From Phytohabitans rumicis (GTDB taxonomy: Bacteria; Actinomycetota; Actinomycetes; Mycobacteriales; Micromonosporaceae), in contig NZ_BLPG01000001.1 in NCBI RefSeq assembly GCF_011764445.1, positions 2,294,001 through 2,358,000 of the forward strand: a stretch of DNA of 64,000 nucleotides. The letters are read 5' to 3'. The notes beneath the pieces are model-generated. The model was not told the origin of the DNA. It made no database searches and worked only from the letters and a program-made list of their open reading frames with translations. Position 1 is the first letter of the stretch. The number at the start of each line of letters is the position of its first letter. Shown in pieces: positions 1-64,000 of this stretch. Both the position numbers and the translations under genes were made by a program.

Positions 1-161
1 GCGGCGGCGAGCGCGGTGTGCGGTTCGTGCCCGTCACCGACGCCGCCCTCGACGCGGCGATCGACCGGGAGTACCTCGCCAAGTACGGCGACACCAGCCC
101 GGCGCAGGCGATGGTCCGGCCGCCGGTCAGCGGCACGACTCTCCGGCTGGTGCCCGCTTAG
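1..161 (+). CDS. DUF2255 family protein, C-terminal fragment
   Basis: The window opens inside a gene whose last 52 codons are visible in the frame starting at base 3 and ending at TAG 159-161. The tail reads RFVPVTDAALDAAID, then YLAKYG, and ends TLRLVP. This matches my memory of the C-terminus of DUF2255 proteins, small actinobacterial proteins of unknown function. The start lies outside the window. The assignment rests on pattern memory of a short tail only. Confidence 0.6.
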   Translation, partial: GGERGVRFVPVTDAALDAAIDREYLAKYGDTSPAQAMVRPPVSGTTLRLVPA

Positions 162-595
162 CCCGGTGGCCGGCACCAGTCGTGCACCTTCGGGCCGAGC
201 AGGGCGAAGACCAGCGCGCCGTTGACGGCGACCCCGGACCATGCCTGCCCGCTGCCCAGGCTGTCGGTAGCGGCCCCGACGATGATGACCACGATGTGCG
301 CGGCGCAGACGAACAGCGCCCCGGTCCGCCCCCAGCGCCGGCCGAAGAAGAGCCCGGCGGCGGAGGCCACCTGCGTCGCCGAGAGCAGCAGGCTCAGCAC
401 CACGGCGGCGATGAACTCGTCCTCCTCGCCGTGCGAGACCGCGTCCTGCAGGAGCAGCGCCCCGATGAACGCGCCCAGCAGGCCGAGCGCGGCCAGCAGC
501 AGGCAGATGACCCAGACCGTGGGCGGCCGGCGCTCCGGTCGCGGCGGCTCCGGCCGGCTGTAGCGGGGCCTCAACGGCCTGCCCTCGTTAACCAT
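158..595 (-). CDS. Small membrane protein of unknown function
   Basis: This encodes about 145 residues from ATG at 595 (MVNEGRP); an in-frame start at 631 would add 12 residues. A Pro/Arg-rich cytoplasmic N-terminus of about 30 residues precedes three to four hydrophobic helices, including WVICLLLAALGLLGAFIGA, a middle FIAAVVLSLLL helix, and two more near the C-terminus. It ends in WCRPPG. Its stop overlaps the stop of the preceding + strand gene, so the two are convergent. No enzymatic motif is visible. It resembles generic actinobacterial four-helix membrane proteins, and no function is proposed. Confidence 0.6.
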   Translation of the reverse strand: MVNEGRPLRPRYSRPEPPRPERRPPTVWVICLLLAALGLLGAFIGALLLQDAVSHGEEDEFIAAVVLSLLLSATQVASAAGLFFGRRWGRTGALFVCAAHIVVIIVGAATDSLGSGQAWSGVAVNGALVFALLGPKVHDWCRPPG

Positions 596-633
596 CGCCG
601 GCGAGTGTATCGACGCCCGTCCAGCCCCCAACC

Positions 634-687
634 GTGATCAGGGCGTCCTTCAAGTCGCTGGAACGACTTGAAGGACGCCCTGATCAC
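634..687. repeat. Perfect 24-bp-arm palindrome in a divergent promoter region
   Basis: Left arm 634-657 (begins gtgatcagggcgtcc) is the exact reverse complement of right arm 664-687, with a 6-base loop (ctggaa). Unlike the other long palindromes in the window, which mostly lie between gene ends, this one lies upstream of both neighbours (the gene ending at 158 and the gene starting at 769). A simple terminator role is therefore less obvious. Confidence 0.85.
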
Positions 688-718
688 GAAGTCCAGGCGG
701 CTCGGCTACAGTGTCGAA

Positions 719-730
719 GAAAGCGTTTTC
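719..730. promoter_or_regulatory. Candidate LacI-type operator upstream of the heparinase-like gene
   Basis: GAAAGCGTTTTC is a palindrome around a central CG with one mismatched pair, the form typical of LacI/GalR-family operators. It lies 39 bases before the ATG at 769. A second, perfect site lies upstream of the sugar-binding protein gene, so one regulator may control the whole locus. No LacI-family gene is present in this window. Confidence 0.45.
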
Positions 731-768
731 CCCTCGAAGCACCACGAACGACTCGAACGGAACAGAGC

Positions 769-2466
769 ATGGCATTAGGGTTCGCCGCCCAGGTCCATAC
801 CGCCTTGGCCGCGCAGGTCCGCTCGATCGTCGAGGAGGCCGCCGAAGGCGCCTGGCGGGGCCTGCAGCACCGCAGCCTCGCCGAGCGGATCAAGGCGCTC
901 GTGGCGGCGACGCGCAGCGACCTGGGCGGCACCGAGCTCCTCGATCACGCGGTCACCCTCGTCGCCCTGCTGCGGGACCTCCAGGGGCCGAGCGGGCTCT
1001 TCACCGGCGGGGACAACGTCGACTCCCCACCCGACTCCGCGTTCAGCATCAACGACCTCGCCGACGCGCTGCTGATGCTGCGCCAGGCCGGCGGTACGCC
1101 GCACCGCCTCGCCGGCGACCTCGAGCACCTGCTCGCGACCGCCACCCCGGCGCTGGCCAAGGGCGGCGTGCACACGCCCAACCACCGCTGGGAGCTGTCG
1201 GCCGCGCTCGCCCGGCTCTTCCTGATCTCGCCGGAACCGGCGCTGGCCAGCCGGGTCGAGCAGTGGCTGGCCGAGGGCGTCGACATCGACGGCGACGGGC
1301 TCTACTCCGAGCGCAGCGCCAACTACGCCGCCCACGTGTCCAACCCGTCGCTGCTGACCATCGCCGAGGTCTTCGACCGGCCGGACCTCGTCGCCGCCGT
1401 CGAACGGAACCTGGACGCCACGCTCGACCTGCTCCTGCCGGACGGGTCGGTGGAGACGGTGCTGTCCCGCCGGCAGGACCAGCACCGGCCGATGCCGCTG
1501 GCCGGGTACCTGCTGCCGCTGCGCCACCTGGCGCTGCTGCGCGGGCGCGGCGACCTGGCCTGGGCCGCCGAGATCGCGCTGGCCCAGGGCATCTTCTCGC
1601 CCGCCGACGCGGCCACCCGCCTGGTGCTCGACCCCGGCATCGGGCGCGACCTGCCGCCCGCCACGCCGCCGCGGCGACCCCGCCGGCGCGTCTTCGGCGC
1701 GGCCGGGCTGCTCATGGAACACCGCCCCGCGACCACGACCGTGCTCTTCGGCGGCTCGGACTACCCGCGCCACGGGCGGATCCGCTCGGGCCTGGCGAAC
1801 TCACCGACGTTCCTGCGGCTCTTCGCCGGGGAGGCGGTCCTGTCCAGCGCCCGCCTGTCGCGGACGTTCTTCGGCAAGGGGCCGTTCCGCGCCGACGGGT
1901 TGGCGGTCGACGGGGACTCGGTGACGCTGGCGGAGACCGAGTCCGCCGCGTACTACCAGCCGCTGGCGCCGCAGCACCACGACGCCCAGGGGCACTACCG
2001 GCTGGTCGACGAGGGGCGCTTCAGCGCGGCGATGGACTTCGGCCGGCGTACCCGGGACGACGTCACGCTGACCACGACGGTGCGGGCCCGGCTGACGGCG
2101 GCCGGGGTGGAACTGGTCCTGGACCTGACCGGCGCCGTGTTGGACTGGGCGCTCGAACTGGCGTTTCAGCCCGGCGGCACGGTGACCGGAGCGCGCGCGC
2201 TCGGCCCGGACCGGTGGCAGCTCGACGCGGCACCGGAGGCCGCCGCGGCGTACCAGATCGGTGGGAGCGCGATCAGCGTGATGTTACTCGATGTATCCGA
2301 CGGGCAGGGCAACGCGATGCCGACTGCGAACGCTGAGCCGGCGTACGAACCGGGCGAAGAGTACCGCTACCTCGCCGGCACGGACGCCGTCTCGGGCCCT
2401 CGGCTGTATCTCAGCGGGCGGGTCCCCGCCCACGTCAGGCTTCTGATCAGCGGAAACGCGCCCTGA
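769..2466 (+). CDS. Heparinase II/III-like carbohydrate-active protein
   Basis: This encodes 565 residues from ATG 769 (MALGFAAQ). The frame stays open upstream to 634, but that stretch runs through the palindrome, so 769 is preferred. The N-terminal half is helical with (alpha/alpha)-toroid character and holds conserved-looking SERSANYAAHVSNPSLL, then DGSVETVLSRRQDQ. The C-terminal half is beta-rich. This layout recalls the heparinase II/III-like polysaccharide lyase fold. No clear signal peptide is seen, so it may act in the cytoplasm on imported uronic-acid-containing oligosaccharides. It precedes a sugar ABC transporter and shares a LacI-type operator with it. The fold family is an inference and the substrate is unknown. 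Confidence 0.55.
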   Translation: MALGFAAQVHTALAAQVRSIVEEAAEGAWRGLQHRSLAERIKALVAATRSDLGGTELLDHAVTLVALLRDLQGPSGLFTGGDNVDSPPDSAFSINDLADALLMLRQAGGTPHRLAGDLEHLLATATPALAKGGVHTPNHRWELSAALARLFLISPEPALASRVEQWLAEGVDIDGDGLYSERSANYAAHVSNPSLLTIAEVFDRPDLVAAVERNLDATLDLLLPDGSVETVLSRRQDQHRPMPLAGYLLPLRHLALLRGRGDLAWAAEIALAQGIFSPADAATRLVLDPGIGRDLPPATPPRRPRRRVFGAAGLLMEHRPATTTVLFGGSDYPRHGRIRSGLANSPTFLRLFAGEAVLSSARLSRTFFGKGPFRADGLAVDGDSVTLAETESAAYYQPLAPQHHDAQGHYRLVDEGRFSAAMDFGRRTRDDVTLTTTVRARLTAAGVELVLDLTGAVLDWALELAFQPGGTVTGARALGPDRWQLDAAPEAAAAYQIGGSAISVMLLDVSDGQGNAMPTANAEPAYEPGEEYRYLAGTDAVSGPRLYLSGRVPAHVRLLISGNAP

Positions 2467-2554
2467 TAGCGCTCCCATCGCTTCCGCCGAACAATGCACA
2501 TGACGTCCGTATGTCAGGACAATCGTTAAGACCGTATGTCCTGACTATTGACGT

Positions 2555-2568
2555 GGTAAGCGCTTACC
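2555..2568. promoter_or_regulatory. Perfect LacI-type operator, sugar ABC operon
   Basis: GGTAAGCGCTTACC is a perfect 14-bp palindrome with central CG, 48 bases upstream of the ATG at 2617. A possible -35 (TTGACG, 2548-2553) lies just before it, so a bound repressor would block RNA polymerase. A separate inverted pair, GTCAGGAC and GTCCTGAC, lies further upstream at about 2513-2545. Induction by the transported sugar is inferred. Confidence 0.75.
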
Positions 2569-2616
2569 CGTTAACGTCCGTCGCTTACAAGGCGTAGATA
2601 ACTTAGGAGATACCTG

Positions 2617-3918
2617 ATGACCCGTTCCACGACACTCACGAAGGGGCTCAGAGGCTTGCGGTGGTTGCCGGTAGTCGTCGTCGCGGCTGTCGCCCTCACC
2701 GCCTGCGGCAGCTCGGACGACTCTGGCGACAGCGGCAGCACGGACGCTAAGAAGATCACCTTCTGGCTGTCCACGTCCGCGCAGATCCAGGGCTACACCG
2801 ACCTGGCCAAGGAGTTCGAGGCCAAGGAAGGCATCGCCGTCGAGATCGTGAACCAGCCCTACGACGGGTACCAGGACAAGCTTCGGCAGTCCGCGCAGGC
2901 CAACTCCCTGCCCGACGCCGCCAGCGTGCCCTCGCTGGACACGATCTGGATCAACCAGCTCCAGGACCTGAGCGCGACCGCGAACAACGAGACCAACAAG
3001 ATCCGTAAGGACCTCGTCACCGAGCAGGACGGCAAGGTCCTGGCCATCCCCTCGGACGTCACGGCGGCCGGCCTGTTCATCAACAAGAGCCTGTTCGACA
3101 AGGCCAACGTCACCTACCCGACGGACCCCAACCAGACCTGGAGCTGGGACGACTTCCTCGCGGCGGCCACCAAGGTCCGCACCGCGACAGGCGCCAAGTA
3201 CGACCTGGTCTACGACAACTCCCCCGCCCGCATCCGGGCCTGGATCTACAACCACGGTGGCAAGGGCTTCCAGCTCGGCTCCGACGGCAAGTACGCCACC
3301 CCGGACGCCGCGACCATCGACGCGCTGACCCAGTTCAAGGCGATCAACGACGACAAGATCATGCCGAAGTCGGTCTGGACCTCCGGCGCCGACCCGAACG
3401 CCCTGTTCAAGAGCGGCCAGGTCGTCGCCTACTTCTCCGGCGTCTGGCAGGTGCCGGACTTCGCCGAGGGCATCACGAGCTTCGAGTGGACCAGCGCGCC
3501 GACCCCGGGCCCGGTGCACGCGACCGACATCAACACCGGCGGCAAGGTCGTCGCGTTCAACAACAAGGACACCGCGTCGGCGGCCAAGAAGTGGGTCGAC
3601 TTCCTCTTCCAGCGGGACAACTACACCAAGCTGGCGCAGACCAACGGGTACCTGTCCGTCGAGACCGGCCTCACCCTGGCCTACCCGTTCAAGTCGCAGA
3701 CCGCGCTGGACGCCTTCGCGCTCTACAACAAGGAGATCGAGCTGGCTGACCCGATCTCCGCCTCGGGCCAGGCCAACGGCACCAAGCTCATCATCGCGGG
3801 CAAGTCCATCCAGGACGACCCGACCAAGGCCGAGATGGCGAAGTTCATCAACGGCGAGCAGGACGTGCAGAAGACCGTCGACAACATCGTGAACGGCCTC
3901 AACGAACAGATCAGCTGA
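2617..3918 (+). CDS. Sugar ABC transporter substrate-binding lipoprotein
   Basis: This 433-residue family-1 extracellular solute-binding protein would capture a sugar or oligosaccharide outside the cell and hand it to the two permeases that follow. It has a basic N-terminus and hydrophobic segment ending in a lipobox (VALTAC, about residues 28-33), followed by a Ser/Asp-rich linker and the mature fold starting ITFWLS. Length and motifs such as GQVVAYFSGVWQVPDF fit the family. An AGGAGA ribosome site at 2605-2610 supports the ATG at 2617. The perfect LacI-type operator upstream suggests sugar-responsive repression. No ATPase gene is in the operon, as is common when a shared MsiK-type ATPase is used. 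Confidence 0.92.
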   Translation: MTRSTTLTKGLRGLRWLPVVVVAAVALTACGSSDDSGDSGSTDAKKITFWLSTSAQIQGYTDLAKEFEAKEGIAVEIVNQPYDGYQDKLRQSAQANSLPDAASVPSLDTIWINQLQDLSATANNETNKIRKDLVTEQDGKVLAIPSDVTAAGLFINKSLFDKANVTYPTDPNQTWSWDDFLAAATKVRTATGAKYDLVYDNSPARIRAWIYNHGGKGFQLGSDGKYATPDAATIDALTQFKAINDDKIMPKSVWTSGADPNALFKSGQVVAYFSGVWQVPDFAEGITSFEWTSAPTPGPVHATDINTGGKVVAFNNKDTASAAKKWVDFLFQRDNYTKLAQTNGYLSVETGLTLAYPFKSQTALDAFALYNKEIELADPISASGQANGTKLIIAGKSIQDDPTKAEMAKFINGEQDVQKTVDNIVNGLNEQIS

Positions 3919-3994
3919 CGCCTACCCGCGGAGACCCGCCGGCATCGCTCGATGCCGGCGGGCACCGCACGTCGGAGGAGGACAGGAGAGCCCC

Positions 3995-4965
3995 ATGGTG
4001 GACAGCATCCACCCGCCGGCCGAGGCCGACGCGCCGAGCATTCCGGTACGGCGCGGGCCGGAGCCGGTCAGGCCGCGCCAGCGACGATGGCGACGGCGAC
4101 GGCTGAACCGGTACACCGGGGCACCCTTTGTGCTCATCTCGATCAACCTTCTCCTGTTCGCCACGTTCTTCGTCTGGCCGGCCGCCACCGGCCTGCTGTA
4201 CTCCTTCACCAGCTACACCGGCGTCGGCGACGCGCCGTGGGTCGGGCTGGCCAACTACCAGCGGCTGCTGCAGGACGACGCGTTCTACTCGGCCCTGATC
4301 CGTACGCTGATCTACACGGCCGGCGTGGTGCCGCTGACGATCGTGCTCTCGCTGGGCACGGCGGTGCTGCTCGTCACGGACTACACCAAGGGCAAGACCG
4401 TCGCGCGGATCATCTTCTTCCTGCCCTGGCTGATCTCCCCGATCATCGCCGGTGTCATCTGGCGCTGGATCTTCGGCGAGAACTTCGGCCTCGTCAACTA
4501 CGTCATCACCAAGCTCGGCGGCAGCGAGGTGGCCTGGCAGTCCAACGCGAACCTGTCGATGTTCGTCGTCATCATCGCCGCGGCGTGGGCGGCACCGCGT
4601 TCAACATGCTGCTGTTCGTCGCCGCGCTCAAGAACGTGCCGACCGCGTACTACGAGGCGGCGTCCCTGGACGGCGCGGGCTCGTGGGCCAAGTTCCGCAG
4701 GATCACGCTGCCCGCGATCGCGCCCACCACCTTCATCGTCGTGCTGCTGAGCGTCCTGCACTCGATGAAGGAGTACGCGCTGTTCGCCGCGATCAACGAC
4801 GGCGGCCCGGGCACCGCGAACAACCTGCTCGTCCAGTACATCTACACGAAGGGCTTCGAGCGGGCCCAGATCGGCTACGCGAGCGCGGCGTCGTTCGTAC
4901 TCATGTTGATCCTCATGGTCGTCGCGATCGTGCAGCTCGCCATGAACCGGCGGAAGGAGTCCTGA
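3995..4965 (+). CDS. Sugar ABC transporter permease 1 (one-base frameshift)
   Basis: This MalF-type permease would be about 323 residues. The N-terminal frame from ATG 3995 carries a basic cytoplasmic tail and membrane helices starting at FVLISINLLLFATFFVW. The C-terminal frame carries the EAA loop (EAASLDGAGSWAKFRRITLP), which contacts the ATPase, and the last helices, ending NRRKES. The frames join at 4587-4589, where TGGGCGG would need one more G to read W-G-G-T-A-F-N-M. This is probably a base-calling deletion. GGAGGAGG lies upstream of the ATG. The second permease follows after 1 base. Confidence 0.88.
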
Positions 4966-4966
4966 C

Positions 4967-5851
4967 ATGGCCGTCACCACCGCGCCGCAGCGGCCGCCGG
5001 CCCTGCGCCGCCGCCGCAAGGCCCGCACGACGGGCGAAATGCCGAAACGGGTCTGGGCCACCGCCGTCATGTGGCTCATGGTCGTCGTGTACGGCTTCCC
5101 GGTCCTGTGGTTCCTGCTCAGCTCCTTCAAGCCGGCCGGCGAGCTGTTCTCGTACCCGCTGACGCTCTTCCCGAAGAACCCGACGGTCAAGGGCTTCACC
5201 CAGGCGTGGACCAGCTTCGACGTCGCCCACTACTTCCTCAACACGCTGATCGTCGCGGTCTCCGCCACGCTCCTCACCATCGTGGCGAGCGCCGCGTGCG
5301 GCTACGCGCTGGCGAAGTACAACAACTGGTGGATCAAGGCGTTCACGATCTGCATCCTGGCGACCACGATGCTGCCGGCGGAGGTCATCCTCTCGCCGCT
5401 GTTCCTCGTCGTGCGCGACCTCGGCATGTACAACAGCCTTTCGGCCGTCGTGGTGCCGGCCGTGATCACCGCGACCGGCACGTTCATGTTCCGGCAGTTC
5501 TTCCTCACCGTGCCGAACGACCTGCTGGAGGCCGCGCGCATCGACGGCTCGGGCGAACTGTCGACGTTCATCCGGATCATGTTGCCGCTGTCCCGACCGA
5601 TCATGCTGACGCTGGCCATCTTCTCGTTCCAGTGGCGCTGGAACGACTACATCTGGCCGCTGGTCGTGCTCAACGACCCGGACAAGTACACCCTCCAGAT
5701 CGGCGTGGCGACCATCGTGGGCGCGGAGAACGTCAACTGGTCGGTGCTGCTGGGCGCCTCGGTGCTCTCGATGATCCCGCTCGTCCTCATCTACCTGGTC
5801 TTCCAGCGGTACGTGATGAACGCGGACATCAACGCGGGCCTGAAGGACTGA
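4967..5851 (+). CDS. Sugar ABC transporter permease 2
   Basis: This 294-residue MalG-type inner-membrane permease is the partner of the preceding one. It has six predicted helices, with the first at WLMVVVYGFPVLWFLLSSF. The EAA loop reads LLEAARIDGSGELSTFIRIM, and the C-terminus is typical (NADINAGLKD). It starts one base after the preceding stop, so the genes are translationally linked. Together with the binding protein it forms an importer whose ATPase must be encoded elsewhere. Confidence 0.93.
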   Translation: MAVTTAPQRPPALRRRRKARTTGEMPKRVWATAVMWLMVVVYGFPVLWFLLSSFKPAGELFSYPLTLFPKNPTVKGFTQAWTSFDVAHYFLNTLIVAVSATLLTIVASAACGYALAKYNNWWIKAFTICILATTMLPAEVILSPLFLVVRDLGMYNSLSAVVVPAVITATGTFMFRQFFLTVPNDLLEAARIDGSGELSTFIRIMLPLSRPIMLTLAIFSFQWRWNDYIWPLVVLNDPDKYTLQIGVATIVGAENVNWSVLLGASVLSMIPLVLIYLVFQRYVMNADINAGLKD

Positions 5852-5865
5852 GCCGCCCGGACTTC

Positions 5866-5970
5866 GCGCCGATCAAGGGCCGAGCCGTCGATCAAGGGCA
5901 AATGGCCGCGGTTTGATCTCCAAACCACGGCCGTTTGCCCTTGATCGACGCGAAAGTCCTTGATCGGGCG
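5866..5970. terminator. Nested GATCAAGGGC palindrome, probable bidirectional terminator
   Basis: A long hairpin has left arm 5886-5915 (begins cgtcgatcaagggcaaa), loop atctc 5916-5920 and right arm 5921-5950, with two mismatched pairs in 30. It is bracketed by further gatcaagg/ccttgatc boxes at about 5869 and 5960, giving a second, outer pairing. It sits exactly between the convergent ends of the permease (5851) and the S1 protease (5979). The same sequence family recurs at 30.0, 30.5 and 54.5 kb. Confidence 0.8.
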
Positions 5971-5978
5971 CGGCGGGT

Positions 5979-7347
5979 TTACGACGATGTGATCAGGGTG
6001 AGGCCGAGGGTTTCGAGGATCTCGTTCACCGGCTGGAAGAACGTCTCGCCGCCCTGGTCGCAGTCGCCGGAACCACCCGAGACCACGCCCTGAGCCTGGT
6101 CACCGGCCAGCAGGGAGCCGCCGGAGTCACCCGGCTCGGCGCAGACGTTGGTGCCGATCAGGCCGCCCACCGCCACGGTGCCGATGCCGTCCTCGGGGTC
6201 GGCGAAGCGCACCGTGACACCGAGCGCCTGGATCTCGCCGCAGCTGGCCCCGGTGGTGGAGCCGAACTTGCACACCGAGGTGCCCACCACGGCCTCCTGC
6301 GACCCGGCGACGGGCAGTGGCTCGCCGCGGTCCGCCGCGCCGGCGTTCTCGCCGCCGAAGCTGTTGACCTCGCCGACCGGCGTGATGCCGTCGCCGGTGG
6401 CGACGAAGGAGAAGTCGTTGCCGGGGAACGAGGACGCCTGGAACTGGCCCTGAGCGACCAACTCCTGGCCGACCTCGGTGGCGGTGGCATCGCCCTCGTC
6501 ACCGCAGTGACCGGCGCTGACGAAGCCGCCTTCCACCGAGAACCCGACCGAGCAGCGCGCCTGCGCCTCGATGATGTACGGGTCACCGCCGCGAACGAGC
6601 TGCCCGTCCGGGGCCGCGGTCTCCTCCGGGGGCTCAGTCTCCTCCGGGGCTCGGTCTCCTCCGGGGAGCCGTCTCGTACGGGGGTGGTGTCTCGTGCGAG
6701 GGCGGCGAGTAGCTGGGGGTCGGCTTGGGCCGGTACAGCAGCCGCGGCGTGGTGTCCGAGGCGACCAGGCGTACCGCGTCGGTGTCCACGCCGGTGCTCC
6801 GGACGAACGAGCGGGCCGCCGACATCCGCGCCGGCGCGGCGCGTACCACCACCGTGTTGGTCGCGACGTCGACGTACCAGCCGGTGACCGCGGTGGAGGC
6901 GGCACCGGCGCGGCGGTCCAGCGCCCGCTTGACCGTGGTGAGCTCGCTCGCGCTGCGCGCCACGACCGCCGCCCGCGCGCCCGCGGCGCGTACCTGGTTG
7001 GTGAGGGCACGGTCGGTGACCGCCACGGTGAGCTGCTGGCCGCCGCCGGTGAGCCAGGCACCGGCGTACCCGTCGCCCAGGCTCTGGCGCAGGGCGCTGG
7101 CGGTCTGCGCCGCCCACGCCTCCCGGCGCAGGCGGGCGTCGAGCTGCGCGTCCGTCAGGGACAGGTCGCGCCGCAGCGCGGCGCGCATCTCCGGCGACAC
7201 GCTCGGCGTATCGGTGGTCACGGCCGCGCCGGGGTCACGGGCCGTGCCGGCATTGGCACTGATGGTGAACGCCGTGCCGGCGCCGACCGTGGCCAGGACG
7301 ACCGCCGTGGTCGCCAGGCGGCGCGGGGTCATTCGTCGCGCGATCAT
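5979..7347 (-). CDS. Secreted S1 family serine protease, streptogrisin-like (two frameshifts)
   Basis: The restored protein has about 456 residues: signal peptide (from MTPRRLATTAVVLATVG), an alpha-lytic-protease-type propeptide, a Pro/Glu/Thr linker and a chymotrypsin-fold catalytic domain. Triad segments are visible: His in SAGHCG, Asp in FPGNDFSFV, Ser in EPGDSGGSLL. The frame breaks inside a PEET-type repeat, where copies at 6646-6649 and 6663-6666 have GGGG but the copy at 6628-6632 has GGGGG. Adding one base to each short copy restores the whole frame, giving a PPEET repeat linker. Streptogrisin-type enzymes are exported as zymogens and autoprocessed. The start is at 7347 or at Met-6 (7332). 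Confidence 0.85.
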
Positions 7348-7448
7348 TCATCCACTCCTCTCCGTCAATGCGCGGTACGGGCCAGATGGTGGAAGAGTTC
7401 GGTTTTTGACGGAATTCTGAGAAAGCTCTGAGATCCGCGGCACCCCGC

Positions 7449-8561
7449 CTACTCCTCTTCCTCGATGTAGGCGACCATGATCCCCATCGCGTCCGGGATC
7501 GCCTCGTCCGTCTCGTACGTCGACTCCACCCGCACGGTCTGTCCGCGCTCCAGGGTGGTCACCGGGGTTCCGATGCACCGTTTGAGCGACGAGACCTCCT
7601 CCTCGCCGTGGATGTTGATGTAGCGCGGCGTCTCCCCGTACCGGACCACCGAGTCGCAGATCACCTCGCCGGTGCTCACGTTGGTGGCCTTGACGTTGAC
7701 CCCGCCCATGTGGCTGTGCCCGCCGAGCCCGATCACCCGGCCGGGGACGTCGACCTCCCAGTCCCAGGTCTCGGTGGATCCGCCGGCCGGTACCTCGTAG
7801 ATGTCGCGGACGCTGCCGCACGGCGCGACGTCCAGCCACACCGGGCGCAGCCGCTTCAACTCCGCCACATCGTCCGGCACGTACTCGTACGTGATCTCGA
7901 CGTAGACGGTCTTCGGCTCCTCGGCGTGGTTCATGAAGTCCGAGGCCATGTTCCAGCGGTGCAGCCCGTCGTTGTAGTAGCCGTACCCGAGCGGCATCGC
8001 GATCTCGGTGCGCTCGTTTCCGGCGGCCGCGAACCGCTCGCCGAGAAACACCGACGGGTTGGGCAGGCTCCGCCCGCAGACCGGGTCGGAGCGGAACTGG
8101 TTGGTCAGCAGGAAGTGGTGCAGCCCCGGGCCGGTGTCCACATTGGCGACCGACCCGTCGGCGTACAGCATGTCGGGCTTGATGCTGGTGATGTAGCAGT
8201 CGCCGCAGGGCGTCTCGATGCCGAGCTCGATGATGTTGCGGCTGCGGCCGTCCTTGTCACCCACCGCGGCCGGCACCTCGTACGGGCCGTGCCGGATGGT
8301 CCGGGTGAGCGTGCCCGGGTTCTTGGCCCTGACCGGCGCCGGCGCGCTCGTCACCGGCGGGACCACCGGGGGCGTGTCCTCGGTGGCCGGTGCGGTGGGC
8401 TCGGGGCCCGCCGTGTGTGCCGCGTGCTGCGCCGCCCCGGCCACCGGCCGGGGGGCCGGCTTGCCGGGCGCGGTGGTCACGGAGACCAGCGCCACCACGG
8501 CGGCGGCGACCGCCGACATGGCGGTTCCGGCGACCGCCACCCGCTTCCTGATCGGGGGCAC
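7449..8561 (-). CDS. Secreted protein resembling type II copper monooxygenases
   Basis: This encodes 370 residues with an N-terminal export signal (helix VAGTAMSAVAAAVVALVS) and a Pro/Ala linker to about residue 75. The folded part is beta-rich with five or six Cys residues, several paired (ETPCGDCYITS). His motifs GPGLHHFLL and LGGHSHMGG recall the copper ligands of the PHM/DBH (ascorbate-dependent monooxygenase) fold. The C-terminus ends in four Glu. The family link is a motif-level inference and hydroxylase activity is unproven. It lies upstream of the S1 protease on the same strand, with 101 bases between. Confidence 0.5.
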   Translation of the reverse strand: MPPIRKRVAVAGTAMSAVAAAVVALVSVTTAPGKPAPRPVAGAAQHAAHTAGPEPTAPATEDTPPVVPPVTSAPAPVRAKNPGTLTRTIRHGPYEVPAAVGDKDGRSRNIIELGIETPCGDCYITSIKPDMLYADGSVANVDTGPGLHHFLLTNQFRSDPVCGRSLPNPSVFLGERFAAAGNERTEIAMPLGYGYYNDGLHRWNMASDFMNHAEEPKTVYVEITYEYVPDDVAELKRLRPVWLDVAPCGSVRDIYEVPAGGSTETWDWEVDVPGRVIGLGGHSHMGGVNVKATNVSTGEVICDSVVRYGETPRYINIHGEEEVSSLKRCIGTPVTTLERGQTVRVESTYETDEAIPDAMGIMVAYIEEEE

Positions 8562-8764
8562 GGGAGCCCTCCCTTCCTACTCCTGGGAATAGGGGGCCAC
8601 GGTACGACCGGGCGGGTGCGGGCATCATCGCGTCCGCGACACAGCATCCCGGGCGGGGTATGTCAGAGCGGTGACAAGCCGCCCCGCGAGTGACAACCCG
8701 GCGCCGCGAACCTTTGCCTGGCGTTACTGTCTGCCACGCCGCCGGAGTGGCTAGGTTGGCGCGC

Positions 8765-10381
8765 GTGAGAACACATTCGCGTCCACATCGGACACTCATT
8801 TCCCTCGTGCTGGCAACGGTAGCGGCGAGTCTGCTCGGTGCGCCCGCGTCGGCCCGGTCGGCGCGCCCCGGCGCGGAAGTCACCATCGACACCGGCACGG
8901 TCCGCGGCCGGGTGGCCGAGGACCACCGCGAGTTCCTCGGCATCCCCTTCGCCGCGCCGACCGCCGGGGAGGGTCGCTTCCGCGCCCCACGGCCGGCCGC
9001 CGCCTGGTCAGGCACCCGGGACGCCACGCGGTCCGGGACCCCGTGTTCGCAAGCGATCCCGGTCGTCGGGGCGTTCATCTCCTCGGAGGACTGCCTGACG
9101 GTCGACGTCTACACCCCACCGGTGCGGTCCGGCACCGACCTGCCGGTCATGGTCTGGATCTACGGCGGTGCCTTCACGCTCGGCGCCAACAGCGGCTACG
9201 ACCCCACTCCCCTGGTGACCAAGGGCGACGTCATCGTCGTCGCGGTGAATTACCGGCTCGGCCCGTTCGGCTTCCTGTCCCTGCCGGGCCTGGACGCCGA
9301 GGCCGGCAGCGGCACGTCCGGAAACTACGCGCTCATGGATCAGCAGGCCGGGCTGGGCTGGGTACGCCGCAACATCGCGGCCTTCGGCGGCGATCCCGGC
9401 AACGTCACCCTCTTCGGCGAGTCGGCCGGCGGCGCCAGCGTCTGCCACCAGGTGGCCTCGCCGGAGGCGGCGGGCCTCTTCCAGAAGGCGATCGTCCAGA
9501 GTGGCTCCTGCGCCGGCTCCAACGGGCTGGCCCCGGTGTCGAAGGCCGAGATGCGCCGCCGCAGCCGCGCGTTCGCCCGGGACCTGGGCTGCACCGACCA
9601 GGCCCGCGAGGTGGCCTGCCTGCGCGCCCTGCCGCAGGACCGGCTGCTGTCCTCGGAGACGCTCCAGTTCCAGCTGGACCTGACCTGGGTGCCCAGCGTG
9701 GACGGCTTCATCGTGCCGCGCTCGCTGGACGAGGCGTGGCGCACCGGCGCGTACCAGAAGATGCCCTTGATCGTCGGGGGCACGCGCGACGAGGGGCGCA
9801 CCTTCATCGCGCTCCTGGACCACCTGCTGACCGTGTCCCCGGTCAGCGAAGAGGAGTACGAGGCGTTCGTCCGCGACTCGTTCGGCGACGACGCCGGCGC
9901 GGTCCTCGCGGCGTATCCGGTGTCCGGCTTCGACTCGCCCGACCTGGCCAAGGCCACGGTGCTGACCGACAGCTCGTTCTCCTGCCCGGCGCAGCTGCAC
10001 ATCGAGCAGGCCGACGCGACCGGCGCCCGGATCTTCGCGTTCGAGCTCAACGACGCGGACCCGCCGCTGGCCGGCGTCGACCCGTTCATGCCGATGGGCA
10101 ACTTCCACGGCGCCGACGTGCTGTACCTGTTCAACGCGCTGCAGGGCATACCCGCCATCCGGAACGACAACCAGCAGCGCCTCTCCGACCAGATGGTGGC
10201 GGCGTGGACCGCGTTCGCCCGTACCGGCGACCCGGAGGCGGTCGGCGGCACCGCGTGGCCCGCCTGGACGCCGCGGCGACCCCGCACGATCGAGCTCAAC
10301 TCGGCCGGCAACCGGCTCACCACCGGCGTCTTCGACGACCACAACTGCGCCCTCTGGTCCCCCATCATCGGTGGCCGGTGA
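8765..10381 (+). CDS. Secreted type-B carboxylesterase
   Basis: This encodes 538 residues from GTG 8765, chosen because it places a clean signal peptide at the N-terminus (LISLVLATVAASLLGAPASA). The fold is a carboxylesterase/lipase type-B alpha/beta hydrolase. Visible motifs are SEDCLTVDVYTP, oxyanion-hole GGAFTLG, and nucleophile elbow LFGESAGGAS with catalytic Ser. A probable catalytic His is in FHGADVLYLF. Secreted members hydrolyse carboxyl esters outside the cell; the substrate is unknown. The stop overlaps the next gene's GTG by 4 bases (GTGA), indicating translational coupling. Confidence 0.92.
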   Translation: MRTHSRPHRTLISLVLATVAASLLGAPASARSARPGAEVTIDTGTVRGRVAEDHREFLGIPFAAPTAGEGRFRAPRPAAAWSGTRDATRSGTPCSQAIPVVGAFISSEDCLTVDVYTPPVRSGTDLPVMVWIYGGAFTLGANSGYDPTPLVTKGDVIVVAVNYRLGPFGFLSLPGLDAEAGSGTSGNYALMDQQAGLGWVRRNIAAFGGDPGNVTLFGESAGGASVCHQVASPEAAGLFQKAIVQSGSCAGSNGLAPVSKAEMRRRSRAFARDLGCTDQAREVACLRALPQDRLLSSETLQFQLDLTWVPSVDGFIVPRSLDEAWRTGAYQKMPLIVGGTRDEGRTFIALLDHLLTVSPVSEEEYEAFVRDSFGDDAGAVLAAYPVSGFDSPDLAKATVLTDSSFSCPAQLHIEQADATGARIFAFELNDADPPLAGVDPFMPMGNFHGADVLYLFNALQGIPAIRNDNQQRLSDQMVAAWTAFARTGDPEAVGGTAWPAWTPRRPRTIELNSAGNRLTTGVFDDHNCALWSPIIGGR

Positions 10382-11343
10382 AGCGGCGCCGGCTCGCGGT
10401 GGGCCTGCTCGCCGCGCTGGCCGGGTCGGGCGTCCTCGACGGGGTCGCGTCCGCGGCCTCGTCGAGGGTGCTCGCCGAGCGGTGGCTCGGTCCCCGCACG
10501 GTGGACCTGACCGTCCACTCCCCGGCCAACAACCGCGCGTACCCGGTCCGGCTGCTCGTGCCGCCGGGCTGGTCCCGCACGGCCACGCGCACCTGGCCGG
10601 TGGTGTATCTGCTGCACGGCGGCAACGACGACTACACCTCGTGGACCCGGGAAACCGACATCGAGGAGCTGAGCGCCGCCGCCCAGGTGCTGGTGGTGAT
10701 GCCAGACGCGGGCCGGGACGCCCTGTACGCCGACTGGCACCGGCCGACGGCGGGCCCGAACGCCGGTAAGTGGGAGACGTTCCACCTGACCGAACTGTGG
10801 AGCGTGCTGCGCGGCCGGTACCGGGCCGGCCCCGCGCGGGCCGTGGCGGGCATCTCGGCGGGCGGGTACGGCGCCATCACGTACGCCGCCCGGCACCCGG
10901 GGATGTTCGCGTACGCGGCCGGCTACAGCGCACCCTTGGACATCACCAACATCGCCATCCAGCTGGTCCTGTGCCGGACCGTGGCGGACAACGGCGACGA
11001 CCTGTCCGCGGTGTGGGGCAACCCGATCACGCACGGGGACAACTGGAAGCGACACAACCCGCTCGACCTGGTCGCCAACCTGCGCGGCACGGGGATCTAC
11101 CTGTCCAGCGGGGCCACCGGCCTGTCCGGCGAGTTCGATCCGAACGGCTCGTGGAGCCCGGTGCAGTTCAGCGAGGCGATGCTCGGGGCCAGCACGTTCG
11201 TGATGGCCGGGCGCCTGCTGCTTGCGGGCATCCCGGCCACCACGAACATCTATCTGGGCGGCACCCATTCCTGGCCGTACTGGCGGCGGGAACTGCACGC
11301 CTCCTGGCCGCGGATGATGGCCGCGCTCAGGGCCTACCGGTGA
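10378..11343 (+). CDS. Secreted esterase, antigen 85/esterase D-like alpha/beta hydrolase
   Basis: This encodes 321 residues from GTG 10378, which overlaps the carboxylesterase stop (GTGA). A signal peptide (RLAVGLLAALAGSG...ASA) leads into an esterase-family fold: YLLHGGNDDYTSW near residue 80, nucleophile elbow VAGISAGGYGA, and a terminal GGTHSWPYWRREL supplying the probable catalytic His. The arrangement is shared by mycolyltransferase antigen 85 and S-formylglutathione hydrolase-like esterases. Mycolyl transfer should not be assumed, as nothing here indicates a mycolate-producing host. The end overlaps the convergent gene by 17 bases. Confidence 0.85.
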   Translation: MKRRRLAVGLLAALAGSGVLDGVASAASSRVLAERWLGPRTVDLTVHSPANNRAYPVRLLVPPGWSRTATRTWPVVYLLHGGNDDYTSWTRETDIEELSAAAQVLVVMPDAGRDALYADWHRPTAGPNAGKWETFHLTELWSVLRGRYRAGPARAVAGISAGGYGAITYAARHPGMFAYAAGYSAPLDITNIAIQLVLCRTVADNGDDLSAVWGNPITHGDNWKRHNPLDLVANLRGTGIYLSSGATGLSGEFDPNGSWSPVQFSEAMLGASTFVMAGRLLLAGIPATTNIYLGGTHSWPYWRRELHASWPRMMAALRAYR

Positions 11344-13080
11344 CGACGAACGTCGCGAGGGCGGTCGAGACCGGCTCCGGGCGGCCGTTGTTCTGCACCC
11401 GGTCGGCGGTCAGGACGTCCAGGTGCTGGTATCCGGGGGCGACGACGGTGAAGCCGAACGGGGCCGGCGGCGCGTCCGGCCCCCGCAGGCCGTCGCCGGC
11501 GACCAGGGTGATCGTCGGGTTCGCGGTGATGCCGTCCCGGTGTACGGCGTTGCGGGCGATCTCGTCCGCGCCCGACTGCGAGATGTCCGTGACGATCTTG
11601 GTGGGAAAGTAGTCCTCGGTGAAGTCCAGCGGCTGCTCGCCCATGCTCCGGGCGAGTTGCTGGATGTCGGTGACCTCCTTGCCCGCGGTGGTGAACGGGG
11701 TGCCGTCCGCCGCGTTGGGCACCGGGCCGTCGCCGGCACGGAACCCGTTGTAGTTGCGCCAGGCGTACAGCGGACCGTCCGGCTGGTCCGGGATGGCCCG
11801 CGCCTCCCGCCCGAACATGGCGGCCAGGCCGGAGATGACGGGAATGGTGGAGACGTTGCGCGGCAACGGAAACTCCTTGTCCGCCACCTTACCGCCGGCG
11901 AAGAACCCGACGCTGGTCTGGAGGAAGGCCAGCGGCTGCGAGTTGTCGTCCAGCAGTGCGCCGAGCGCCGCCTCGTTCGTCAGCCGGAAGTCGCCGGCCG
12001 ACGGGCTTCCGGTGAGGAAGGTGAGCAGGTTCTTGGACAGCAGCAGCCGCATGGTGGTGTCGAGGTTGGCGTTCTCCCCAGGTCGTCGACCAATGTGGAC
12101 TGAGCCCGCGGAGCCACCAGCGCGGCCAGGCCGGCGAGCGTCAGGACGTTCATCGTCTCGGCGTTGATGACCGCGGGCGCCGACAGGGCGCGCGGTATGA
12201 CGCCGGTACGCAGCCCGGCCTGGACCAGCGCGAAACTCAGGCCCGGGTCGGGCATCATGCCGGCGGGCATCATCTGGGCGCTGCCCGCGATGTCCGGCAG
12301 CGAGGTGGAGATCTGGCTGTCCAGGGCGAAGTAGCCCGAGCACTGGTTGAAGCCGGCGTCGGCGCGGGTGCCGGCGTCGCCGTCAAAGTCCCAGCTGGCG
12401 AAGAACGCGGTGAGGATGCCGCCGAGCGAGTGCCCGCCGCAGACCACCTTCTGCTTGCGCAGCCGCTGCTCCGGCAGCTCGGCGACGAGCAGGTCGAACT
12501 GGTCGCGCACGGTCTGCTCCAGGCCCACGTGCTGCAGGAATTCCACCTGGTCGTTGCCCAGGTAGCCGGCGAACCGCTGCCCACTGACCGGCGTGCCGCG
12601 GTAGTAGTAGTCCACCGCCACCTTCGCGTTCCGCGCCGCCAGGGCGGCCTGCACGCCGCGGTTGTCCTCCAGGCAGTTCGACCGGCGGTCCAGCGCCCAG
12701 AACTCGATGTGCCGGCCCTGCGCCGCGGCGGAGACGATCGTGTTGCGCGCCACCGCGTCGAACGCGCCGGCGCCCTCCAGCACGCCCGGCTGGGCCACCA
12801 GGATCTTGTCGGCGGCGGACGACTCCGCCGGCCCGTCCCGGTGCCGGTAGCGCAGGTACGACAGCCAGTCGCACGCGGCCGGGCGGGCGCCGGCCGAGGC
12901 GGGCAGCGGTATCTTCACCCGCACCACCGTTTCCACCACAGTGGACACCGGCGAGCCGGACCGCACGGGCGTCTCGTCCCGCTCGACACTCGCGCTCGCC
13001 GTGGGCGCCACCACCACGCCGAGCGTCAACAGCCCGGCGACGGTCATCACTGACAGGACAAAACGCTTTCTACCGCTCAT
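11327..13080 (-). CDS. Secreted alpha/beta hydrolase, lipase-like (one-base frameshift)
   Basis: The restored protein has about 584 residues. ATG 13080 (MSGRKRFVLSV) begins a signal peptide; an in-frame start at 13122 is less likely. A hydrolase core carries the nucleophile elbow VVCGGHSLGGILTAFFASWD. The C-terminal part contains LYAWRNYNGF and a final GYQHLDVLTADRVQNNG, where the His could complete a triad. The frames meet at the CCCC run 12076-12079; one extra base gives DDLGENANLDTTM without a break. The substrate is unknown. It belongs to the cluster of secreted esterases at 8.7-15 kb. Confidence 0.75.
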
Positions 13081-13246
13081 GGCGCCGACCGTAGCCACGC
13101 GGCATCCCGGCCCGGTACTCATCGCGCGACAAGGGCCGGGCCGGATGTTCGCGTGCTACGCACGACTATCCCGCCGCGTTGAGCCCGGCCTCCGCGCCGG
13201 CCGTACCGCGCAGACGTCAGGAATCACCTACCGGCAGGGAGAAAGC

Positions 13247-14176
13247 ATGTCCAGGAGGAAGAAACGCAACGGCGGCGCCTTACGCGCCGGCGTGATCGCC
13301 GTTACCGCGGCGGTGATGCTCGGCGCCGGCCTAGCGGTGGCCAACGCCGGCGGCAACGGCACGCCACCGCGCGCGGCGGGTGACGCGGGCCCGGCCGACC
13401 AGGACGCGGTCGCCGCGGCCCAGGCACTGGCCACCCCCGACCTGGCCGGCGCCAACGACTTCGCCTGCGTCGCCGACCCGGCGGTGCCGGAGGACGGCGA
13501 CGCGCCGGACCCGGTGATCCTCGTGCACGACACCTTCCGGGACGGGGCGTCGACGTTCGCGACACTCGCGCCCGAGATCGCCAGCGCCGGCCTGTGCGCC
13601 TTCGCGCTCGACTACGGCAACAACGGCACCGCGCCGCTGGCCGACAGCGCGGCCGAGTTGCAGACGTTCATGACCGGCGTGCTGTCGGCCACCGGGGCGA
13701 CCAAGGTGGACTTCGTCGGCCACGGCCAGGGCGGCCTGCTCCCGCGCCAGCTGGTCGGCCCGCTCGGCCTCGCCGACCAGGTCGACGACATCGTCGGCAT
13801 CGCACCCGCCACCCGGGGCACCGACACCCCGCTGGAAGACCCCAACTTCCCGGACTGCGCGGCCTGCGCCGACCTGGAGCCGGACTCCGCCTTCCTCGCG
13901 ACGCTCAACGCCGACGGCGACGTCGTACCCGGCCCCAGCTACACGGTCCCTTGGTCGGTCCTGGACGACGTCATCACCCCACCAGACAGCCAAACCCTCA
14001 AAGGCGGCGACCCCGGCCAGGTGAACAACGAGCGCATGGAATTCGCCTGCCTAGGCCGCTTCAACTTCAACCACGCCCTGGACCAAGAACCAGCCGTGGC
14101 CGACATAGTCCTCAGCGCCGTCCAACGCGACGGCACCTCCGACGCGGACAACCTCTTCCGCCCCGCCCGCTGCTAA
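13247..14176 (+). CDS. Secreted lipase-like protein with catalytic Ser replaced by Gly
   Basis: This encodes 309 residues from ATG 13247, preceded by AGGGAGAAAGC. A signal peptide (GVIAVTAAVMLGAGLAVANA) precedes a class-2-lipase-like alpha/beta hydrolase: PVILVHDTF near the oxyanion hole, four or five Cys, a possible acid in LDDVITPPDS and a possible His in FNFNHALDQEP. The nucleophile elbow, normally G-H-S-Q-G-G, reads VGHGQGGLL. The Ser codon is GGC (Gly), one transition from AGC. If real, the protein should not act as a normal Ser lipase and may be a binding or inactive paralogue. The reading frame is otherwise intact. Confidence 0.82.
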   Translation: MSRRKKRNGGALRAGVIAVTAAVMLGAGLAVANAGGNGTPPRAAGDAGPADQDAVAAAQALATPDLAGANDFACVADPAVPEDGDAPDPVILVHDTFRDGASTFATLAPEIASAGLCAFALDYGNNGTAPLADSAAELQTFMTGVLSATGATKVDFVGHGQGGLLPRQLVGPLGLADQVDDIVGIAPATRGTDTPLEDPNFPDCAACADLEPDSAFLATLNADGDVVPGPSYTVPWSVLDDVITPPDSQTLKGGDPGQVNNERMEFACLGRFNFNHALDQEPAVADIVLSAVQRDGTSDADNLFRPARC

Positions 14177-14187
14177 CCCCCTCTCCT

Positions 14188-14261
14188 GACCCCGTTGATC
14201 ATGAAGTTATCGCCCCGACACGCCGAGTTGTCGGGGCGATAACTTCATGATCAACGGGGTC
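14188..14261. terminator. Perfect 33-bp-arm palindrome between convergent genes
   Basis: Left arm 14188-14220 (begins gaccccgttgatcatgaag) is matched exactly by right arm 14229-14261, with loop cgccgagt. It fills the gap between the lipase-like gene (ends 14176) and the cutinase gene (ends 14261); the right arm abuts the cutinase stop codon. A bidirectional transcription terminator is the simplest role. It has the same TTGATC core as the other palindromes but different arms. Confidence 0.85.
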
Positions 14262-14938
14262 TAGGCAAGAGCGGAGAGCTGGGCCACCGCGAAGTCCGCG
14301 GCCTCCCCGGCGTTGGCGCGGTAGCTCAGGTGGGCGGCGATGCTGGCGCCGGCGGGGTCGCAGATCACGTCGCCGTCGGCGCAGAGGTCCAGGGTGCGCT
14401 GCGCGACCGCGCCCTCGATGCCGCCGCCCTGCTTGCGCAGCGGGTAGCCGAACACGAGCACGGCCGCGACCTGGTCCTGGATCGCGTCCGGGATGGTGGC
14501 GACGACCGGGCCGCCCACGAGCGCGCCGTCGGAGCTGGTGCCGAGCGAGTTGCCCACCACGTTGGCGCCCTGCGAGTACCCGACCAGCACGAACTGCTGG
14601 CCCGCGCACGCCTGCGCCTGGCTGGTCACGTGGTCGACGAGCGCCTGGTTGCCGTCGGTCGGCGAGTCGCGGCGCAGGTTCGCCGGATAGTCGACCGCGT
14701 GGCTGGTCACCGCCGCGCCGCCGAGCCGGTCCTGGATCGCGTCGAAGACCGGGTCGCCGACGATGAGCCCCAGCGCTCCGGGCTCGCCGGTGCCGCGGGC
14801 GACGACGACCTCGACGTCTGAGCACTCCGCGGCGGACGCCCCGGGGATGGTCACCACCGCCACGCCGCCGGCGGCGAGCAGGGAGGCGGCGAGCACGGCT
14901 CTGGTACGCCATCGGCCGCCCGGATTGGATAAGCGCAT
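14261..14938 (-). CDS. Secreted cutinase family esterase
   Basis: This encodes 225 residues with a signal peptide (TRAVLAASLLAAGGVAVVTI) and mature start AAECSDVEVVVARGTGEPG, the classic cutinase opening. The nucleophile elbow is FVLVGYSQGANVVG, the acid segment DLCADGDVICDP, and the catalytic His is in IAAHLSYRAN. The Cys pattern fits the family disulfides. Cutinases hydrolyse cutin, polyesters and lipid esters outside the cell. The gene has its own promoter region (14939-15030) and is convergent with the lipase-like gene. Confidence 0.93.
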   Translation of the reverse strand: MRLSNPGGRWRTRAVLAASLLAAGGVAVVTIPGASAAECSDVEVVVARGTGEPGALGLIVGDPVFDAIQDRLGGAAVTSHAVDYPANLRRDSPTDGNQALVDHVTSQAQACAGQQFVLVGYSQGANVVGNSLGTSSDGALVGGPVVATIPDAIQDQVAAVLVFGYPLRKQGGGIEGAVAQRTLDLCADGDVICDPAGASIAAHLSYRANAGEAADFAVAQLSALA

Positions 14939-15030
14939 GACTGATCACCTCTGTTTGTCGACGGGATGCGCTTGGTCGGCACGAAGCTAACGAATTGCCC
15001 TATCTCGGGGTACATCGCTAAATGACGGTA

Positions 15031-16376
15031 TTAGCGGCGAAGAGTGTCACCTTGGCGCGCGTACGGCAGCGTTCGCAGGCTGAGCACCGCGCCGAGCAGC
15101 ACCAACGCGGCCGCCACCAGTAGCCCGTAGGTGTAGCCAACGGAGAGCCCCGGCCCGGCGCCCGCCACCACGACCCCGATCACGGCGATCCCGAGCACCC
15201 CGGAGACCTCCCGCGCGACGCCGAACACGCCGGCCGCGACGCCCGCCCGGTCCGCCGGCACCGCGCCGAGCACGCAGGCACCGAGCGGCACCGTCAGGGC
15301 GGAGCCGAAGCCGATGACGGCCAGCGCGGCCAGCAGCGTGGCCACGGAGCCGCCCACGGCCACCGCCGCCATGCCGGTGGCGACCAGCGTCAGGCCGGCC
15401 GCGACCGTGCCGGCGGCGCCGAACCGGGCCACGAGCGGCGGGGCGAGCGGCGCGCCGGCCGCCACGGCGAGCGCCAGCGGCAGGAACGCCAGTCCCGCCC
15501 CGGTCGGCGTGAACCCGCGTACCGACTGGAGGTAGAGCGCGGTGTAGAAGTAGACGCCGTTCACGCCCAGGCCCCACAGGACCTGCACCGCGATCCCGCC
15601 GGAGAAGGCCCGCAGGGCGAAGAGGCGCACGTCCACCAGGGCCGCGGCGGATCGCCGTTCGACCGGCAGGAACGCCACGCCGGCACCGGCCGCGACCGCC
15701 GCCGCCAGCAGCACCGCCGGCGCGTCGAACCCCCGCGCCGTGCCAGCTATCAACGTGTACGCCAGGGCCAGCAGCCCGAGGCTGCCGGTGGCCAACCCGG
15801 CCCAGTCCACCGGCGCCGCTCCGGCGGGCCGGTGCTCGGCGAGAGGGACGCAGCAGGCTAGCGCGGCGGCGCCGGCCGGGAGGTTGATCAGGAAGATCCA
15901 GCTCCAGTGGGCGTGCTCGCTCAGCACCCCACCGGTGGTCGGCCCGAGCCCGAGCCCCACCGCGCCCGCCGCCGTCCAGATCGCGATGCACCGCATCCGT
16001 TCCCGCTCGCCCTGGGCCGCGACGATCGCGAGCGTGGCCGGTACGACCAGCGCCGCGCCCGCGCCCTGGAGCGCCCGCGCGGCGATCAGCACGGAGGCCG
16101 TGCCGGCCACGGCGGCCAGCGCCGACGCGGCGGTGAACGCGGCGAGCCCGTACCGCAGCACGCGCCGGTGCCCGTACCCGTCGGCGAGCCGGCCCCGGCG
16201 AGCATCAGCCCGGCGAAGGCCACCATGTACGCGGCCGCCACCCACTCCAATGTGGGCAGTGCGACGCCGAGGTCGCGGGCGATGGACGGGGCGGCGGCGG
16301 TCACCACGGTGTTGTCCAGCATCGTGATGAACGCGGTCAGCCCCACCACGCCCCGGACGGCCCAGCGCCGGTCCAC
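15031..16376 (-). CDS. MFS drug/product exporter, DHA2 type (one-base frameshift)
   Basis: The restored protein is about 448 residues with 12-14 membrane helices. GTG 16376 begins MDRRWAVRGVVGLTAF, and helix 1 carries the MLDNTVVTAA motif typical of DHA2 (EmrB/QacA-like) exporters. Motif A reads GGRLADGYGHRRVL once the frame is joined. The break is at the CCCC run 16193-16196 and one added base restores it. It is the last gene of the FAAL-PKS-ccr-acyltransferase operon, 9 bases after the acyltransferase stop. Export or self-resistance for the cluster product is inferred. Confidence 0.85.
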
Positions 16377-16385
16377 GCCGCCGCC

Positions 16386-17498
16386 TCAGGACACCGGGAC
16401 GGCGGCCGGCCGGCGCGGCGCCGGGCGGGGATCGCTCCAGCGGCGGATCGCCGGCCGTTCCACGAGCGTGGCGAGCAGCCAGGCGAGCCCCACCGTGGTC
16501 GCCAGCGCGGCGATCAGGAACGCGATCGCGACCGGCGGGGACCAGCTCCCCGTGCCGACGGCCATATGTCCATAGTGGAGCACCGGCCAGTGCAGCAGGT
16601 AGAACGGGAACGACAGGTCGCCGAGCCGCACCATGAGCGGACTGCTCATCCACGACCGCCGGCCGTCGGCGTCCCACGCCGCGGCGGTGCCGAGGATCAG
16701 GATGACCGGCACCACGAACGGGCCGACGAAGTTGAACGGCACCGGCAGCGCCAGGGCCACCGCCCAGCACCCGGCGAGGACGGCCAGCACCACCCGTGGC
16801 CGTACGGCGGGCCACCGACCCTCGGCGAGGATCCGCGCCAGCACGATGCCGATGACGAAGTCGAGCACCCGTACCGGCGGGAAGAAGACCGCGAACCAGA
16901 AGCGGTAGAACGGCACCGGCAGGCCGAAGAGCGTCGGCTCGTAGGGCAGCAGCAGCGAGAGGAACGGCAGGCTCGCGATGCCCGCACCGAGCCCGGCCAC
17001 CCACCACCACAGCCGCTCCGGACGGATCCGGCCGACCAGCCGCAGCAGCACCGGGAAGAGCAGGTAGAAGAGCAGCTCGCAGGAGAGCGACCAGCTCGGG
17101 CCGTTGATGCCGGACAGCACCGGCACGCTCGGCACCCACGCCTGCACGAGGAACAGGCTGGGCAGCACCGTGCCGGCGGTGGCCACGCCGCCCGTCACGA
17201 CCAGCAGCACCAGGCAGACCGCGCCCACCACCACGTGATTGGGGTAGATCTTCACCAGCCGGCGCCGGTAGAAGCGGCCGGCCCGGTCACCGGGGCGCGC
17301 CGACCAGGCCAGCACGAAGCCGGAGAGCATGAAGAACAGGCTCAGCGCGGCCTCGCCGATGGCCGCGGTCAGCCCGACGATGAGGAAGTTGACGGTCTCG
17401 TTGGTGAAGACGCCCTGCAGACCGGCGTGGTTGGTGAAGACGAGCAGCGCCGGCAGCACCCGGATGCCGGCCAGCATGGGGAGCCGGCTGGGCTTCAC
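16386..17498 (-). CDS. Membrane acyltransferase family 3 (OafA-like)
   Basis: This encodes 370 residues from GTG 17498, overlapping the ccr stop by 4 bases (GTGA). About ten membrane helices are seen, with the family-3 acyltransferase hallmarks: an N-terminal RVLPALLVFTNHAG segment where His is the presumed catalytic residue, FFMLSGFVLAWS, FYRRRLVKIYPNH, and a WSLSCELLFYLLFP region. Such enzymes O-acylate sugars, antibiotics and lipids at the membrane. Its position inside the PKS operon suggests tailoring of the product, for example acylation of a beta-hydroxyl or a peptide side chain. Confidence 0.88.
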   Translation of the reverse strand: MKPSRLPMLAGIRVLPALLVFTNHAGLQGVFTNETVNFLIVGLTAAIGEAALSLFFMLSGFVLAWSARPGDRAGRFYRRRLVKIYPNHVVVGAVCLVLLVVTGGVATAGTVLPSLFLVQAWVPSVPVLSGINGPSWSLSCELLFYLLFPVLLRLVGRIRPERLWWWVAGLGAGIASLPFLSLLLPYEPTLFGLPVPFYRFWFAVFFPPVRVLDFVIGIVLARILAEGRWPAVRPRVVLAVLAGCWAVALALPVPFNFVGPFVVPVILILGTAAAWDADGRRSWMSSPLMVRLGDLSFPFYLLHWPVLHYGHMAVGTGSWSPPVAIAFLIAALATTVGLAWLLATLVERPAIRRWSDPRPAPRRPAAVPVS

Positions 17499-18823
17499 GT
17501 CGCGGCGCCCGCCGTGCGGAACACCCCGAGCCGCTCCTCGCCGACCGCCGCGCGGGCAACGGGGTCGTCGATGCCGAGCCCGTCCGCGGGCGCCAGGCAG
17601 CGCACGCCCACCTTGCCCACGTGCTGTCCATGCTGGACGGTCCGGGTGGCCTCGCCGACCTCGGTCAGCGGGTATACGCGGGACAGCGTCGGCACCACCA
17701 CGCCGAGCCGGATCAGCCGGTTGACCTCGGCCGCCTCCCGATAGTTGGCGCCGTGGCTGCCGATGACGCGTTTGAGCCGCATCCACAGGTACCGGTTGTC
17801 GTACTGGTGCGCGTACCCGCTGCTGGACCCGCAGGTGACGATCGTGCCGCCGGTGCGCGCCACATACACCGACGCGCCGAACGTCTCCTGCCCGGTGTAC
17901 TCGAACACGACGTGCGGGTCCTCGCCGGCCAGCCCGCGCACCTCCTCGCCGAGCGCGCGCCACACCTTCGGGTCGCGCAGGCCGTCGGCGGTCTGCGGCA
18001 ACGCCTCCCGGTTGACCACCCGCTCGCAGCCGAGCCGGCGCAGCAGGTCCGCCTTCGCATCGGAGCTGACCACCCCGACGGGTACGCCGCCGGCGCGCAG
18101 GACGAGCTGCACGGCGTACCCGCCGAGGCCGCCCGTGGCGCCCCAGATCAGCACCACGTCGCCCAGCCGCATCGCCGCGCCGAGCGGGCTGATGAGCATC
18201 CGGTACGCGGTGGCGGCGCACAGCGTGCTGCACGCCGCCTCTTCCCACGACAGGTGCGGCGGCTTGGGCAGCAGCTGGCTGGCCTTGACGACCGCGAAGT
18301 CGGCCAGCCCGCCGAAGTTCGTCTCGTAGCCCCACGCCCGCTGGTCGCCGGTCATCGCGTCGCTGTGCACGGCGGGATCCTCGGCGTCCACATAGGCCGG
18401 TGTGACCACGACCCGGTCGCCGACCGCCCAGCGCCCGACGCCGGCGCCGACGCGGACGACCACGCCCGACGCGTCCGACCCGATCACGTGCCACGGCTGG
18501 TCGTGCCGGGCGTCCCACGGCCCGCGGCGGGCGTGCCGGCGCAGGAACGCGAACGTCGGCACCGGCTGGAACGTCGCCGACCACACCGTGTTGAAGTTGA
18601 CGCTGGAGGCCATGACGGCGACGAGCACCTCGTCCGGGGCGAGCGCGGGCATCGGCACCGGTCCGATGTGGATGCTGCGACGGACGTCCGGGTCGGGGAC
18701 GCCGGCGTACAGCTCCACGTCCGAGCGCAGCAGGTGCGCCGCCCGGTACGACGGCGGCACCGCGCAGCTGCGCAACTCCTCGGGCGGCGCGCCGGCAACC
18801 ACGGCCTCGGCCAGCTCGGACAT
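17495..18823 (-). CDS. ccr: Crotonyl-CoA carboxylase/reductase
   Basis: This is 442 residues, typical for the family. It reductively carboxylates crotonyl-CoA (or longer 2-enoyl-CoAs) to ethylmalonyl-CoA (or alkylmalonyl-CoA) with NADPH and CO2, making unusual PKS extender units. Visible features are VNFNTVWSATFQPVPTF, HVIGSDASGVVVRVG, AWGYETNFGGLADFA, the nucleotide-binding IWGATGGLGGYAVQL and FEYTGQETFGASVY, all characteristic of Ccr. ATG 18823 has GGAG 8 bases upstream; a GTG at 18832 overlaps the PKS stop (GTGA) and is an alternative. Placement directly after the PKS gene argues that it feeds the PKS acyltransferase domain. Confidence 0.93.
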   Translation of the reverse strand: MSELAEAVVAGAPPEELRSCAVPPSYRAAHLLRSDVELYAGVPDPDVRRSIHIGPVPMPALAPDEVLVAVMASSVNFNTVWSATFQPVPTFAFLRRHARRGPWDARHDQPWHVIGSDASGVVVRVGAGVGRWAVGDRVVVTPAYVDAEDPAVHSDAMTGDQRAWGYETNFGGLADFAVVKASQLLPKPPHLSWEEAACSTLCAATAYRMLISPLGAAMRLGDVVLIWGATGGLGGYAVQLVLRAGGVPVGVVSSDAKADLLRRLGCERVVNREALPQTADGLRDPKVWRALGEEVRGLAGEDPHVVFEYTGQETFGASVYVARTGGTIVTCGSSSGYAHQYDNRYLWMRLKRVIGSHGANYREAAEVNRLIRLGVVVPTLSRVYPLTEVGEATRTVQHGQHVGKVGVRCLAPADGLGIDDPVARAAVGEERLGVFRTAGAAT

Positions 18824-18828
18824 GCGGA

Positions 18829-21800
18829 TCACTCCGTTCTCAGTACGGGGGCGCAGCCGGCCGCCCGCAGCAGCGGGCCGAGGTCGGACGCCACGAGGTC
18901 GACGGCGGGCGGGTCCAGGACGTTCAGGTGGTGCGCCGGCACCGGCACGACGCGCAGGTCCGCGCAGAAGGGCCGAAGCCGCGGGTCGGGTCGGCGTGCT
19001 CGTAGCGGGGGTCGTGGACGTTCCACGGGGTCGGTTCGGTGCACCGGTACAGCACGACCGGGCCGGCGTACGCGCCCGGCGCGTACGTGTCCAGGGCCCG
19101 GGTGTCGCGGTGCGAGGTGACCTGGTGCCGCAGGATCGCCGCGGGCAGCCGGTCGCGCAGCCCGCTGTCCGCCAGGCGCGCCATCACGAGGTCGAACTGG
19201 CCGTCCTCGGGCAGCGCGCGCAGCTCGTCGGCGGTGAGGCGCACCGGCGCGCCGTACGTCTCCCGCAGGTACGTCGCGAACCCGGTGAACCGGTCGACCA
19301 GCATGTCGGCGTCCTGTCGTGGCGAGACCCGGGCCGGCAGGCCGGCGTCGATCAGCGCGACCAACTCGACCAGCTCCCCGGCGGCGGCGAGCTGGCGGGC
19401 CATCTCGAACGCGAGGACGCCACCGAACGACCAACCCCCAGCCGGTACGGCCCGTGCGGCTGCGCGCCCGCCAGCACGTCCAGGTACCGGGCGGCGCGCT
19501 CCTCGATGGGGCCGACGTGGTCGAGGCGTTCCAGGCCGTAGCACGGCTGGTCGCCGTCGAGCAGGTCGACGAGCTGCCGGTACACCGCTGTGCTGCCGCC
19601 GGCCGGGTGGGCCAGGAAGAGCGGGCGCCCGTCGCCGCGGCGCAGCACCCGCAGCGGGCCGCTGCGGCGTACCTCGGCCTCGTCGGCGGCGCGCAGCGGG
19701 GCGGCCAGCCGCTCGGCGGTCGGCGCGCCGTCCAGGAGGTGCGCGCCGAGGCGTACCCCTGTGTGCCGCCGCAGCCGCGCCGCGATCATGGCCAGCGCCT
19801 GCGGCGGGGCGCCGATCCGGTCGAGCCGGTCGGTGACGCCCACGTCGACGGGCCCGACCACGTCCCGCACCGCCCACAGCACCAGCCGCTCGGCCGCGTC
19901 CCGGGCGGGCACGTGCGGGTCCGGTTCGCCGGGGCGGCTGGCCCGTCCGCGCAGATCTCCAGCGCCGCCGCGACGGACTGCTCCAGGTCGCCCAGGGTCA
20001 CGCCGCGGACCAGCACCGCCGCCGGGATCGCGACGCCGAAGTCGGCCTCCACCAGGTTCTTGATGCGGATGGCGGCGAGCGAGTCGAGCCCGAGCTCGAC
20101 CAGCGGGGTGCCACGGTCGGGCAGCCCGCCGACCCCGAGCACGGCCGCGATCCGGGCGCCGATCTGGTCGCCGACCAGGCGGGTGGCCTGCCGCGGCGCG
20201 AGGCCACGCAGCCGTTCCCGGATCGGGACGGCGACCGGCTCGGCCGCGGCCACCGGCTTTCCGGGCAGCAGGGCGGCGAAGAACGGCAGCCGGGCCACTT
20301 CCGGGAACGCGGTCGCGGCGGCGGACGCGTCGAACGGCACCACCCCGGCCGCGCCCGGTTCGCGCCCGAGCAGCTCCTCCAGCGCGGCCACCCCGTCGTC
20401 CGGCTCGATCGCGCGCAGCCCCGGGAGCCGCACGTCGGTCGCGCCGCCCACCCGCGCCCATGGTCCATAGTGGATCGACAGGGCGGGGACGCCGTTGGCG
20501 CGCTGCCAGGCGGCGAAGGCGTCCAGCCACGCGTTGGCGCCGGCGTACCCGACCTGGCCGGGCGAGCCCAGCAGGGCCGCCGCCGACGACAGCGACGCCC
20601 ACCAGTCCAGCTCCCCCACCGCGCCAGCGGCCCGGACGGCCACGTCCAGCAGCCACCCGCCGCGCGCCTTCGGGCCCCACACCGCGGACAGGTCCGCCGG
20701 ACCGGCGTCGGCGACCAGGTGGTCGGCGCGGACTCCGGCACCGTGCACCACGCCGGCCAGCCGCGTGCCGCCGTCCCGGGCGGCGGCGACGGCCGACTCG
20801 GCCGCACCGGGCACGGCGAGGTCGCCGCGGACCACCCGGACGTCGGCGCCCAGCGCGCGCAGCTCGGCCAGATCCACCTCGCTCCCTTGTGGAGGGCCGT
20901 TCCGGCCGGTCAGCACCAGCCGTGCGGCGCCCCGCTCGGCGAGCCATCGCGCGATGCGCAGGCCGACGCCCCGGTAGCCGCCGGTCACCAGGTACGCGGC
21001 GCCGGGGCGGACCACCGGGCCGGGCCGGCGGGGTGGCGCGGCCGCGGCGTACAGGCGCGCGGCGTACCGGCGGCCGGCGCGCCAGGCGACCTCGTCGTCG
21101 GCGCCGTCCGCGGCGAGCTCGGCCCGCAGGGTGGCCGCCTGCTCGGCGGGGTCGGCCGTGGCGTCCAGGTCCAGCCAGGTGGCGCGCAGCCGCGGCTGCT
21201 CGACGGCCAGCGACCGCACGGCGCCGCGTACCCAGGCCAGGTCGGGATGGCCGGTCGCACCATCGGGCAACGCCGCCGCGCCACGGGTGACGAGCCAGAG
21301 CCGGGCGGGCATAGCCGCCGCGGCGCGCACCACGGTGAGCGCGAACGCCTCGGCGGCCACCGGGTCGGGCGCCGCGCCGCCGGGCGAAGCGACGACGACG
21401 AGGTGGGCACCGTCGCCTGCCGTCTCCTCGGGCCGCCCGGCGGCGCGGACGAACGGGTCGTCGGCGGGGCCGGCGACGGTGAACGGCGTACCCGGGCCGG
21501 TGCTCGCCTCGAGGGCACCTCCTGCCAGGCGACGCCGAGCAGGCCGCGCAGGGCCGGCGGCGCCTGGTCTTCCGATTCCTCCGGCGAGTCGAACCAGTAG
21601 CGCCGGCGCTCCCAGGGCGCGGCCGGCAGGTCGACGATCCGCCCGCGCGCCATCGCCGGCACGGGCAGCCCGTGGGCGTACAAGATGGCTAGCTGGCGGG
21701 CGAAGGAGGCCGCGCCCCCGTCGCGGCGCAAGGTCCCGGTCACCAGGGCGTCCGGCACGCCGCGCGCCTGGAGCGTCGCGCGGACCGGCCGGACGAGCAC

Positions 21801-24446
21801 CGGGTGCGGCGAGATCTCCAGGAAGAAGCGGTAGCCGTCGTCCGACGCCGCGGCCACCGCCGCGGCCAGGCGGACCGGGCGGCGCAGGTTCGCCACCCAG
21901 TACGCCGCGTCCAGCGGCGGCGCCGTGCGCGGGTCGTCGACGACGGTGCTGTAGAGCGGTAGGCCGGGCGGCGCGGGGCACAGCCCGGCGAGCGCCTCGG
22001 CGAGCGGGGGTAGCAGTGGGTCGACGGCCGGCGAGTGGCCCGCCCCCTCGGTGGTGAGCGTGCGCGCCAGCCGCCGGTGCGCCGCCACCCGCGCGGCGAG
22101 CGCGCGCACCGCGCTGGGCGCCCCGGTGACCACGAGCTGGCGCGGGCCGGCCACGACGGCGACGTGCACGCCGTCCAGCCCGGCGGCGAGCGCGGCGAAC
22201 TCCTCCTCCCCCAACTCGACCACCGCCATCGCGCCGGGCCCGAGCCGCGCGAGCAGCTCGGCGCGGCGGGCGATGACCCGCACGCCGTCCGCCGGTGTCA
22301 GGGCGCCGGCGACCACGGCGGCGGCCACCTCGCCCATCGAGTGGCCGATGACGGCCGCCGGCTGGACGCCGTACGAGCGCCACAGGGCCGCCAGCGCCAC
22401 CTGGACGCCGAACGTGAACGGCTGGGCGAGCGCGGGGCCGTGCGGAGCCGCGCTGCGCAGCCCGGTCCGCAGGCCGGTGCCCACCTCGCGGTCGAACGCC
22501 GGCTCCAGCTCCTCCACCGCGGCGGCGAACGCGGGCTCGCGGTCGAGCAGTTCCCGTCCCATGGCGGGCCAGTGCGTGCCGTACCCGGAGAACACCCACA
22601 CGCCGTCGCCGGCGGCCCGTCCGCCGCCTCCGGTGACGGCATGTGGGTGCGGCACTCCCGCGGCGACGGCGCGCAGCCCGTCGCGCAAGGTGTCCCGGTC
22701 GGCCGCCACGACGACCGCGCGGGCCGGGCCGCGCTCACCCCGGCGGGCGAGCGTGCTCACCACGTCCCTGACCTCGGCGTTGCGGAGCCGGCGGGCCAGC
22801 GCGCCGGCCTGCTTGCGCACCCGGGCGGCGGACAGGTCGGTCAGCACGCAGTGCGCCGCCGCGCCGTTCGAGCCGCCCGCGCTGGGCGCGCCGACCGCTT
22901 CGAGGACGACGTGCGCGTTGGTGCCGCCGAACCCGAACGCGGACACCCCGGCGCGCGCCGCGCGACCCCGGTCGGCCAGCGGCTCCGGGGCGGTGGCCAC
23001 CCGCAAACCCCAATCGGCGAACGGGATGTGCGGGTTCGGCTGTGCGAAGTGGACGGTGGGCGGCACGACGCCGTGCTGCAACACGAGGGCCGCCTTGATG
23101 ACGCCGGCGATCCCGGCCGCCGCCTCCAGGTGGCCGAGGTTGGACTTGATGGAGCCGATCAGCAGCGGGTCGCCGGGATCGCGGCCGGCACCGCACACCG
23201 CGCCGAGCGCGCCCGCCTCGATGGGGTCGCCGAGCGGCGTACCGGTGCCGTGCGCCTCCACGTAGTCCACGGCCGCCGGATCCAGGCCGGCGTCGGCGTA
23301 CGCCTCGCGCAGCACCCGCTCCTGCGCCCGCGGGCTCGGCGCGACCAGCCCGCCGGAGCGCCCGTCCGAGTTCACGGCGGAGCCGCGCACGACGGCGAGC
23401 ACCCGGTCGCCGTCCCGCACCGCGTCGGCGAGTCGCTTGAGGACGATCACGCCACAGCCCTCGGCCCGCACGATGCCCTCGGCGGCCGCGTCGAACGGCC
23501 GGCAGCGCCCGCCCGGCGCCAGCCCACCCGCCTGCCCGAACGCGACCGTCAGGGTCGGGGAGAGCAGGAGGTTCACGCCGCCGACGAGGGCGCAGTCGGT
23601 CTCGCCGGAGCGCAGGCTGCGCACCGCCAGGTGGGTGGCGACCAGCGAGGAGGAGCAGGCCGAGTCCACCGCCATGCTCGGCCCCTGCAGATCGAGCAGG
23701 TACGACAGCCGGTTGGCGGCGATCGACAGCGCGCCGCCGGTGGCCGTCCAACCCTCCACTGTGTCCAGTTGGGCCGCGGTCAGGTGGGCGTACTCGCTGA
23801 CGCAGATCCCCACGTACACGCCGGTGCGGCTGCCGGACAGGCGCGCCGGGTCGATGGCGGCGTGCTGCAGCGCCTCCCAGGTGACCTCCAGGAGCAGCCG
23901 CTGCTGCGGGTCCATCAGCCGGGCCTCGCCGGCGCTGATGCCGAAGAAGTCCGCGTCGAAGCCCGCGACATCGTCGAGGAACCCGCCCCACCGGCCGGCC
24001 GCGCCCGCGCCCGCCGCGGCACCGGCGAACCGGCGCCAGCGTTCCGGCGGCACCGAGCCGATCGCGTCCCGGCCGTCGACCAGCAGCCGCCACAGCGCGC
24101 CGGGCGTGTCCGCGCCGCCGGGGAACCGGCAGCCGATCCCCACGATCGCCACCGCCTCGCCGCGGGCCCGGTCCACCGCCGTGGTGGCCCGATCCGGGCG
24201 GCTCCGCACCAGCGGCGGCGCGTCCGGCGCATCAAGCGCCCGCACGAGCGCGTTGATGGTCGGGTGCTCCCAGAGCAGGGTGGGCGGCAAGGGCCGGCCG
24301 ATCCGGGCCTCCAGGTCTGCCGCCAACTCGATGGCGTCCACTGACGACAGTCCGAACTCGAACAGCGGCCGGTCGCGGTCGACGTCGGCGGCCGGCACCC
24401 GGCAGCGCTCGGCCACCCACGCGGCGAGGACGGTGGCGATCTCCAT
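18829..24446 (-). CDS. Type I polyketide synthase ACP-KS-AT-KR-ACP-TE (four frameshifts)
   Basis: The restored protein has about 1873 residues from ATG 24446, five bases after the FAAL stop. Order: ACP1 (FGLSSVDAIEL), which should accept the acyl-AMP product; KS with DSACSSS, EAHGTGT and NLGH all intact; AT with nucleophile GHSMGE and an unusual specificity motif GAGHS in place of HAFH/YASH; KR with VTGGYRGVG and Ser/Tyr/Asn segments (LSSAAALLG, GYAGANAW); ACP2 (LGLDSLAAIRIK); TE with GWSFGG. There is no DH or ER, so one extension should give a beta-hydroxyacyl chain, possibly alpha-branched through Ccr. Single-base losses at 21518-21519, 19942-19944, 19435-19439 and 18970-18972 explain every frame change. 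Confidence 0.88.
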
Positions 24447-24451
24447 GGGGG

Positions 24452-26265
24452 CTACCTGGCCGGCCACGCGGGGAAGCTGCCCGCCAGGTAGCGCTCGCGG
24501 GCGACGCTGCGCGACAGCTTGCCGCTGGACGTACGCGGCAGGCCACCCGGTTCGGTGAGCACCACGTCGTGCAGCGCGAGGTCGTGCGCCGCCCAGACGG
24601 CACCGCGTACGTCGCGCGCCACCTCGTCCGGCTGCCAGCCACCCGGCGGGGTGGACCGGCACCGCTCGGCGACCACGACGGCACCCTCCGCACCCCGACC
24701 GCGCCCTCCGCACCCCCGACCGGCACGGAGAAGGCCACGACGCGGCCGTCCGCCAGCACCGGGGACGCCACCGCCACCGTCTCCTCGATGTCCTGCGGGT
24801 AGTGGTTGCGGCCGGCCACGATGACCAGATCCTTGCGGCGGCCGGTGACGTAGAGCTGTCCATCGTGGAGGACGCCGAGGTCGCCGGTGCGCAGCCACGG
24901 CCCGACCGGGAGGCCGCCGGAACCGGCCAGCGTCGCGCCGAACACCTCCGCGCTGCGCTTCGGCTGCCGCCAGTACCGGTGGGCCGTGTTCGGGCCGAAC
25001 ACCCAGATCTCGCCGACCCGGCCGTCCGGGAGCGGGACCCGCCGGTCCGGGTCGACGATCGCGATCCGCTGCCCGGCCGCCCGGCCGCAGGACACCAGCG
25101 CGGACGCCTCCTGCGGGTCACCGGCCTCGCCGGCCTCCCGGGCCAGCCCGGACGCGAGCGCCACCCGGTCGAAGAGGGTCACGGTGGGCGGGCGGTCCGA
25201 CCGGTCGGCGGCGACGAACACGGTCGCCTCGGCGAGGCCGTACGCCGCGCACAGGACCGACGGGTTGAGGCCGGTGCCGGCGAACGCCTCCGCGAACGCG
25301 GCGACCGTGTCGGCCCGTACCGGCTCGGCGCCGTTGAGAAACATGAACACCCGGGACAGGTCGAAGCCGGCGCGGGCGGCCGGGTCGATCCGTCGTACGC
25401 AGTAGTCGTACGCGAAGTTGGGCGCCGCCGTGTACGCGGCCTCCTCCGCACCGAGCAGGCGCAGCCAGCGCTCCGGGCGCATCAGGAACGCCGCCGGGTC
25501 GAAGAAGACCGACCGGCTGCCGTGCAGCAGCGGCACCGCCACCGTGGCGACCAGCCCCATGTCGTGAAACAGCGGGAGCCAGTTCACCGAGGTGAACCTC
25601 GTCCGGTTGCCGGCCAGCGCGCTCCACACCTGCCGGACGTTGGCCGCGAGGTTGCCGTACGAGATCTCCACCCCGGCCGGGTTGCGGGTCGATCCGGACG
25701 TGTACTGCAGGTAGGCGATGTCGTCCGGGAACGCGGCGGAGCGCGGCGGCCCGCCGTCGCCACCGCCCCCGTCGTCGAGGTCGTCGGCCAGCAGCAGCGT
25801 CGGCTCGCCGCCCGCGGTCCGGACGAAGTCGGCGACCCGTTCCCGCGCCGCCGCGGTGGTGATGACGCACCGCGGCGCACAGTCCGCATAGGACGCCGCC
25901 AGGCGCTCGGCGTGCCGGGCCAGGTCGGGCGGGAAGAGCGGCACCGCGATCGCGCCGGCGTACCAGGCCGCGAACAGCGCCACGACCTGCTCCAGGCCCG
26001 GCGGCGCCAGCACCGCGACCCGGTCGCCGGGCGCGGCCACCCGGCGGATCCGCCGCGCCAGCGCGGTCGCCCGCCGGTGCGCGTCGCCCCAGGTCAGCTC
26101 GTGCCGCACGCCATCGGGGTCGGTGCCGAAGTCCACGAAGGTGTACGCCGTGTCGGTGGGGCGCTGCCGCGCCCACGTGGCGATCCGCCCGACCAGCGGC
26201 ACGGCGACCGGCTCCACCGCCGGCCGGACCCGATGGATGACCCGTGACTGGGCGATCGCGCTCAT
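24452..26265 (-). CDS. Fatty acyl-AMP ligase (FAAL) (one-base frameshift)
   Basis: The restored enzyme has about 604 residues from ATG 26265, with GGGAGGG upstream. It adenylates a fatty acid and passes it to the first ACP of the next gene's PKS. Visible are the AMP-binding motif YLQYTSGSTRNPAGV, the FAAL-typical VNWLPLFHDMGLV, AAYGLAEATVFV, WLRTGDLGVL, and C-terminal GGLPRTSSGKLSRS. It aligns with FAALs rather than CoA ligases by the HDMGL region. The break is at CCCC 24693-24696, inside a tandem GGAEGAV repeat whose other copy has the expected five bases. It heads the operon ending with the MFS exporter. Confidence 0.92.
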
Positions 26266-26373
26266 GTACCCTCCCACCCGATGCCGCCTTGACCGGCGGT
26301 TTGTTGAGGCGGACGCTATTCCGGCTCGCGCGGGTCCGGCATCTGTCCGGCATGCGCGCCCGGTGCCCGAAGC

Positions 26374-26392
26374 GTTGTCACCCGTTGACAAG
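26374..26392. promoter_or_regulatory. Candidate operator in the FAAL/GDSL divergent promoter
   Basis: GTTGTCACCCGTTGACAAG contains inverted TTGTCA/TGACAA half-sites. It sits about 110 bases upstream of the FAAL start and 120 upstream of the GDSL hydrolase start. A near-copy of the same length class lies between the NRPS and MMPL genes (46875-46894), which suggests one regulator acts on both biosynthetic blocks. The rest of the 248-base gap (26266-26513) shows no gene. Confidence 0.55.
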
Positions 26393-26513
26393 CCGTGACC
26401 GCGTTAACACGAAACCGCCGGCCGCAATACGCACTCACGTGACAGCCGAGGCGGCAGAGTGCTTGACCCGGCCCGATTGACGCCCGCGGCGCGCCGCAAC
26501 AGCATCGGGAGAC

Positions 26514-27422
26514 ATGGTTCACCATCGGGCACGCATCCGTCCCTTGTGGATTGTCACAGCGGCGGCCGCCGTCGCGGCTGCGCTGGGCGCCGCTTCGTTC
26601 CAGGCCACCGCCGCGGCGACCGGCGCACCGCCTGAGCCGCCCCGCGGCGCGTACGTCGCGCTGGGCGACTCGTACACCGCCGGGCCGGGAGTGCCGGTCC
26701 AGCGCCCGGACACCGGCATCTGCGCCCGCTCCGGCGCCAACTACCCGGCGCTGGTGGCGCAGGCCGTCCAACCCACCGAATTCCGCGACGTGAGCTGCAG
26801 CGGGGCCGTCACCGGCAACGTCACCGGCCCGATGTTCGGCGTCCCGCCACAGGTGGACGCGCTCAGCGCGGACACCACGCTGGTGACGCTCGGCATCGGC
26901 GGCAACGACGCCGGCTTCGCCCCCAGCGTCGCCACCTGCGTGGTGCTCAGCCTGCTCGACCAGGACGGCGCGCCGTGTGCTGCGCACTTCACCGGGGACG
27001 GGGTCGACCGCCTGGCCCAGGCCGTCGACGACGTCGGGCCGAAGGTCGGCGCGGTGCTGACCGAGGTACGCCGGCGCGCCCCGCGCGCCACCGTGCTGCT
27101 GGTCGGCTACCCGTCGCTGCTGCCGGAGTCGAAGGCCGACTGCGCGGTCTTCCAGCCGATCGCCGCGGGCGACGTGCCCTACCTGCGCTCGCTCAACCAG
27201 CGGCTCAACCAGGTGCTGGCCGACCAGGCAGCGGCCGCGGGGGCGGTGTTCGTCGACACGTTCACCTCCAGCGAGGGCCACGACGGCTGCCAGGCCCCGG
27301 GCGTCCGGTTCGTCGAGGGCGTGCTGGGCGCCGAGGGCGCCGCACCGGTGCACCCGAACGCGGCCGGCATGCGGGACATGGCCGACCAGGTGCTCGCCGC
27401 CCTCGACGCACCGGCCCGCTGA
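26514..27422 (+). CDS. Secreted SGNH/GDSL hydrolase
   Basis: This encodes 302 residues with a signal peptide (WIVTAAAAVAAALGAASFQ). Block I is YVALGDSYTAG with the nucleophile Ser, block III is LGIGGNDAGF, and block V HPNAAGM provides the catalytic His. Six or more Cys suit a disulfide-stabilised extracellular enzyme, as in Streptomyces SGNH lipases. It is divergent from the FAAL operon and its stop is immediately followed by the start of a PucR-type regulator, so the two are probably co-transcribed. Lipid or ester hydrolysis is expected; a link to the acyl product is speculative. Confidence 0.9.
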   Translation: MVHHRARIRPLWIVTAAAAVAAALGAASFQATAAATGAPPEPPRGAYVALGDSYTAGPGVPVQRPDTGICARSGANYPALVAQAVQPTEFRDVSCSGAVTGNVTGPMFGVPPQVDALSADTTLVTLGIGGNDAGFAPSVATCVVLSLLDQDGAPCAAHFTGDGVDRLAQAVDDVGPKVGAVLTEVRRRAPRATVLLVGYPSLLPESKADCAVFQPIAAGDVPYLRSLNQRLNQVLADQAAAAGAVFVDTFTSSEGHDGCQAPGVRFVEGVLGAEGAAPVHPNAAGMRDMADQVLAALDAPAR

Positions 27423-28583
27423 ATGCCGGACGACCAGGTCTCCCGCCAGGTCACGCGGCTGCTCCGCGCGCACCTGGACGAGCTGGTCGAACGGATCAGC
27501 CAGGAGATCCAGGCCGCAGTGCCGCAGTACGCGCGCCCGCGCGACGAGACGTACGCCCGGACCGTGCAGCGCGGGGTCGAGCACGCCGTGCTGCACTTCG
27601 CCGACCTGCTCGACCGGCGCACCGACGCGGACCAGGGCTGGCGCGAGGCGTACCGGACGATCGGCGCGGGCGAGGTGCGCGAGGGCCGCAGCCTCGACGC
27701 CCTGCACGCGGCGATCCGGACCGGGGCGCGCGCCGGCTGGCAGTGGCTCGCCGCCACCGCGGAGCGGGACGGGCTGGCGCCCGACGCGATCGTCCCGGTG
27801 GCCGAGGCCATCTTCGCGTACCTCGACGACCTGGTCGACGCCTCCGCCAGCGGGTACGCCCACGCGCAGGCCGCCGAGGTCGGCGAGCTCGACCGCCGGC
27901 GCCAGCGGCTGGTCGACCTCCTCGTCGCCGAGCCGCCGCACTCGGCCGCGGCCCTCACCGCCGCCGCCCTGGCCGCGCGCTGGCCACTGCCCCGCCGCCT
28001 GGCGGTGGTCGCCGTCGACGCGCCGGCCGGGATGACCACATCGCCCGTGCTCTCCCCGGAGATGCTCAGCGGCCTGCACCGCGTGGACCGCTGCCTCGTC
28101 GTTCCCGAGCCGAAGGCCGCGGCCCAGGTCCGGGCCCTGGTCAACACCCTGGCCCGGTACCACGCCGCGGTCGGGCCGCCGGTGGCGGTGGCCGACGCGG
28201 CGAAGTCGCTGCGCTGGGCACGCCGGGCCCTGCGCCTCGCGCGCCGCGGCGTGATCCGGGCCGACGGGGTGGTCTGGTGCGCCGAGCACCTCGCCACGCT
28301 GGCCGTCTTCCAGGACGAGGACCTGCTGACGGCCCTCGCCGAGCGGCGCCTGGCACCGCTCGCCACGCTCCGGGACGGCCAGCGCACGCCGCTCACCGAG
28401 ACCCTGCTCGCCTGGCTCCAGAACAACATGAACGCCAACGCGGTCGCCATCCAGCTACACGTGCACCCGCAGACCGTACGCCATCGCCTGCGCGTGCTCC
28501 GGCGCCTGTTCGGCGACCAGATCCGCGATCCCGACCTGCGTTTCGAACTGGAGATCGCGCTGCGCGCCGGGCACCGCTGGTGA
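27423..28583 (+). CDS. PucR-type transcriptional regulator, copy 1
   Basis: This encodes 386 residues; the ATG directly follows the GDSL stop with no gap. The N-terminal third is helical and RsbRD-like (DELVERISQEIQAAVPQYARP). The middle domain includes SLRWARRALRLARRG. The C-terminus is the PucR/CdaR helix-turn-helix: NNMNANAVAIQLHVHPQTVRHRL, then DLRFELEIALRAG. Such proteins act as single-component regulators. Its position opposite the FAAL operon makes it a candidate pathway regulator. Confidence 0.88.
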   Translation: MPDDQVSRQVTRLLRAHLDELVERISQEIQAAVPQYARPRDETYARTVQRGVEHAVLHFADLLDRRTDADQGWREAYRTIGAGEVREGRSLDALHAAIRTGARAGWQWLAATAERDGLAPDAIVPVAEAIFAYLDDLVDASASGYAHAQAAEVGELDRRRQRLVDLLVAEPPHSAAALTAAALAARWPLPRRLAVVAVDAPAGMTTSPVLSPEMLSGLHRVDRCLVVPEPKAAAQVRALVNTLARYHAAVGPPVAVADAAKSLRWARRALRLARRGVIRADGVVWCAEHLATLAVFQDEDLLTALAERRLAPLATLRDGQRTPLTETLLAWLQNNMNANAVAIQLHVHPQTVRHRLRVLRRLFGDQIRDPDLRFELEIALRAGHRW

Positions 28584-28722
28584 TCATCCGATACCGCTCT
28601 GTGTCAGACGGTGAACGACTGGGCCCTCAAAACCGTAGATCGTGGCGGGGGACGAATGGGGTGGTTGCGGATGGGCCGTGTGCGCCGGCGCTCCGCCAGC
28701 GGACAGCGCGGGAGGCACAAGC

Positions 28723-29967
28723 ATGGCTATGCCCAATAGAACGACGGTCACCTGGCTCACTGGCAAGATCCCACCGGCGTTGGTGGACCTGCTCCGGGCC
28801 GACGTGCTCGACTCGGTGGCCGAGATGGTTCAAGAGATCCAGGCGCACGTGCCGGAGTACGCCCCACCGGACGACGACAAGTTCGCCCGTGGGCTGCGGC
28901 GCGGCGTCGAGATGGCCTTACGCCGCTACGTCGAGCTGCTCGACCAGCACGTCGGGCACACCGGGCCGGCCGCCGTGCGGGACGGTGACGGCATCGACTG
29001 GCGTGTGGTGTACCACGCGGCCGGCGCCAACGAGATGCGCGAGGGGCGCAGCCTGGACGCCTTGCACGCCGCCATCCGCCTCTGCGCCCGGGTGGCGAAC
29101 CGGCGGCTGCGCACGTTCGCCGAGCGCCACGCGATGCCGCCGAACGCGGTCGCGTGGCTCGCCGAGGCGATCTTCGACAATGTCGACGACGTGGCGCGGG
29201 CGGCGACCGACGGCTACGCCCAGGCCCAGGAGGCCGAGGCCGGCGAGCTGGACCGGCGCCGGCGCCGGCTGCTCGACCTGTTCATCGCGGACCCGCCGCC
29301 CTCGGCGAGCGCGCTGGCCAACGCGGCAGCCGCGGCCGGCTGGCGATTACCGCGCCGGCTCGCCGCCGTCGCGGTAGCCGGGCCGATCGCCCAGCCACCG
29401 GTCATGTCGCCGGAGATCCTGGCCGCGTTCGACCACACCCGGCCGTGCCTGATCGTGCCCGACCCCAAGGGACTGGCCCAGGTCCGAGCCCTGGAAAATG
29501 GCCTGTCCAGCTACCACGCCGCGGTCGGGCCGGCGGTGTCCCCTGTGGACGCCGGCAAGTCGCTACGCTGGGCCCGGCTCGCGCTGGACCTGTCCGCCAA
29601 GGGGCTCATCCCGCACCAGCCCATCATCTGGTGCGGCGATCACCTGGCCGCACTCGCCGTCTTCCAGGACCAGGCGCTGCTCGCCACGCTCACCGAGCGG
29701 CGGCTCGCGCCACTGGCCCACCTGCGCGAGGACAAGCGCGAACTGCTCGCCGACACCCTGCTGGCCTGGCTCAAATTCAACATGAACGCCAACGAGGTGG
29801 CCGCTCATTTGCACGTGCACCCGCAGACCGTGCGGCACCGCCTGCGCCAGCTCGCCCAGCTCTTCGGCAACCAGATCCGCGACCCGGACCTGCGCTTCGA
29901 GCTGGAGATCGCGCTACGCGCCGAACGCGCCCGGAACATCCGCCGCGCCCGCACCGCCGCCAGCTAG
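28723..29967 (+). CDS. PucR-type transcriptional regulator, copy 2
   Basis: This encodes 414 residues, a close paralogue of the preceding gene along its full length (shared REGRSLDALHAAIR, SLRWAR, HVHPQTVRHRLR and PDLRFELEIALRA). ATG 28723 is supported by GGGAGG about 8 bases upstream; an in-frame start at 28642 would add 27 unrelated residues. It is separated from copy 1 by 139 bases. The pair arose by tandem duplication. It ends in a basic RARTAAS-type tail. Candidate binding sites are the GTTGTCACC palindromes in the two biosynthetic promoter regions. Confidence 0.87.
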   Translation: MAMPNRTTVTWLTGKIPPALVDLLRADVLDSVAEMVQEIQAHVPEYAPPDDDKFARGLRRGVEMALRRYVELLDQHVGHTGPAAVRDGDGIDWRVVYHAAGANEMREGRSLDALHAAIRLCARVANRRLRTFAERHAMPPNAVAWLAEAIFDNVDDVARAATDGYAQAQEAEAGELDRRRRRLLDLFIADPPPSASALANAAAAAGWRLPRRLAAVAVAGPIAQPPVMSPEILAAFDHTRPCLIVPDPKGLAQVRALENGLSSYHAAVGPAVSPVDAGKSLRWARLALDLSAKGLIPHQPIIWCGDHLAALAVFQDQALLATLTERRLAPLAHLREDKRELLADTLLAWLKFNMNANEVAAHLHVHPQTVRHRLRQLAQLFGNQIRDPDLRFELEIALRAERARNIRRARTAAS

Positions 29968-30024
29968 CCCGCCCGCGCCCCCTCTCGTGCCCCTTCTCGT
30001 GCCCCGCTCGTGCCCCGCTCGTGC

Positions 30025-30110
30025 CCCTCTCGTGCGTCGATCAAGGGCATATGGTCGTGCTTTGATCTCCAAACCACGACCGTTTGCCCTTGATCGACGG
30101 CGAATTCCTT
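30025..30110. repeat. 86-bp GATCAAGGGC hairpin repeat, left copy
   Basis: The core hairpin has arms 30035-30064 and 30070-30099 with loop atctc. The 86 bases 30025-30110 are, as read by eye, identical to the reverse complement of 30514-30599. It lies 57 bases after the PucR copy 2 stop and can serve as its terminator. It is the same family as the hairpins at 5.9 and 54.5 kb. Confidence 0.85.
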
Positions 30111-30202
30111 GATCGGCGCGCGGTGGACAGGCGACCGCACGACCGCACGACCGCGATCAGCCCCCGGCCGCGCCGGGAGCTCCACCCGGCACCCACACCC
30201 GT

Positions 30203-30261
30203 GTGACTGGAACACCAGTGCTGTTATCCGACCGCCATGACAGCACTGGTGTTCCAGTCAC
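30203..30261. repeat. Perfect 22-bp-arm palindrome
   Basis: Left arm 30203-30224 (gtgactggaacaccagtgct, then gt) is matched exactly by right arm 30240-30261, with a 15-base loop. It lies inside the segment bounded by the two 86-bp inverted copies, so the locus has nested dyad symmetry. Confidence 0.85.
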
Positions 30262-30314
30262 GCCCCAGGGCTGCCTTTTCTGCGGCCTCCGGCTGCCGAT
30301 TGAAGATGGAGATT

Positions 30315-30383
30315 GAGCTACCGCGACGTCCGTCGCGGTCCGGGCCGTTGCTCCCGCGGCCGCACCCTTCGCGGTTGACGACC
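30315..30383 (+). repeat. Dispersed 69-bp intergenic repeat, copy A
   Basis: The sequence starts gagctaccgcgacgtccg and contains gctcccgcggccgcaccc. Two further copies occur at 54628-54694 (same strand) and 54841-54907 (opposite strand). Translated in one frame all three give ELPRRP-x-x-x-x-P-x-LPRPHP. Because the copies lie in intergenic palindromic clusters, a repeat rather than a gene is the likelier reading. Confidence 0.7.
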
Positions 30384-30513
30384 CATACCCCCGGGCGGGC
30401 TTGTCTCGCGGACCTGGCAGCGTAGGTCGGGGATTTCGGCTCGCTCTGCGAGCCGCCGACCTGCGCGGTGCCCGCGGGAGCATGCGGCCCGCAGGTGACA
30501 CGGACCGGGGTAA

Positions 30514-30599
30514 AAGGAATTCGCCGTCGATCAAGGGCAAACGGTCGTGGTTTGGAGATCAAAGCACGACCATATGCCCTTGATCGACGCACGAGAGGG
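30514..30599. repeat. 86-bp GATCAAGGGC hairpin repeat, right inverted copy
   Basis: This is the exact inverted counterpart of 30025-30110. Arms are 30525-30554 and 30560-30589, with loop gagat. It ends 7 bases before the stop of the VWA gene and so can terminate the NRPS-MbtH-VWA transcript. Confidence 0.85.
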
Positions 30600-30605
30600 C
30601 GGGGG

Positions 30606-32266
30606 TTAGCGGGGTGGGGCGGCGGTTTTGATGAGGAAGTCGAGTGCTTCGAAGAACACCTTTCGGATGCCGGCTCCGTCCCGGGTCAGGAACGTCCGCC
30701 CGCCCGTCGTGTCGCTGATCGCCTCCAGGGCGGGCACGTCGACGTCCGTCCCGATGCCGATGAAGATGATCGGCAGCGGTCGGGCCGGGTCCTGCAGGTT
30801 GTCCAGCTTGTCGACCAGCTCGCCGAGCCCGATGCCGTACGGGTCGTTGTCGTACCCGTCGGTGGCGATCAGGACGAGGTTGAGGCGCCCCGGTTTCCAC
30901 AGCCCTCGGGCCTGGCGGTACGCCGCGAGCGTGGTGTCGTAGAGCCCGGTCTGGGCGCCGAGCACGGTCCGCAACGCGTTGAGCGCGGCGAACACGTCGC
31001 CGCGCTGCTCGAACAGCGGCACCAGCGGCAGCACCTCGCGAAAGTCGCGCCCGCCCTCCAGATCGGCGGCGAACTCCCACACCGCGACCTCGGTGGTGTC
31101 GCGGAGCATGCCGAGCATCTGCCCGGCCGCGGACACCGCCGCGGCGAGCCGGGTCTCCCCTCCCCGGCCCCGATCGCCATGGAGCCGGACACGTCCACGA
31201 CGCTGTGCATGCGGGCGCTCAGGTTGACGCCGGCCCAGTCCCGCAGCGTTTCGTCCACAGTGGCCGGTGGGGGCAGCGGGGCCGGCTGGATCGCCGGCCC
31301 GCCCTCCCGTACCGGCGCGCCGTCCGGGGTCCGCAGGCCGACCTGGGACAGCGCGCCCGCCCCGCCGTCGCGCACCGCGGCCAGCAGCCGCTCGGCGATG
31401 GTGCGCTGGGCGTCGCTGGCGCCGGGCAGCACCACGAACGGATAGTCGAGCGCCGGCGTGGCCGGGTCCGGGTACACCGGGATGAGCGGCGCGTTGCCGC
31501 CGAGGGCGTTGTACGCGAGGATCGCCTGCTCGCTGCCGAACAGGCCCTCCAGCGCCTCGGGTGCGTCCCCGCCGACCCGGGACAGCAGGTCCGCACCGGC
31601 CGGCGCGGCGGTGCGGGACAGCCGCCGCAGGATCTGGGCGTTCGCGGCCCCGGGGTCGTCGGTCTCGCCGGCGAGCCGCCGGATCTCCAGCAGGCTGAAC
31701 AGCCCGACCGGGTCCACGGCCGGGTCTCGCAGGCCGAGGGCGCGCGCCGGCCCGGCCCGGCGCAGCAGCGCCGCCCAGGTCAGTGGCGTCTCCGGCGCGC
31801 CGAGGTCGGTGGCGACCGCTTCGGTCACGGCCAGGACGACCGGCGAGCTGGCCACCGACGTACCCGTGTCCGGGACCTCGACCTCCCCGCCGCCCGCCTG
31901 CCGCAGCCACCAGCTGGACTCGGGCAGCCACGCGTGCGGCAGCCCGGCCGGCCGGCGGGCCGACAGCCGGTCCGCGACGGACGCCGATTCCAGCGCCTTC
32001 ACGGTGATCCGGAAGCAGCCGTCGGCGGTGTCCGCCGGCACGTCGGCGGCCGCCCGGGTGACCAGCGGGGCGATCGCCGGCGCGGCCGCCACGTCGACGA
32101 TCAGCGGGTTGGCGCAGCCGTCCGAGCCGATGACGCCGCTGGCGTACCCGGCGCCCAGCGAGCCGAGCAGGACGGCCCCGAGCGACGCGCCGACCACCAC
32201 CACGAACGACGAACGGACCGCGATGGCGGCGCGATGCGCCGGGCGGTACCGGAGGAAGAACTCCAT
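30606..32266 (-). CDS. Membrane-anchored solute-binding plus VWA domain protein (one-base frameshift)
   Basis: The restored protein has about 553 residues: a basic N-terminus, a membrane helix (FVVVVGASLGAVLLGSL), an extracytoplasmic solute-binding-like domain (about residues 50-330), then a von Willebrand A domain with MIDAS motif DVSGSM, LVLIATDGYDND and IIFIGIGTDVDVPAL. The frame break is at CCCC 31157-31160; one base restores GAGEGETRLAAAV. It starts 10 bases after the MbtH stop and so appears to be the third gene of the NRPS operon. Actinobacteria encode many such proteins of unclear role. A product-binding or envelope function is speculative. Confidence 0.82.
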
Positions 32267-32276
32267 CGTCAGCTAC

Positions 32277-32501
32277 CTACCCTTCGCGCGCGTGCTCCTC
32301 CATCGCGGCGACGAGGCCGCGCGGCCGCATGTCCGTCCAGTGCTGCTCGATGTGCGCCAGGCAGGCGTCCCGGCTGTCTTCGGCGTGCGCGACGGCCCAC
32401 CCGTCCGGCACGTCGGCGAACGCCGGCCACAGCGAGTACTGGCCCTCGTCGTTGACGAGCGCGAGATACCTGCCGTCCGGGTCGTCGAAGGGATTGGCCA
32501 C
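32277..32501 (-). CDS. MbtH-like NRPS chaperone
   Basis: This encodes 74 residues from GTG 32501, only 3 bases after the NRPS stop. The MbtH signature is clear: [33 protein letters not shown] and the C-terminal DMRPRGL. MbtH-like proteins bind adenylation domains and are needed for their folding or activity. Its position shows it serves the upstream four-module NRPS. Confidence 0.97.
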
Positions 32502-32504
32502 GGT

Positions 32505-35500
32505 TCAGCTCCTCACGGATTGCACCTGGTTGATGGTGGTGATTTCGCGGTCGAGAATCGGGCCGATCCGCGCCAGCGCGGGCTGCCGCAGCATCGACTG
32601 GTGGTCGCAGGCCACCCGGTGGAGGTCGATCCGCCCGGTGACGTACGGCAGCCACACGCTGTCCGCTCCGGCAATGCCCGGCACCGCCTGGAAAAGCAGG
32701 AGATTGCCGTCGTACGCGCCGGGCGTGAAGCCGTTGTGCAGCTTGATGTGGTTGGCGACGACGGCGTCGATGGTCCCGGGGGCCAGCGAGGTGGCCGAGA
32801 GGTCGACCTCACCCCGCACGCTCGACACCGCCAGGTCGACGTCGACGGCTTCCACCCCGATCGGGTACGCGTCGAGCACCGCCAGCAGGGCGACCCGCTC
32901 CCCTTCCTCCTGGAGCCGGGTCGCGATCGCGTGCGCCACCAGACCGCCGAAGGACCAGCCGAGCAAGTGGTACGGGCCGGCCGGCTGCACCGAGCGGATC
33001 CGGTCGAGGTAGTCGGCCGCCATCTGTTCCACAGTGGCCGGCAGCGCGTCCGTGTCGGTGAACCCGCGGGCCTGCAGGCCGTACAGCGGCTGCTCCGGGC
33101 CGAGGTAGCGGAGCAGGCCGGCGTACGGCCAGCTCACCCCGCTCGCCGGGTGCACGCAGAACAGCGGCGGCCGGCTCCCGTGCGTCCGCAGCGGCAGCAG
33201 CACCTCCAGGTCGTGGCGGGTGTCCCGAGCGTCCAACCGGGCGGCCAGTCCCGCTGGGGTGGGCGCCTCCAGGACCGTGCGGAGGCTGATCCCCGCCCGC
33301 ATCGCGCCGCGGATGTGGCCGACGAGGCGGGTCGCCATGATGCTGTCGCCGCCGAGGTCGAAGAAGCTGTCGTCGGCGCCGACGCCGTCCACGCCCAGCA
33401 CCGCCGCGAACGCCCGGCACAGCGCCTCTTCCACCGGTGTCGCCGGTTCTCGCGACGGCGCGTGCGCGTACGGGGGTGCGGGCAGGGCGCGGCGGTCCAG
33501 CTTGCCGCTGCCGTTGACCGGCAACCGGTCCAGCCCGACGATGGCGGACGGCACCAGGTGCCCCGGCAGCCGACGCGCCAACGCCTCCCGCACACCCTCC
33601 ACATCGGACGGTACGACGTAACCGACCAACCGGCCGTCCCGCACCACCGCGGCCGCGCGCTTGACCCCGTCGCACCCGGCCAGCGCGGCCTCCACCTCAC
33701 CCAACTCGATCCGATGACCACGCACCTTCACCTGGTCGTCGACCCGGCCCAGAAACTCCAACTGACCGTCGTCGCGCCAACGCACCACATCCCCGGTCCG
33801 GTACATCCGCACACCCGCCCCACCGAACGGACACGCCACGAACCGCTCCGCCGTCAAAGCCGGCCGACCCAGATACCCCCGCGCCAAACCGGCACCGGAC
33901 ACGTACAGCTCCCCCGCCACCCCCGGCGGGACCGCGCGGAGCCAGCCGTCCAGTACCCAGACACGCGTCCCCTCGATCGGTCGCCCGATCGTCACCCCGT
34001 GGCTCCCGTCCAACAGCTCGCTGACCGTCGCGCACACCGTCACCTCGGTCGGCCCGTACGCGTTCAGCAACCGCCGCCCCACCGACCACGCCGCCGCCAC
34101 CCGCTCCGGCAACGCCTCCCCCGCCGACACCAGCGTCGGTACCGGAACCGACGCCGGCACGCTCGCCAGCACCCCCGGCGGCACCGTCGCATGTGTCAGG
34201 TCGTCGCGCGCGGCCAACTCCCCCACCGGGTCGTCGCCGGCCACCACGACCGTCGCGCCCGACAGCAGCGCACCCCACAACTCCCACACCGACGCGTCGA
34301 ACGTCGGCGCCGAAAACCACAGCACCCGACTCCCCGGGCCCAACCCCAACCGCCGCACCTGCGCCGCCACCATCACCGGGACGCCGCCCTGCGGCACCAC
34401 CACGCCCTTCGGCACGCCCGACGACCCGGACGTGTAGATGACGTACGCCGGATGGCGCGGGTCCCACCGCGCCGCCGGTACCGGCTCGGCCGGGCCGCCC
34501 GGATAGACGTCCCCGGCCCGCAGCACCACGCCGGCCCCGGCGTCCCGGCACAGGAACGCGATCCGCTCCGCCGGATAGCGCGGATCCACCGGCAGGTACG
34601 CCCCGCCGGCCTTCGCGACGGCCAGCATCCCGACGGCGAACTCGACCGAGCGCGGCAGCACCAGCGCCACCACCCGCTCCGGCCCCACCCCGGCCTCGAC
34701 CAGCCACCGGGCCAGCCGGTTCGAGGCCGCGTCCAGTTGGGCGTACGTCAGGGACCGGTCCCCGCACTCGACCGCCACCGCGTCCGGCGACCGCGACACC
34801 TGCGCGGCGAACAGCTCCGGCAGCGGCGCACCGGCGTCCCGGCCGGAGCCGGCCCACCGGGTCAGCACCAGGCTCCGCTCCCGGGTGGACAGCAGGTCGA
34901 CCTCGGCGAGCCGCCGATCGGGTTCGTCGACCAGGGTCGCCAGGACCCGTTCCAGACGCGCGAGCAGCGATTCCACTGTGGACGACTCGAACAGTCCGGG
35001 CCGGTACGCCAGCGTCAGTTCGAGCCCGTCCCGGTACGCCGCGGTCAGCGACAGCGGATAGTGGGTGTCGCCGTGCCCCTCCACCGCGGTGACGCGTACG
35101 CCGGCGGCGTCGGCGGCCAACCCATCGGCCGGCAGCGGATAGTTCTCGAACACCGTGATGGTGTCGAAGAGCCGGCGCTGCCCGCCCAGCCGATGGATCT
35201 CGCTGAGCCCGAGGTGCCGGTGGGGAATGAGCGCCGCCTGCTCGTCCTGGACGGTGGTGAGCAGGTCGGCGAGCGTCCGTGCCGGATCCAGCCGCACGCG
35301 CACCGGGACGGTGTTGACGCACAGGCCCACCGGCTCGGCCGCGCCCGGCGCCGCCGTGGGACGCACCGCCACGGTCGCCCCGAACACCACGTCCGTCCGC
35401 CCGGTGTGCAGCCCCAGGACCACCGCCCACGCCGCCTGCACGGCGGTGTTGAGCGTGACGCCCATGGCGTTGACCCGCCGCTGGAGCGCCACCGCGGTGT

Positions 35501-38500
35501 CGGCCGGCAGGCCGCGCCGGACGGATCGCGGTGCCAGTCGAGTGTCACCGCCTTCCCGCGCGATCAGGGTCGGCTCCTCGACGCCCGCGAGGGCGGCCCG
35601 CCACGCCGCCCGCGCCGCCGCGCGGTCCTGCCCGGCCAGCCAGCCCAGAAAGTCGCGGTACGGAGCCGGCGCGGCCAGGCCGCCGGCGCGCCCGCCGGAC
35701 GCGTAGCCGGCGAGCAGCTCGCGCACCAAGATCGGCAGCGACCAGCCGTCGAGCAGCAGGTGGTGGGCCGTGATGACGAGCCGGTGCCGGGCCTCGCCCA
35801 GGGCGATCAGCGCCATCCGCAGCAGCGGTCCACGGTGCAGCGCGAACCGCTCGGCCCGGTCCCGGTCCAGCACGAGCCGCAGCACGTCCGGCCGCTTCGC
35901 CGGCTTGACGCGGCGCAGGTCGATCCGCCGCCACGGCAGCACCGCGCGCGCCGGCACCACCTGCAGCGGCCCGGACGGGCGGTGCAGGAACGCGGCGCGG
36001 AGGCTGTCGTGCCGGTCCAGCAGGGCCTGACCCGCGTCGCGCAGCGCCGCCTCCCGCAGCGGGCCGTCGAGGTCCAGCGACAACTGGACGGTGTACGGGT
36101 CGGGCGCGTCCACATCGGTCAGTGCGTGGAAGAACAGCCCTTCCTGCAACGGGGTCAACGGCCAGACATCCTGCACCGGCACCCCGGGGTCGCTGTCCGC
36201 CCAGGACGCCTCGATCGCGTCGATCTGGTCCTGGACCAGCCGCACCAGGGGCAGGTCCGACGGGGTCAGGCCGCCGGCGCCGGGGCGCTCGGCGTGGATC
36301 GCCAGGGCGCGCAGCACCGCGAACCAGTCCTGGGCCAGGTCCCGCACCCCGTCCGCGGGCAGCAGGTCGGCGGCCCAGGTCCAGGTGGCCGACAACCGCG
36401 GCCCGTCCGCCCCGTCGTACGCCACCGCGGTGAGCTCCAGCAGGTGCGCCAACGGCATGCTGGGATGGCCGCCGGGGCGCGGCTCCCCGCCGAGCACCGG
36501 GGCCCAGCCGTCGCGCGTGGTGACCCGGCCGAGGTAGTTGAAGCCGATCTCGGGGGTGGGTAGGCCCGCGAACGCGGATCGGGTCTCCGGGTTCAGGTAG
36601 CGCAGCAGCCCGTACCCGATGCCGTCGTTCGGGATGGCCCGCAGCTGCTCCTTGACCCGCTTGACCGCGCGCGCCAGCTCCGGCCCGCCGGCCACCGCCG
36701 CCGCCCAGTCGACCGGCCCGGGGTCCAGCCGCACGGGGTGGATGCTGGTGAACCAGCCGACCGTGCGGGACAGGTCCACCGGCGACCCCGGTCCGGCGTG
36801 CCGGCCGTGCCCCTCGACGTCCACCACCACGCCGCCCGGGCGGCCGTACCGGCGCCGTACGGCGATGGCCAGCGCGCCGAGCAGCACGTCCTGCACGCCG
36901 GCGTGGAAGAGCGCCGGCACCCGGGTCAGCAGGTGGCGGGTGGCGGGTGTGGACAGCTCCAGCGTCAGGTGGCCGGCGCTGGCGAGCGTGTCGCGGCGCG
37001 GGTCCAGCTGGCCGGCGCCGAGCGGCTGCCGCCCGGCACCGAGGATTCCGGTCCACATCGGAAGCTCCGCACGTACCCGCGGATCGGCGGCCCGGTCGGC
37101 CAGTACCGCGCTCCACCGGCGCAGCGACGTGCCGACCGGCGGCAGCGCGGGAGCGATGCCCGCGGCGGCCGCCTGCCATGCCGCGTGCAGGTCCGGCAGC
37201 AGGATCCGCCAGGACATGCCGTCGACGCACAGGTGGTGGATGACGAGCAGGAGCTGCCCCGCCTCGTCCGGGCCGGCGTCGAACCACACCGCCTGGAGCA
37301 TCGCGCCCGCTGCGGGGTCCAGCCGGTCGCGGGCCCGGACGTACTCGCGGTCGACCAGCTCGTCGGTCCCGCCGGCCAGGATCCGGCGCAGGCAGTCCGC
37401 GGCGCGTACCGTCCCTATCGGACGGACGTTCGGGGTCGGGTGCCCGCCGGGTCCGGGGACCAGCCGCGTACGCAGCGCGTCGTGGTGGTCGACGACCGCC
37501 TGCAGCGCGGCCACGAGGTGGGCGTACGCCGTTCCCGGCGGCACCCGCACCAGCATCGACTGGTTGAGCCCGTCGACGGGGCAGCCGCGCTCGGCCAGCC
37601 ACTCGGTGATCGGGGTGGCGCCCACGGCACCGATCGGGTCGTCGTCCGCCGGCGGTGGTTGGTCGGCGGTCCGGGTCGCCACGGCGGCCAGCGCGGCCGG
37701 CGTACGAGCGGTGAACACGTCGCGCGGCGTGATGACCAGGCCGGCCTCGCGCACCCGGCTGACGAGCTGCATCGCCATGATGCTGTCGCCGCCGAGGTCG
37801 AAGAAGCTGTCGTCCGCGCCCGCGCCGTCCACGCCCAGCACCGCGGCGAACGCTCGGCACAGCGCCTCCTCGTCCGGCGTGCCCGGCCCGCGCGACGGCG
37901 TGTACGCCGGCGCGGGCAGCGCCTTGCGGTCCAGCTTTCCGCTGCCGTTGACCGGCAACCGGTCCAGCCCGACCACGGCCGACGGCACCAGGTACGCCGG
38001 CAGCCGGCGGGCGACCGCCTCCCGGACGCCCTCCACATCGGACGGCACGACGTAGCCCACGAGCCGCCCGTCCCGCACCACCGCCGCGGCCTGCCGCACC
38101 CCGGCGCACCCGGCCAGCGCGGCCTCCACCTCGCCGAGCTCGATCCGGAACCCCCGGACCTTCACCTGGTCGTCCGCCCGGCCGACGAACTCCAGCTGCC
38201 CATCCGCGCGCCAGCGCACCACGTCCCCGGTCCGGTACATCCGCGCACCGGTCGCGCCGAACGGGTCCGCCACGAACCGCTCCGCCGTCAGCGCCGGCCG
38301 GCCCAGGTAGCCGCGGGCCACGCCGGCGCCGGCGACGTACAGCTCGCCCGGGACGCCCGGCGGGACCGGCCGCAACCGGCCGTCGAGCACGCGGAGCGTG
38401 GTGCCGGTGAACGCGCGGCCGATCGGCGGCACCCCGTCGCCCGTGCGGTAGGGGTCGCTCATCGTCGCGAAGACCACCGTCTCCGTCGGACCGTACACAT

Positions 38501-41500
38501 TGAGCATCTGCCGGCGCCCGGACCACGGCGCGAGCACGTCGGCCGGCACCACCTCGGCGCCCACCAGCACGGTGCGGACCGCGAGGGCGCGGGCCAGCTC
38601 CGGATGGTCGGCCGCCGCGGCCAGCAGGGCCGAAAACGCGGTGGGTGTCTGGTTGAGCACGGTCACCCGCTCGCCGACGAGCAGGCGGAGAAACTCCGCC
38701 GGGGTCCGGGTCGTCTCCTCGGGTACGACCACCAGCCGCCCGCCGTGCGCCAGCGCGCCCCACAGCTCCCACACCGAAAAGTCGAAGGTGTACGAGTGGA
38801 ACATCGTCCAGGTGTCGTCCGCCCGGAACGTGAACGGGTGCGCGCCGGGGCGGAAGAGCCGGGTCGCGGTGCCGTGGGTGACCACCACGCCCTTGGGGGT
38901 GCCGGTCGACCCGGAGGTGTAGATGACGTACGCCGGGTGGCGCGGATCCAGTCGCACGCCGCGCGGCGGCACCGCCGACCCCTCGACGAGCACGTCGCCG
39001 GGGCCCAGCGTCAGCACGGCGCCCGCGTCCCGGCGCAGGAAGTCGATCCGCTCGGCCGGGTACGCCGGGTCGATCGGCAGGTACGCCGCGCCGGCCTTGA
39101 GCACGCCGAGGATCGCGACCACCTGCTCGACCGAGCGCGGCAGCGCCAGGGCGACCACCCGCTCGGGGCCCACGCCCGCGTCGATCAGCCGGTGCGCGAG
39201 CCGGTTGGACGCGGCGTCCAGCTCCCGGTACGTCATCGACCGGCCCTCGAAGGCCACCGCCACCGCGCCCGGCGACCGCCGCACCTGCGCGGTGAACAGC
39301 TCCGTCAACAGCCCACCGGGGTCCTGGCCGGTGCCGGCCCACCCGGTCAGGATCAGCTCGCGCTCCACATCGGACAGCACATCGACGTCGCCGAGCCGCC
39401 GATCAGGGTTCTGGACCATCGCCGCCAGCAGCCGCTCCAGCCGCGCGATCAGGGACTCCACGGTGGACTCGTCGAAGAGGTCCGTACGGTACTCCACCGT
39501 CCCCGCGAGCCCACCGTCCCGCTCCCCCACCGACACCGACAGGTCCAGGCGGGACGTGCCGGTGTGCACCGGCACCGGCTCGCACGCCAACCCCGGCAAC
39601 GCCAGGTCGCCGAGCGGCTGCTGCCAGGCCAGCAGCACCTGGACCAGCGGATGCCTCCCCGCCGACCGGTCCGGATTCAGCACCCCGACCAGGTGCTCAA
39701 ACGGCACGTCCTGGTGCGCCAGCGCGCCCAGGCTCCGCTCCCGCACCCGCCCCAGCAACTCGCCGAGACTCGGGTCGCCGGCGGCGTCGACCCGCACCAC
39801 GAGCGTGTTGACGAACATCCCGGCCAGGTCGGCGGTCGCCGGATCGGACCGCCCGGCCACCGGCACCCCCACCGGCACGTCCACGCCGGCACCGAGCCGG
39901 CTCAGCAACGCCGCGAACCCGGCCTGCACCACCATGAACGGCGTCGCGCCGGCCTCCCCCGCCAGCCGGCGCACCCCCGCCAGCAGCTCGGCCGGCCAGC
40001 GGAACGGCACGACGTCACCGCGGTTCGACGGCGCCACCGCGCGGCGGTCCGCCGGCAGCTCCAGCCGCTCCGGCAGCCCGGCCAGCACCTCCCGCCAGTA
40101 CGCGTCGTCCGGCTCCGCCAGCGCCTCCCGCTGCCAGAGCGCGAAGTCCACGTACTGCACCGGAAGCGGGTCCGCCGGCAGGCCCCCGTAGGCGGCCGCC
40201 AGGTCGCGCCACAGCACGCCGGCCGACCACCCGTCCACCGCGATGTGGTGCGTCACGACGAGGAGCACGTGTTCGTCGGCGGCCAGCCGAAACAGGTGCG
40301 CCCGCAGCGGCGCCTCGGCGACCAGGTCGAAGGCGTACCGGCTGGCGTGGCTCAGCGCCTCGGGCAGGCCGGCCGGGTCGACGGCCTCGACGCGCAGCGC
40401 GGGCCGCGCCCGGTCCGCGTCCAGCACCTTCTGGTACGGCACGCCGCCCACCTGCGGGTAGACGGTGCGCAGCACCTCGTGGCGGGCGACGACGTCACCG
40501 AGCGCCCGCTCCAGCGCGGCGACGTCCAGGGCGCCGGTGAGGCGGAGCGCCACCGGCACGTTGTACGTCGGCTGCGCCCCGTCCAGCCGGTGCAGCGCCC
40601 AGAGCCGGGCCTGGGCGTACGACAGCGGCGGCCGCTCGGGGCGCTCCGCGTACGGCCGCAGCGGGTTGCGCGGCGCGGCCGGGCGGATCCGCGAGGCCAA
40701 CCCGGCCGGGGTTGGCGCCTCGAACACGTCCCGTACCTCGATCTCCGCGTCCAGGTCCCGCCGCACCAGGGCAACCAGCCGGGTCACCGACAGGCTGTCC
40801 CCGCCGAGGTCGAAGAAGCCGTCCTCGGCGCCGACGCTCGCCACCCCAGCACGTCCGCGAACGCCCGGCACAGCGCCCGCTCCCGCGGCGTGGCCGGCGG
40901 CCGGGACGGCGCGTACGCGGGCGCGGGCAGCGCCTTGCGGTCGAGCTTGCCGTTGTCGTTGACCGGCAACCGGTCCAGTCCCACGATGTTGGACGGCACC
41001 ATGTACGCCGGTAGCCGCCGCGCCACCGCCTCCCGTACACCCTCCACATCGGACGGCACCACGTACCCGACCAGCCGGCCGTCCCGCACCGCGGCCGCCG
41101 CCTGCCGCACCCCTTCGCACCCGGCCAGCACGGCCTCCACCTCCCCCAGCTCGATCCGGAACCCCCGGACCTTCACCTGGCCGTCCGCCCGGCCGACGAA
41201 CTCCAACTGCCCGTCCGCGCGCCACCGCACCACGTCCCCGGTCCGGTACATGCGCTGACCGGGTACGCCGAACGGGCAGGCCACGAACCGCTCCGCCGTC
41301 AACCCGGGCCGACCCAGATAGCCGCGGGCCACCCCCGCACCCGCGACGTACAACTCGCCGGCCACGCCCGGCGGCACGGGGCGCAACCACCGGTCCAGCA
41401 CCCACACCCGGGTGCCGTCGATCGGGCGGCCGATCGGCACCCCACCGCCCTCGGACAGCGGCTCGCTCACCGACGCGCACACCGTCACCTCGGTCGGCCC

Positions 41501-44500
41501 GTAGGCGTTCAGCAACCGCCGCCCCACCGACCACGCCGCCGCCACCCGCTCCGGCAACGCCTCCCCCGCCGACACCACCACCCCGGCCCCGACCGAGGCC
41601 GGCGACAACCCGGCAAGCACGCTCGGCGGCACCGTCACATGCGTGACGTCGCCCCGAGCGGCCAACTCCCCCACCGGGTCGTCGCCGGCCACCACCACCG
41701 TGGCCCCCGACAGCAGCGCACCCCACAACTCCCACACCGACGCGTCGAACGTCGGCGCCGAAAACCACAGCACCCGGCTCCCCGGGCCCAGCCCCAACCG
41801 CCGTACCTGTCCGGCGGCCATCACGGGGACGCCGCCGTGCGGCACCACCACCCCCTTGGGCAGCCCCGACGACCCGGACGTGTAGATGACGTACGCCGGA
41901 TGGCGGGGGTCGAGCCGGACGCCCGCCGGTGCCTGCGCGGGCCCCTCCACGACGACGTCCCCCGCCGTCAGCAGGAACCTCGGGCGCGCCTCCGCCAGCA
42001 GGAACCCCAGCCGCTCCGCCGGGCAGTCCGGGTCGACCGGCAGGTACGCGGCACCGGCCTTCAGCACCCCCAATAGACCCACCACGAACTCCAGCGAACG
42101 CGGCACGGCCAGCCCGACCACCTGCTCGGGACCCACCCCGTCCGCGATCAGCCGGTGGGCGAGCCGGTCCGACGCCGCGTCCAACTCCTGGTACGTCAGC
42201 GACCGGTCCCCGTACACCACCGCGACCGCGTCCGGCGACCGCCGGGCCTGCGCCGCGAACAGCTCCGGCGCGAGCGCGGCGGCGTCCCCCTCCGCCGAGC
42301 CCGCCCACGGCCCGAGGATGCGCCCGCGTTCCCCCTCCGACAGCAGCTCGATGTCCCCTACCCGGCTCCCCGGGTCCACGACCACAGCGGCCAGCAACCG
42401 CTCCAGCCGGCCTACCAGCGCCTCCACAGTGGACCGATCGAACAGGTCCGCGCGGTACTCCACCGTCCCCGCGAGCCCACCGTCCCGCTCGCCCACCGAC
42501 ACCGACAGGTCCAGGCGGGATGTGCCCGTGTGCAGCGGCACCGGCTCGCACACCAGACCCGGCAGCGTCACATCGGCCGCCGGCGCGTGCTGCCACGCCA
42601 GCAGCACCTGAATCAGCGGATGCCTCCCCGCCGACCGGTCCGGGTTCAGCACCCCCACCAGGTGCTCGAACGGCACCTCCTGGTGCGCCAGCGCGCCCAG
42701 GCTCCGCTCCCGCACCCGCCCCAGCAACTCGGCGAAGCTCGGGTCGCCCGCCGTGTCCACCCGCAGCACCAGCGTGTTCACGAACATGCCGGCCAGGTCG
42801 GCGGTCGCCGGATCCGACCGCCCGGCCACCGGCACCCCCACCGGCACGTCCGTCCCCGCCCCAAGCCGGCTCAACAACGCCGCGCACCCGGCCTGCACCA
42901 CCATGAACGGCGTGGCGCCGCGCTCGCGGGCCAGCCGGCGCACGCCGGCCGCCAGTTCGGCCGACCACGCGAACGGCACGACATCACCCCGGTACGACGG
43001 AGCCGCCGCGGGGCGGTCCACCGGCAACTCCAGGCGCTCCGGCAGCCCGGCTAGCACCTCCCGCCAGTACGCGTCGTCCGGCTCGGCCAGCGCCTCCCGC
43101 TGCCAGAGCGCGAAGTCCGCGTACTGCACCGGCGACGGCGCCGGCAACCGGCCCTCGTACGCCGCCGCCAGATCGCGCCACAGCAGCCCCGCCGACCAGC
43201 CGTCCACCGCGATGTGGTGCGCCACGACCAGCAGGACGTGCCCACCGTCCACAGTGAAGAGGTGGGCGCGGACCGGGATCTCGCGCGTGAGGTCGAACGG
43301 CAGCCGGGCCGTGCGGTCCAGCGCCGCGTCCAGGGCGCCCGCGCTCACCTCGGCGGTACGCAGGACGCCGCCCGCCGACGCCGGATCGAGGACCCGCTGG
43401 TACGGCACGCCGTCCGCCTCCGGGTACACGGTGCGCAGCACCTCGTGCCGCGCCACCACGGCGTCGAACGCGGCCCGCAGCGCGGCCACGTCGAGGTCGC
43501 CGGCGATCCGGACGGCGACCGGCATGTGGTACGCCGGGGTCGCCCCGTCCAGCCGGTGCAGAAACCACAGCCGCTCCTGGGCGTACGACAGCGGCGGCCG
43601 CTCCGGACGCGGCACGCCCGCCCGCAGCGGCACCCGGGGCGCGGCCGGCCGGCCCCGCGGCGCCAACCCGGCCACCGTCGGCGCCTCGAAGACGTCCCGG
43701 ACGCCGATCTCCACCCCGAGGTCGCGCCGCACCAGGGCCACCAGCCGGCCCACCGACAGGCTGTCCCCGCCCAGGCCGAAGAAGTCGTCGTCGGCCCCGA
43801 CGCTGTCGATGCCCAACACGGCGGCGAACGCCCGGCACAGCGCCTCCTCCCGCGCCGTGCTGGGCGGCCGCGACGGCTGGTGCGCGGGCGCGGGCAGCGC
43901 CTTGCGGTCGAGCTTGCCGCTGCCGGTCAGCGGCAGGTCGGGCAGCGCCACGACCACCGCCGGCACCATGTACCCGGGCAGCCGCCGGGCGACCGCCTCC
44001 CGCACGGCCGCCAGGTCCACATCGGCCGGTGTCACGTAGCCGAGCAGCCTGCCGTCCCGTACCACCGCGGCCGCGCGCTTGACCCCGTCGCACCCGGCCA
44101 GCGCGGCCTCCACCTCACCCAACTCGATCCGATGACCACGCACCTTCACCTGGTCATCGACCCGGCCCAGAAACTCCAACTGACCGTCGCGGCGCCAACG
44201 CACCACATCCCCGGTCCGGTACATCCGCACACCCGCCCCACCGAACGGACACGCCACGAACCGCTCCGCCGTCAAAGCGGGCCGACCCAGATACCCCCGC
44301 GCCAAACCGGCACCGGACACGTACAGCTCCCCCGCCACCCCCGGCGGCACCGGGCGCAACCCGGCGTCGAGCACGTACATCCGCAGGTCCCGCAACGGCC
44401 GGCCGATCAGCGCGTTGCCGGCGACCGCGTCCGCCCGGCGCAGCGCGACGTGCGTGGCGTGCACCGCGGTCTCGGTGGTGCCGTACATGTTGACCATGAC

Positions 44501-46759
44501 CGGCGCGTGCTCGGGATGCCGCCCGTACCACTCGGCCAATAGGCCGAAGTCGAGCGGCTCACCGGCGAACACCACCGTGCGGACGGCGAGCGCCCGGTCC
44601 AGATCCGGCGCGCTCCGCGCCGCCTCGGCCAGGCCGGCGAACGCGCTCGGCGTCTGGCTCAGCACGCTCACCCGCTCGTCGACCAGCAGCCGGAGCAGGT
44701 CCGCCGGGCTCCGGGTCACCTCATCGGGTACGACCACCAGGCGCCCGCCGTGCGCCAGCGCTCCCCACAGCTCCCACACCGAGACGTCGAAGGCGACCGA
44801 GTGGCACAGCGTCCACACGTCGTCCGGGCCGAACCCGAACTCGTCCCGGGTCGCCGCGAAGAGCCGGCTGGCGGCCTCGTGGCTGACCACGACGCCCTTC
44901 GGCAGTCCCGTCGAGCCCGACGTGTAGATGACGTACGCGGGATGGCGCGGATCCAGCGGCGCCCGGCGGTCCCGGTCGGTGACCGGCGCGTCCGGGAAGG
45001 CCGCGGTCAGCGCCCGGTCGTCCAGCGCCAGCACCGGCGCGTCGGTCTCCGGCAGCGCGTCGATGATGTCGTTTGTGGACAGTACGATGTCGACCGACGC
45101 GTCGGCCAGCAGGAGCGCGATCCGTTCGGCCGGGTAGCGCACGTCCACGGGCAGGTACGCGGCGCCGCTCTTCGCGACCGCCAGCACCGCGACGGCCAGC
45201 TCCACCGAGCGCGGCACCGCCAGGGCCACCGTGCGCTCCGGGCCGGCACCGGCCGCGATCAGCCGCCGCGCCAGCCGGTTCGTGACGGCGTCCAGCTCGG
45301 CGTACGTCAGCTCCCGGCCGCCACCGACCACGGCCACCGCGTCCGGCCTCTGTGTGGCCTGGGCGGCGAACGCGTCCGGTAGTACGCCGCCGGCGGCCCG
45401 GCCGGACCCGGCCCACTCCCCCAGGATGAGCCGGCGCTCCTCGGCGCCCAGCAGCTCGACCGCGCCGACCGGCGTCGCCGGGTCGCGGACCACCGCGCCC
45501 AGCATGGTGAGCAGCCGCCGGTGGTGGCCGGCGAGGTCGGCGGCGCCGTACCGGTCCGGACTGGCGTATGTGGCGAGGTGCAGCATGCCGTCGCCCCGGT
45601 CGTACGCGGTGACGGCGAGGTCGTCGATCGGCCCGACCGACACCGTATGGATGGTGGCGGGCAGCCCGGCGAAGCTCAGCGGCTCCTCGAACGCCAGCAC
45701 GTTCACCCGCACCCGCGCGAGGTCGCCGATGCCGCCCGCCAGGCCGAGGTCGCGGGCGACGTCCTCGCCCCGGTAGCGCTGGTGGCGCAGGGCGTGCCGG
45801 ATCTCGCCGGTCGCCGCGCCGACCAGGTCCGCGAGCGGCGTCGCCGGGGTGACCGCGAGGCGCAGCGGCAGGACGTTGGCCGTCGTGCCCGGCACGCTGG
45901 CCAGGTGCCGGCCGGCCCGCCCGGCCACCGGGAGCGCCACGACGAGGTCCCGCTGCCCGGTCACCCGGTGCAGGTAGCCCGCCGTCGCCGCCACCAGCAG
46001 GCTGGCCCAGTGCGTACGCCGCGCGCGCGCGGCCACCCGCAGCCGCTCCACCTCCCCGGGCGACAGGACGGCCGTACGGCACAGCGCGGCGGCATCCGCG
46101 GCCGGGGCACCGGCGACCGGGCGGGGACCGGCGAGCGTGGCCGGCTCGGGGTGTCCGGCGAGGTGCTCCGTCCAGTAGCGACGGTCCACGGTGAACCGTT
46201 CCGCCGACCGGTAACCGGCGTCGTCCTCGACCAGTTGCCGTAGCGACCCGAACGGCGGCGGTCCCGCGGGCCGGCCGGTGACCTGAGCGGTGTAGAGCTC
46301 GGCGATCCGCCGGGTGAGCAGCGCGGAGCCGTACGCGTCCGCGGCGATGTGGTGCATGCACTGGAACAGGGCGAAGTGGTCCGGCCCCAGCCGCACGAGC
46401 GCGCAGGTGAACAGGCGGCCGCCCGCCAGGTCCATCGGCAGGGCCGCCTTCGCGCGCATCCACTCCTCGGCGTACGCGCGGGGGTCGGGCGCGGAGCTGA
46501 CGTCCAGCACCGGCAGGCTCCAGCCGGTCAGCGGGACCACCGCCTGTGTCAGGACGCCGTCGACCTCGACGAGCCGGGCACGGACCGGTTCGGCCTCCTG
46601 CGCAGTCTGCCGTATCGCGGCCTCCATCGCCGGGGCGTCGACCGGCCCGTGGATCTCCACGTACTGCGCGATCTGGTGCGCGCCGCGGTGCGGAGCGAGC
46701 TGCTGCGCCAGCCAGATCTCCCGCTGGGCCGCGGAGACAGGCAGGTAGGTACCGCTCAC
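32505..46759 (-). CDS. Four-module nonribosomal peptide synthetase (one-base frameshift)
   Basis: The restored protein has about 4751 residues from GTG 46759 (GGGAAAGG upstream): C1-A1-T1, C2-A2-T2, C3-A3-T3-E, C4-A4-T4-TE. It begins with a C domain (HHIAADAYG), as expected when an acyl chain primes it. C2 and C3 have HHIAVDGWS (L-Cys-L type); E has [10 protein letters not shown] and EGHGRH; C4 ([23 protein letters not shown]) suits a D-residue donor; TE has GWSFGG. Specificity residues read by eye: A1 DVWSVAMVH (Thr-like, unsure), A2 DAWTVAAVC (Phe), A3 DFWNLGVVF (Thr-like, unsure), A4 DAWTVAAVC (Phe). A3 cores lie near 44925, 41882, 38925 and 34437. The break is at CCCC 40844-40847, just before T2. 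Confidence 0.95.
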
Positions 46760-46874
46760 GCAGATCACGCCTTTCCCAAGTCGGCCCGCCACGGGGACGG
46801 GACGCCGCCACTGGGTACTACGCCCGGCCGCGACCGGTCTCGCGCGCACCGGAGCGACAGTTCGGCGCACCACT

Positions 46875-46894
46875 GTTGTCACCGCGGTAACAAG
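46875..46894. promoter_or_regulatory. Candidate operator in the NRPS/MMPL divergent promoter
   Basis: GTTGTCACCGCGGTAACAAG is a 20-bp palindrome centred on CCGCGG with one mismatched pair. It lies 116 bases before the NRPS start and about 143 before the MMPL start. It shares GTTGTCACC and ACAAG ends with the site at 26374-26392 between the FAAL and GDSL genes. The rest of the 278-base gap shows no gene. Confidence 0.6.
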
Positions 46895-47037
46895 ACGTGG
46901 ACGCCGAGTGACCACCCGCGCCCGGCGGCGGGCGCCTCCGCGTACCCGGGTCGGCTTGTCAAAGAGCGCGCGGATCGCGCCGGGATTCGTGCGCGCGCTC
47001 CACTGTGGCCGCCCGACGGGCGGGTCACGCTGCGGTA

Positions 47038-49236
47038 GTGAGGCTGTACAAGGCGCGCGCCGGCCGGCCGCCCGCCTCGATCGACGGCGTGCTCGCCGGC
47101 GCCGGCCGCTGGTGTTTCCGCCGCCCGTGGCTGGTCATCGCGATCTGGCTGGTCGCCATGGTGGCCGGCGGGGTGTCCGCCGGACCGCTGTTTGACCGGT
47201 TAGTCAGTCGCGGGCCGTCCGAACTGGAGTCGGTCGCCGCGATCGACGTGCTGGCCGGCGCCACCGGCCAGGGCGGCCAGATCACCGGGGTGGTGGACGG
47301 GGTCGACGTGCGCGCCGCGGTGGTCCAGGCGGAGGTGCAGGCCACCGCCGCCCAGCTCACGTCGATCGACGGCGTGACGGCGGTGGTCACCCCGTACGAG
47401 GGCGGCGCGCCGGTGACGGCGGACGGCACCGCCCTGCTCGTCCAGGTCTCGCTGGACCGGCTGGAGCCGGCCGGGCTCGCCGCCGCGACCGACGCGGTCA
47501 CCCGCGCGCTCCGCGAAGGCGAACGCCAACTGCGGGCCGCCGGGCAGGCGGGCGCGCGGGTCCAGGTCGGCGGGACCACCGCGGTCACCCTGCAGGCGAA
47601 CGAGGCGATCCGCACCGACCTGGCGCGCGGCGAGGCGCTCTCCCTGCTGCTGACCGCGATCGCCCTGGTCGTGGTGTTCGGTGGGGCGGTGGCGGCCGGC
47701 CTGCCGGTGCTGGTCGCGCTGGTGTCGGTCGCCGCCGCCACCGGCGTCCTGCTCGCCGTCGCGGCCGCCACCGACCTGGATGTCAACGCGGTCACCGTGA
47801 CCACCCTGCTCGGCCTCGGGCTCGCCATCGACTACTCGCTGCTGCTGCTGAGCCGGTACCGGGAGGAGCTGAGCGGCCCGCACCCGCCGCCGGTGGCGCT
47901 GGAGCGCACCTGGGCGACGGCCGGACGGACCATCCTGTTCAGCGCGCTCACCGTCGCCGCCTCACTGGTCGGGATGCTCGCGTTCGGCGTACCCGGAATC
48001 TCCACCCTCGGCCTCGCGGGCATGGCCATCGCGGTGGTCGCGATGCTGGCGTCGCTGACCCTCACCGCCGCCCTGCTCGGATCGCTGACCCGGTGGATCC
48101 GGCCGGCGCGGCACGGCGTGCGCCGGATCGCGCCGCCGGACGGCGACGACGACACCGGCTTCTTCGCCCGGCTCGCCCGCCGCGTGCAGCGGCGGCCGTG
48201 GCTGGTCGCGCTGTCGACGTCCGCGGCGCTCATCGCCGCCGCCACACCGATCCTGCCCACGGCGGTACGCCTCGACACGGTCGAGACGCTGCCGCGCTCG
48301 ATCGAGGGCGTGCAGGTGGCCGACGCGCTCGTCCAGCGGTTCGGCCTGCCCCCGGTCGCCGCCGTGACCGTCGTGGCCCGCACCGCCCCGGACGCGCTCA
48401 ACACGTGGGCGGCGCGCTGGCGCCAGCAGGGCGTGGTGGCCACCGTCCGCCCGGCCGCGCCGCTGTCGGCGGAGATGTCCATCGTGGAGTTCGACGTCCG
48501 GGGCGATCCGCAGGGCGATCCGGTGTGGCGGCTGATCGAGCGGATCCGCGCCGACCGGCCGCCCGGCGACCGGTCCTGGGTCACCGGCGACGCCGCGATC
48601 CTGCGCGACCTGTCCGCGCTGATCGTCGCCCGGCTGCCCCGGGCCGTCGGGCTGACCGCGCTGGCGATGTTCGTCCTGCTCTTCCTGATGACCGGCTCGC
48701 TGGTCGTGCCGGTCAAGGCCATCGTGATGAACGTGGTGTCGCTGGCCGCGACGTTCGGCGTGATGAGTGTGGTCTTCTACCACGGGGTCTTCGGCTCGGT
48801 CCTGGACACGGTGACGGTGCGCGGGTTCAACCCGGTGTTCCTCGTCATCATTTTCGGGTTCGCGTTCGGCCTGTCGATGGACTACGAGGTCTTCCTGCTC
48901 GCCCGCGTCAAGGAGTACGTCGACGCCGGCGTCGAGCCGGGCACGGCCGTGCGCTGGGGTCTACAGCAGACCGGCCGGATGATCACCTCCGCGGCGCTGT
49001 TGATGGTGATTGTGCTCGGGTGCTTCGCGGCGGCCCGGATGAGCTCGGTCGAGCAGATCGGCCTGGGCCTCGCCGCCGCGGTGGCGATCGACGCGACGCT
49101 GGTGCGGTGCCTGCTCGTCCCGGCCACCATGACGCTTCTCGGTCGCTGGAACTGGTGGGCGCCGCCGGTCCTGACCCGACTGCACAAGCGGTTCGGACTT
49201 GTCGAAGGTGGACGGCTTACACGCGTGCCTGGATAG
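47038..49236 (+). CDS. MMPL family lipid/lipopeptide exporter
   Basis: This encodes 732 residues from GTG 47038. It is an RND-superfamily transporter with twelve predicted helices in two repeats, each with one helix followed by a large extracytoplasmic domain and five helices. Visible are the first helix [34 protein letters not shown] in repeat 1, and [21 protein letters not shown] in repeat 2, where Asp-Tyr pairs mark the proton relay. MMPL proteins export complex lipids such as mycobacterial glycopeptidolipids. Divergent placement from the NRPS and the shared promoter palindrome point to export of the acylated peptide. The 3' end overlaps the convergent kinase by 20 bases. Confidence 0.92.
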
Positions 49237-51292
49237 GACCGAAGCCGACCGGCTCGGGCAGCTCGTACCGCGACCCGGCCGGCGCCGGCGCGATCAGCTC
49301 GCCCGGCAGCAGCACGGACGCCGTGGTGCCGCCGCGCGCCGACCACAGCCGCACGCGTACCCCGTGGCGGGCCGACAGCAGGCGGACGACGAACAGCCCG
49401 AGCTGCGGCTCCTCGCCCAGCTTGATGCCGGGCACGCCGCTGAGGCGGGCGTTGAGGTCGTCGACGTCGCGCTCCGGGATGCCCGGACCGTCGTCGTGGA
49501 TCTCGATGAGCACGTCGCCGTCCCGTTCCCGGCTGCCGATGACGTTCACCGCGCTGCCCCGCTCGGCGAAGTCGGTGGCGTTGTCCAGCAGCTCGGCGAG
49601 CAGGTGCACGAGGTCCACCACGAGGTCGGGCGCCACGTTCACCGCCGGCAGGTACAGCAGCTCGATCCGGGCGTACTGCTCGCTTTCCGCGACGGCCGCC
49701 TGGACGACATCGGCCAGCAGCGCGGGGTCCTTGCGCCGCCGTCCCGGGTCGTCGTCGGCGAGCACGAGCAGCACCTCGCCGTACCGGCGCATCCGGGTGG
49801 CGAGGTGGTCGAGCCGGAAGAGCCCGTCCAGCTGCATGGGGTCGATCTGGTCCCGCTCCAGCTCGCTGATGACGCGGATCTGCTGGGCGACCAGCTTCTG
49901 CGCCCGGCACGCCACGATGCTGAACACGGAGTTGGCCGTCGTACGCATCCGGGCTTGCGCGGCGGCCAGCCGGACCGCCTCCCGGTGCACGGCGTCGAAC
50001 GCGTTGGCCACCTCGCCGATCTCGTCCCGCGAAGCGCCGCTGACCGGCCGGACAGTGAGGTCGACGAACTCGGGCGGCTGCTCGGAGAGCGCGCGGACGA
50101 CCCGGGGCAGCCGGTCGTTCGCCACCGCGAGCATGCCGTTGCGCAGCCGGCGCAGGTCGCACACGATGCCGCCGCCGACCGCGACGGCGAAGACAACGGC
50201 GAACGCGCCCGCCAGCGCGAACAGCAGGGTGTTGTTCACCGCCACGCGCCACGCGGCGACCCGCAGGTCGCGGATGTCGTCGAGGGCGCCGCGCACGCCG
50301 TTGCCGATGACCAGCCGGAGCTTGTCGAGCTGCGCGCCGGAGACCGTCAGCCAGGTGTCCACGGACAGCCCGGCGTCGGCGTAGCTGCCGCTGCTGCCCA
50401 GCAGCCGGCGCACGAACGCGTCGGTGTCCCGGACCGCGGGCGCGGCCTGCGCCTCCCGGAACAGGGCCAGGGAGGGCGCGCCGGCGCTGGCCTGGAACGC
50501 CTCCAGCTCGACGCTGCTCTGGAACCCGGACACCAGCAGCGCGTCCCGTTCGCCCGGCCACGGCTCGTCGCGGGACAGCATGGCCGTCACCAACGCGCGC
50601 CGCTGCGACGCCGCGCCGGCCGCCAGGACCAGGTCGTACAGGCCGGCCGTGCGCGCGAACACCCCTGAGTTGCCGGACAGCCGCATGGCCCGGCTGTCCG
50701 CGCCGCTGCCGATGTGGATCACCGGCAGGATGAGCCTGCTGTACGCCTCGATGGTGGCGAGCGGCGGCAGGCCCTGCCGGTACGCGCGGGTGCGCAGCCC
50801 GGCCAGGTCGGCGATGCCGGCGCGGGCCCGCGCCACCTGCCCGCCGAACGCCGACTCCGGCACCGCCCCGACGGCCGTCTCGAACGCCTTGACCGCCTCT
50901 TCCGTGGCGGCGTACACGGGATCGAGGCGCGGCCCGGTCGCGCTGAGCGCGACCGTCCGTGCCGCCTGGTCCCGCTCGTCCTGGAGCCGCTCCACGAGCC
51001 GGACGCTCGCCGTGCTGACCGCCGCGTACCGCTCCGCGTCGCCCAGCGGCCGGGCCTGGTTGAACGACGTCAGCACGGTCACCCACCCGAAGGCGACGGC
51101 CACCGCGGTCATCGGTACGAGCACAGCCACCATCCGCACCGGCAGCGGCCGGCCGTGCAAGGCGAACGTGTCGTACGTCCACAGGGTGACCCGGCTGTGG
51201 CGGCCCCGCCGGAAGGTCACCCGTGCCAGATCACGCACTCGTTCCAGGCCCGATACCCTCACGCACCCCAGAAAGCCAGACCAAGCAGGCAT
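49217..51292 (-). CDS. Sensor histidine kinase with nitrate/nitrite-sensing-type domain
   Basis: This encodes 691 residues: helix MVAVLVPMTAVAVAFGWVTV, a long helical extracytoplasmic NIT-type sensor (about residues 80-330), a second helix LLFALAGAFAVVFAVAV, HAMP, an H-box (RLDHLATRMRRYGEVLLVLA) and an HATPase_c domain (LLDNATDFAERG, DDGPGIPE, QLGLFVVRLL). This is the actinobacterial conservon-type kinase. The usual partners (roadblock protein, DUF742 protein, small GTPase) and a response regulator are absent here, so it is an orphan. Whether it controls the adjacent cluster is unknown. Confidence 0.88.
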   Translation of the reverse strand: MPAWSGFLGCVRVSGLERVRDLARVTFRRGRHSRVTLWTYDTFALHGRPLPVRMVAVLVPMTAVAVAFGWVTVLTSFNQARPLGDAERYAAVSTASVRLVERLQDERDQAARTVALSATGPRLDPVYAATEEAVKAFETAVGAVPESAFGGQVARARAGIADLAGLRTRAYRQGLPPLATIEAYSRLILPVIHIGSGADSRAMRLSGNSGVFARTAGLYDLVLAAGAASQRRALVTAMLSRDEPWPGERDALLVSGFQSSVELEAFQASAGAPSLALFREAQAAPAVRDTDAFVRRLLGSSGSYADAGLSVDTWLTVSGAQLDKLRLVIGNGVRGALDDIRDLRVAAWRVAVNNTLLFALAGAFAVVFAVAVGGGIVCDLRRLRNGMLAVANDRLPRVVRALSEQPPEFVDLTVRPVSGASRDEIGEVANAFDAVHREAVRLAAAQARMRTTANSVFSIVACRAQKLVAQQIRVISELERDQIDPMQLDGLFRLDHLATRMRRYGEVLLVLADDDPGRRRKDPALLADVVQAAVAESEQYARIELLYLPAVNVAPDLVVDLVHLLAELLDNATDFAERGSAVNVIGSRERDGDVLIEIHDDGPGIPERDVDDLNARLSGVPGIKLGEEPQLGLFVVRLLSARHGVRVRLWSARGGTTASVLLPGELIAPAPAGSRYELPEPVGFGPIQARV

Positions 51293-51368
51293 GCGTCAGT
51301 ACGCGAGGTGAGCGCATCCGCCATCATCACTGTCACGCTGAGACGTAGTCACGGTCACGCACAGCACT

Positions 51369-51534
51369 AGGGCCTGTTTTATGAGGGTCGGTCGAGCCGA
51401 GGCGAGGCCCAGGCGGCGATCCGGCAAGCCGGGCGGAAGGTCGCATACCGGTGTTGTATGCGGCCTTTCGACCGGTGCCGCCGGTCGTCGTCTGGGTCCG
51501 CCGCAGGCCGGCCAGCCCTTATAAAACAGGCCCT
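51369..51534. mobile_element. 166-bp MITE-like element with 19-bp terminal inverted repeats
   Basis: Left end agggcctgttttatgaggg (51369-51387) and right end 51516-51534 are inverted copies with one mismatch. The interior (GC-rich, with an imperfect aaggtcgcatac/gtatgcggcctt dyad) has no transposase gene, so it would need an element in trans. An 11-bp inverted pair, cggtcacgcac 51352-51362 and gtgcgtgaccg 51536-51546, brackets it. No target-site duplication is obvious. Confidence 0.65.
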
Positions 51535-51563
51535 GGTGCGTGACCGAAATGTGCACACGGCCG

Positions 51564-51605
51564 AAGGCCACCACACGACCCTATCCAGGATCGTGTGGTG
51601 GCCTT
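51564..51605. terminator. 15-bp-arm hairpin terminator
   Basis: Arms aaggccaccacacga (51564-51578) and tcgtgtggtggcctt (51591-51605) are perfect complements with a 12-base loop. It lies 16 bases beyond the stop of the minus-strand gene ending at 51622 and is its likely terminator. Confidence 0.75.
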
Positions 51606-51621
51606 TCCCGGTATGACCGCG

Positions 51622-52227
51622 TCAGTTGCCGCTGAGCGTCTGGGCGTTCGCGATGGACGTCCGGGCCGAGGCCATGTCCGCCGCACCCTCGTCGAGGTCC
51701 TCCACCGCGCCGTTGAGCATGCGCGCACTGCCGCGCGATGCGTTCGGGTTCGCCGCGACGGCGGCCTGCGCGTCGGCGACGGCCGCACGGGCCTCCTGCA
51801 TGGCGTTCTGCGCGGCGGCGAAGGCGGCCTCGGCGTCAGCCATCAGGTTCGACGAGCCGCCGTTGCGGGTGGCCGCCAGCAGTTGCCGGGCGGTGGCCCG
51901 AGCGGCCATGCCGGTGGACGCGGCCTGCTCACCGGCCACCGCGGCGTTCTGGCCCGCCTGGGTGTCCGCGTCATCGCAGGCACGCTCCACGTTCTGGCCC
52001 GCCTCCATGGCCGCGTCGCTGGCGTCCGCCAGGCTCCGGGCCGCGTCACGCAGGGCGGCGCGGGCCGTCGCGTTCATGCTCGTGCCCGCGGCGGCCGTGT
52101 TGGCGCCCTGGCCGAAGCCGGGCAGGAGGTCCGCGTTGGCCGAACCGAGGCCGGCCGCCGCCAGGCTCACCAAGACCGCCGCGAAGCCGCCTGCGATCAG
52201 AACCTTTCGATTGCGCAGTTGTCGCAC
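51622..52227 (-). CDS. Secreted Ala-rich helical protein of unknown function
   Basis: This encodes 201 residues from GTG 52227 (VRQLRNRKVLIAGG) with GGGAG six bases upstream; a longer frame from 52302 lacks such a site. A signal peptide (VLIAGGFAAVLVSLAAAGLGSANA) is followed by a low-complexity, Ala-dominated helical region with heptad-like spacing (ARAALRDAARSLADASDAAM, AAFAAAQNAMQEARAAVADA). One Cys is present in the mature part. No family is recognised. A coiled-coil envelope or spacer protein is possible. Confidence 0.7.
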   Translation of the reverse strand: MRQLRNRKVLIAGGFAAVLVSLAAAGLGSANADLLPGFGQGANTAAAGTSMNATARAALRDAARSLADASDAAMEAGQNVERACDDADTQAGQNAAVAGEQAASTGMAARATARQLLAATRNGGSSNLMADAEAAFAAAQNAMQEARAAVADAQAAVAANPNASRGSARMLNGAVEDLDEGAADMASARTSIANAQTLSGN

Positions 52228-52510
52228 GATCTCCCACTTTCTTTCAGGCCGGCGCGAGTGCGCCGGACTTCCCAACAAACCTGTGTGGCCACTTGTCCGC
52301 ATCTACGTTGGACGGACCGGACCGAGTTTGTGGCGGCGCGAACGTAGGCTTCCGGCTTTTGTTGAAGATGGAGTGTTGGCGCCACGGCGCAGCGCCTGGT
52401 ATATGTCGCGAGCGGTCCCGGCGGATTATCAGTTCGATGACAACCGCGGCCGGATGGAGTATCAGATCCACCCACATCCTCATCCGGTCCGCGGCCCGTA
52501 CGCATTGCAC

Positions 52511-53464
52511 ATGAGTAAACGGCGGCTGGTGGCTTTGGTTCTCGCTGTCGTCCTGTTCACCGGGGCGATCGGCGTACGGTTCGTGCTGCTGCCGAGCCTG
52601 TTGAAGCTGCCAGCCGACCTGGACGCGAGCATCGAGCTCACCGGCACGGCCAGCCTGGTAGACCAGGCGGCGATCCGGTCGTTCGACGTGCGAAACCTCA
52701 TCCGCGAGGACGTGCCGGTCACCATCGTCAACAATGTGAAGGTGGTCTCCACTCAGGACGGGGACGCGGTTATCGCCAATCGGTCCACGGTGACGGGGCC
52801 GGACAATGCCGTTCTCTCGGATACCACGCGCAACTGGTCGATAAATCGCCGGACGTTCGCGGCGGCGCCGGTGCCACCAGGCAGCGGGGCGCAGCCACAC
52901 GAGGGCCTGGTCGCCGGATTTCCGCTGGATGTGCAAGCGCGGGACTATCCATTCTGGGATTTCGCCACGCAGACCGTGGCGCAGGCCCGCTATGTGGGGA
53001 CGGAGAAAATCGGCGACCGCACGGCGTACCGGTTCAACATCAAGGCGAGCGGGCCGGTCAAGGACCCCGACATCCTCAAAATGATGCCGCCGGGGGTGCC
53101 GCTGACGCTGACCGCGAGCAGCGACGCCACCTACTGGGTCGACGCGAGCACCGCCAACGTGCTGGACGTGAACCAGCGGCAGGACGTCGAGGCCGTGCTC
53201 GCGCTCGGCTCGTTCACCGTTCCGCTGGGGTCGGTGTTCAGCCTGGAGGCGCACTTCGCGCCGGAGACGGCCAGTGACCTGCGGGCGGCGGCGGCCGCCC
53301 AGGAGCGCGGCGTGTTCCTGCTGAGCACCGTGATACCGGTGGGCCTCGGCCTGCTGGCAATGGCGTTCGGCCTCATCACGGCCTGGCCGGCCCTGCGCCG
53401 CCTCCGCCGGCCTTCCGCGCGACCGATGCCTCGTGTATCGTTTCAACCCCCTCCAGGGAGTTGA
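52511..53464 (+). CDS. DUF3068 domain membrane protein (porin PorA family)
   Basis: This encodes 317 residues from ATG 52511 (MSKRRLVALVLAVVLF); an ATG at 52455 in the same frame would add 18 residues, and the ribosome site does not decide. It has an N-terminal membrane helix, a large extracytoplasmic beta-rich domain (RSTVTGPDNAVLSDTTRNWS, YPFWDFATQT) and a C-terminal helix (STVIPVGLGLLAMAFGLI) with a basic tail. This layout is that of DUF3068 proteins, widespread in actinobacteria and of unknown function. The arabinanase gene starts 2 bases after its stop. Confidence 0.82.
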   Translation: MSKRRLVALVLAVVLFTGAIGVRFVLLPSLLKLPADLDASIELTGTASLVDQAAIRSFDVRNLIREDVPVTIVNNVKVVSTQDGDAVIANRSTVTGPDNAVLSDTTRNWSINRRTFAAAPVPPGSGAQPHEGLVAGFPLDVQARDYPFWDFATQTVAQARYVGTEKIGDRTAYRFNIKASGPVKDPDILKMMPPGVPLTLTASSDATYWVDASTANVLDVNQRQDVEAVLALGSFTVPLGSVFSLEAHFAPETASDLRAAAAAQERGVFLLSTVIPVGLGLLAMAFGLITAWPALRRLRRPSARPMPRVSFQPPPGS

Positions 53465-53466
53465 CG

Positions 53467-54465
53467 ATGATCTATATGACGAGGACTGGACGGCGGGTCG
53501 CCACGCTGGTCGCCGTGGCAGCGACCGGATTGGCGCTCAACGGCATGGCCACCGCCTCCGCGGCAGTCGCGTACCCGAACCCCGGCCGGGTCACCGGCAG
53601 CACCGGCGCGCACGACCCGAGCGTGGTCAAGACGCCCACCGGCACGTACCTGCTCGTGCACACCGGCAACAACCTGTCCATCAAGACGTCGACCGACCGC
53701 ATCGCCTGGCGCAACGCCGGCACCGTCTGGCCGAACGGCGCCCCCTGGACCACCGCGTACACCGGCGGCGCCGCCAACCTCTGGGCACCCGACATCTCAC
53801 GCCACAATGGACAGTACTATCTGTACTACTCCGCCTCGACGTTCGGCTCCCAGCGCTCGGCCATCTTCCTGGCCACCAGCCCGACCGGCGCGGCCGGCTC
53901 GTGGACGCACCGCGGCCTGGTCATCGAGAGCAGCTCGTCGGTCAACTACAACGCGATCGACCCCAACCTGGCGGTGGACGCGAACGGGCTGTGGTGGCTC
54001 ACCTTCGGCTCGTTCTGGAGCGGCATCAAGCTGATCCGGCTCGACCCCGCCACCGGCCTGCGTTCCACATTGGACACAGCGGTGCGCGCGCTGGCCACCC
54101 GGCCGTCGAGCGTCAGCGGCTCCGTCGAGGCCCCGGTCATCCACCGGCGCGGCGGCTTCTACTACCTGTTCACGTCCTTCGACTTCTGCTGCCGCGGAGC
54201 CGACAGCACGTACCGCGTGATGGTCGGGCGGTCGGCCTCGATCACCGGCCCGTACGTCGACCGCAACGGCGTCGCACTCACCGCGGGCGGCGGCACCGAG
54301 GTGCTCGCGTCGCACGGCTCGGTACACGGACCGGGCCACCCGGCGGTACTGCCCGACGTCGACGCCGACGTGCTCTTCTACCACTACTACACCGACACCG
54401 GCGCCGCCCGCCTAGGCATCAACCTCCTAGCCTGGGACCCCACCGCCTGGCCCTACGCCTACTAA
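53467..54465 (+). CDS. Secreted GH43 family glycosidase, probable endo-arabinanase
   Basis: This encodes 332 residues from ATG 53467, chosen because GGGAG ends 6 bases upstream. A signal peptide (VATLVAVAATGLALNGMATASA) precedes a five-bladed beta-propeller. GH43 residues are visible: base Asp in GAHDPSVVK, pKa-modulating Asp in NAIDPNLAVD, acid Glu in GSVEAPVIHR. HGSVHGPGHPAVL and the C-terminal domain-free length fit endo-1,5-alpha-L-arabinanases. It would degrade plant arabinan outside the cell. It is tightly coupled to the upstream DUF3068 gene, although the functional link is unclear. Confidence 0.9.
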   Translation: MIYMTRTGRRVATLVAVAATGLALNGMATASAAVAYPNPGRVTGSTGAHDPSVVKTPTGTYLLVHTGNNLSIKTSTDRIAWRNAGTVWPNGAPWTTAYTGGAANLWAPDISRHNGQYYLYYSASTFGSQRSAIFLATSPTGAAGSWTHRGLVIESSSSVNYNAIDPNLAVDANGLWWLTFGSFWSGIKLIRLDPATGLRSTLDTAVRALATRPSSVSGSVEAPVIHRRGGFYYLFTSFDFCCRGADSTYRVMVGRSASITGPYVDRNGVALTAGGGTEVLASHGSVHGPGHPAVLPDVDADVLFYHYYTDTGAARLGINLLAWDPTAWPYAY

Positions 54466-54488
54466 CCCCCTTCCCTTTCCCCCTTCCC

Positions 54489-54593
54489 CGTCGATCAAGG
54501 GCTTGCGCGTCGATCAAGGGCAAAGGGTCGTGGTTGGATCTCTTTTCCACGGCCGTTTGCCCTTGATCGACGGGAAAGTCCTTGATCGACGCG
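54489..54593. terminator. Nested GATCAAGGGC palindrome after the arabinanase
   Basis: Inner arms run from 54508 (cgtcgatcaagggcaaa) and end at 54572, with imperfect pairing near the loop. Outer boxes cgtcgatcaag at 54489 and cttgatcgacg at about 54581 pair around it. It begins about 24 bases after the GH43 stop, as expected for a terminator. It is the fourth copy of the family seen at 5.9, 30.0 and 30.5 kb. Confidence 0.75.
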
Positions 54594-54627
54594 ATTGAGA
54601 TCAGGGTCAGGTTCAAGATCGAGTTCT

Positions 54628-54694
54628 GAGCTACCGCGACGTCCGACGCGGTCCAGGCCGTCGCTCCCGCGGCCGCACCCTCCGCGATCCACAA
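54628..54694 (+). repeat. Dispersed intergenic repeat, copy B
   Basis: gagctaccgcgacgtccgac begins a stretch closely matching 30315-30383. It is paired with an inverted copy at 54841-54907, making a composite inverted unit of about 280 bp around a palindrome. Confidence 0.7.
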
Positions 54695-54763
54695 TCAACC
54701 CCGCCGGACGATGCCTGGTTGCGCGCCGCTGTCAGCGGACCCGGCGACCCGCATCCCCGGTCA

Positions 54764-54832
54764 GGCAGCAATGTCAGGGAACCTGCTGCCTCACGGCCCG
54801 CGGGAAGCAGCAAGTTCCCTGACATTGCTGCC
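54764..54832. repeat. 26-bp-arm palindrome within the composite repeat
   Basis: Left arm 54764-54789 (begins ggcagcaatgtcagggaac) pairs with right arm 54807-54832 with one mismatch; the loop is 17 bases. It sits between inverted repeat copies B and C. Confidence 0.8.
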
Positions 54833-54840
54833 TCGTGGGG

Positions 54841-54907
54841 TTGTGGACCGCGGAGGGTGAGGCCGCGGGAGCGACGGCCTGCACCACGACGGGCGTCGCG
54901 GCAGCTC
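54841..54907 (-). repeat. Dispersed intergenic repeat, copy C (inverted)
   Basis: The reverse complement reads gagctgccgcgacgcccgtc and continues gctcccgcggcctcaccct, a diverged copy of A and B. Its opposite orientation to B suggests the two formed a mobile or hairpin unit. Confidence 0.65.
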
Positions 54908-55080
54908 ACCAGCTTTTGATTTCCAAGGCAAGCACCAGCGCAACGCCAAGCCACAAAGATCTATACGTGTGCACCCCGACCCCGAAAGGTCTCTGTGGGG
55001 GTCGCGCCGTGAGTAGGGCGCCCCTATACCCGCCCTGGGGTGGGCGATGTCAGGGGGCCGCGCGGGTGCGATGCTGGGGC

Positions 55081-55383
55081 GTGGATTTCGTTTTCGACGC
55101 CGAGCTGTGGATCTGGGACGCCCGGCGCGACGAGAGTTGGACGTTCGTCAGCCTGCCGGTCGAGGCGTCCGAGGAGATCCGCGAACGGGCCGGCGGGCCG
55201 CGTCGCGGTTTCGGTGCGGTGAAGGTGCGGGTCACGGTCGGCGGCAGCACCTGGACGACATCGATCTTCCCGGACGGCGCCCGCGGCTGTTACGTGCTGC
55301 CCGTCAAGCGCGCCGTCCGCAAGGCGGAGGATCTCGACACGGGTGATGTCGCGACCGTTACCGTCGAACTCGTCGACTATTGA
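55081..55383 (+). CDS. DUF1905 domain protein
   Basis: This encodes 100 residues from GTG 55081 (VDFVFDAELWIWD). The sequence FVSLPVEASEEIRERA, GFGAVKVRVTVGGSTWTTSIFP and CYVLPVKRAVRKAEDLDTGD, followed by VTVELVDY, is a complete DUF1905 beta-barrel, a small domain of unknown function common in actinobacteria. The upstream frame is open but lies in repeat sequence, so the short start is preferred. Confidence 0.85.
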   Translation: MDFVFDAELWIWDARRDESWTFVSLPVEASEEIRERAGGPRRGFGAVKVRVTVGGSTWTTSIFPDGARGCYVLPVKRAVRKAEDLDTGDVATVTVELVDY

Positions 55384-55406
55384 CGAGTGGACCCGGGAGG
55401 CGAGGC

Positions 55407-56816
55407 ATGGCGACGGCCGATCCGCTGCGGCCCACCCTGATGACCCGACTGCGCGCCGGCCTGGGCGGCGAGCAGGACGGGCGGGTACTGGAGGCCCTAC
55501 GCCAGGCGGGCATGGGCGCGTACCACGAGCTTATGGTGGCCGACCAGGCCCGCGACCGGCTGACCGTCGACGGCTACTCGGTGTGGACCGCCCCGCCGGG
55601 GGTCGGCAGCCACCTGCTGGCCGCCTGGGCCGCGGTGACGGTCCAGCGGCTCGGCGAGACGATGCTGGACTCCGTGTACGCCGCCGATCCGGGCACCGTC
55701 GGGTACGTCTACCCGGTCACGTTCCAGCAGGTCTGGCATTGGCTGTCCGCTGTGGAGGGTTGGCTGTCCTTGGCCGGTGAGGCGCGGGACAACCCCGGCT
55801 ACGACATCTCCGCCGCGCTGAGGGTGCCGGTGTCACTGCCGGTCGGCCCGGTCGCGCGCGACTGCCCGGCGGAGCACCGTGACGCGATGCTGCTGGCCAT
55901 GGCGGTGCTGCGGCAGCACGCCGAGACGGCAATGCACCAACTGGAGGCGGACGCGCCGGCCGACGCCCGGAAGTCTGTCGGCATGGTGAAACGGATGGCC
56001 GGCCTGGCCGCAACGAGCGCCGACTACGTCGCCGGGCTGCACGTCGCGCACGACGACGTACGGCTGCACGCCGTCATCGACGACCGGGTGCGGGTGGCGC
56101 TGAACCTGTGGTTCCACATTGGACAGCTGGCCGCGCTGCCGCGCCTGCTGACCGCGTACCGGGTGCCGTCCGCCGCCCGGCTGCTGGAGCCCGGCGCACC
56201 CGGTCCCGCGGCGGTCCACGCGGTCCTGCCGGTTTCCCGTGGCTCCTGGCTGCCGCAGGCGCCGCCGGCACCGGACCCGGCCGCGGCGCAGGTCCCCGAC
56301 GAGGAGACCTTCGAGGGGCGCGGCGACGCGCTCGTTCCGCTCGCCCTCCCGCAGACGCCGCACACGGCGATCATCAGCCATGACGGCTCGGGCACCTTCA
56401 GCGTGTGGTCCCTGACCGAGACCGACGAGGACCTGGACCTCCTGGTGAACCGGATCGGCGCGTACCGAGGCGAGTGTGCGCTGAACTTCGTCGAAGTCCC
56501 GAGCGCGCTGAGGATCAACACGAAGGGCGGATGGCGGATCGTCGTACGCCCGCTGCGGCACGCGCCCGAGTGGACCGGCACGGCCGCTGGCGACGGCGCG
56601 GCGGTGCTGCGCGTGGCGCGCGGATCCGCCTCCGGCATGACCCTCCTCCGGTTCAGCCACAGCGGCCACCGCTACGTCGGCGTCACCGCGTACGCGGAGT
56701 ACGTCAGGGCGCTGATCAGCGACGCGGGCCCCTGCACCGAGGAGGTGCTCCTGCCCGAGGACACCTTCGCCATCGAGGTCGACGCCGACGGTCCGTGGAC
56801 CCTGCGCGCGCTCTGA
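55407..56816 (+). CDS. Uncharacterised protein with C-terminal beta-sandwich-like module
   Basis: This encodes 469 residues from ATG 55407, preceded by GGGAGGCGAGG. Residues 1-300 are mainly helical (QVWHWLSAVEGWLSLAGEAR, MLLAMAVLRQHAETAMHQL) with no signal peptide. A Pro-rich linker (PQAPPAPDPAAAQ) leads to a beta-rich C-terminal module: HDGSGTFSVWSLTETDEDLD, GGWRIVVRPL, GMTLLRFSHSGHRYVGV and a final GPWTLRAL. This module recurs in actinobacterial proteins and looks like a ligand-binding beta-sandwich. No function is recognised. Confidence 0.7.
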   Translation: MATADPLRPTLMTRLRAGLGGEQDGRVLEALRQAGMGAYHELMVADQARDRLTVDGYSVWTAPPGVGSHLLAAWAAVTVQRLGETMLDSVYAADPGTVGYVYPVTFQQVWHWLSAVEGWLSLAGEARDNPGYDISAALRVPVSLPVGPVARDCPAEHRDAMLLAMAVLRQHAETAMHQLEADAPADARKSVGMVKRMAGLAATSADYVAGLHVAHDDVRLHAVIDDRVRVALNLWFHIGQLAALPRLLTAYRVPSAARLLEPGAPGPAAVHAVLPVSRGSWLPQAPPAPDPAAAQVPDEETFEGRGDALVPLALPQTPHTAIISHDGSGTFSVWSLTETDEDLDLLVNRIGAYRGECALNFVEVPSALRINTKGGWRIVVRPLRHAPEWTGTAAGDGAAVLRVARGSASGMTLLRFSHSGHRYVGVTAYAEYVRALISDAGPCTEEVLLPEDTFAIEVDADGPWTLRAL

Positions 56817-56886
56817 GGCCAGGCGCGAAGGTCCACCTCTTCGGTCGATGGGCATCACTTGGACCTTACGTGAAGAATCCTCGGCT

Positions 56887-57771
56887 ATGGATTCGGTCCT
56901 GACCCAGGTCCTCCTGCCCGTCGCCCTCGGGATCGTCATGCTCGGGCTGGGGCTCGGTCTCGCCGTGGCCGACTTCAAGCGCGTCGTGGTGTTCCCGAAG
57001 GCCGTCCTGGTCGCGCTGGCCTGCCAGGTGTTGCTACTCCCCGTGGTGTGTTTCGGCCTGGTGCTGGCGCTGGATCTACCGCCCGTGCTCGCGGTGGGCA
57101 TGATGCTGCTGGCCGCCTCGCCCGGCGGCACCACGGCCAACCTCTACAGCCACCTCTTCGGCGGCAACGTGGCGCTCAACGTCACCCTGACCGCGGTCAA
57201 CTCGGTGCTCGCGGTCTTCACGCTGCCCATCGTGGTCAACCTCTCCCTGGACCACTTCCTCGCGGGTACGGGCCAGATCGGCCTGCAATTCGACAAGGTC
57301 GTGCAGGTCTTCGCGATCGTGTTGGTGCCGGTCGCGCTGGGCATGCTGATCAGGGCGCGCCGGCGCGCGTTCGCCGAGCGCATGCACCGCCCGGTGCGGA
57401 TCCTGTCGGTCATCGTCCTGGTGCTGGTGATCGCGGGCGCGATCATCAAGGAACGGGACAACGTGGCCGACTCCTTCGAGGCGGCGGGAGTGGCCGCGCT
57501 GGCGTTCAACCTCATCAGCCTCGCGGTCGGCTACTTCGCGCCGCGGCTGGCCAGGGTCGGCCGGGCCGAGTCGGTGGCGGCGGCCATGGAGGTCGGGATC
57601 CACAATGGAACGTTGGCCATCGTCATCGCGACGAGCCTGCTGAACAGCACGGAGATCGCCGTTCCGGCGGCGGTCTACAGCCTGATCATGTTCTTCACCG
57701 CGGCCGGGTTCGGCTACCTCATCCGCCCCCGGACCACGTCCGGCCCGTCACCGGCGACGATCATGGGTTGA
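56887..57771 (+). CDS. Bile acid:sodium symporter (BASS) family transporter
   Basis: This encodes 294 residues from ATG 56887 (MDSVLTQVLLPVALG); an upstream in-frame start at 56848 is less likely. Nine or ten membrane helices are predicted. Signature segments are LLAASPGGTTANLYSHLFGGNVALNVTL split over two helices and EVGIHNGTLAIVIATSLL in the second repeat; both crossover regions are typical of BASS transporters. These import organic anions with Na+; in bacteria substrates vary and none is indicated here. Confidence 0.9.
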   Translation: MDSVLTQVLLPVALGIVMLGLGLGLAVADFKRVVVFPKAVLVALACQVLLLPVVCFGLVLALDLPPVLAVGMMLLAASPGGTTANLYSHLFGGNVALNVTLTAVNSVLAVFTLPIVVNLSLDHFLAGTGQIGLQFDKVVQVFAIVLVPVALGMLIRARRRAFAERMHRPVRILSVIVLVLVIAGAIIKERDNVADSFEAAGVAALAFNLISLAVGYFAPRLARVGRAESVAAAMEVGIHNGTLAIVIATSLLNSTEIAVPAAVYSLIMFFTAAGFGYLIRPRTTSGPSPATIMG

Positions 57772-57795
57772 GCCGTGCGGCTACAGTGATCGATC

Positions 57796-58878
57796 ATGTC
57801 GCCGTACCCGCGCCGGTTGTCCAACCTGCTCAGGCCGTTGCGGACCTGGGGGCCGGTGCTGGTCCTCTCCGTGGTGGTCGCCGTCTCGGCGATGGTCGTG
57901 GCACTGGGGTTGCGCGCGTCTCCGGTCTCGCCGTCCCGGCCCGTGCCGGTGTCGAGCGGGTCGTGGGCGCCGTTCGTCGGGCCGGATCTGCCGGACGGCG
58001 GGCCGGTCACCGAGCTGGTCGTGGAGACGCTGCGGCGGGCCGGGTACTCCCCCGAGGTCAGTTATACGTCGTGGGCGCTGGCCGAGGGCCAGGTCACCTC
58101 GGGCGCCTCGTTGGGGGTGTTTCCGCTGGTGGGCAGCGATTCGCGGCGCGCCAAGCTGTTGCTGTCGGACCCGCTCGTCGACTTCGAGTATGTGCTGTTC
58201 TACAACCGCACCACGGGTGCGCCGCGAGTCTCCTCCGCGCAGGACCTGGGCGCGATGCGGGTGGGCGGGATCGCGGGGTACGACTACTGGGACGAGCTGG
58301 AGTCCGCGGTCGGCGCGTTCGTCGAGTTCGACTCCGCCATGGCCGGCTTCCGGGCGCTGGCCGAGGGCACCGTCGACGTACTCGCCGAAGGGCTGTTGTC
58401 CGGTCGGGCGGTGCTGGCCGACCCGGCCTTCGCCGGTGACGCCGGTGACTTCGACTACCTGCGGGAGGACAACCCGCTGGTGCACTCGGTGGAGGGCCTG
58501 TACTTCATGATGGCGGACACCGCGGCGGCCGCCGCGGTGATGGAGAGCTTCAACCGCGAGCTGGCGACGATGCGCCAGAGCGACGAGTACGAACGGATCG
58601 TCGCGGACCTCGAACCGTCCGGATCCCCGGAGGTGGCCCTGACCCCGACCGGCGGATCGGGCCTGGTGGAACTGCTCGACGAGGCGGGCAGACCGGTGCT
58701 GCTCGCACCGCAGGGCACGCGGGCGCGGGTGCTCACCTGGCCGGCGGAGTTCACCGGCGCCGCCAGCAAGCCTCCGGGGCGCCTCCTCGTCAAGGTGAAG
58801 GTCACCAACGGCCCCGCGCAGGGTCGCGTCCTGTACGTCGACGCCCGCGCCGTACGGCTGGAGGCGGCCGGATCATGA
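57796..58878 (+). CDS. Membrane-anchored solute-binding-type protein (SBP family 3-like)
   Basis: This encodes 360 residues with a signal anchor (VLVLSVVVAVSAMVVALGL), then an amino-acid-binding-type fold: PVTELVVETLRRAGYSPEVS, DPLVDFEYVLFYNR, LGAMRVGGIAGYDYW, and MRQSDEYERIVADLEP. The C-terminal 60 residues form an extra small beta domain. It lacks ABC permease and ATPase partners and instead overlaps (ATGA) a gene for a two-helix membrane protein, then an MFS exporter. A sensing or donor role to the MFS protein is speculative. Confidence 0.78.
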   Translation: MSPYPRRLSNLLRPLRTWGPVLVLSVVVAVSAMVVALGLRASPVSPSRPVPVSSGSWAPFVGPDLPDGGPVTELVVETLRRAGYSPEVSYTSWALAEGQVTSGASLGVFPLVGSDSRRAKLLLSDPLVDFEYVLFYNRTTGAPRVSSAQDLGAMRVGGIAGYDYWDELESAVGAFVEFDSAMAGFRALAEGTVDVLAEGLLSGRAVLADPAFAGDAGDFDYLREDNPLVHSVEGLYFMMADTAAAAAVMESFNRELATMRQSDEYERIVADLEPSGSPEVALTPTGGSGLVELLDEAGRPVLLAPQGTRARVLTWPAEFTGAASKPPGRLLVKVKVTNGPAQGRVLYVDARAVRLEAAGS

Positions 58879-60293
58879 CGCAGCTGCGGATCCTCGCCCC
58901 GGTGGTCGTGGACTATTACGCCGTGCCCGGCGCGACGCTGCGTGACCCCACGGGGTACGCGTCGTTCTGGGCCGAGCAGCAGGCCGCCGTGGACGAGCTG
59001 CTCGGGCGGCTCGCCTCCGATCCCGCCGGGCCGCCCCCGGCCGTCACCCTGCAGCACACCCGGGTCACCAGCTCGCTCAACCTGTACCGGACCATCAGCG
59101 ACCACGCGGTGGAGCGCACCCTGCACGTCCTCACCGGCGTGCTGCGCCCGGAGCATCTGCCCGAGGAGTTCGCCGGGACCACCGACGCCCTCAAGCTCGG
59201 CGTCACCGAGATCAGCTTTCGGCTGTACGACCACGGCGTCATGCTGCTGGAGCTGCTGGCGGACGTGGCGCCGTCGTTCACCAAGCCGGCCCCGGATCTG
59301 GCGGCGCGCCTCGACGACCTGCAGGCACGGGCCGTGGCGCTGGGCGAACGCGTCGCGCGCGAGACGGTCCGGCGGTACCTGGTGCCGGTGCTGGAGGTGC
59401 TGCGCCGGGCGGACCGGGACGAGCGGATCATCGTGGCGGCGACGTCCGCGGACGACCCAGTGACGGCGGAGTTCGGCGAGGCGCTGTGGGTCACCCGCAG
59501 CCTCTTGGTGGTGCCGACCGAGCCGGGCGCGGACGAGGTCGTACGCCACTGGGTCAAGGACGTGGTGACCGCCGAGGACGACCGCCCGCCGGCGGAGCGG
59601 TTGCTGGACGGCAGCATCGACCACCTGGTCCGCTGGCTGAACTACCTCTTCATGGACCGGACCGGCGCGGGAGGCGGGATGCGGCGCGGCGACCCGTTCC
59701 GCGACCAGTGGGACGCGCTGCGCTACGCCCAGGTGTATTACGGCGTGCTGGACCGGATCGACACCCGGCTGTCGAAGATCCTCGCGGATTCGGCGGCGGC
59801 GGACACGCGGTGGGAGCTCGAACAGCTCAAGGGCCACCTGATGGCGCTGAGCCAGCGGGCCGAGCTGATCATCATGGAACGCCGGGACCTGTCCAAGTAC
59901 CTCAAGCGCGCGGTACGCATGGAGATGGACGCGATCCTGGCGTTCTGGGACTACGAGACGGTCCTGGAGCAGCCGGTGCGGTTCAAGATAGAGACCTGCG
60001 ACCGCCGCCTCGCCGAGCTCGCCGCCCGGCGCACGGCCCGGTCGGCGATGTTCACCGACCTCATCCTGCTCGGCATCGGCGTCACCTCCATTCTGGGTAC
60101 GGCGTTGGCGCTGACCGAGTTCGGCCGGTCGATCGCCAGCGACCCGGACTCGACCGTGTACGACCTCGGCCGTTCGTCCATTGTGGAGTGGGTGGCCGCG
60201 CAGCCGGCGGACGCGATCCTCATCGCCTCCGGCGTGATGTCGGTGCTGATGGTGGCCCTGTACCTGTTCTTCCGGCGCGACAACAACGCATGA
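58875..60293 (+). CDS. Uncharacterised protein with two C-terminal membrane helices
   Basis: This encodes 472 residues and overlaps the upstream gene by 4 bases. A long N-terminal cytoplasmic region of mixed and helical character (GHLMALSQRAELIIMERRDL, a coiled segment) is followed by two helices, LILLGIGVTSILGTALALTE and ILIASGVMSVLMVALYLFF, and a short RRDNNA tail. The architecture recalls CorA-type channels (soluble domain plus two C-terminal helices) but no GMN motif is present. No family is recognised with confidence. It overlaps the following MFS gene (ATGA), so all three are probably one functional unit. Confidence 0.72.
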   Translation: MTQLRILAPVVVDYYAVPGATLRDPTGYASFWAEQQAAVDELLGRLASDPAGPPPAVTLQHTRVTSSLNLYRTISDHAVERTLHVLTGVLRPEHLPEEFAGTTDALKLGVTEISFRLYDHGVMLLELLADVAPSFTKPAPDLAARLDDLQARAVALGERVARETVRRYLVPVLEVLRRADRDERIIVAATSADDPVTAEFGEALWVTRSLLVVPTEPGADEVVRHWVKDVVTAEDDRPPAERLLDGSIDHLVRWLNYLFMDRTGAGGGMRRGDPFRDQWDALRYAQVYYGVLDRIDTRLSKILADSAAADTRWELEQLKGHLMALSQRAELIIMERRDLSKYLKRAVRMEMDAILAFWDYETVLEQPVRFKIETCDRRLAELAARRTARSAMFTDLILLGIGVTSILGTALALTEFGRSIASDPDSTVYDLGRSSIVEWVAAQPADAILIASGVMSVLMVALYLFFRRDNNA

Positions 60294-61459
60294 GAGCCGC
60301 GCTGCGCAGCCGTATCATCCGCACCTTCGCGATCGCCCAGTTCCTGCTCGAGGTGCAGTTCTGGTTCCCGATCTGGCTGATCTACCTGTTGGACATGGGC
60401 TTCTCGCTGACCACGGCGGTGCTCGCCGACGGGGTCTTCCGGATCGCCTCGGTGGCGTGCGAGTTTCCGGTGGGGGTTATCGCCGACCGGATCGGCCGGC
60501 GCCGCACGTACCTCGCCCTGGCCGGCGGCTCCGTGCTGACGTTCGCGGCGATCACACAGATCCGGTCCGTCGGCGCGCTCTTCGCCGTGTGGGTGCTGTG
60601 GGCCGTGCTGTGGGCGCTGTCCTCCGGAGCGGCCAGCACCTACCTGTACGAGCTGTGCGCCCAACAGGCGCCCGAGGTCAGCCCGACCCGGGCGTTCGGG
60701 CTGGTACGGGCCGTGGGCAGCGGCTCCGTGCTGGTTTCCCTGCTGGCCGCGGGGTACCTGTACGAGGTGGACCCGCGACTGCCGTTCGCGGTCACCTCTG
60801 CCCTGGCCGCCGCGGCCTTCCTGCTCGCCCTGACCCTGCCGGAGATCCGGGCCTCGCGGGTGGCGACCACGCTGTCCTCCGTGGCGGCGGACCTGCGGGG
60901 CGCGGTGGCCGACGCCCGGATACGCCGCGCCGTGTGGCTCGGCGCGCTGCTGCTGCTCTTCGGCTGGAGCGCGCGCATCCTGTTCCAGCCGCTGGCCCTG
61001 GACCTGGACATGTCGGCGCAGGCCACCGGCTGGATGTACGCCGTGTTCGCGGCCGCCTCGCTGGTGGGCGGGCTCGCCGCCGGATACGTCACCGCGCCGC
61101 GCCGCTGGGCGGCCACGGCAGCGGCGTTCCTGCTCACCTTCGTCGGGCTCGTGGCCACCAGCCAGGCGATCTGGCTCGGCCCGTTCGTGTTCCTGCCACT
61201 GCTCGGCTTCGCTTACACCCTGGGCACGACGGTGCTGGAGGTCTTCACCAACGAGGTCACCCCGCCGCCGGTACGGGCCACGATCTTCGGGCTGATCGCC
61301 TGCCTGGGCGGGATCGGCATAGCCGTTGCCCGCCCGGGGCTCGGGATCCTGTCCGGCGACCGGTCCGTCCCGTTCGCGTTCGGCCTGTGGGCCGCCGCGG
61401 GCGTCATCCTCCTCGCCCTGGCCGCGCCCGCGATCCGCCGGATGCGCCCGCCCTCGTGA
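60290..61459 (+). CDS. MFS transporter
   Basis: This encodes 389 residues from ATG 60290, which overlaps the preceding TGA. Twelve helices are predicted. Motif A reads GVIADRIGRRRTYLALAGG between helices 2 and 3, and LYEVDPRLPFAVTSALAAAA is in the centre. It looks like a compact drug/metabolite efflux-type MFS protein. It is the last gene of a three-gene overlapping operon with a solute-binding-type protein and a two-helix membrane protein. The substrate is unknown. Confidence 0.85.
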   Translation: MRAALRSRIIRTFAIAQFLLEVQFWFPIWLIYLLDMGFSLTTAVLADGVFRIASVACEFPVGVIADRIGRRRTYLALAGGSVLTFAAITQIRSVGALFAVWVLWAVLWALSSGAASTYLYELCAQQAPEVSPTRAFGLVRAVGSGSVLVSLLAAGYLYEVDPRLPFAVTSALAAAAFLLALTLPEIRASRVATTLSSVAADLRGAVADARIRRAVWLGALLLLFGWSARILFQPLALDLDMSAQATGWMYAVFAAASLVGGLAAGYVTAPRRWAATAAAFLLTFVGLVATSQAIWLGPFVFLPLLGFAYTLGTTVLEVFTNEVTPPPVRATIFGLIACLGGIGIAVARPGLGILSGDRSVPFAFGLWAAAGVILLALAAPAIRRMRPPS

Positions 61460-61468
61460 GCCGGCGGG

Positions 61469-62368
61469 TCAGCTCAGCCAGGGCCGGAGCTTCTCGGGAT
61501 TGCGTATCGCCCAGATGTGCGTGATCCGGTCGCCCGCGACGTCGAACGCGATCACCGTGGTGACGACGCCGTCCTCCTGAACCACCAGGCCGAGCTGACC
61601 ATTGACCGTGCGCTCCAGCAGCGTCGCGTCGGGTTTCCGGTCAGCCAGACCGGCGAAGTAGCGCGCCACCCGCTCGCCGCCTTCGACCGGGCGGAGTTCG
61701 GCGGTGACGAGGCCGCCGCCGTCGCCGATCGCGGTGGCGGCGGGGTCGAGGAGGCCGATGAGGGCTTCGATGTCCTTGGCTTCCCATGCCCGTTTGAAAT
61801 CCCGGACCAGGTCGGCGCGCTGGGCCGTCGCCGCCGCGGGCGCATCCGACGCGCGGATGCGGCGGCGGGCCGACGTCGCCAACTGGCGACATGCCGCCGG
61901 CGTACGGCCGACGATCTCGGCCACCTCGGGAAAGGAGTAGCGGAAGACGTCGTGCAGGATGAACGTGACGCGCTCGGCTGGGGTCATCGATTCGAGTACG
62001 ACGAGGAACGCCATGTTGACCGACTCGTCGAGGGTTACCCGGTCGGCCGGGTCGACGGCGACGGCGGCGGACCGCTCGTCGAGCCACTCCGTATGGTCGG
62101 GCAGCGGCTCCGGGATCCACTCGCCGACGTAGCGCTCCCGCCGGACCCGCGCCGAGCGGAGCAGGTCGAGGCAGATGCGACTGGCGACCGTGGTCAGCCA
62201 GCCGGCGGGGGCTTCGATGGCTTCGCGCTGCGGCTCGGACATGGCGTACCAGCGGGCGTACGTCTCCTGCACGACGTCCTCCGCATCGGCCAGCGAGCCG
62301 AGGAGCCGGTACGCGAGATTGATCAGGTGACGCCGCTCACCCATGATCACGCTCAGTTGGGTGCTCAT
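61469..62368 (-). CDS. ECF41-type RNA polymerase sigma factor (SigJ-like)
   Basis: This encodes 299 residues from ATG 62368 with GGGAGGTG upstream. Sigma region 2 (LINLAYRLLGSLADAEDVVQ, VASRICLDLLRSARVRRERY), the ECF41 linker motif YVGEWIPEPLP, region 4 (MTPAERVTFILHDVF, EVAEIVGRTPAACRQLATSA) and a SnoaL-like C-terminal domain ending IRNPEKLRPW are all visible. In this family the C-terminal domain modulates activity in place of a membrane anti-sigma factor. It follows the DUF1707 gene by 4 bases, so the two are co-transcribed. Confidence 0.92.
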   Translation of the reverse strand: MSTQLSVIMGERRHLINLAYRLLGSLADAEDVVQETYARWYAMSEPQREAIEAPAGWLTTVASRICLDLLRSARVRRERYVGEWIPEPLPDHTEWLDERSAAVAVDPADRVTLDESVNMAFLVVLESMTPAERVTFILHDVFRYSFPEVAEIVGRTPAACRQLATSARRRIRASDAPAAATAQRADLVRDFKRAWEAKDIEALIGLLDPAATAIGDGGGLVTAELRPVEGGERVARYFAGLADRKPDATLLERTVNGQLGLVVQEDGVVTTVIAFDVAGDRITHIWAIRNPEKLRPWLS

Positions 62369-62372
62369 ACCA

Positions 62373-62807
62373 TCACCTCCCACGGAAGCGCTCGATGAGG
62401 TCAATGATCACCACCAGGAGCACGCAGAAGGCCACCGGCACCGCGAGTGCCCACCAGGCATCGTCGGTGAAGCCGAGCACCACCGCGACCGGCAGGCCGA
62501 ACAGCATCGCCAGGATGCAGGCCACCCCGTAGAGCGGCATGTCGTCGCCGCCGGACCCCACCTTGCGCAGCGGCAGCGGCGGGGGTGGCTCCGGAAGCTC
62601 GGGGTGCGGTGCCGGCAGGTCGGCGAAGACCCGCAGCAGCTCGGCCTGGGTCTTCGCCACCTTGGCGGTTTCCATCCGCCGCTCGAACTCGGCGGAGTCG
62701 ATGCGGTTTTCGGCGACGTGGGTCCTCAGCGCCTGCTCGGCCGCGCGGATCTCCGGCGTGCCGATCCGCAGCGCCAGCCGGGCCGGCGGCAGGTCCTGAA
62801 GACTCAC
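62373..62807 (-). CDS. DUF1707 domain membrane protein
   Basis: This encodes 144 residues. The N-terminal DUF1707 (IGTPEIRAAEQALRTHVAEN, RIDSAEFERRMETAKVAKTQ, AELLRVFADLP) precedes a Pro linker and two helices (LYGVACILAMLFGLPVAVVL and WWALAVPVAFCVLLVVIIDL). DUF1707 proteins are common in actinobacteria and often sit near regulators. Its start overlaps the stop of the upstream gene by 4 bases, and the ECF41 gene follows closely, forming a three-gene operon. Confidence 0.85.
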   Translation of the reverse strand: MSLQDLPPARLALRIGTPEIRAAEQALRTHVAENRIDSAEFERRMETAKVAKTQAELLRVFADLPAPHPELPEPPPPLPLRKVGSGGDDMPLYGVACILAMLFGLPVAVVLGFTDDAWWALAVPVAFCVLLVVIIDLIERFRGR

Positions 62808-63428
62808 CCGCCGAGCGTAGCCTCCTGCAGGGTGGTGGCCAGACCTTCGACGTCGCGCACTCCGCCCCAGGCAGGGGCCAGTACGGTGTGCTCGACGTCG
62901 ATGCCGTACATCTGGCTGTCCTGCGCGCCCTGCAGCCAGAGCCCGTCATGGTAGGCGTAGTACAGCGGGGCCGCCGCCGGTATGGCGGCCGGTCGCACGA
63001 CAGTCGCCTCCGGAACAGGCCGCCACGTGGTGATGTCGTCCAGCACAGCGACGATCGTGGCCTGCGGGTTCAGCTCCGCGAGCCGCCGCGGGGTCGCCTC
63101 GCTGCCGACCAGCACCGCGACGTAGACCTTGCCGTCCACGACCCGGCGGGCATCGCCGTCCAGCACCTTGTCGACCGCGACGACGAAGGTCGCGTAGTCG
63201 TCTGCCTCCCGCTCGGTCAGGGCCGCGCGTGGCCGGCGCTGTCCGCCAGGTAGGTCTCCGGGAACGGTGTCGCATGCGCCGCCGACGCGGGGCGACCAAC
63301 ACGCTGCCGAGCGTGACGACGGCAACCACGAACACTTGGCGCAGGCGCATGAAGGGCTGCTTGGCCGTTGTCTGTAACTCCGTACTCGTCTCGATGGGTG
63401 GAGTGGCTCCGGAGACCGAGGCAAACAT
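62804..63428 (-). CDS. Membrane-anchored protein of unknown function (two frameshifts)
   Basis: The restored protein has about 208 residues from ATG 63428 ([18 protein letters not shown]). A helix [15 protein letters not shown] follows a short cytoplasmic tail. Adding one base at GGGG 63289-63292 and one at GGG 63220-63222 gives a continuous reading through [15 protein letters not shown] into [38 protein letters not shown] and a C-terminus ending LQEATLGG. Without those bases the middle frame ends at a stop. No family is recognised. Its 4-base overlap with the DUF1707 gene places it at the head of the sigma-factor operon. Confidence 0.65.
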
Positions 63429-63506
63429 AGAACGACCCGCTTCGATTCCCCTTCGATTCCGCTTCGAGTCGCCGACCCGCCGGCCCTGGTGCGGCAGGAT
63501 GGCGGG

Positions 63507-64000
63507 GTGCTGCCCGTCGAAAAGGTCCTGCCCGCGATCGGCGACGCCCTGCGGAACGCAGGTGCCGCCGTCCTCGTGGCGCCGCCGGGCACCGGAAAGA
63601 CCACGATCGTGCCGCTGGCGCTCATGGACCGCATACCCGGCCGCATCGTGGTCGCCGAGCCGCGCCGGGTCGCCGCCCGCGCGGCGGCGCGCCGGATGGC
63701 GGCCCTGCTGGGCGACCGGGTCGGCGGGCGGGTCGGCTACGCCGTACGCGGGGATCGCCGGGTCGGCGCGGCCACCCGGGTGGAGGTGGTCACGACCGGT
63801 GTGCTGGTCCGGCGGTTGCAACGCGACCCGGAGCTGCCCGGCGTCGGCGCCGTGATCCTGGACGAGTGCCACGAGCGGCACCTGGACTCGGATCTCGCCC
63901 TCGCGTTCTGCGTCGACGTACGCGCCACGCTCCGGCCCGACCTGCGGCTGCTCGCCGCCTCGGCGACCGCCGACACCGCGGCGCTGGCCCGGGCACTGCG
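63507..64000 (+). CDS. hrpB: ATP-dependent RNA helicase HrpB, N-terminal part
   Basis: The frame from GTG 63507 runs open to the window end: [20 protein letters not shown], then Walker [10 protein letters not shown], motif Ia [27 protein letters not shown], motif [17 protein letters not shown] and LLAASATAD (motif III). This is the start of the bacterial DExH helicase HrpB (full length around 800 residues). The exact cellular role of HrpB is poorly defined. It is divergent from the sigma-factor operon. About 164 codons are visible and the rest lies beyond the window. Confidence 0.93.

Follow-up and report, generated by a model that had tools for sequence, protein, structure and literature searches.

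Why does the window, a stretch of 64,000 nt of Phytohabitans rumicis DNA (contig NZ_BLPG01000001.1, 2,294,001 to 2,358,000), carry two exact inverted copies of an 86-bp hairpin-forming block between the ends of two genes, and is the arrangement a mobile unit, a transcription signal or a member of some wider family of repeats? The features referred to below are as follows (positions in the window).

28729-29967, plus strand: PucR-type regulator gene (PF13556), convergent with the vWA gene
29979-30034, plus strand: pyrimidine-rich array of units of about 11 nt (CTCGTGCCCC), on the head side of the left H
30025-30110, plus strand: left 86-mer copy, made up of a 10-nt pyrimidine-rich head flank, the 65-nt hairpin H and the start of the tail
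30036-30098, plus strand: 63-nt core of the left H, loop GATCTC
30107-30118, plus strand: half-site T (CCTTGATCGRCG), on the tail side of the left H
30203-30261, no strand assigned: inner palindrome M
30304-30513, plus strand: inner dispersed repeat L, its right end abutting the right H copy
30514-30599, minus strand: right 86-mer copy, without a T half-site and 6 nt from the stop codon of the vWA gene
30526-30588, minus strand: 63-nt core of the right H
30606-32266, minus strand: gene with vWA and solute-binding domains, the last of a minus-strand run, reading frame broken
5887-5949, plus strand: another H copy
54509-54571, plus strand: another H copy

The window pair and its neighbours

The two 86-nt blocks are 100% complementary and lie 403 nt apart, and each contains a 65-nt hairpin (30035-30099 and 30525-30589) with 30-nt arms, 90% complementary, and a 5-nt loop. 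The RNA fold of 30025-30110 (-52.4 kcal/mol, z -10.8) was equalled by none of 200 shuffled sequences and the single-stranded DNA fold of the whole 575 nt (z -21) by none of 100. The first-pass annotation was right to call the blocks exact inverted copies, each itself a hairpin. It had also placed a palindrome with 22-nt arms and a dispersed repeat between them. A palindrome (M) is indeed present, but its arms are 25 nt long and 96% complementary; M-like palindromes also lie within two other inverted H pairs in the 1.2-Mb sample described below. The dispersed repeat (L) is real: the sampled part of this genome contains a 91% copy at another place, and copies that are shorter or weaker turned up both in that part and in stretches from four related genomes. 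The right end of L was found in four copies (the window, one more in this genome and those in genomes G002 and G004), all of which stop at an identical point (CACGGACCGGGGYAAA), and the sequence beyond it is unlike in the three copies outside the window. No Rfam family among 4227 gave a match at gathering score within 29900-30700. Many H copies carry a different pyrimidine-rich tract where the array stands in the window; as a speculation, such tracts might act as Rho loading sites.

The pair sits between the 3' ends of the PucR-type regulator gene and the vWA gene, and the latter is preceded in its minus-strand run by a long NRPS gene (named by eye from the sequence, as in the first-pass annotation) and an MbtH-like gene. 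Because it is flanked by two gene 3' ends the pair stands at the tail of the NRPS/MbtH-like/vWA run and not at its promoter. The vWA gene is read in two overlapping frames, with the break judged by eye to lie at about 31130-31200, and this split is probably a sequencing indel or a recent frameshift. A search with the vWA fragment for relatives in named genomes gave no confirmed match.

A dispersed family of hairpins

Both 86-mers are members of a dispersed hairpin family, H, that has hundreds of copies in this genome. The search with the 86-mer that the first-pass annotation had proposed returned at least 86 matches with both strands counted and the best 40 of 581 candidates scored. Exact 14-nt H arms occur at 201 places (the control gave 0). 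A pattern of loop plus arm that takes orientation into account matches at 244, and with arms of 12 nt the count is 320; four copies lie in the window. The genome was sampled as 60 stretches totalling 1.2 Mb, which hold 127 copies. All 127 are 63 nt long, under a pattern allowing 61-65, and all have the loop hexamer GATCTC, which sets their orientation, and in 56 the arms have no mismatch to the pattern. The ends (CGTCGATCWAGGGC) and the loop (TTGATCTC) are conserved and the mid-stem varies between genomes.

H has a polarity, given by its loop, its tail and its pyrimidine-rich head, and a strong preference for gene 3' ends. The half-site T stands on the tail side of most copies in this genome, and the pyrimidine fraction per 60 nt is 0.64 to 0.69 in the head flank against 0.42 to 0.46 in the tail flank, independently of the direction of the neighbouring gene. 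The contrast is weaker in Micromonospora sp. CPCC 205371 (G001; 0.62 vs 0.51), and it stands at 0.62 vs 0.45 in the loci of other species. A strand-specific RNA hairpin was considered and rejected: G.U cells do exceed A.C cells in the plus orientation (146 vs 101), but the energy difference between sense and antisense RNA is not significant (p 0.14), a result that also counts against the reading we prefer below. In H the variable columns follow a 3-base rhythm, and the substitutions look synonymous. A coding role was nevertheless rejected because the frames of the upstream genes are close to random (27/18/26).

Genomic location of H

With genes called by a home-built model, 107 of the 127 sampled copies lie outside called genes and 20 inside; the called genes that contain these 20 are probably spurious. 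The copies outside genes are concentrated in convergent gaps (57 of 107, against 21.2 expected from intergenic length), with 42 in tandem gaps (53.5 expected) and 8 in divergent gaps (32.4 expected). Counted by gap, with a minimum gap length of 60 nt, H is present in 40 of 73 convergent, 32 of 239 tandem and 7 of 163 divergent ones. In G001, where the loci had been picked for containing H and the gene model was the one trained on the genome of the window, 24 of 46 counted copies are convergent and 16 of 22 convergent gaps hold H.

Copies are not evenly spread along contig C1. Two long stretches are almost devoid of H, 0.4-1.77 Mb with 3 copies and 6.6-7.97 Mb with 4, each sampled as ten 20-kb pieces (400 kb and 7 copies in all, against 127 copies in 1.2 Mb). 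These samples nevertheless contain 28 convergent gaps; several of the samples have a lower G+C content. With dnaA, taken as a mark of the origin, at 4.435 Mb, neither stretch is at the origin.

Orientation of neighbouring copies

Among the 40 pairs of H copies that are neighbours within 1200 nt in the sample, 25 are +-, none -+, 7 ++ and 8 --, and the corresponding counts in G001 are 18, 0, 3 and 2. From the ratios of 25:0 and 18:0 it follows that the tails of inverted neighbours faced inward in every pair. Beyond these two genomes close neighbours were seen twice, as +- in M. phaseoli and as ++ in a MAG. One of the inward-facing pairs lies in a tandem gap, and in two relatives the orthologs of the genes on either side of it are on the same strand. 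Direct orientation, seen in 15 of the 40 close neighbours, counts against our preferred reading. Single copies behave differently: of 21 in convergent gaps 16 share the direction of the nearest gene (p 0.027), whereas in tandem gaps 10 of 20 are sense and 10 antisense. The even split in tandem gaps speaks against a strand-specific terminator, and the two results together suggest that the inward rule belongs to pairs more than to transcription.

Spacers between neighbouring copies run from 111 to 933 nt and have sequence in common in only part of the cases, some inverted pairs having an inner palindrome in common. Members of another palindrome family, I (GTGAGTAGGGCGCCCC...GGGGCGCCCTACTCAC), are mostly placed between paired H copies (for example at C1 2480703-2480892 and 8175061-8175176); in 15 of 16 places, that of the query included, family I is on the tail side of the nearest H, and no H is nearer than 34 kb to the 16th. 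The BIMEs of E. coli, inverted REPs that enclose inner motifs and occupy 3' intergenic regions, have short spacers; H pairs resemble them in layout and differ from them in spacer length. Inward-facing neighbours were also found in five cases 1.2-6 kb apart, and inspection by eye of the first 120 residues of each gene inside these wider pairs revealed nothing like a transposase.

Distribution and stem covariation

A pattern search of 250 genomes of Micromonosporaceae found H in three (320 copies in the genome of the window, 49 in G001 and 1 in G048), which have the ends and loop in common and differ in their stems. A covariance model built from 17 sequences, with at most 36 candidates scored per genome and with a palindrome able to count once per strand, matched 19 of 150 family genomes (that of the window included) in 12 of 44 genera, a patchy distribution. 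Nine genomes that we call H-rich, with at least 22 model matches, stand out: G000 (the window's own), G001, G015, G048, G058, G067, G068, G087 and G093. Among other members of the genus G005 has six weak model matches and G002-G004 have none, and DNA and pattern searches gave no H in any of the four genomes G002-G005. When 84,980 genomes (a set that may leave out the genome of the window) were scanned with the ends-and-loop pattern, the 72 stretches that matched came exclusively from Micromonosporaceae, with matches in M. phaseoli, M. endophytica, M. sp. U21, M. sp. CPCC 205371 and two MAGs. None was found in viral contigs or plasmids.

Across genomes H is under structural constraint, and its mid-stem is kept paired by compensatory change. 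In an alignment of 13 genomes, each represented by one copy, pairing holds in 91.1% of cells and both sides have changed in 14 of 26 pairs; covariation scores 0.412, as against 0.138 for shuffled alignments (0 of 500 as high), and slid controls reached at most 0.095. Within the window's own genome the variable stem columns have no covariation beyond their marginals, and column-shuffled copies fold equally well (-42.97 vs -42.88 kcal/mol), which counts against our preferred reading. Another palindrome, found in this genome and in G005, has an outer GTGATC that is the same in both and an inner CAAGTCGT part that is similar, with different mid-stems; its pattern of conserved ends and changing stem resembles that of H.

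Transcription signal or mobile unit

The first alternative is that H is a host-encoded bidirectional terminator or 3'-end processing signal that was spread by selection and gene conversion and not by transposition. Its attraction is plain from the preference for 3' ends and convergent gaps, the great stability of the hairpin and the tendency of convergent singles to point like the nearest gene, but we consider it unlikely. No match to the covariance model was found in 131 of 150 family genomes, and in the one convergent gap that could be compared cleanly H is present here (349 nt) and absent from four relatives (15, 29, 743 and 77 nt). Tandem contexts have no orientation bias, and 29900-30700 has no U-tract, a search of this region for intrinsic terminators (a G+C-rich hairpin followed by a U run) having found 0 where 0.6 were expected. 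A copying process would also be needed to account for hundreds of similar copies.

The first-pass annotation had raised a transposable composite as one origin of the pair, and a related alternative, which we regard as improbable, makes each inward-facing pair a composite or MITE-like mobile unit with H as its terminal repeats and a variable cargo. Inward polarity at 43 to 0 and the position of family I on the tail side of H are what such a unit would predict, yet 46 of the 127 sampled copies lie outside called genes with no neighbour within 1200 nt, the spacers differ in length and have only in part a common sequence, and L occurs also in related genomes in which DNA and pattern searches give no H. 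Nor was there a sign of target duplication of the kind associated with MITEs and insertion sequences: in 55 copies taken from other species, exact repeats between 3 and 8 nt long, at offsets from 0 to 5, were in no excess over shuffles. A search for Y1_Tnp (PF01797) found no match in the genome of the window, in six genus genomes (0/6) or in the nine H-rich genomes (0/9); among 14 control genomes the same search matched 5, and in a further set of 24 it matched 4, none of them H-rich. A RAYT or other Y1 transposase was consequently rejected as the mover, and the composite was not borne out, given the missing target-duplication signal (in other species), the missing Y1 transposase and the differences in spacer between pairs.

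One divergent intergenic region aligns with four relatives lacking H there, which points to gain. Where the half-site T stands in this genome, the relatives have GATCA or GATGA. Part of the flank has been replaced as well, however, so that the relatives do not offer a clean empty site, and this counts against our preferred reading.

Origin of the window pair

The first-pass annotation had taken the perfect identity of the two copies as a sign of recent duplication or gene conversion, and in this it is supported. The 63-nt cores of random H pairs are on average 88.4% identical, with 0.07% of pairs fully identical, and the mean rises to 91.6% for inverted neighbours (p 1e-4) and 93-94% for direct neighbours; among the 25 inverted pairs that of the window is alone in having an identical core, and its 10-nt head flank is identical as well. 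The left head flank is the last unit of the tandem array. As the array is present on the left only, and as the right copy has no T and abuts the end of L, the right copy, we infer, derives from the left one some hundreds of bases away, through recent conversion or local copying. The possibility that L had inserted into the T half-site of the right copy was rejected, in-script removal of L having given no identity run longer than 90 nt. That the pair is an assembly inversion or duplication artefact, as the perfect 86-nt identity and the broken vWA frame next door (which suggests that the assembly may carry errors) could hint, is scarcely credible, since the flanks of the two copies differ, the same layout is found again in 25 sampled pairs of this genome and in 18 of another species' assembly, and the published P. 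rumicis genome is described as PacBio-sequenced, like those of P. houttuyneae, P. suffuscus and P. flavus (PMC7692728).

Nature and possible function of H

The reading that we prefer, with a probability of roughly 0.65, is that H elements are REPIN-like repeats without a RAYT which are tolerated, or used, as 3' hairpins. Their high-copy, mostly extragenic inverted ends with a fixed spacer give them the layout of a REPIN. REPINs are REP doublets that form hairpins and are thought to be moved by RAYTs, which are Y1 transposases (Bertels and Rainey 2011, PMC3116915), and as characterized in the relevant parts of that paper they resemble H in their many intergenic copies, conserved inverted ends, fixed-length spacer and compensatory changes in the spacer. 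H differs from them in that its ends are not themselves palindromic, its loop is conserved and no Y1 transposase occurs in the nine H-rich genomes; compensatory changes, moreover, are found between genomes (in 14 of 26 pairs) and not beyond the marginals within this one. Of the features of RAYT-associated REPs, H lacks palindromic half-arms (shuffled sequences fold as well as either half of the window copy, z -0.82 and 0.00) and a cognate RAYT. With the layout of a REPIN, halves that are not palindromic and no cognate RAYT, it is here filed as a REPIN-like element and not as a RAYT-REPIN.

A second point of comparison is provided by the CGTC-tagged REPs, which have an 8-9 bp stem, a loop of 4-5 nt, an unpaired CGTC tag and a CCA-like tail (Di Nocera 2013, PMC3733652). 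As portrayed in the sections of that paper dealing with them, they are like H in starting with CGTC, in lying downstream of genes or between convergent genes, in the dominance of one inverted dimer orientation and in having no known dedicated transposase, whereas H has 30-nt arms, its CGTC is paired and it has no CCA-like tail. The same sections leave open how REP families without a transposase spread, and the word actinobacteria does not occur in the main text (PMC3733652). No title among the matches listed in the open-access literature describes the H repeat.

If H is a REPIN-like repeat, it would have spread as non-autonomous DNA with the help of an enzyme other than a Y1 transposase or RAYT, or of one since lost, and copies near promoters or inside genes would have been purged. 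At a convergent gene pair each mRNA would then end in one H hairpin, which may blunt read-through and antisense transcription and protect the 3' end, and a transcript crossing both copies could fold into a long duplex. Judged from sequence and position, a hairpin at mRNA 3' ends and mutual insulation of convergent genes are the putative functions to which H points. The bidirectional transcription barrier proposed in the first-pass annotation is consistent with the 3'-end, convergent location of the pair, as a putative role.

More tentatively, Micromonosporaceae may carry an unrecognised REPIN-like class without a Y1 transposase, in which an unknown factor would read the conserved ends and loop, the stem would be a genome-specific signature turning over in concert, and insertion or retention at gene 3' ends would obey a strict inward orientation around palindromes; we think this somewhat doubtful as a whole. 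For the question of how families without a transposase spread, H offers a clean case, with hundreds of copies, several genera and related H-free species for comparison; the boundary between what is conserved and what changes is sharp, and all 43 inverted pairs keep to the inward rule. It is also a large natural set in which to study the blocking of read-through at convergent ends in high-GC bacteria, including beside biosynthetic genes.

One H copy stands at the 3' end of a four-gene block (C1 8287437-8291835) that has no close ortholog in the stretches from G002-G005. The proteins of this block are 85-93% identical to their counterparts on C27 of G001, and the block looks horizontally shared.
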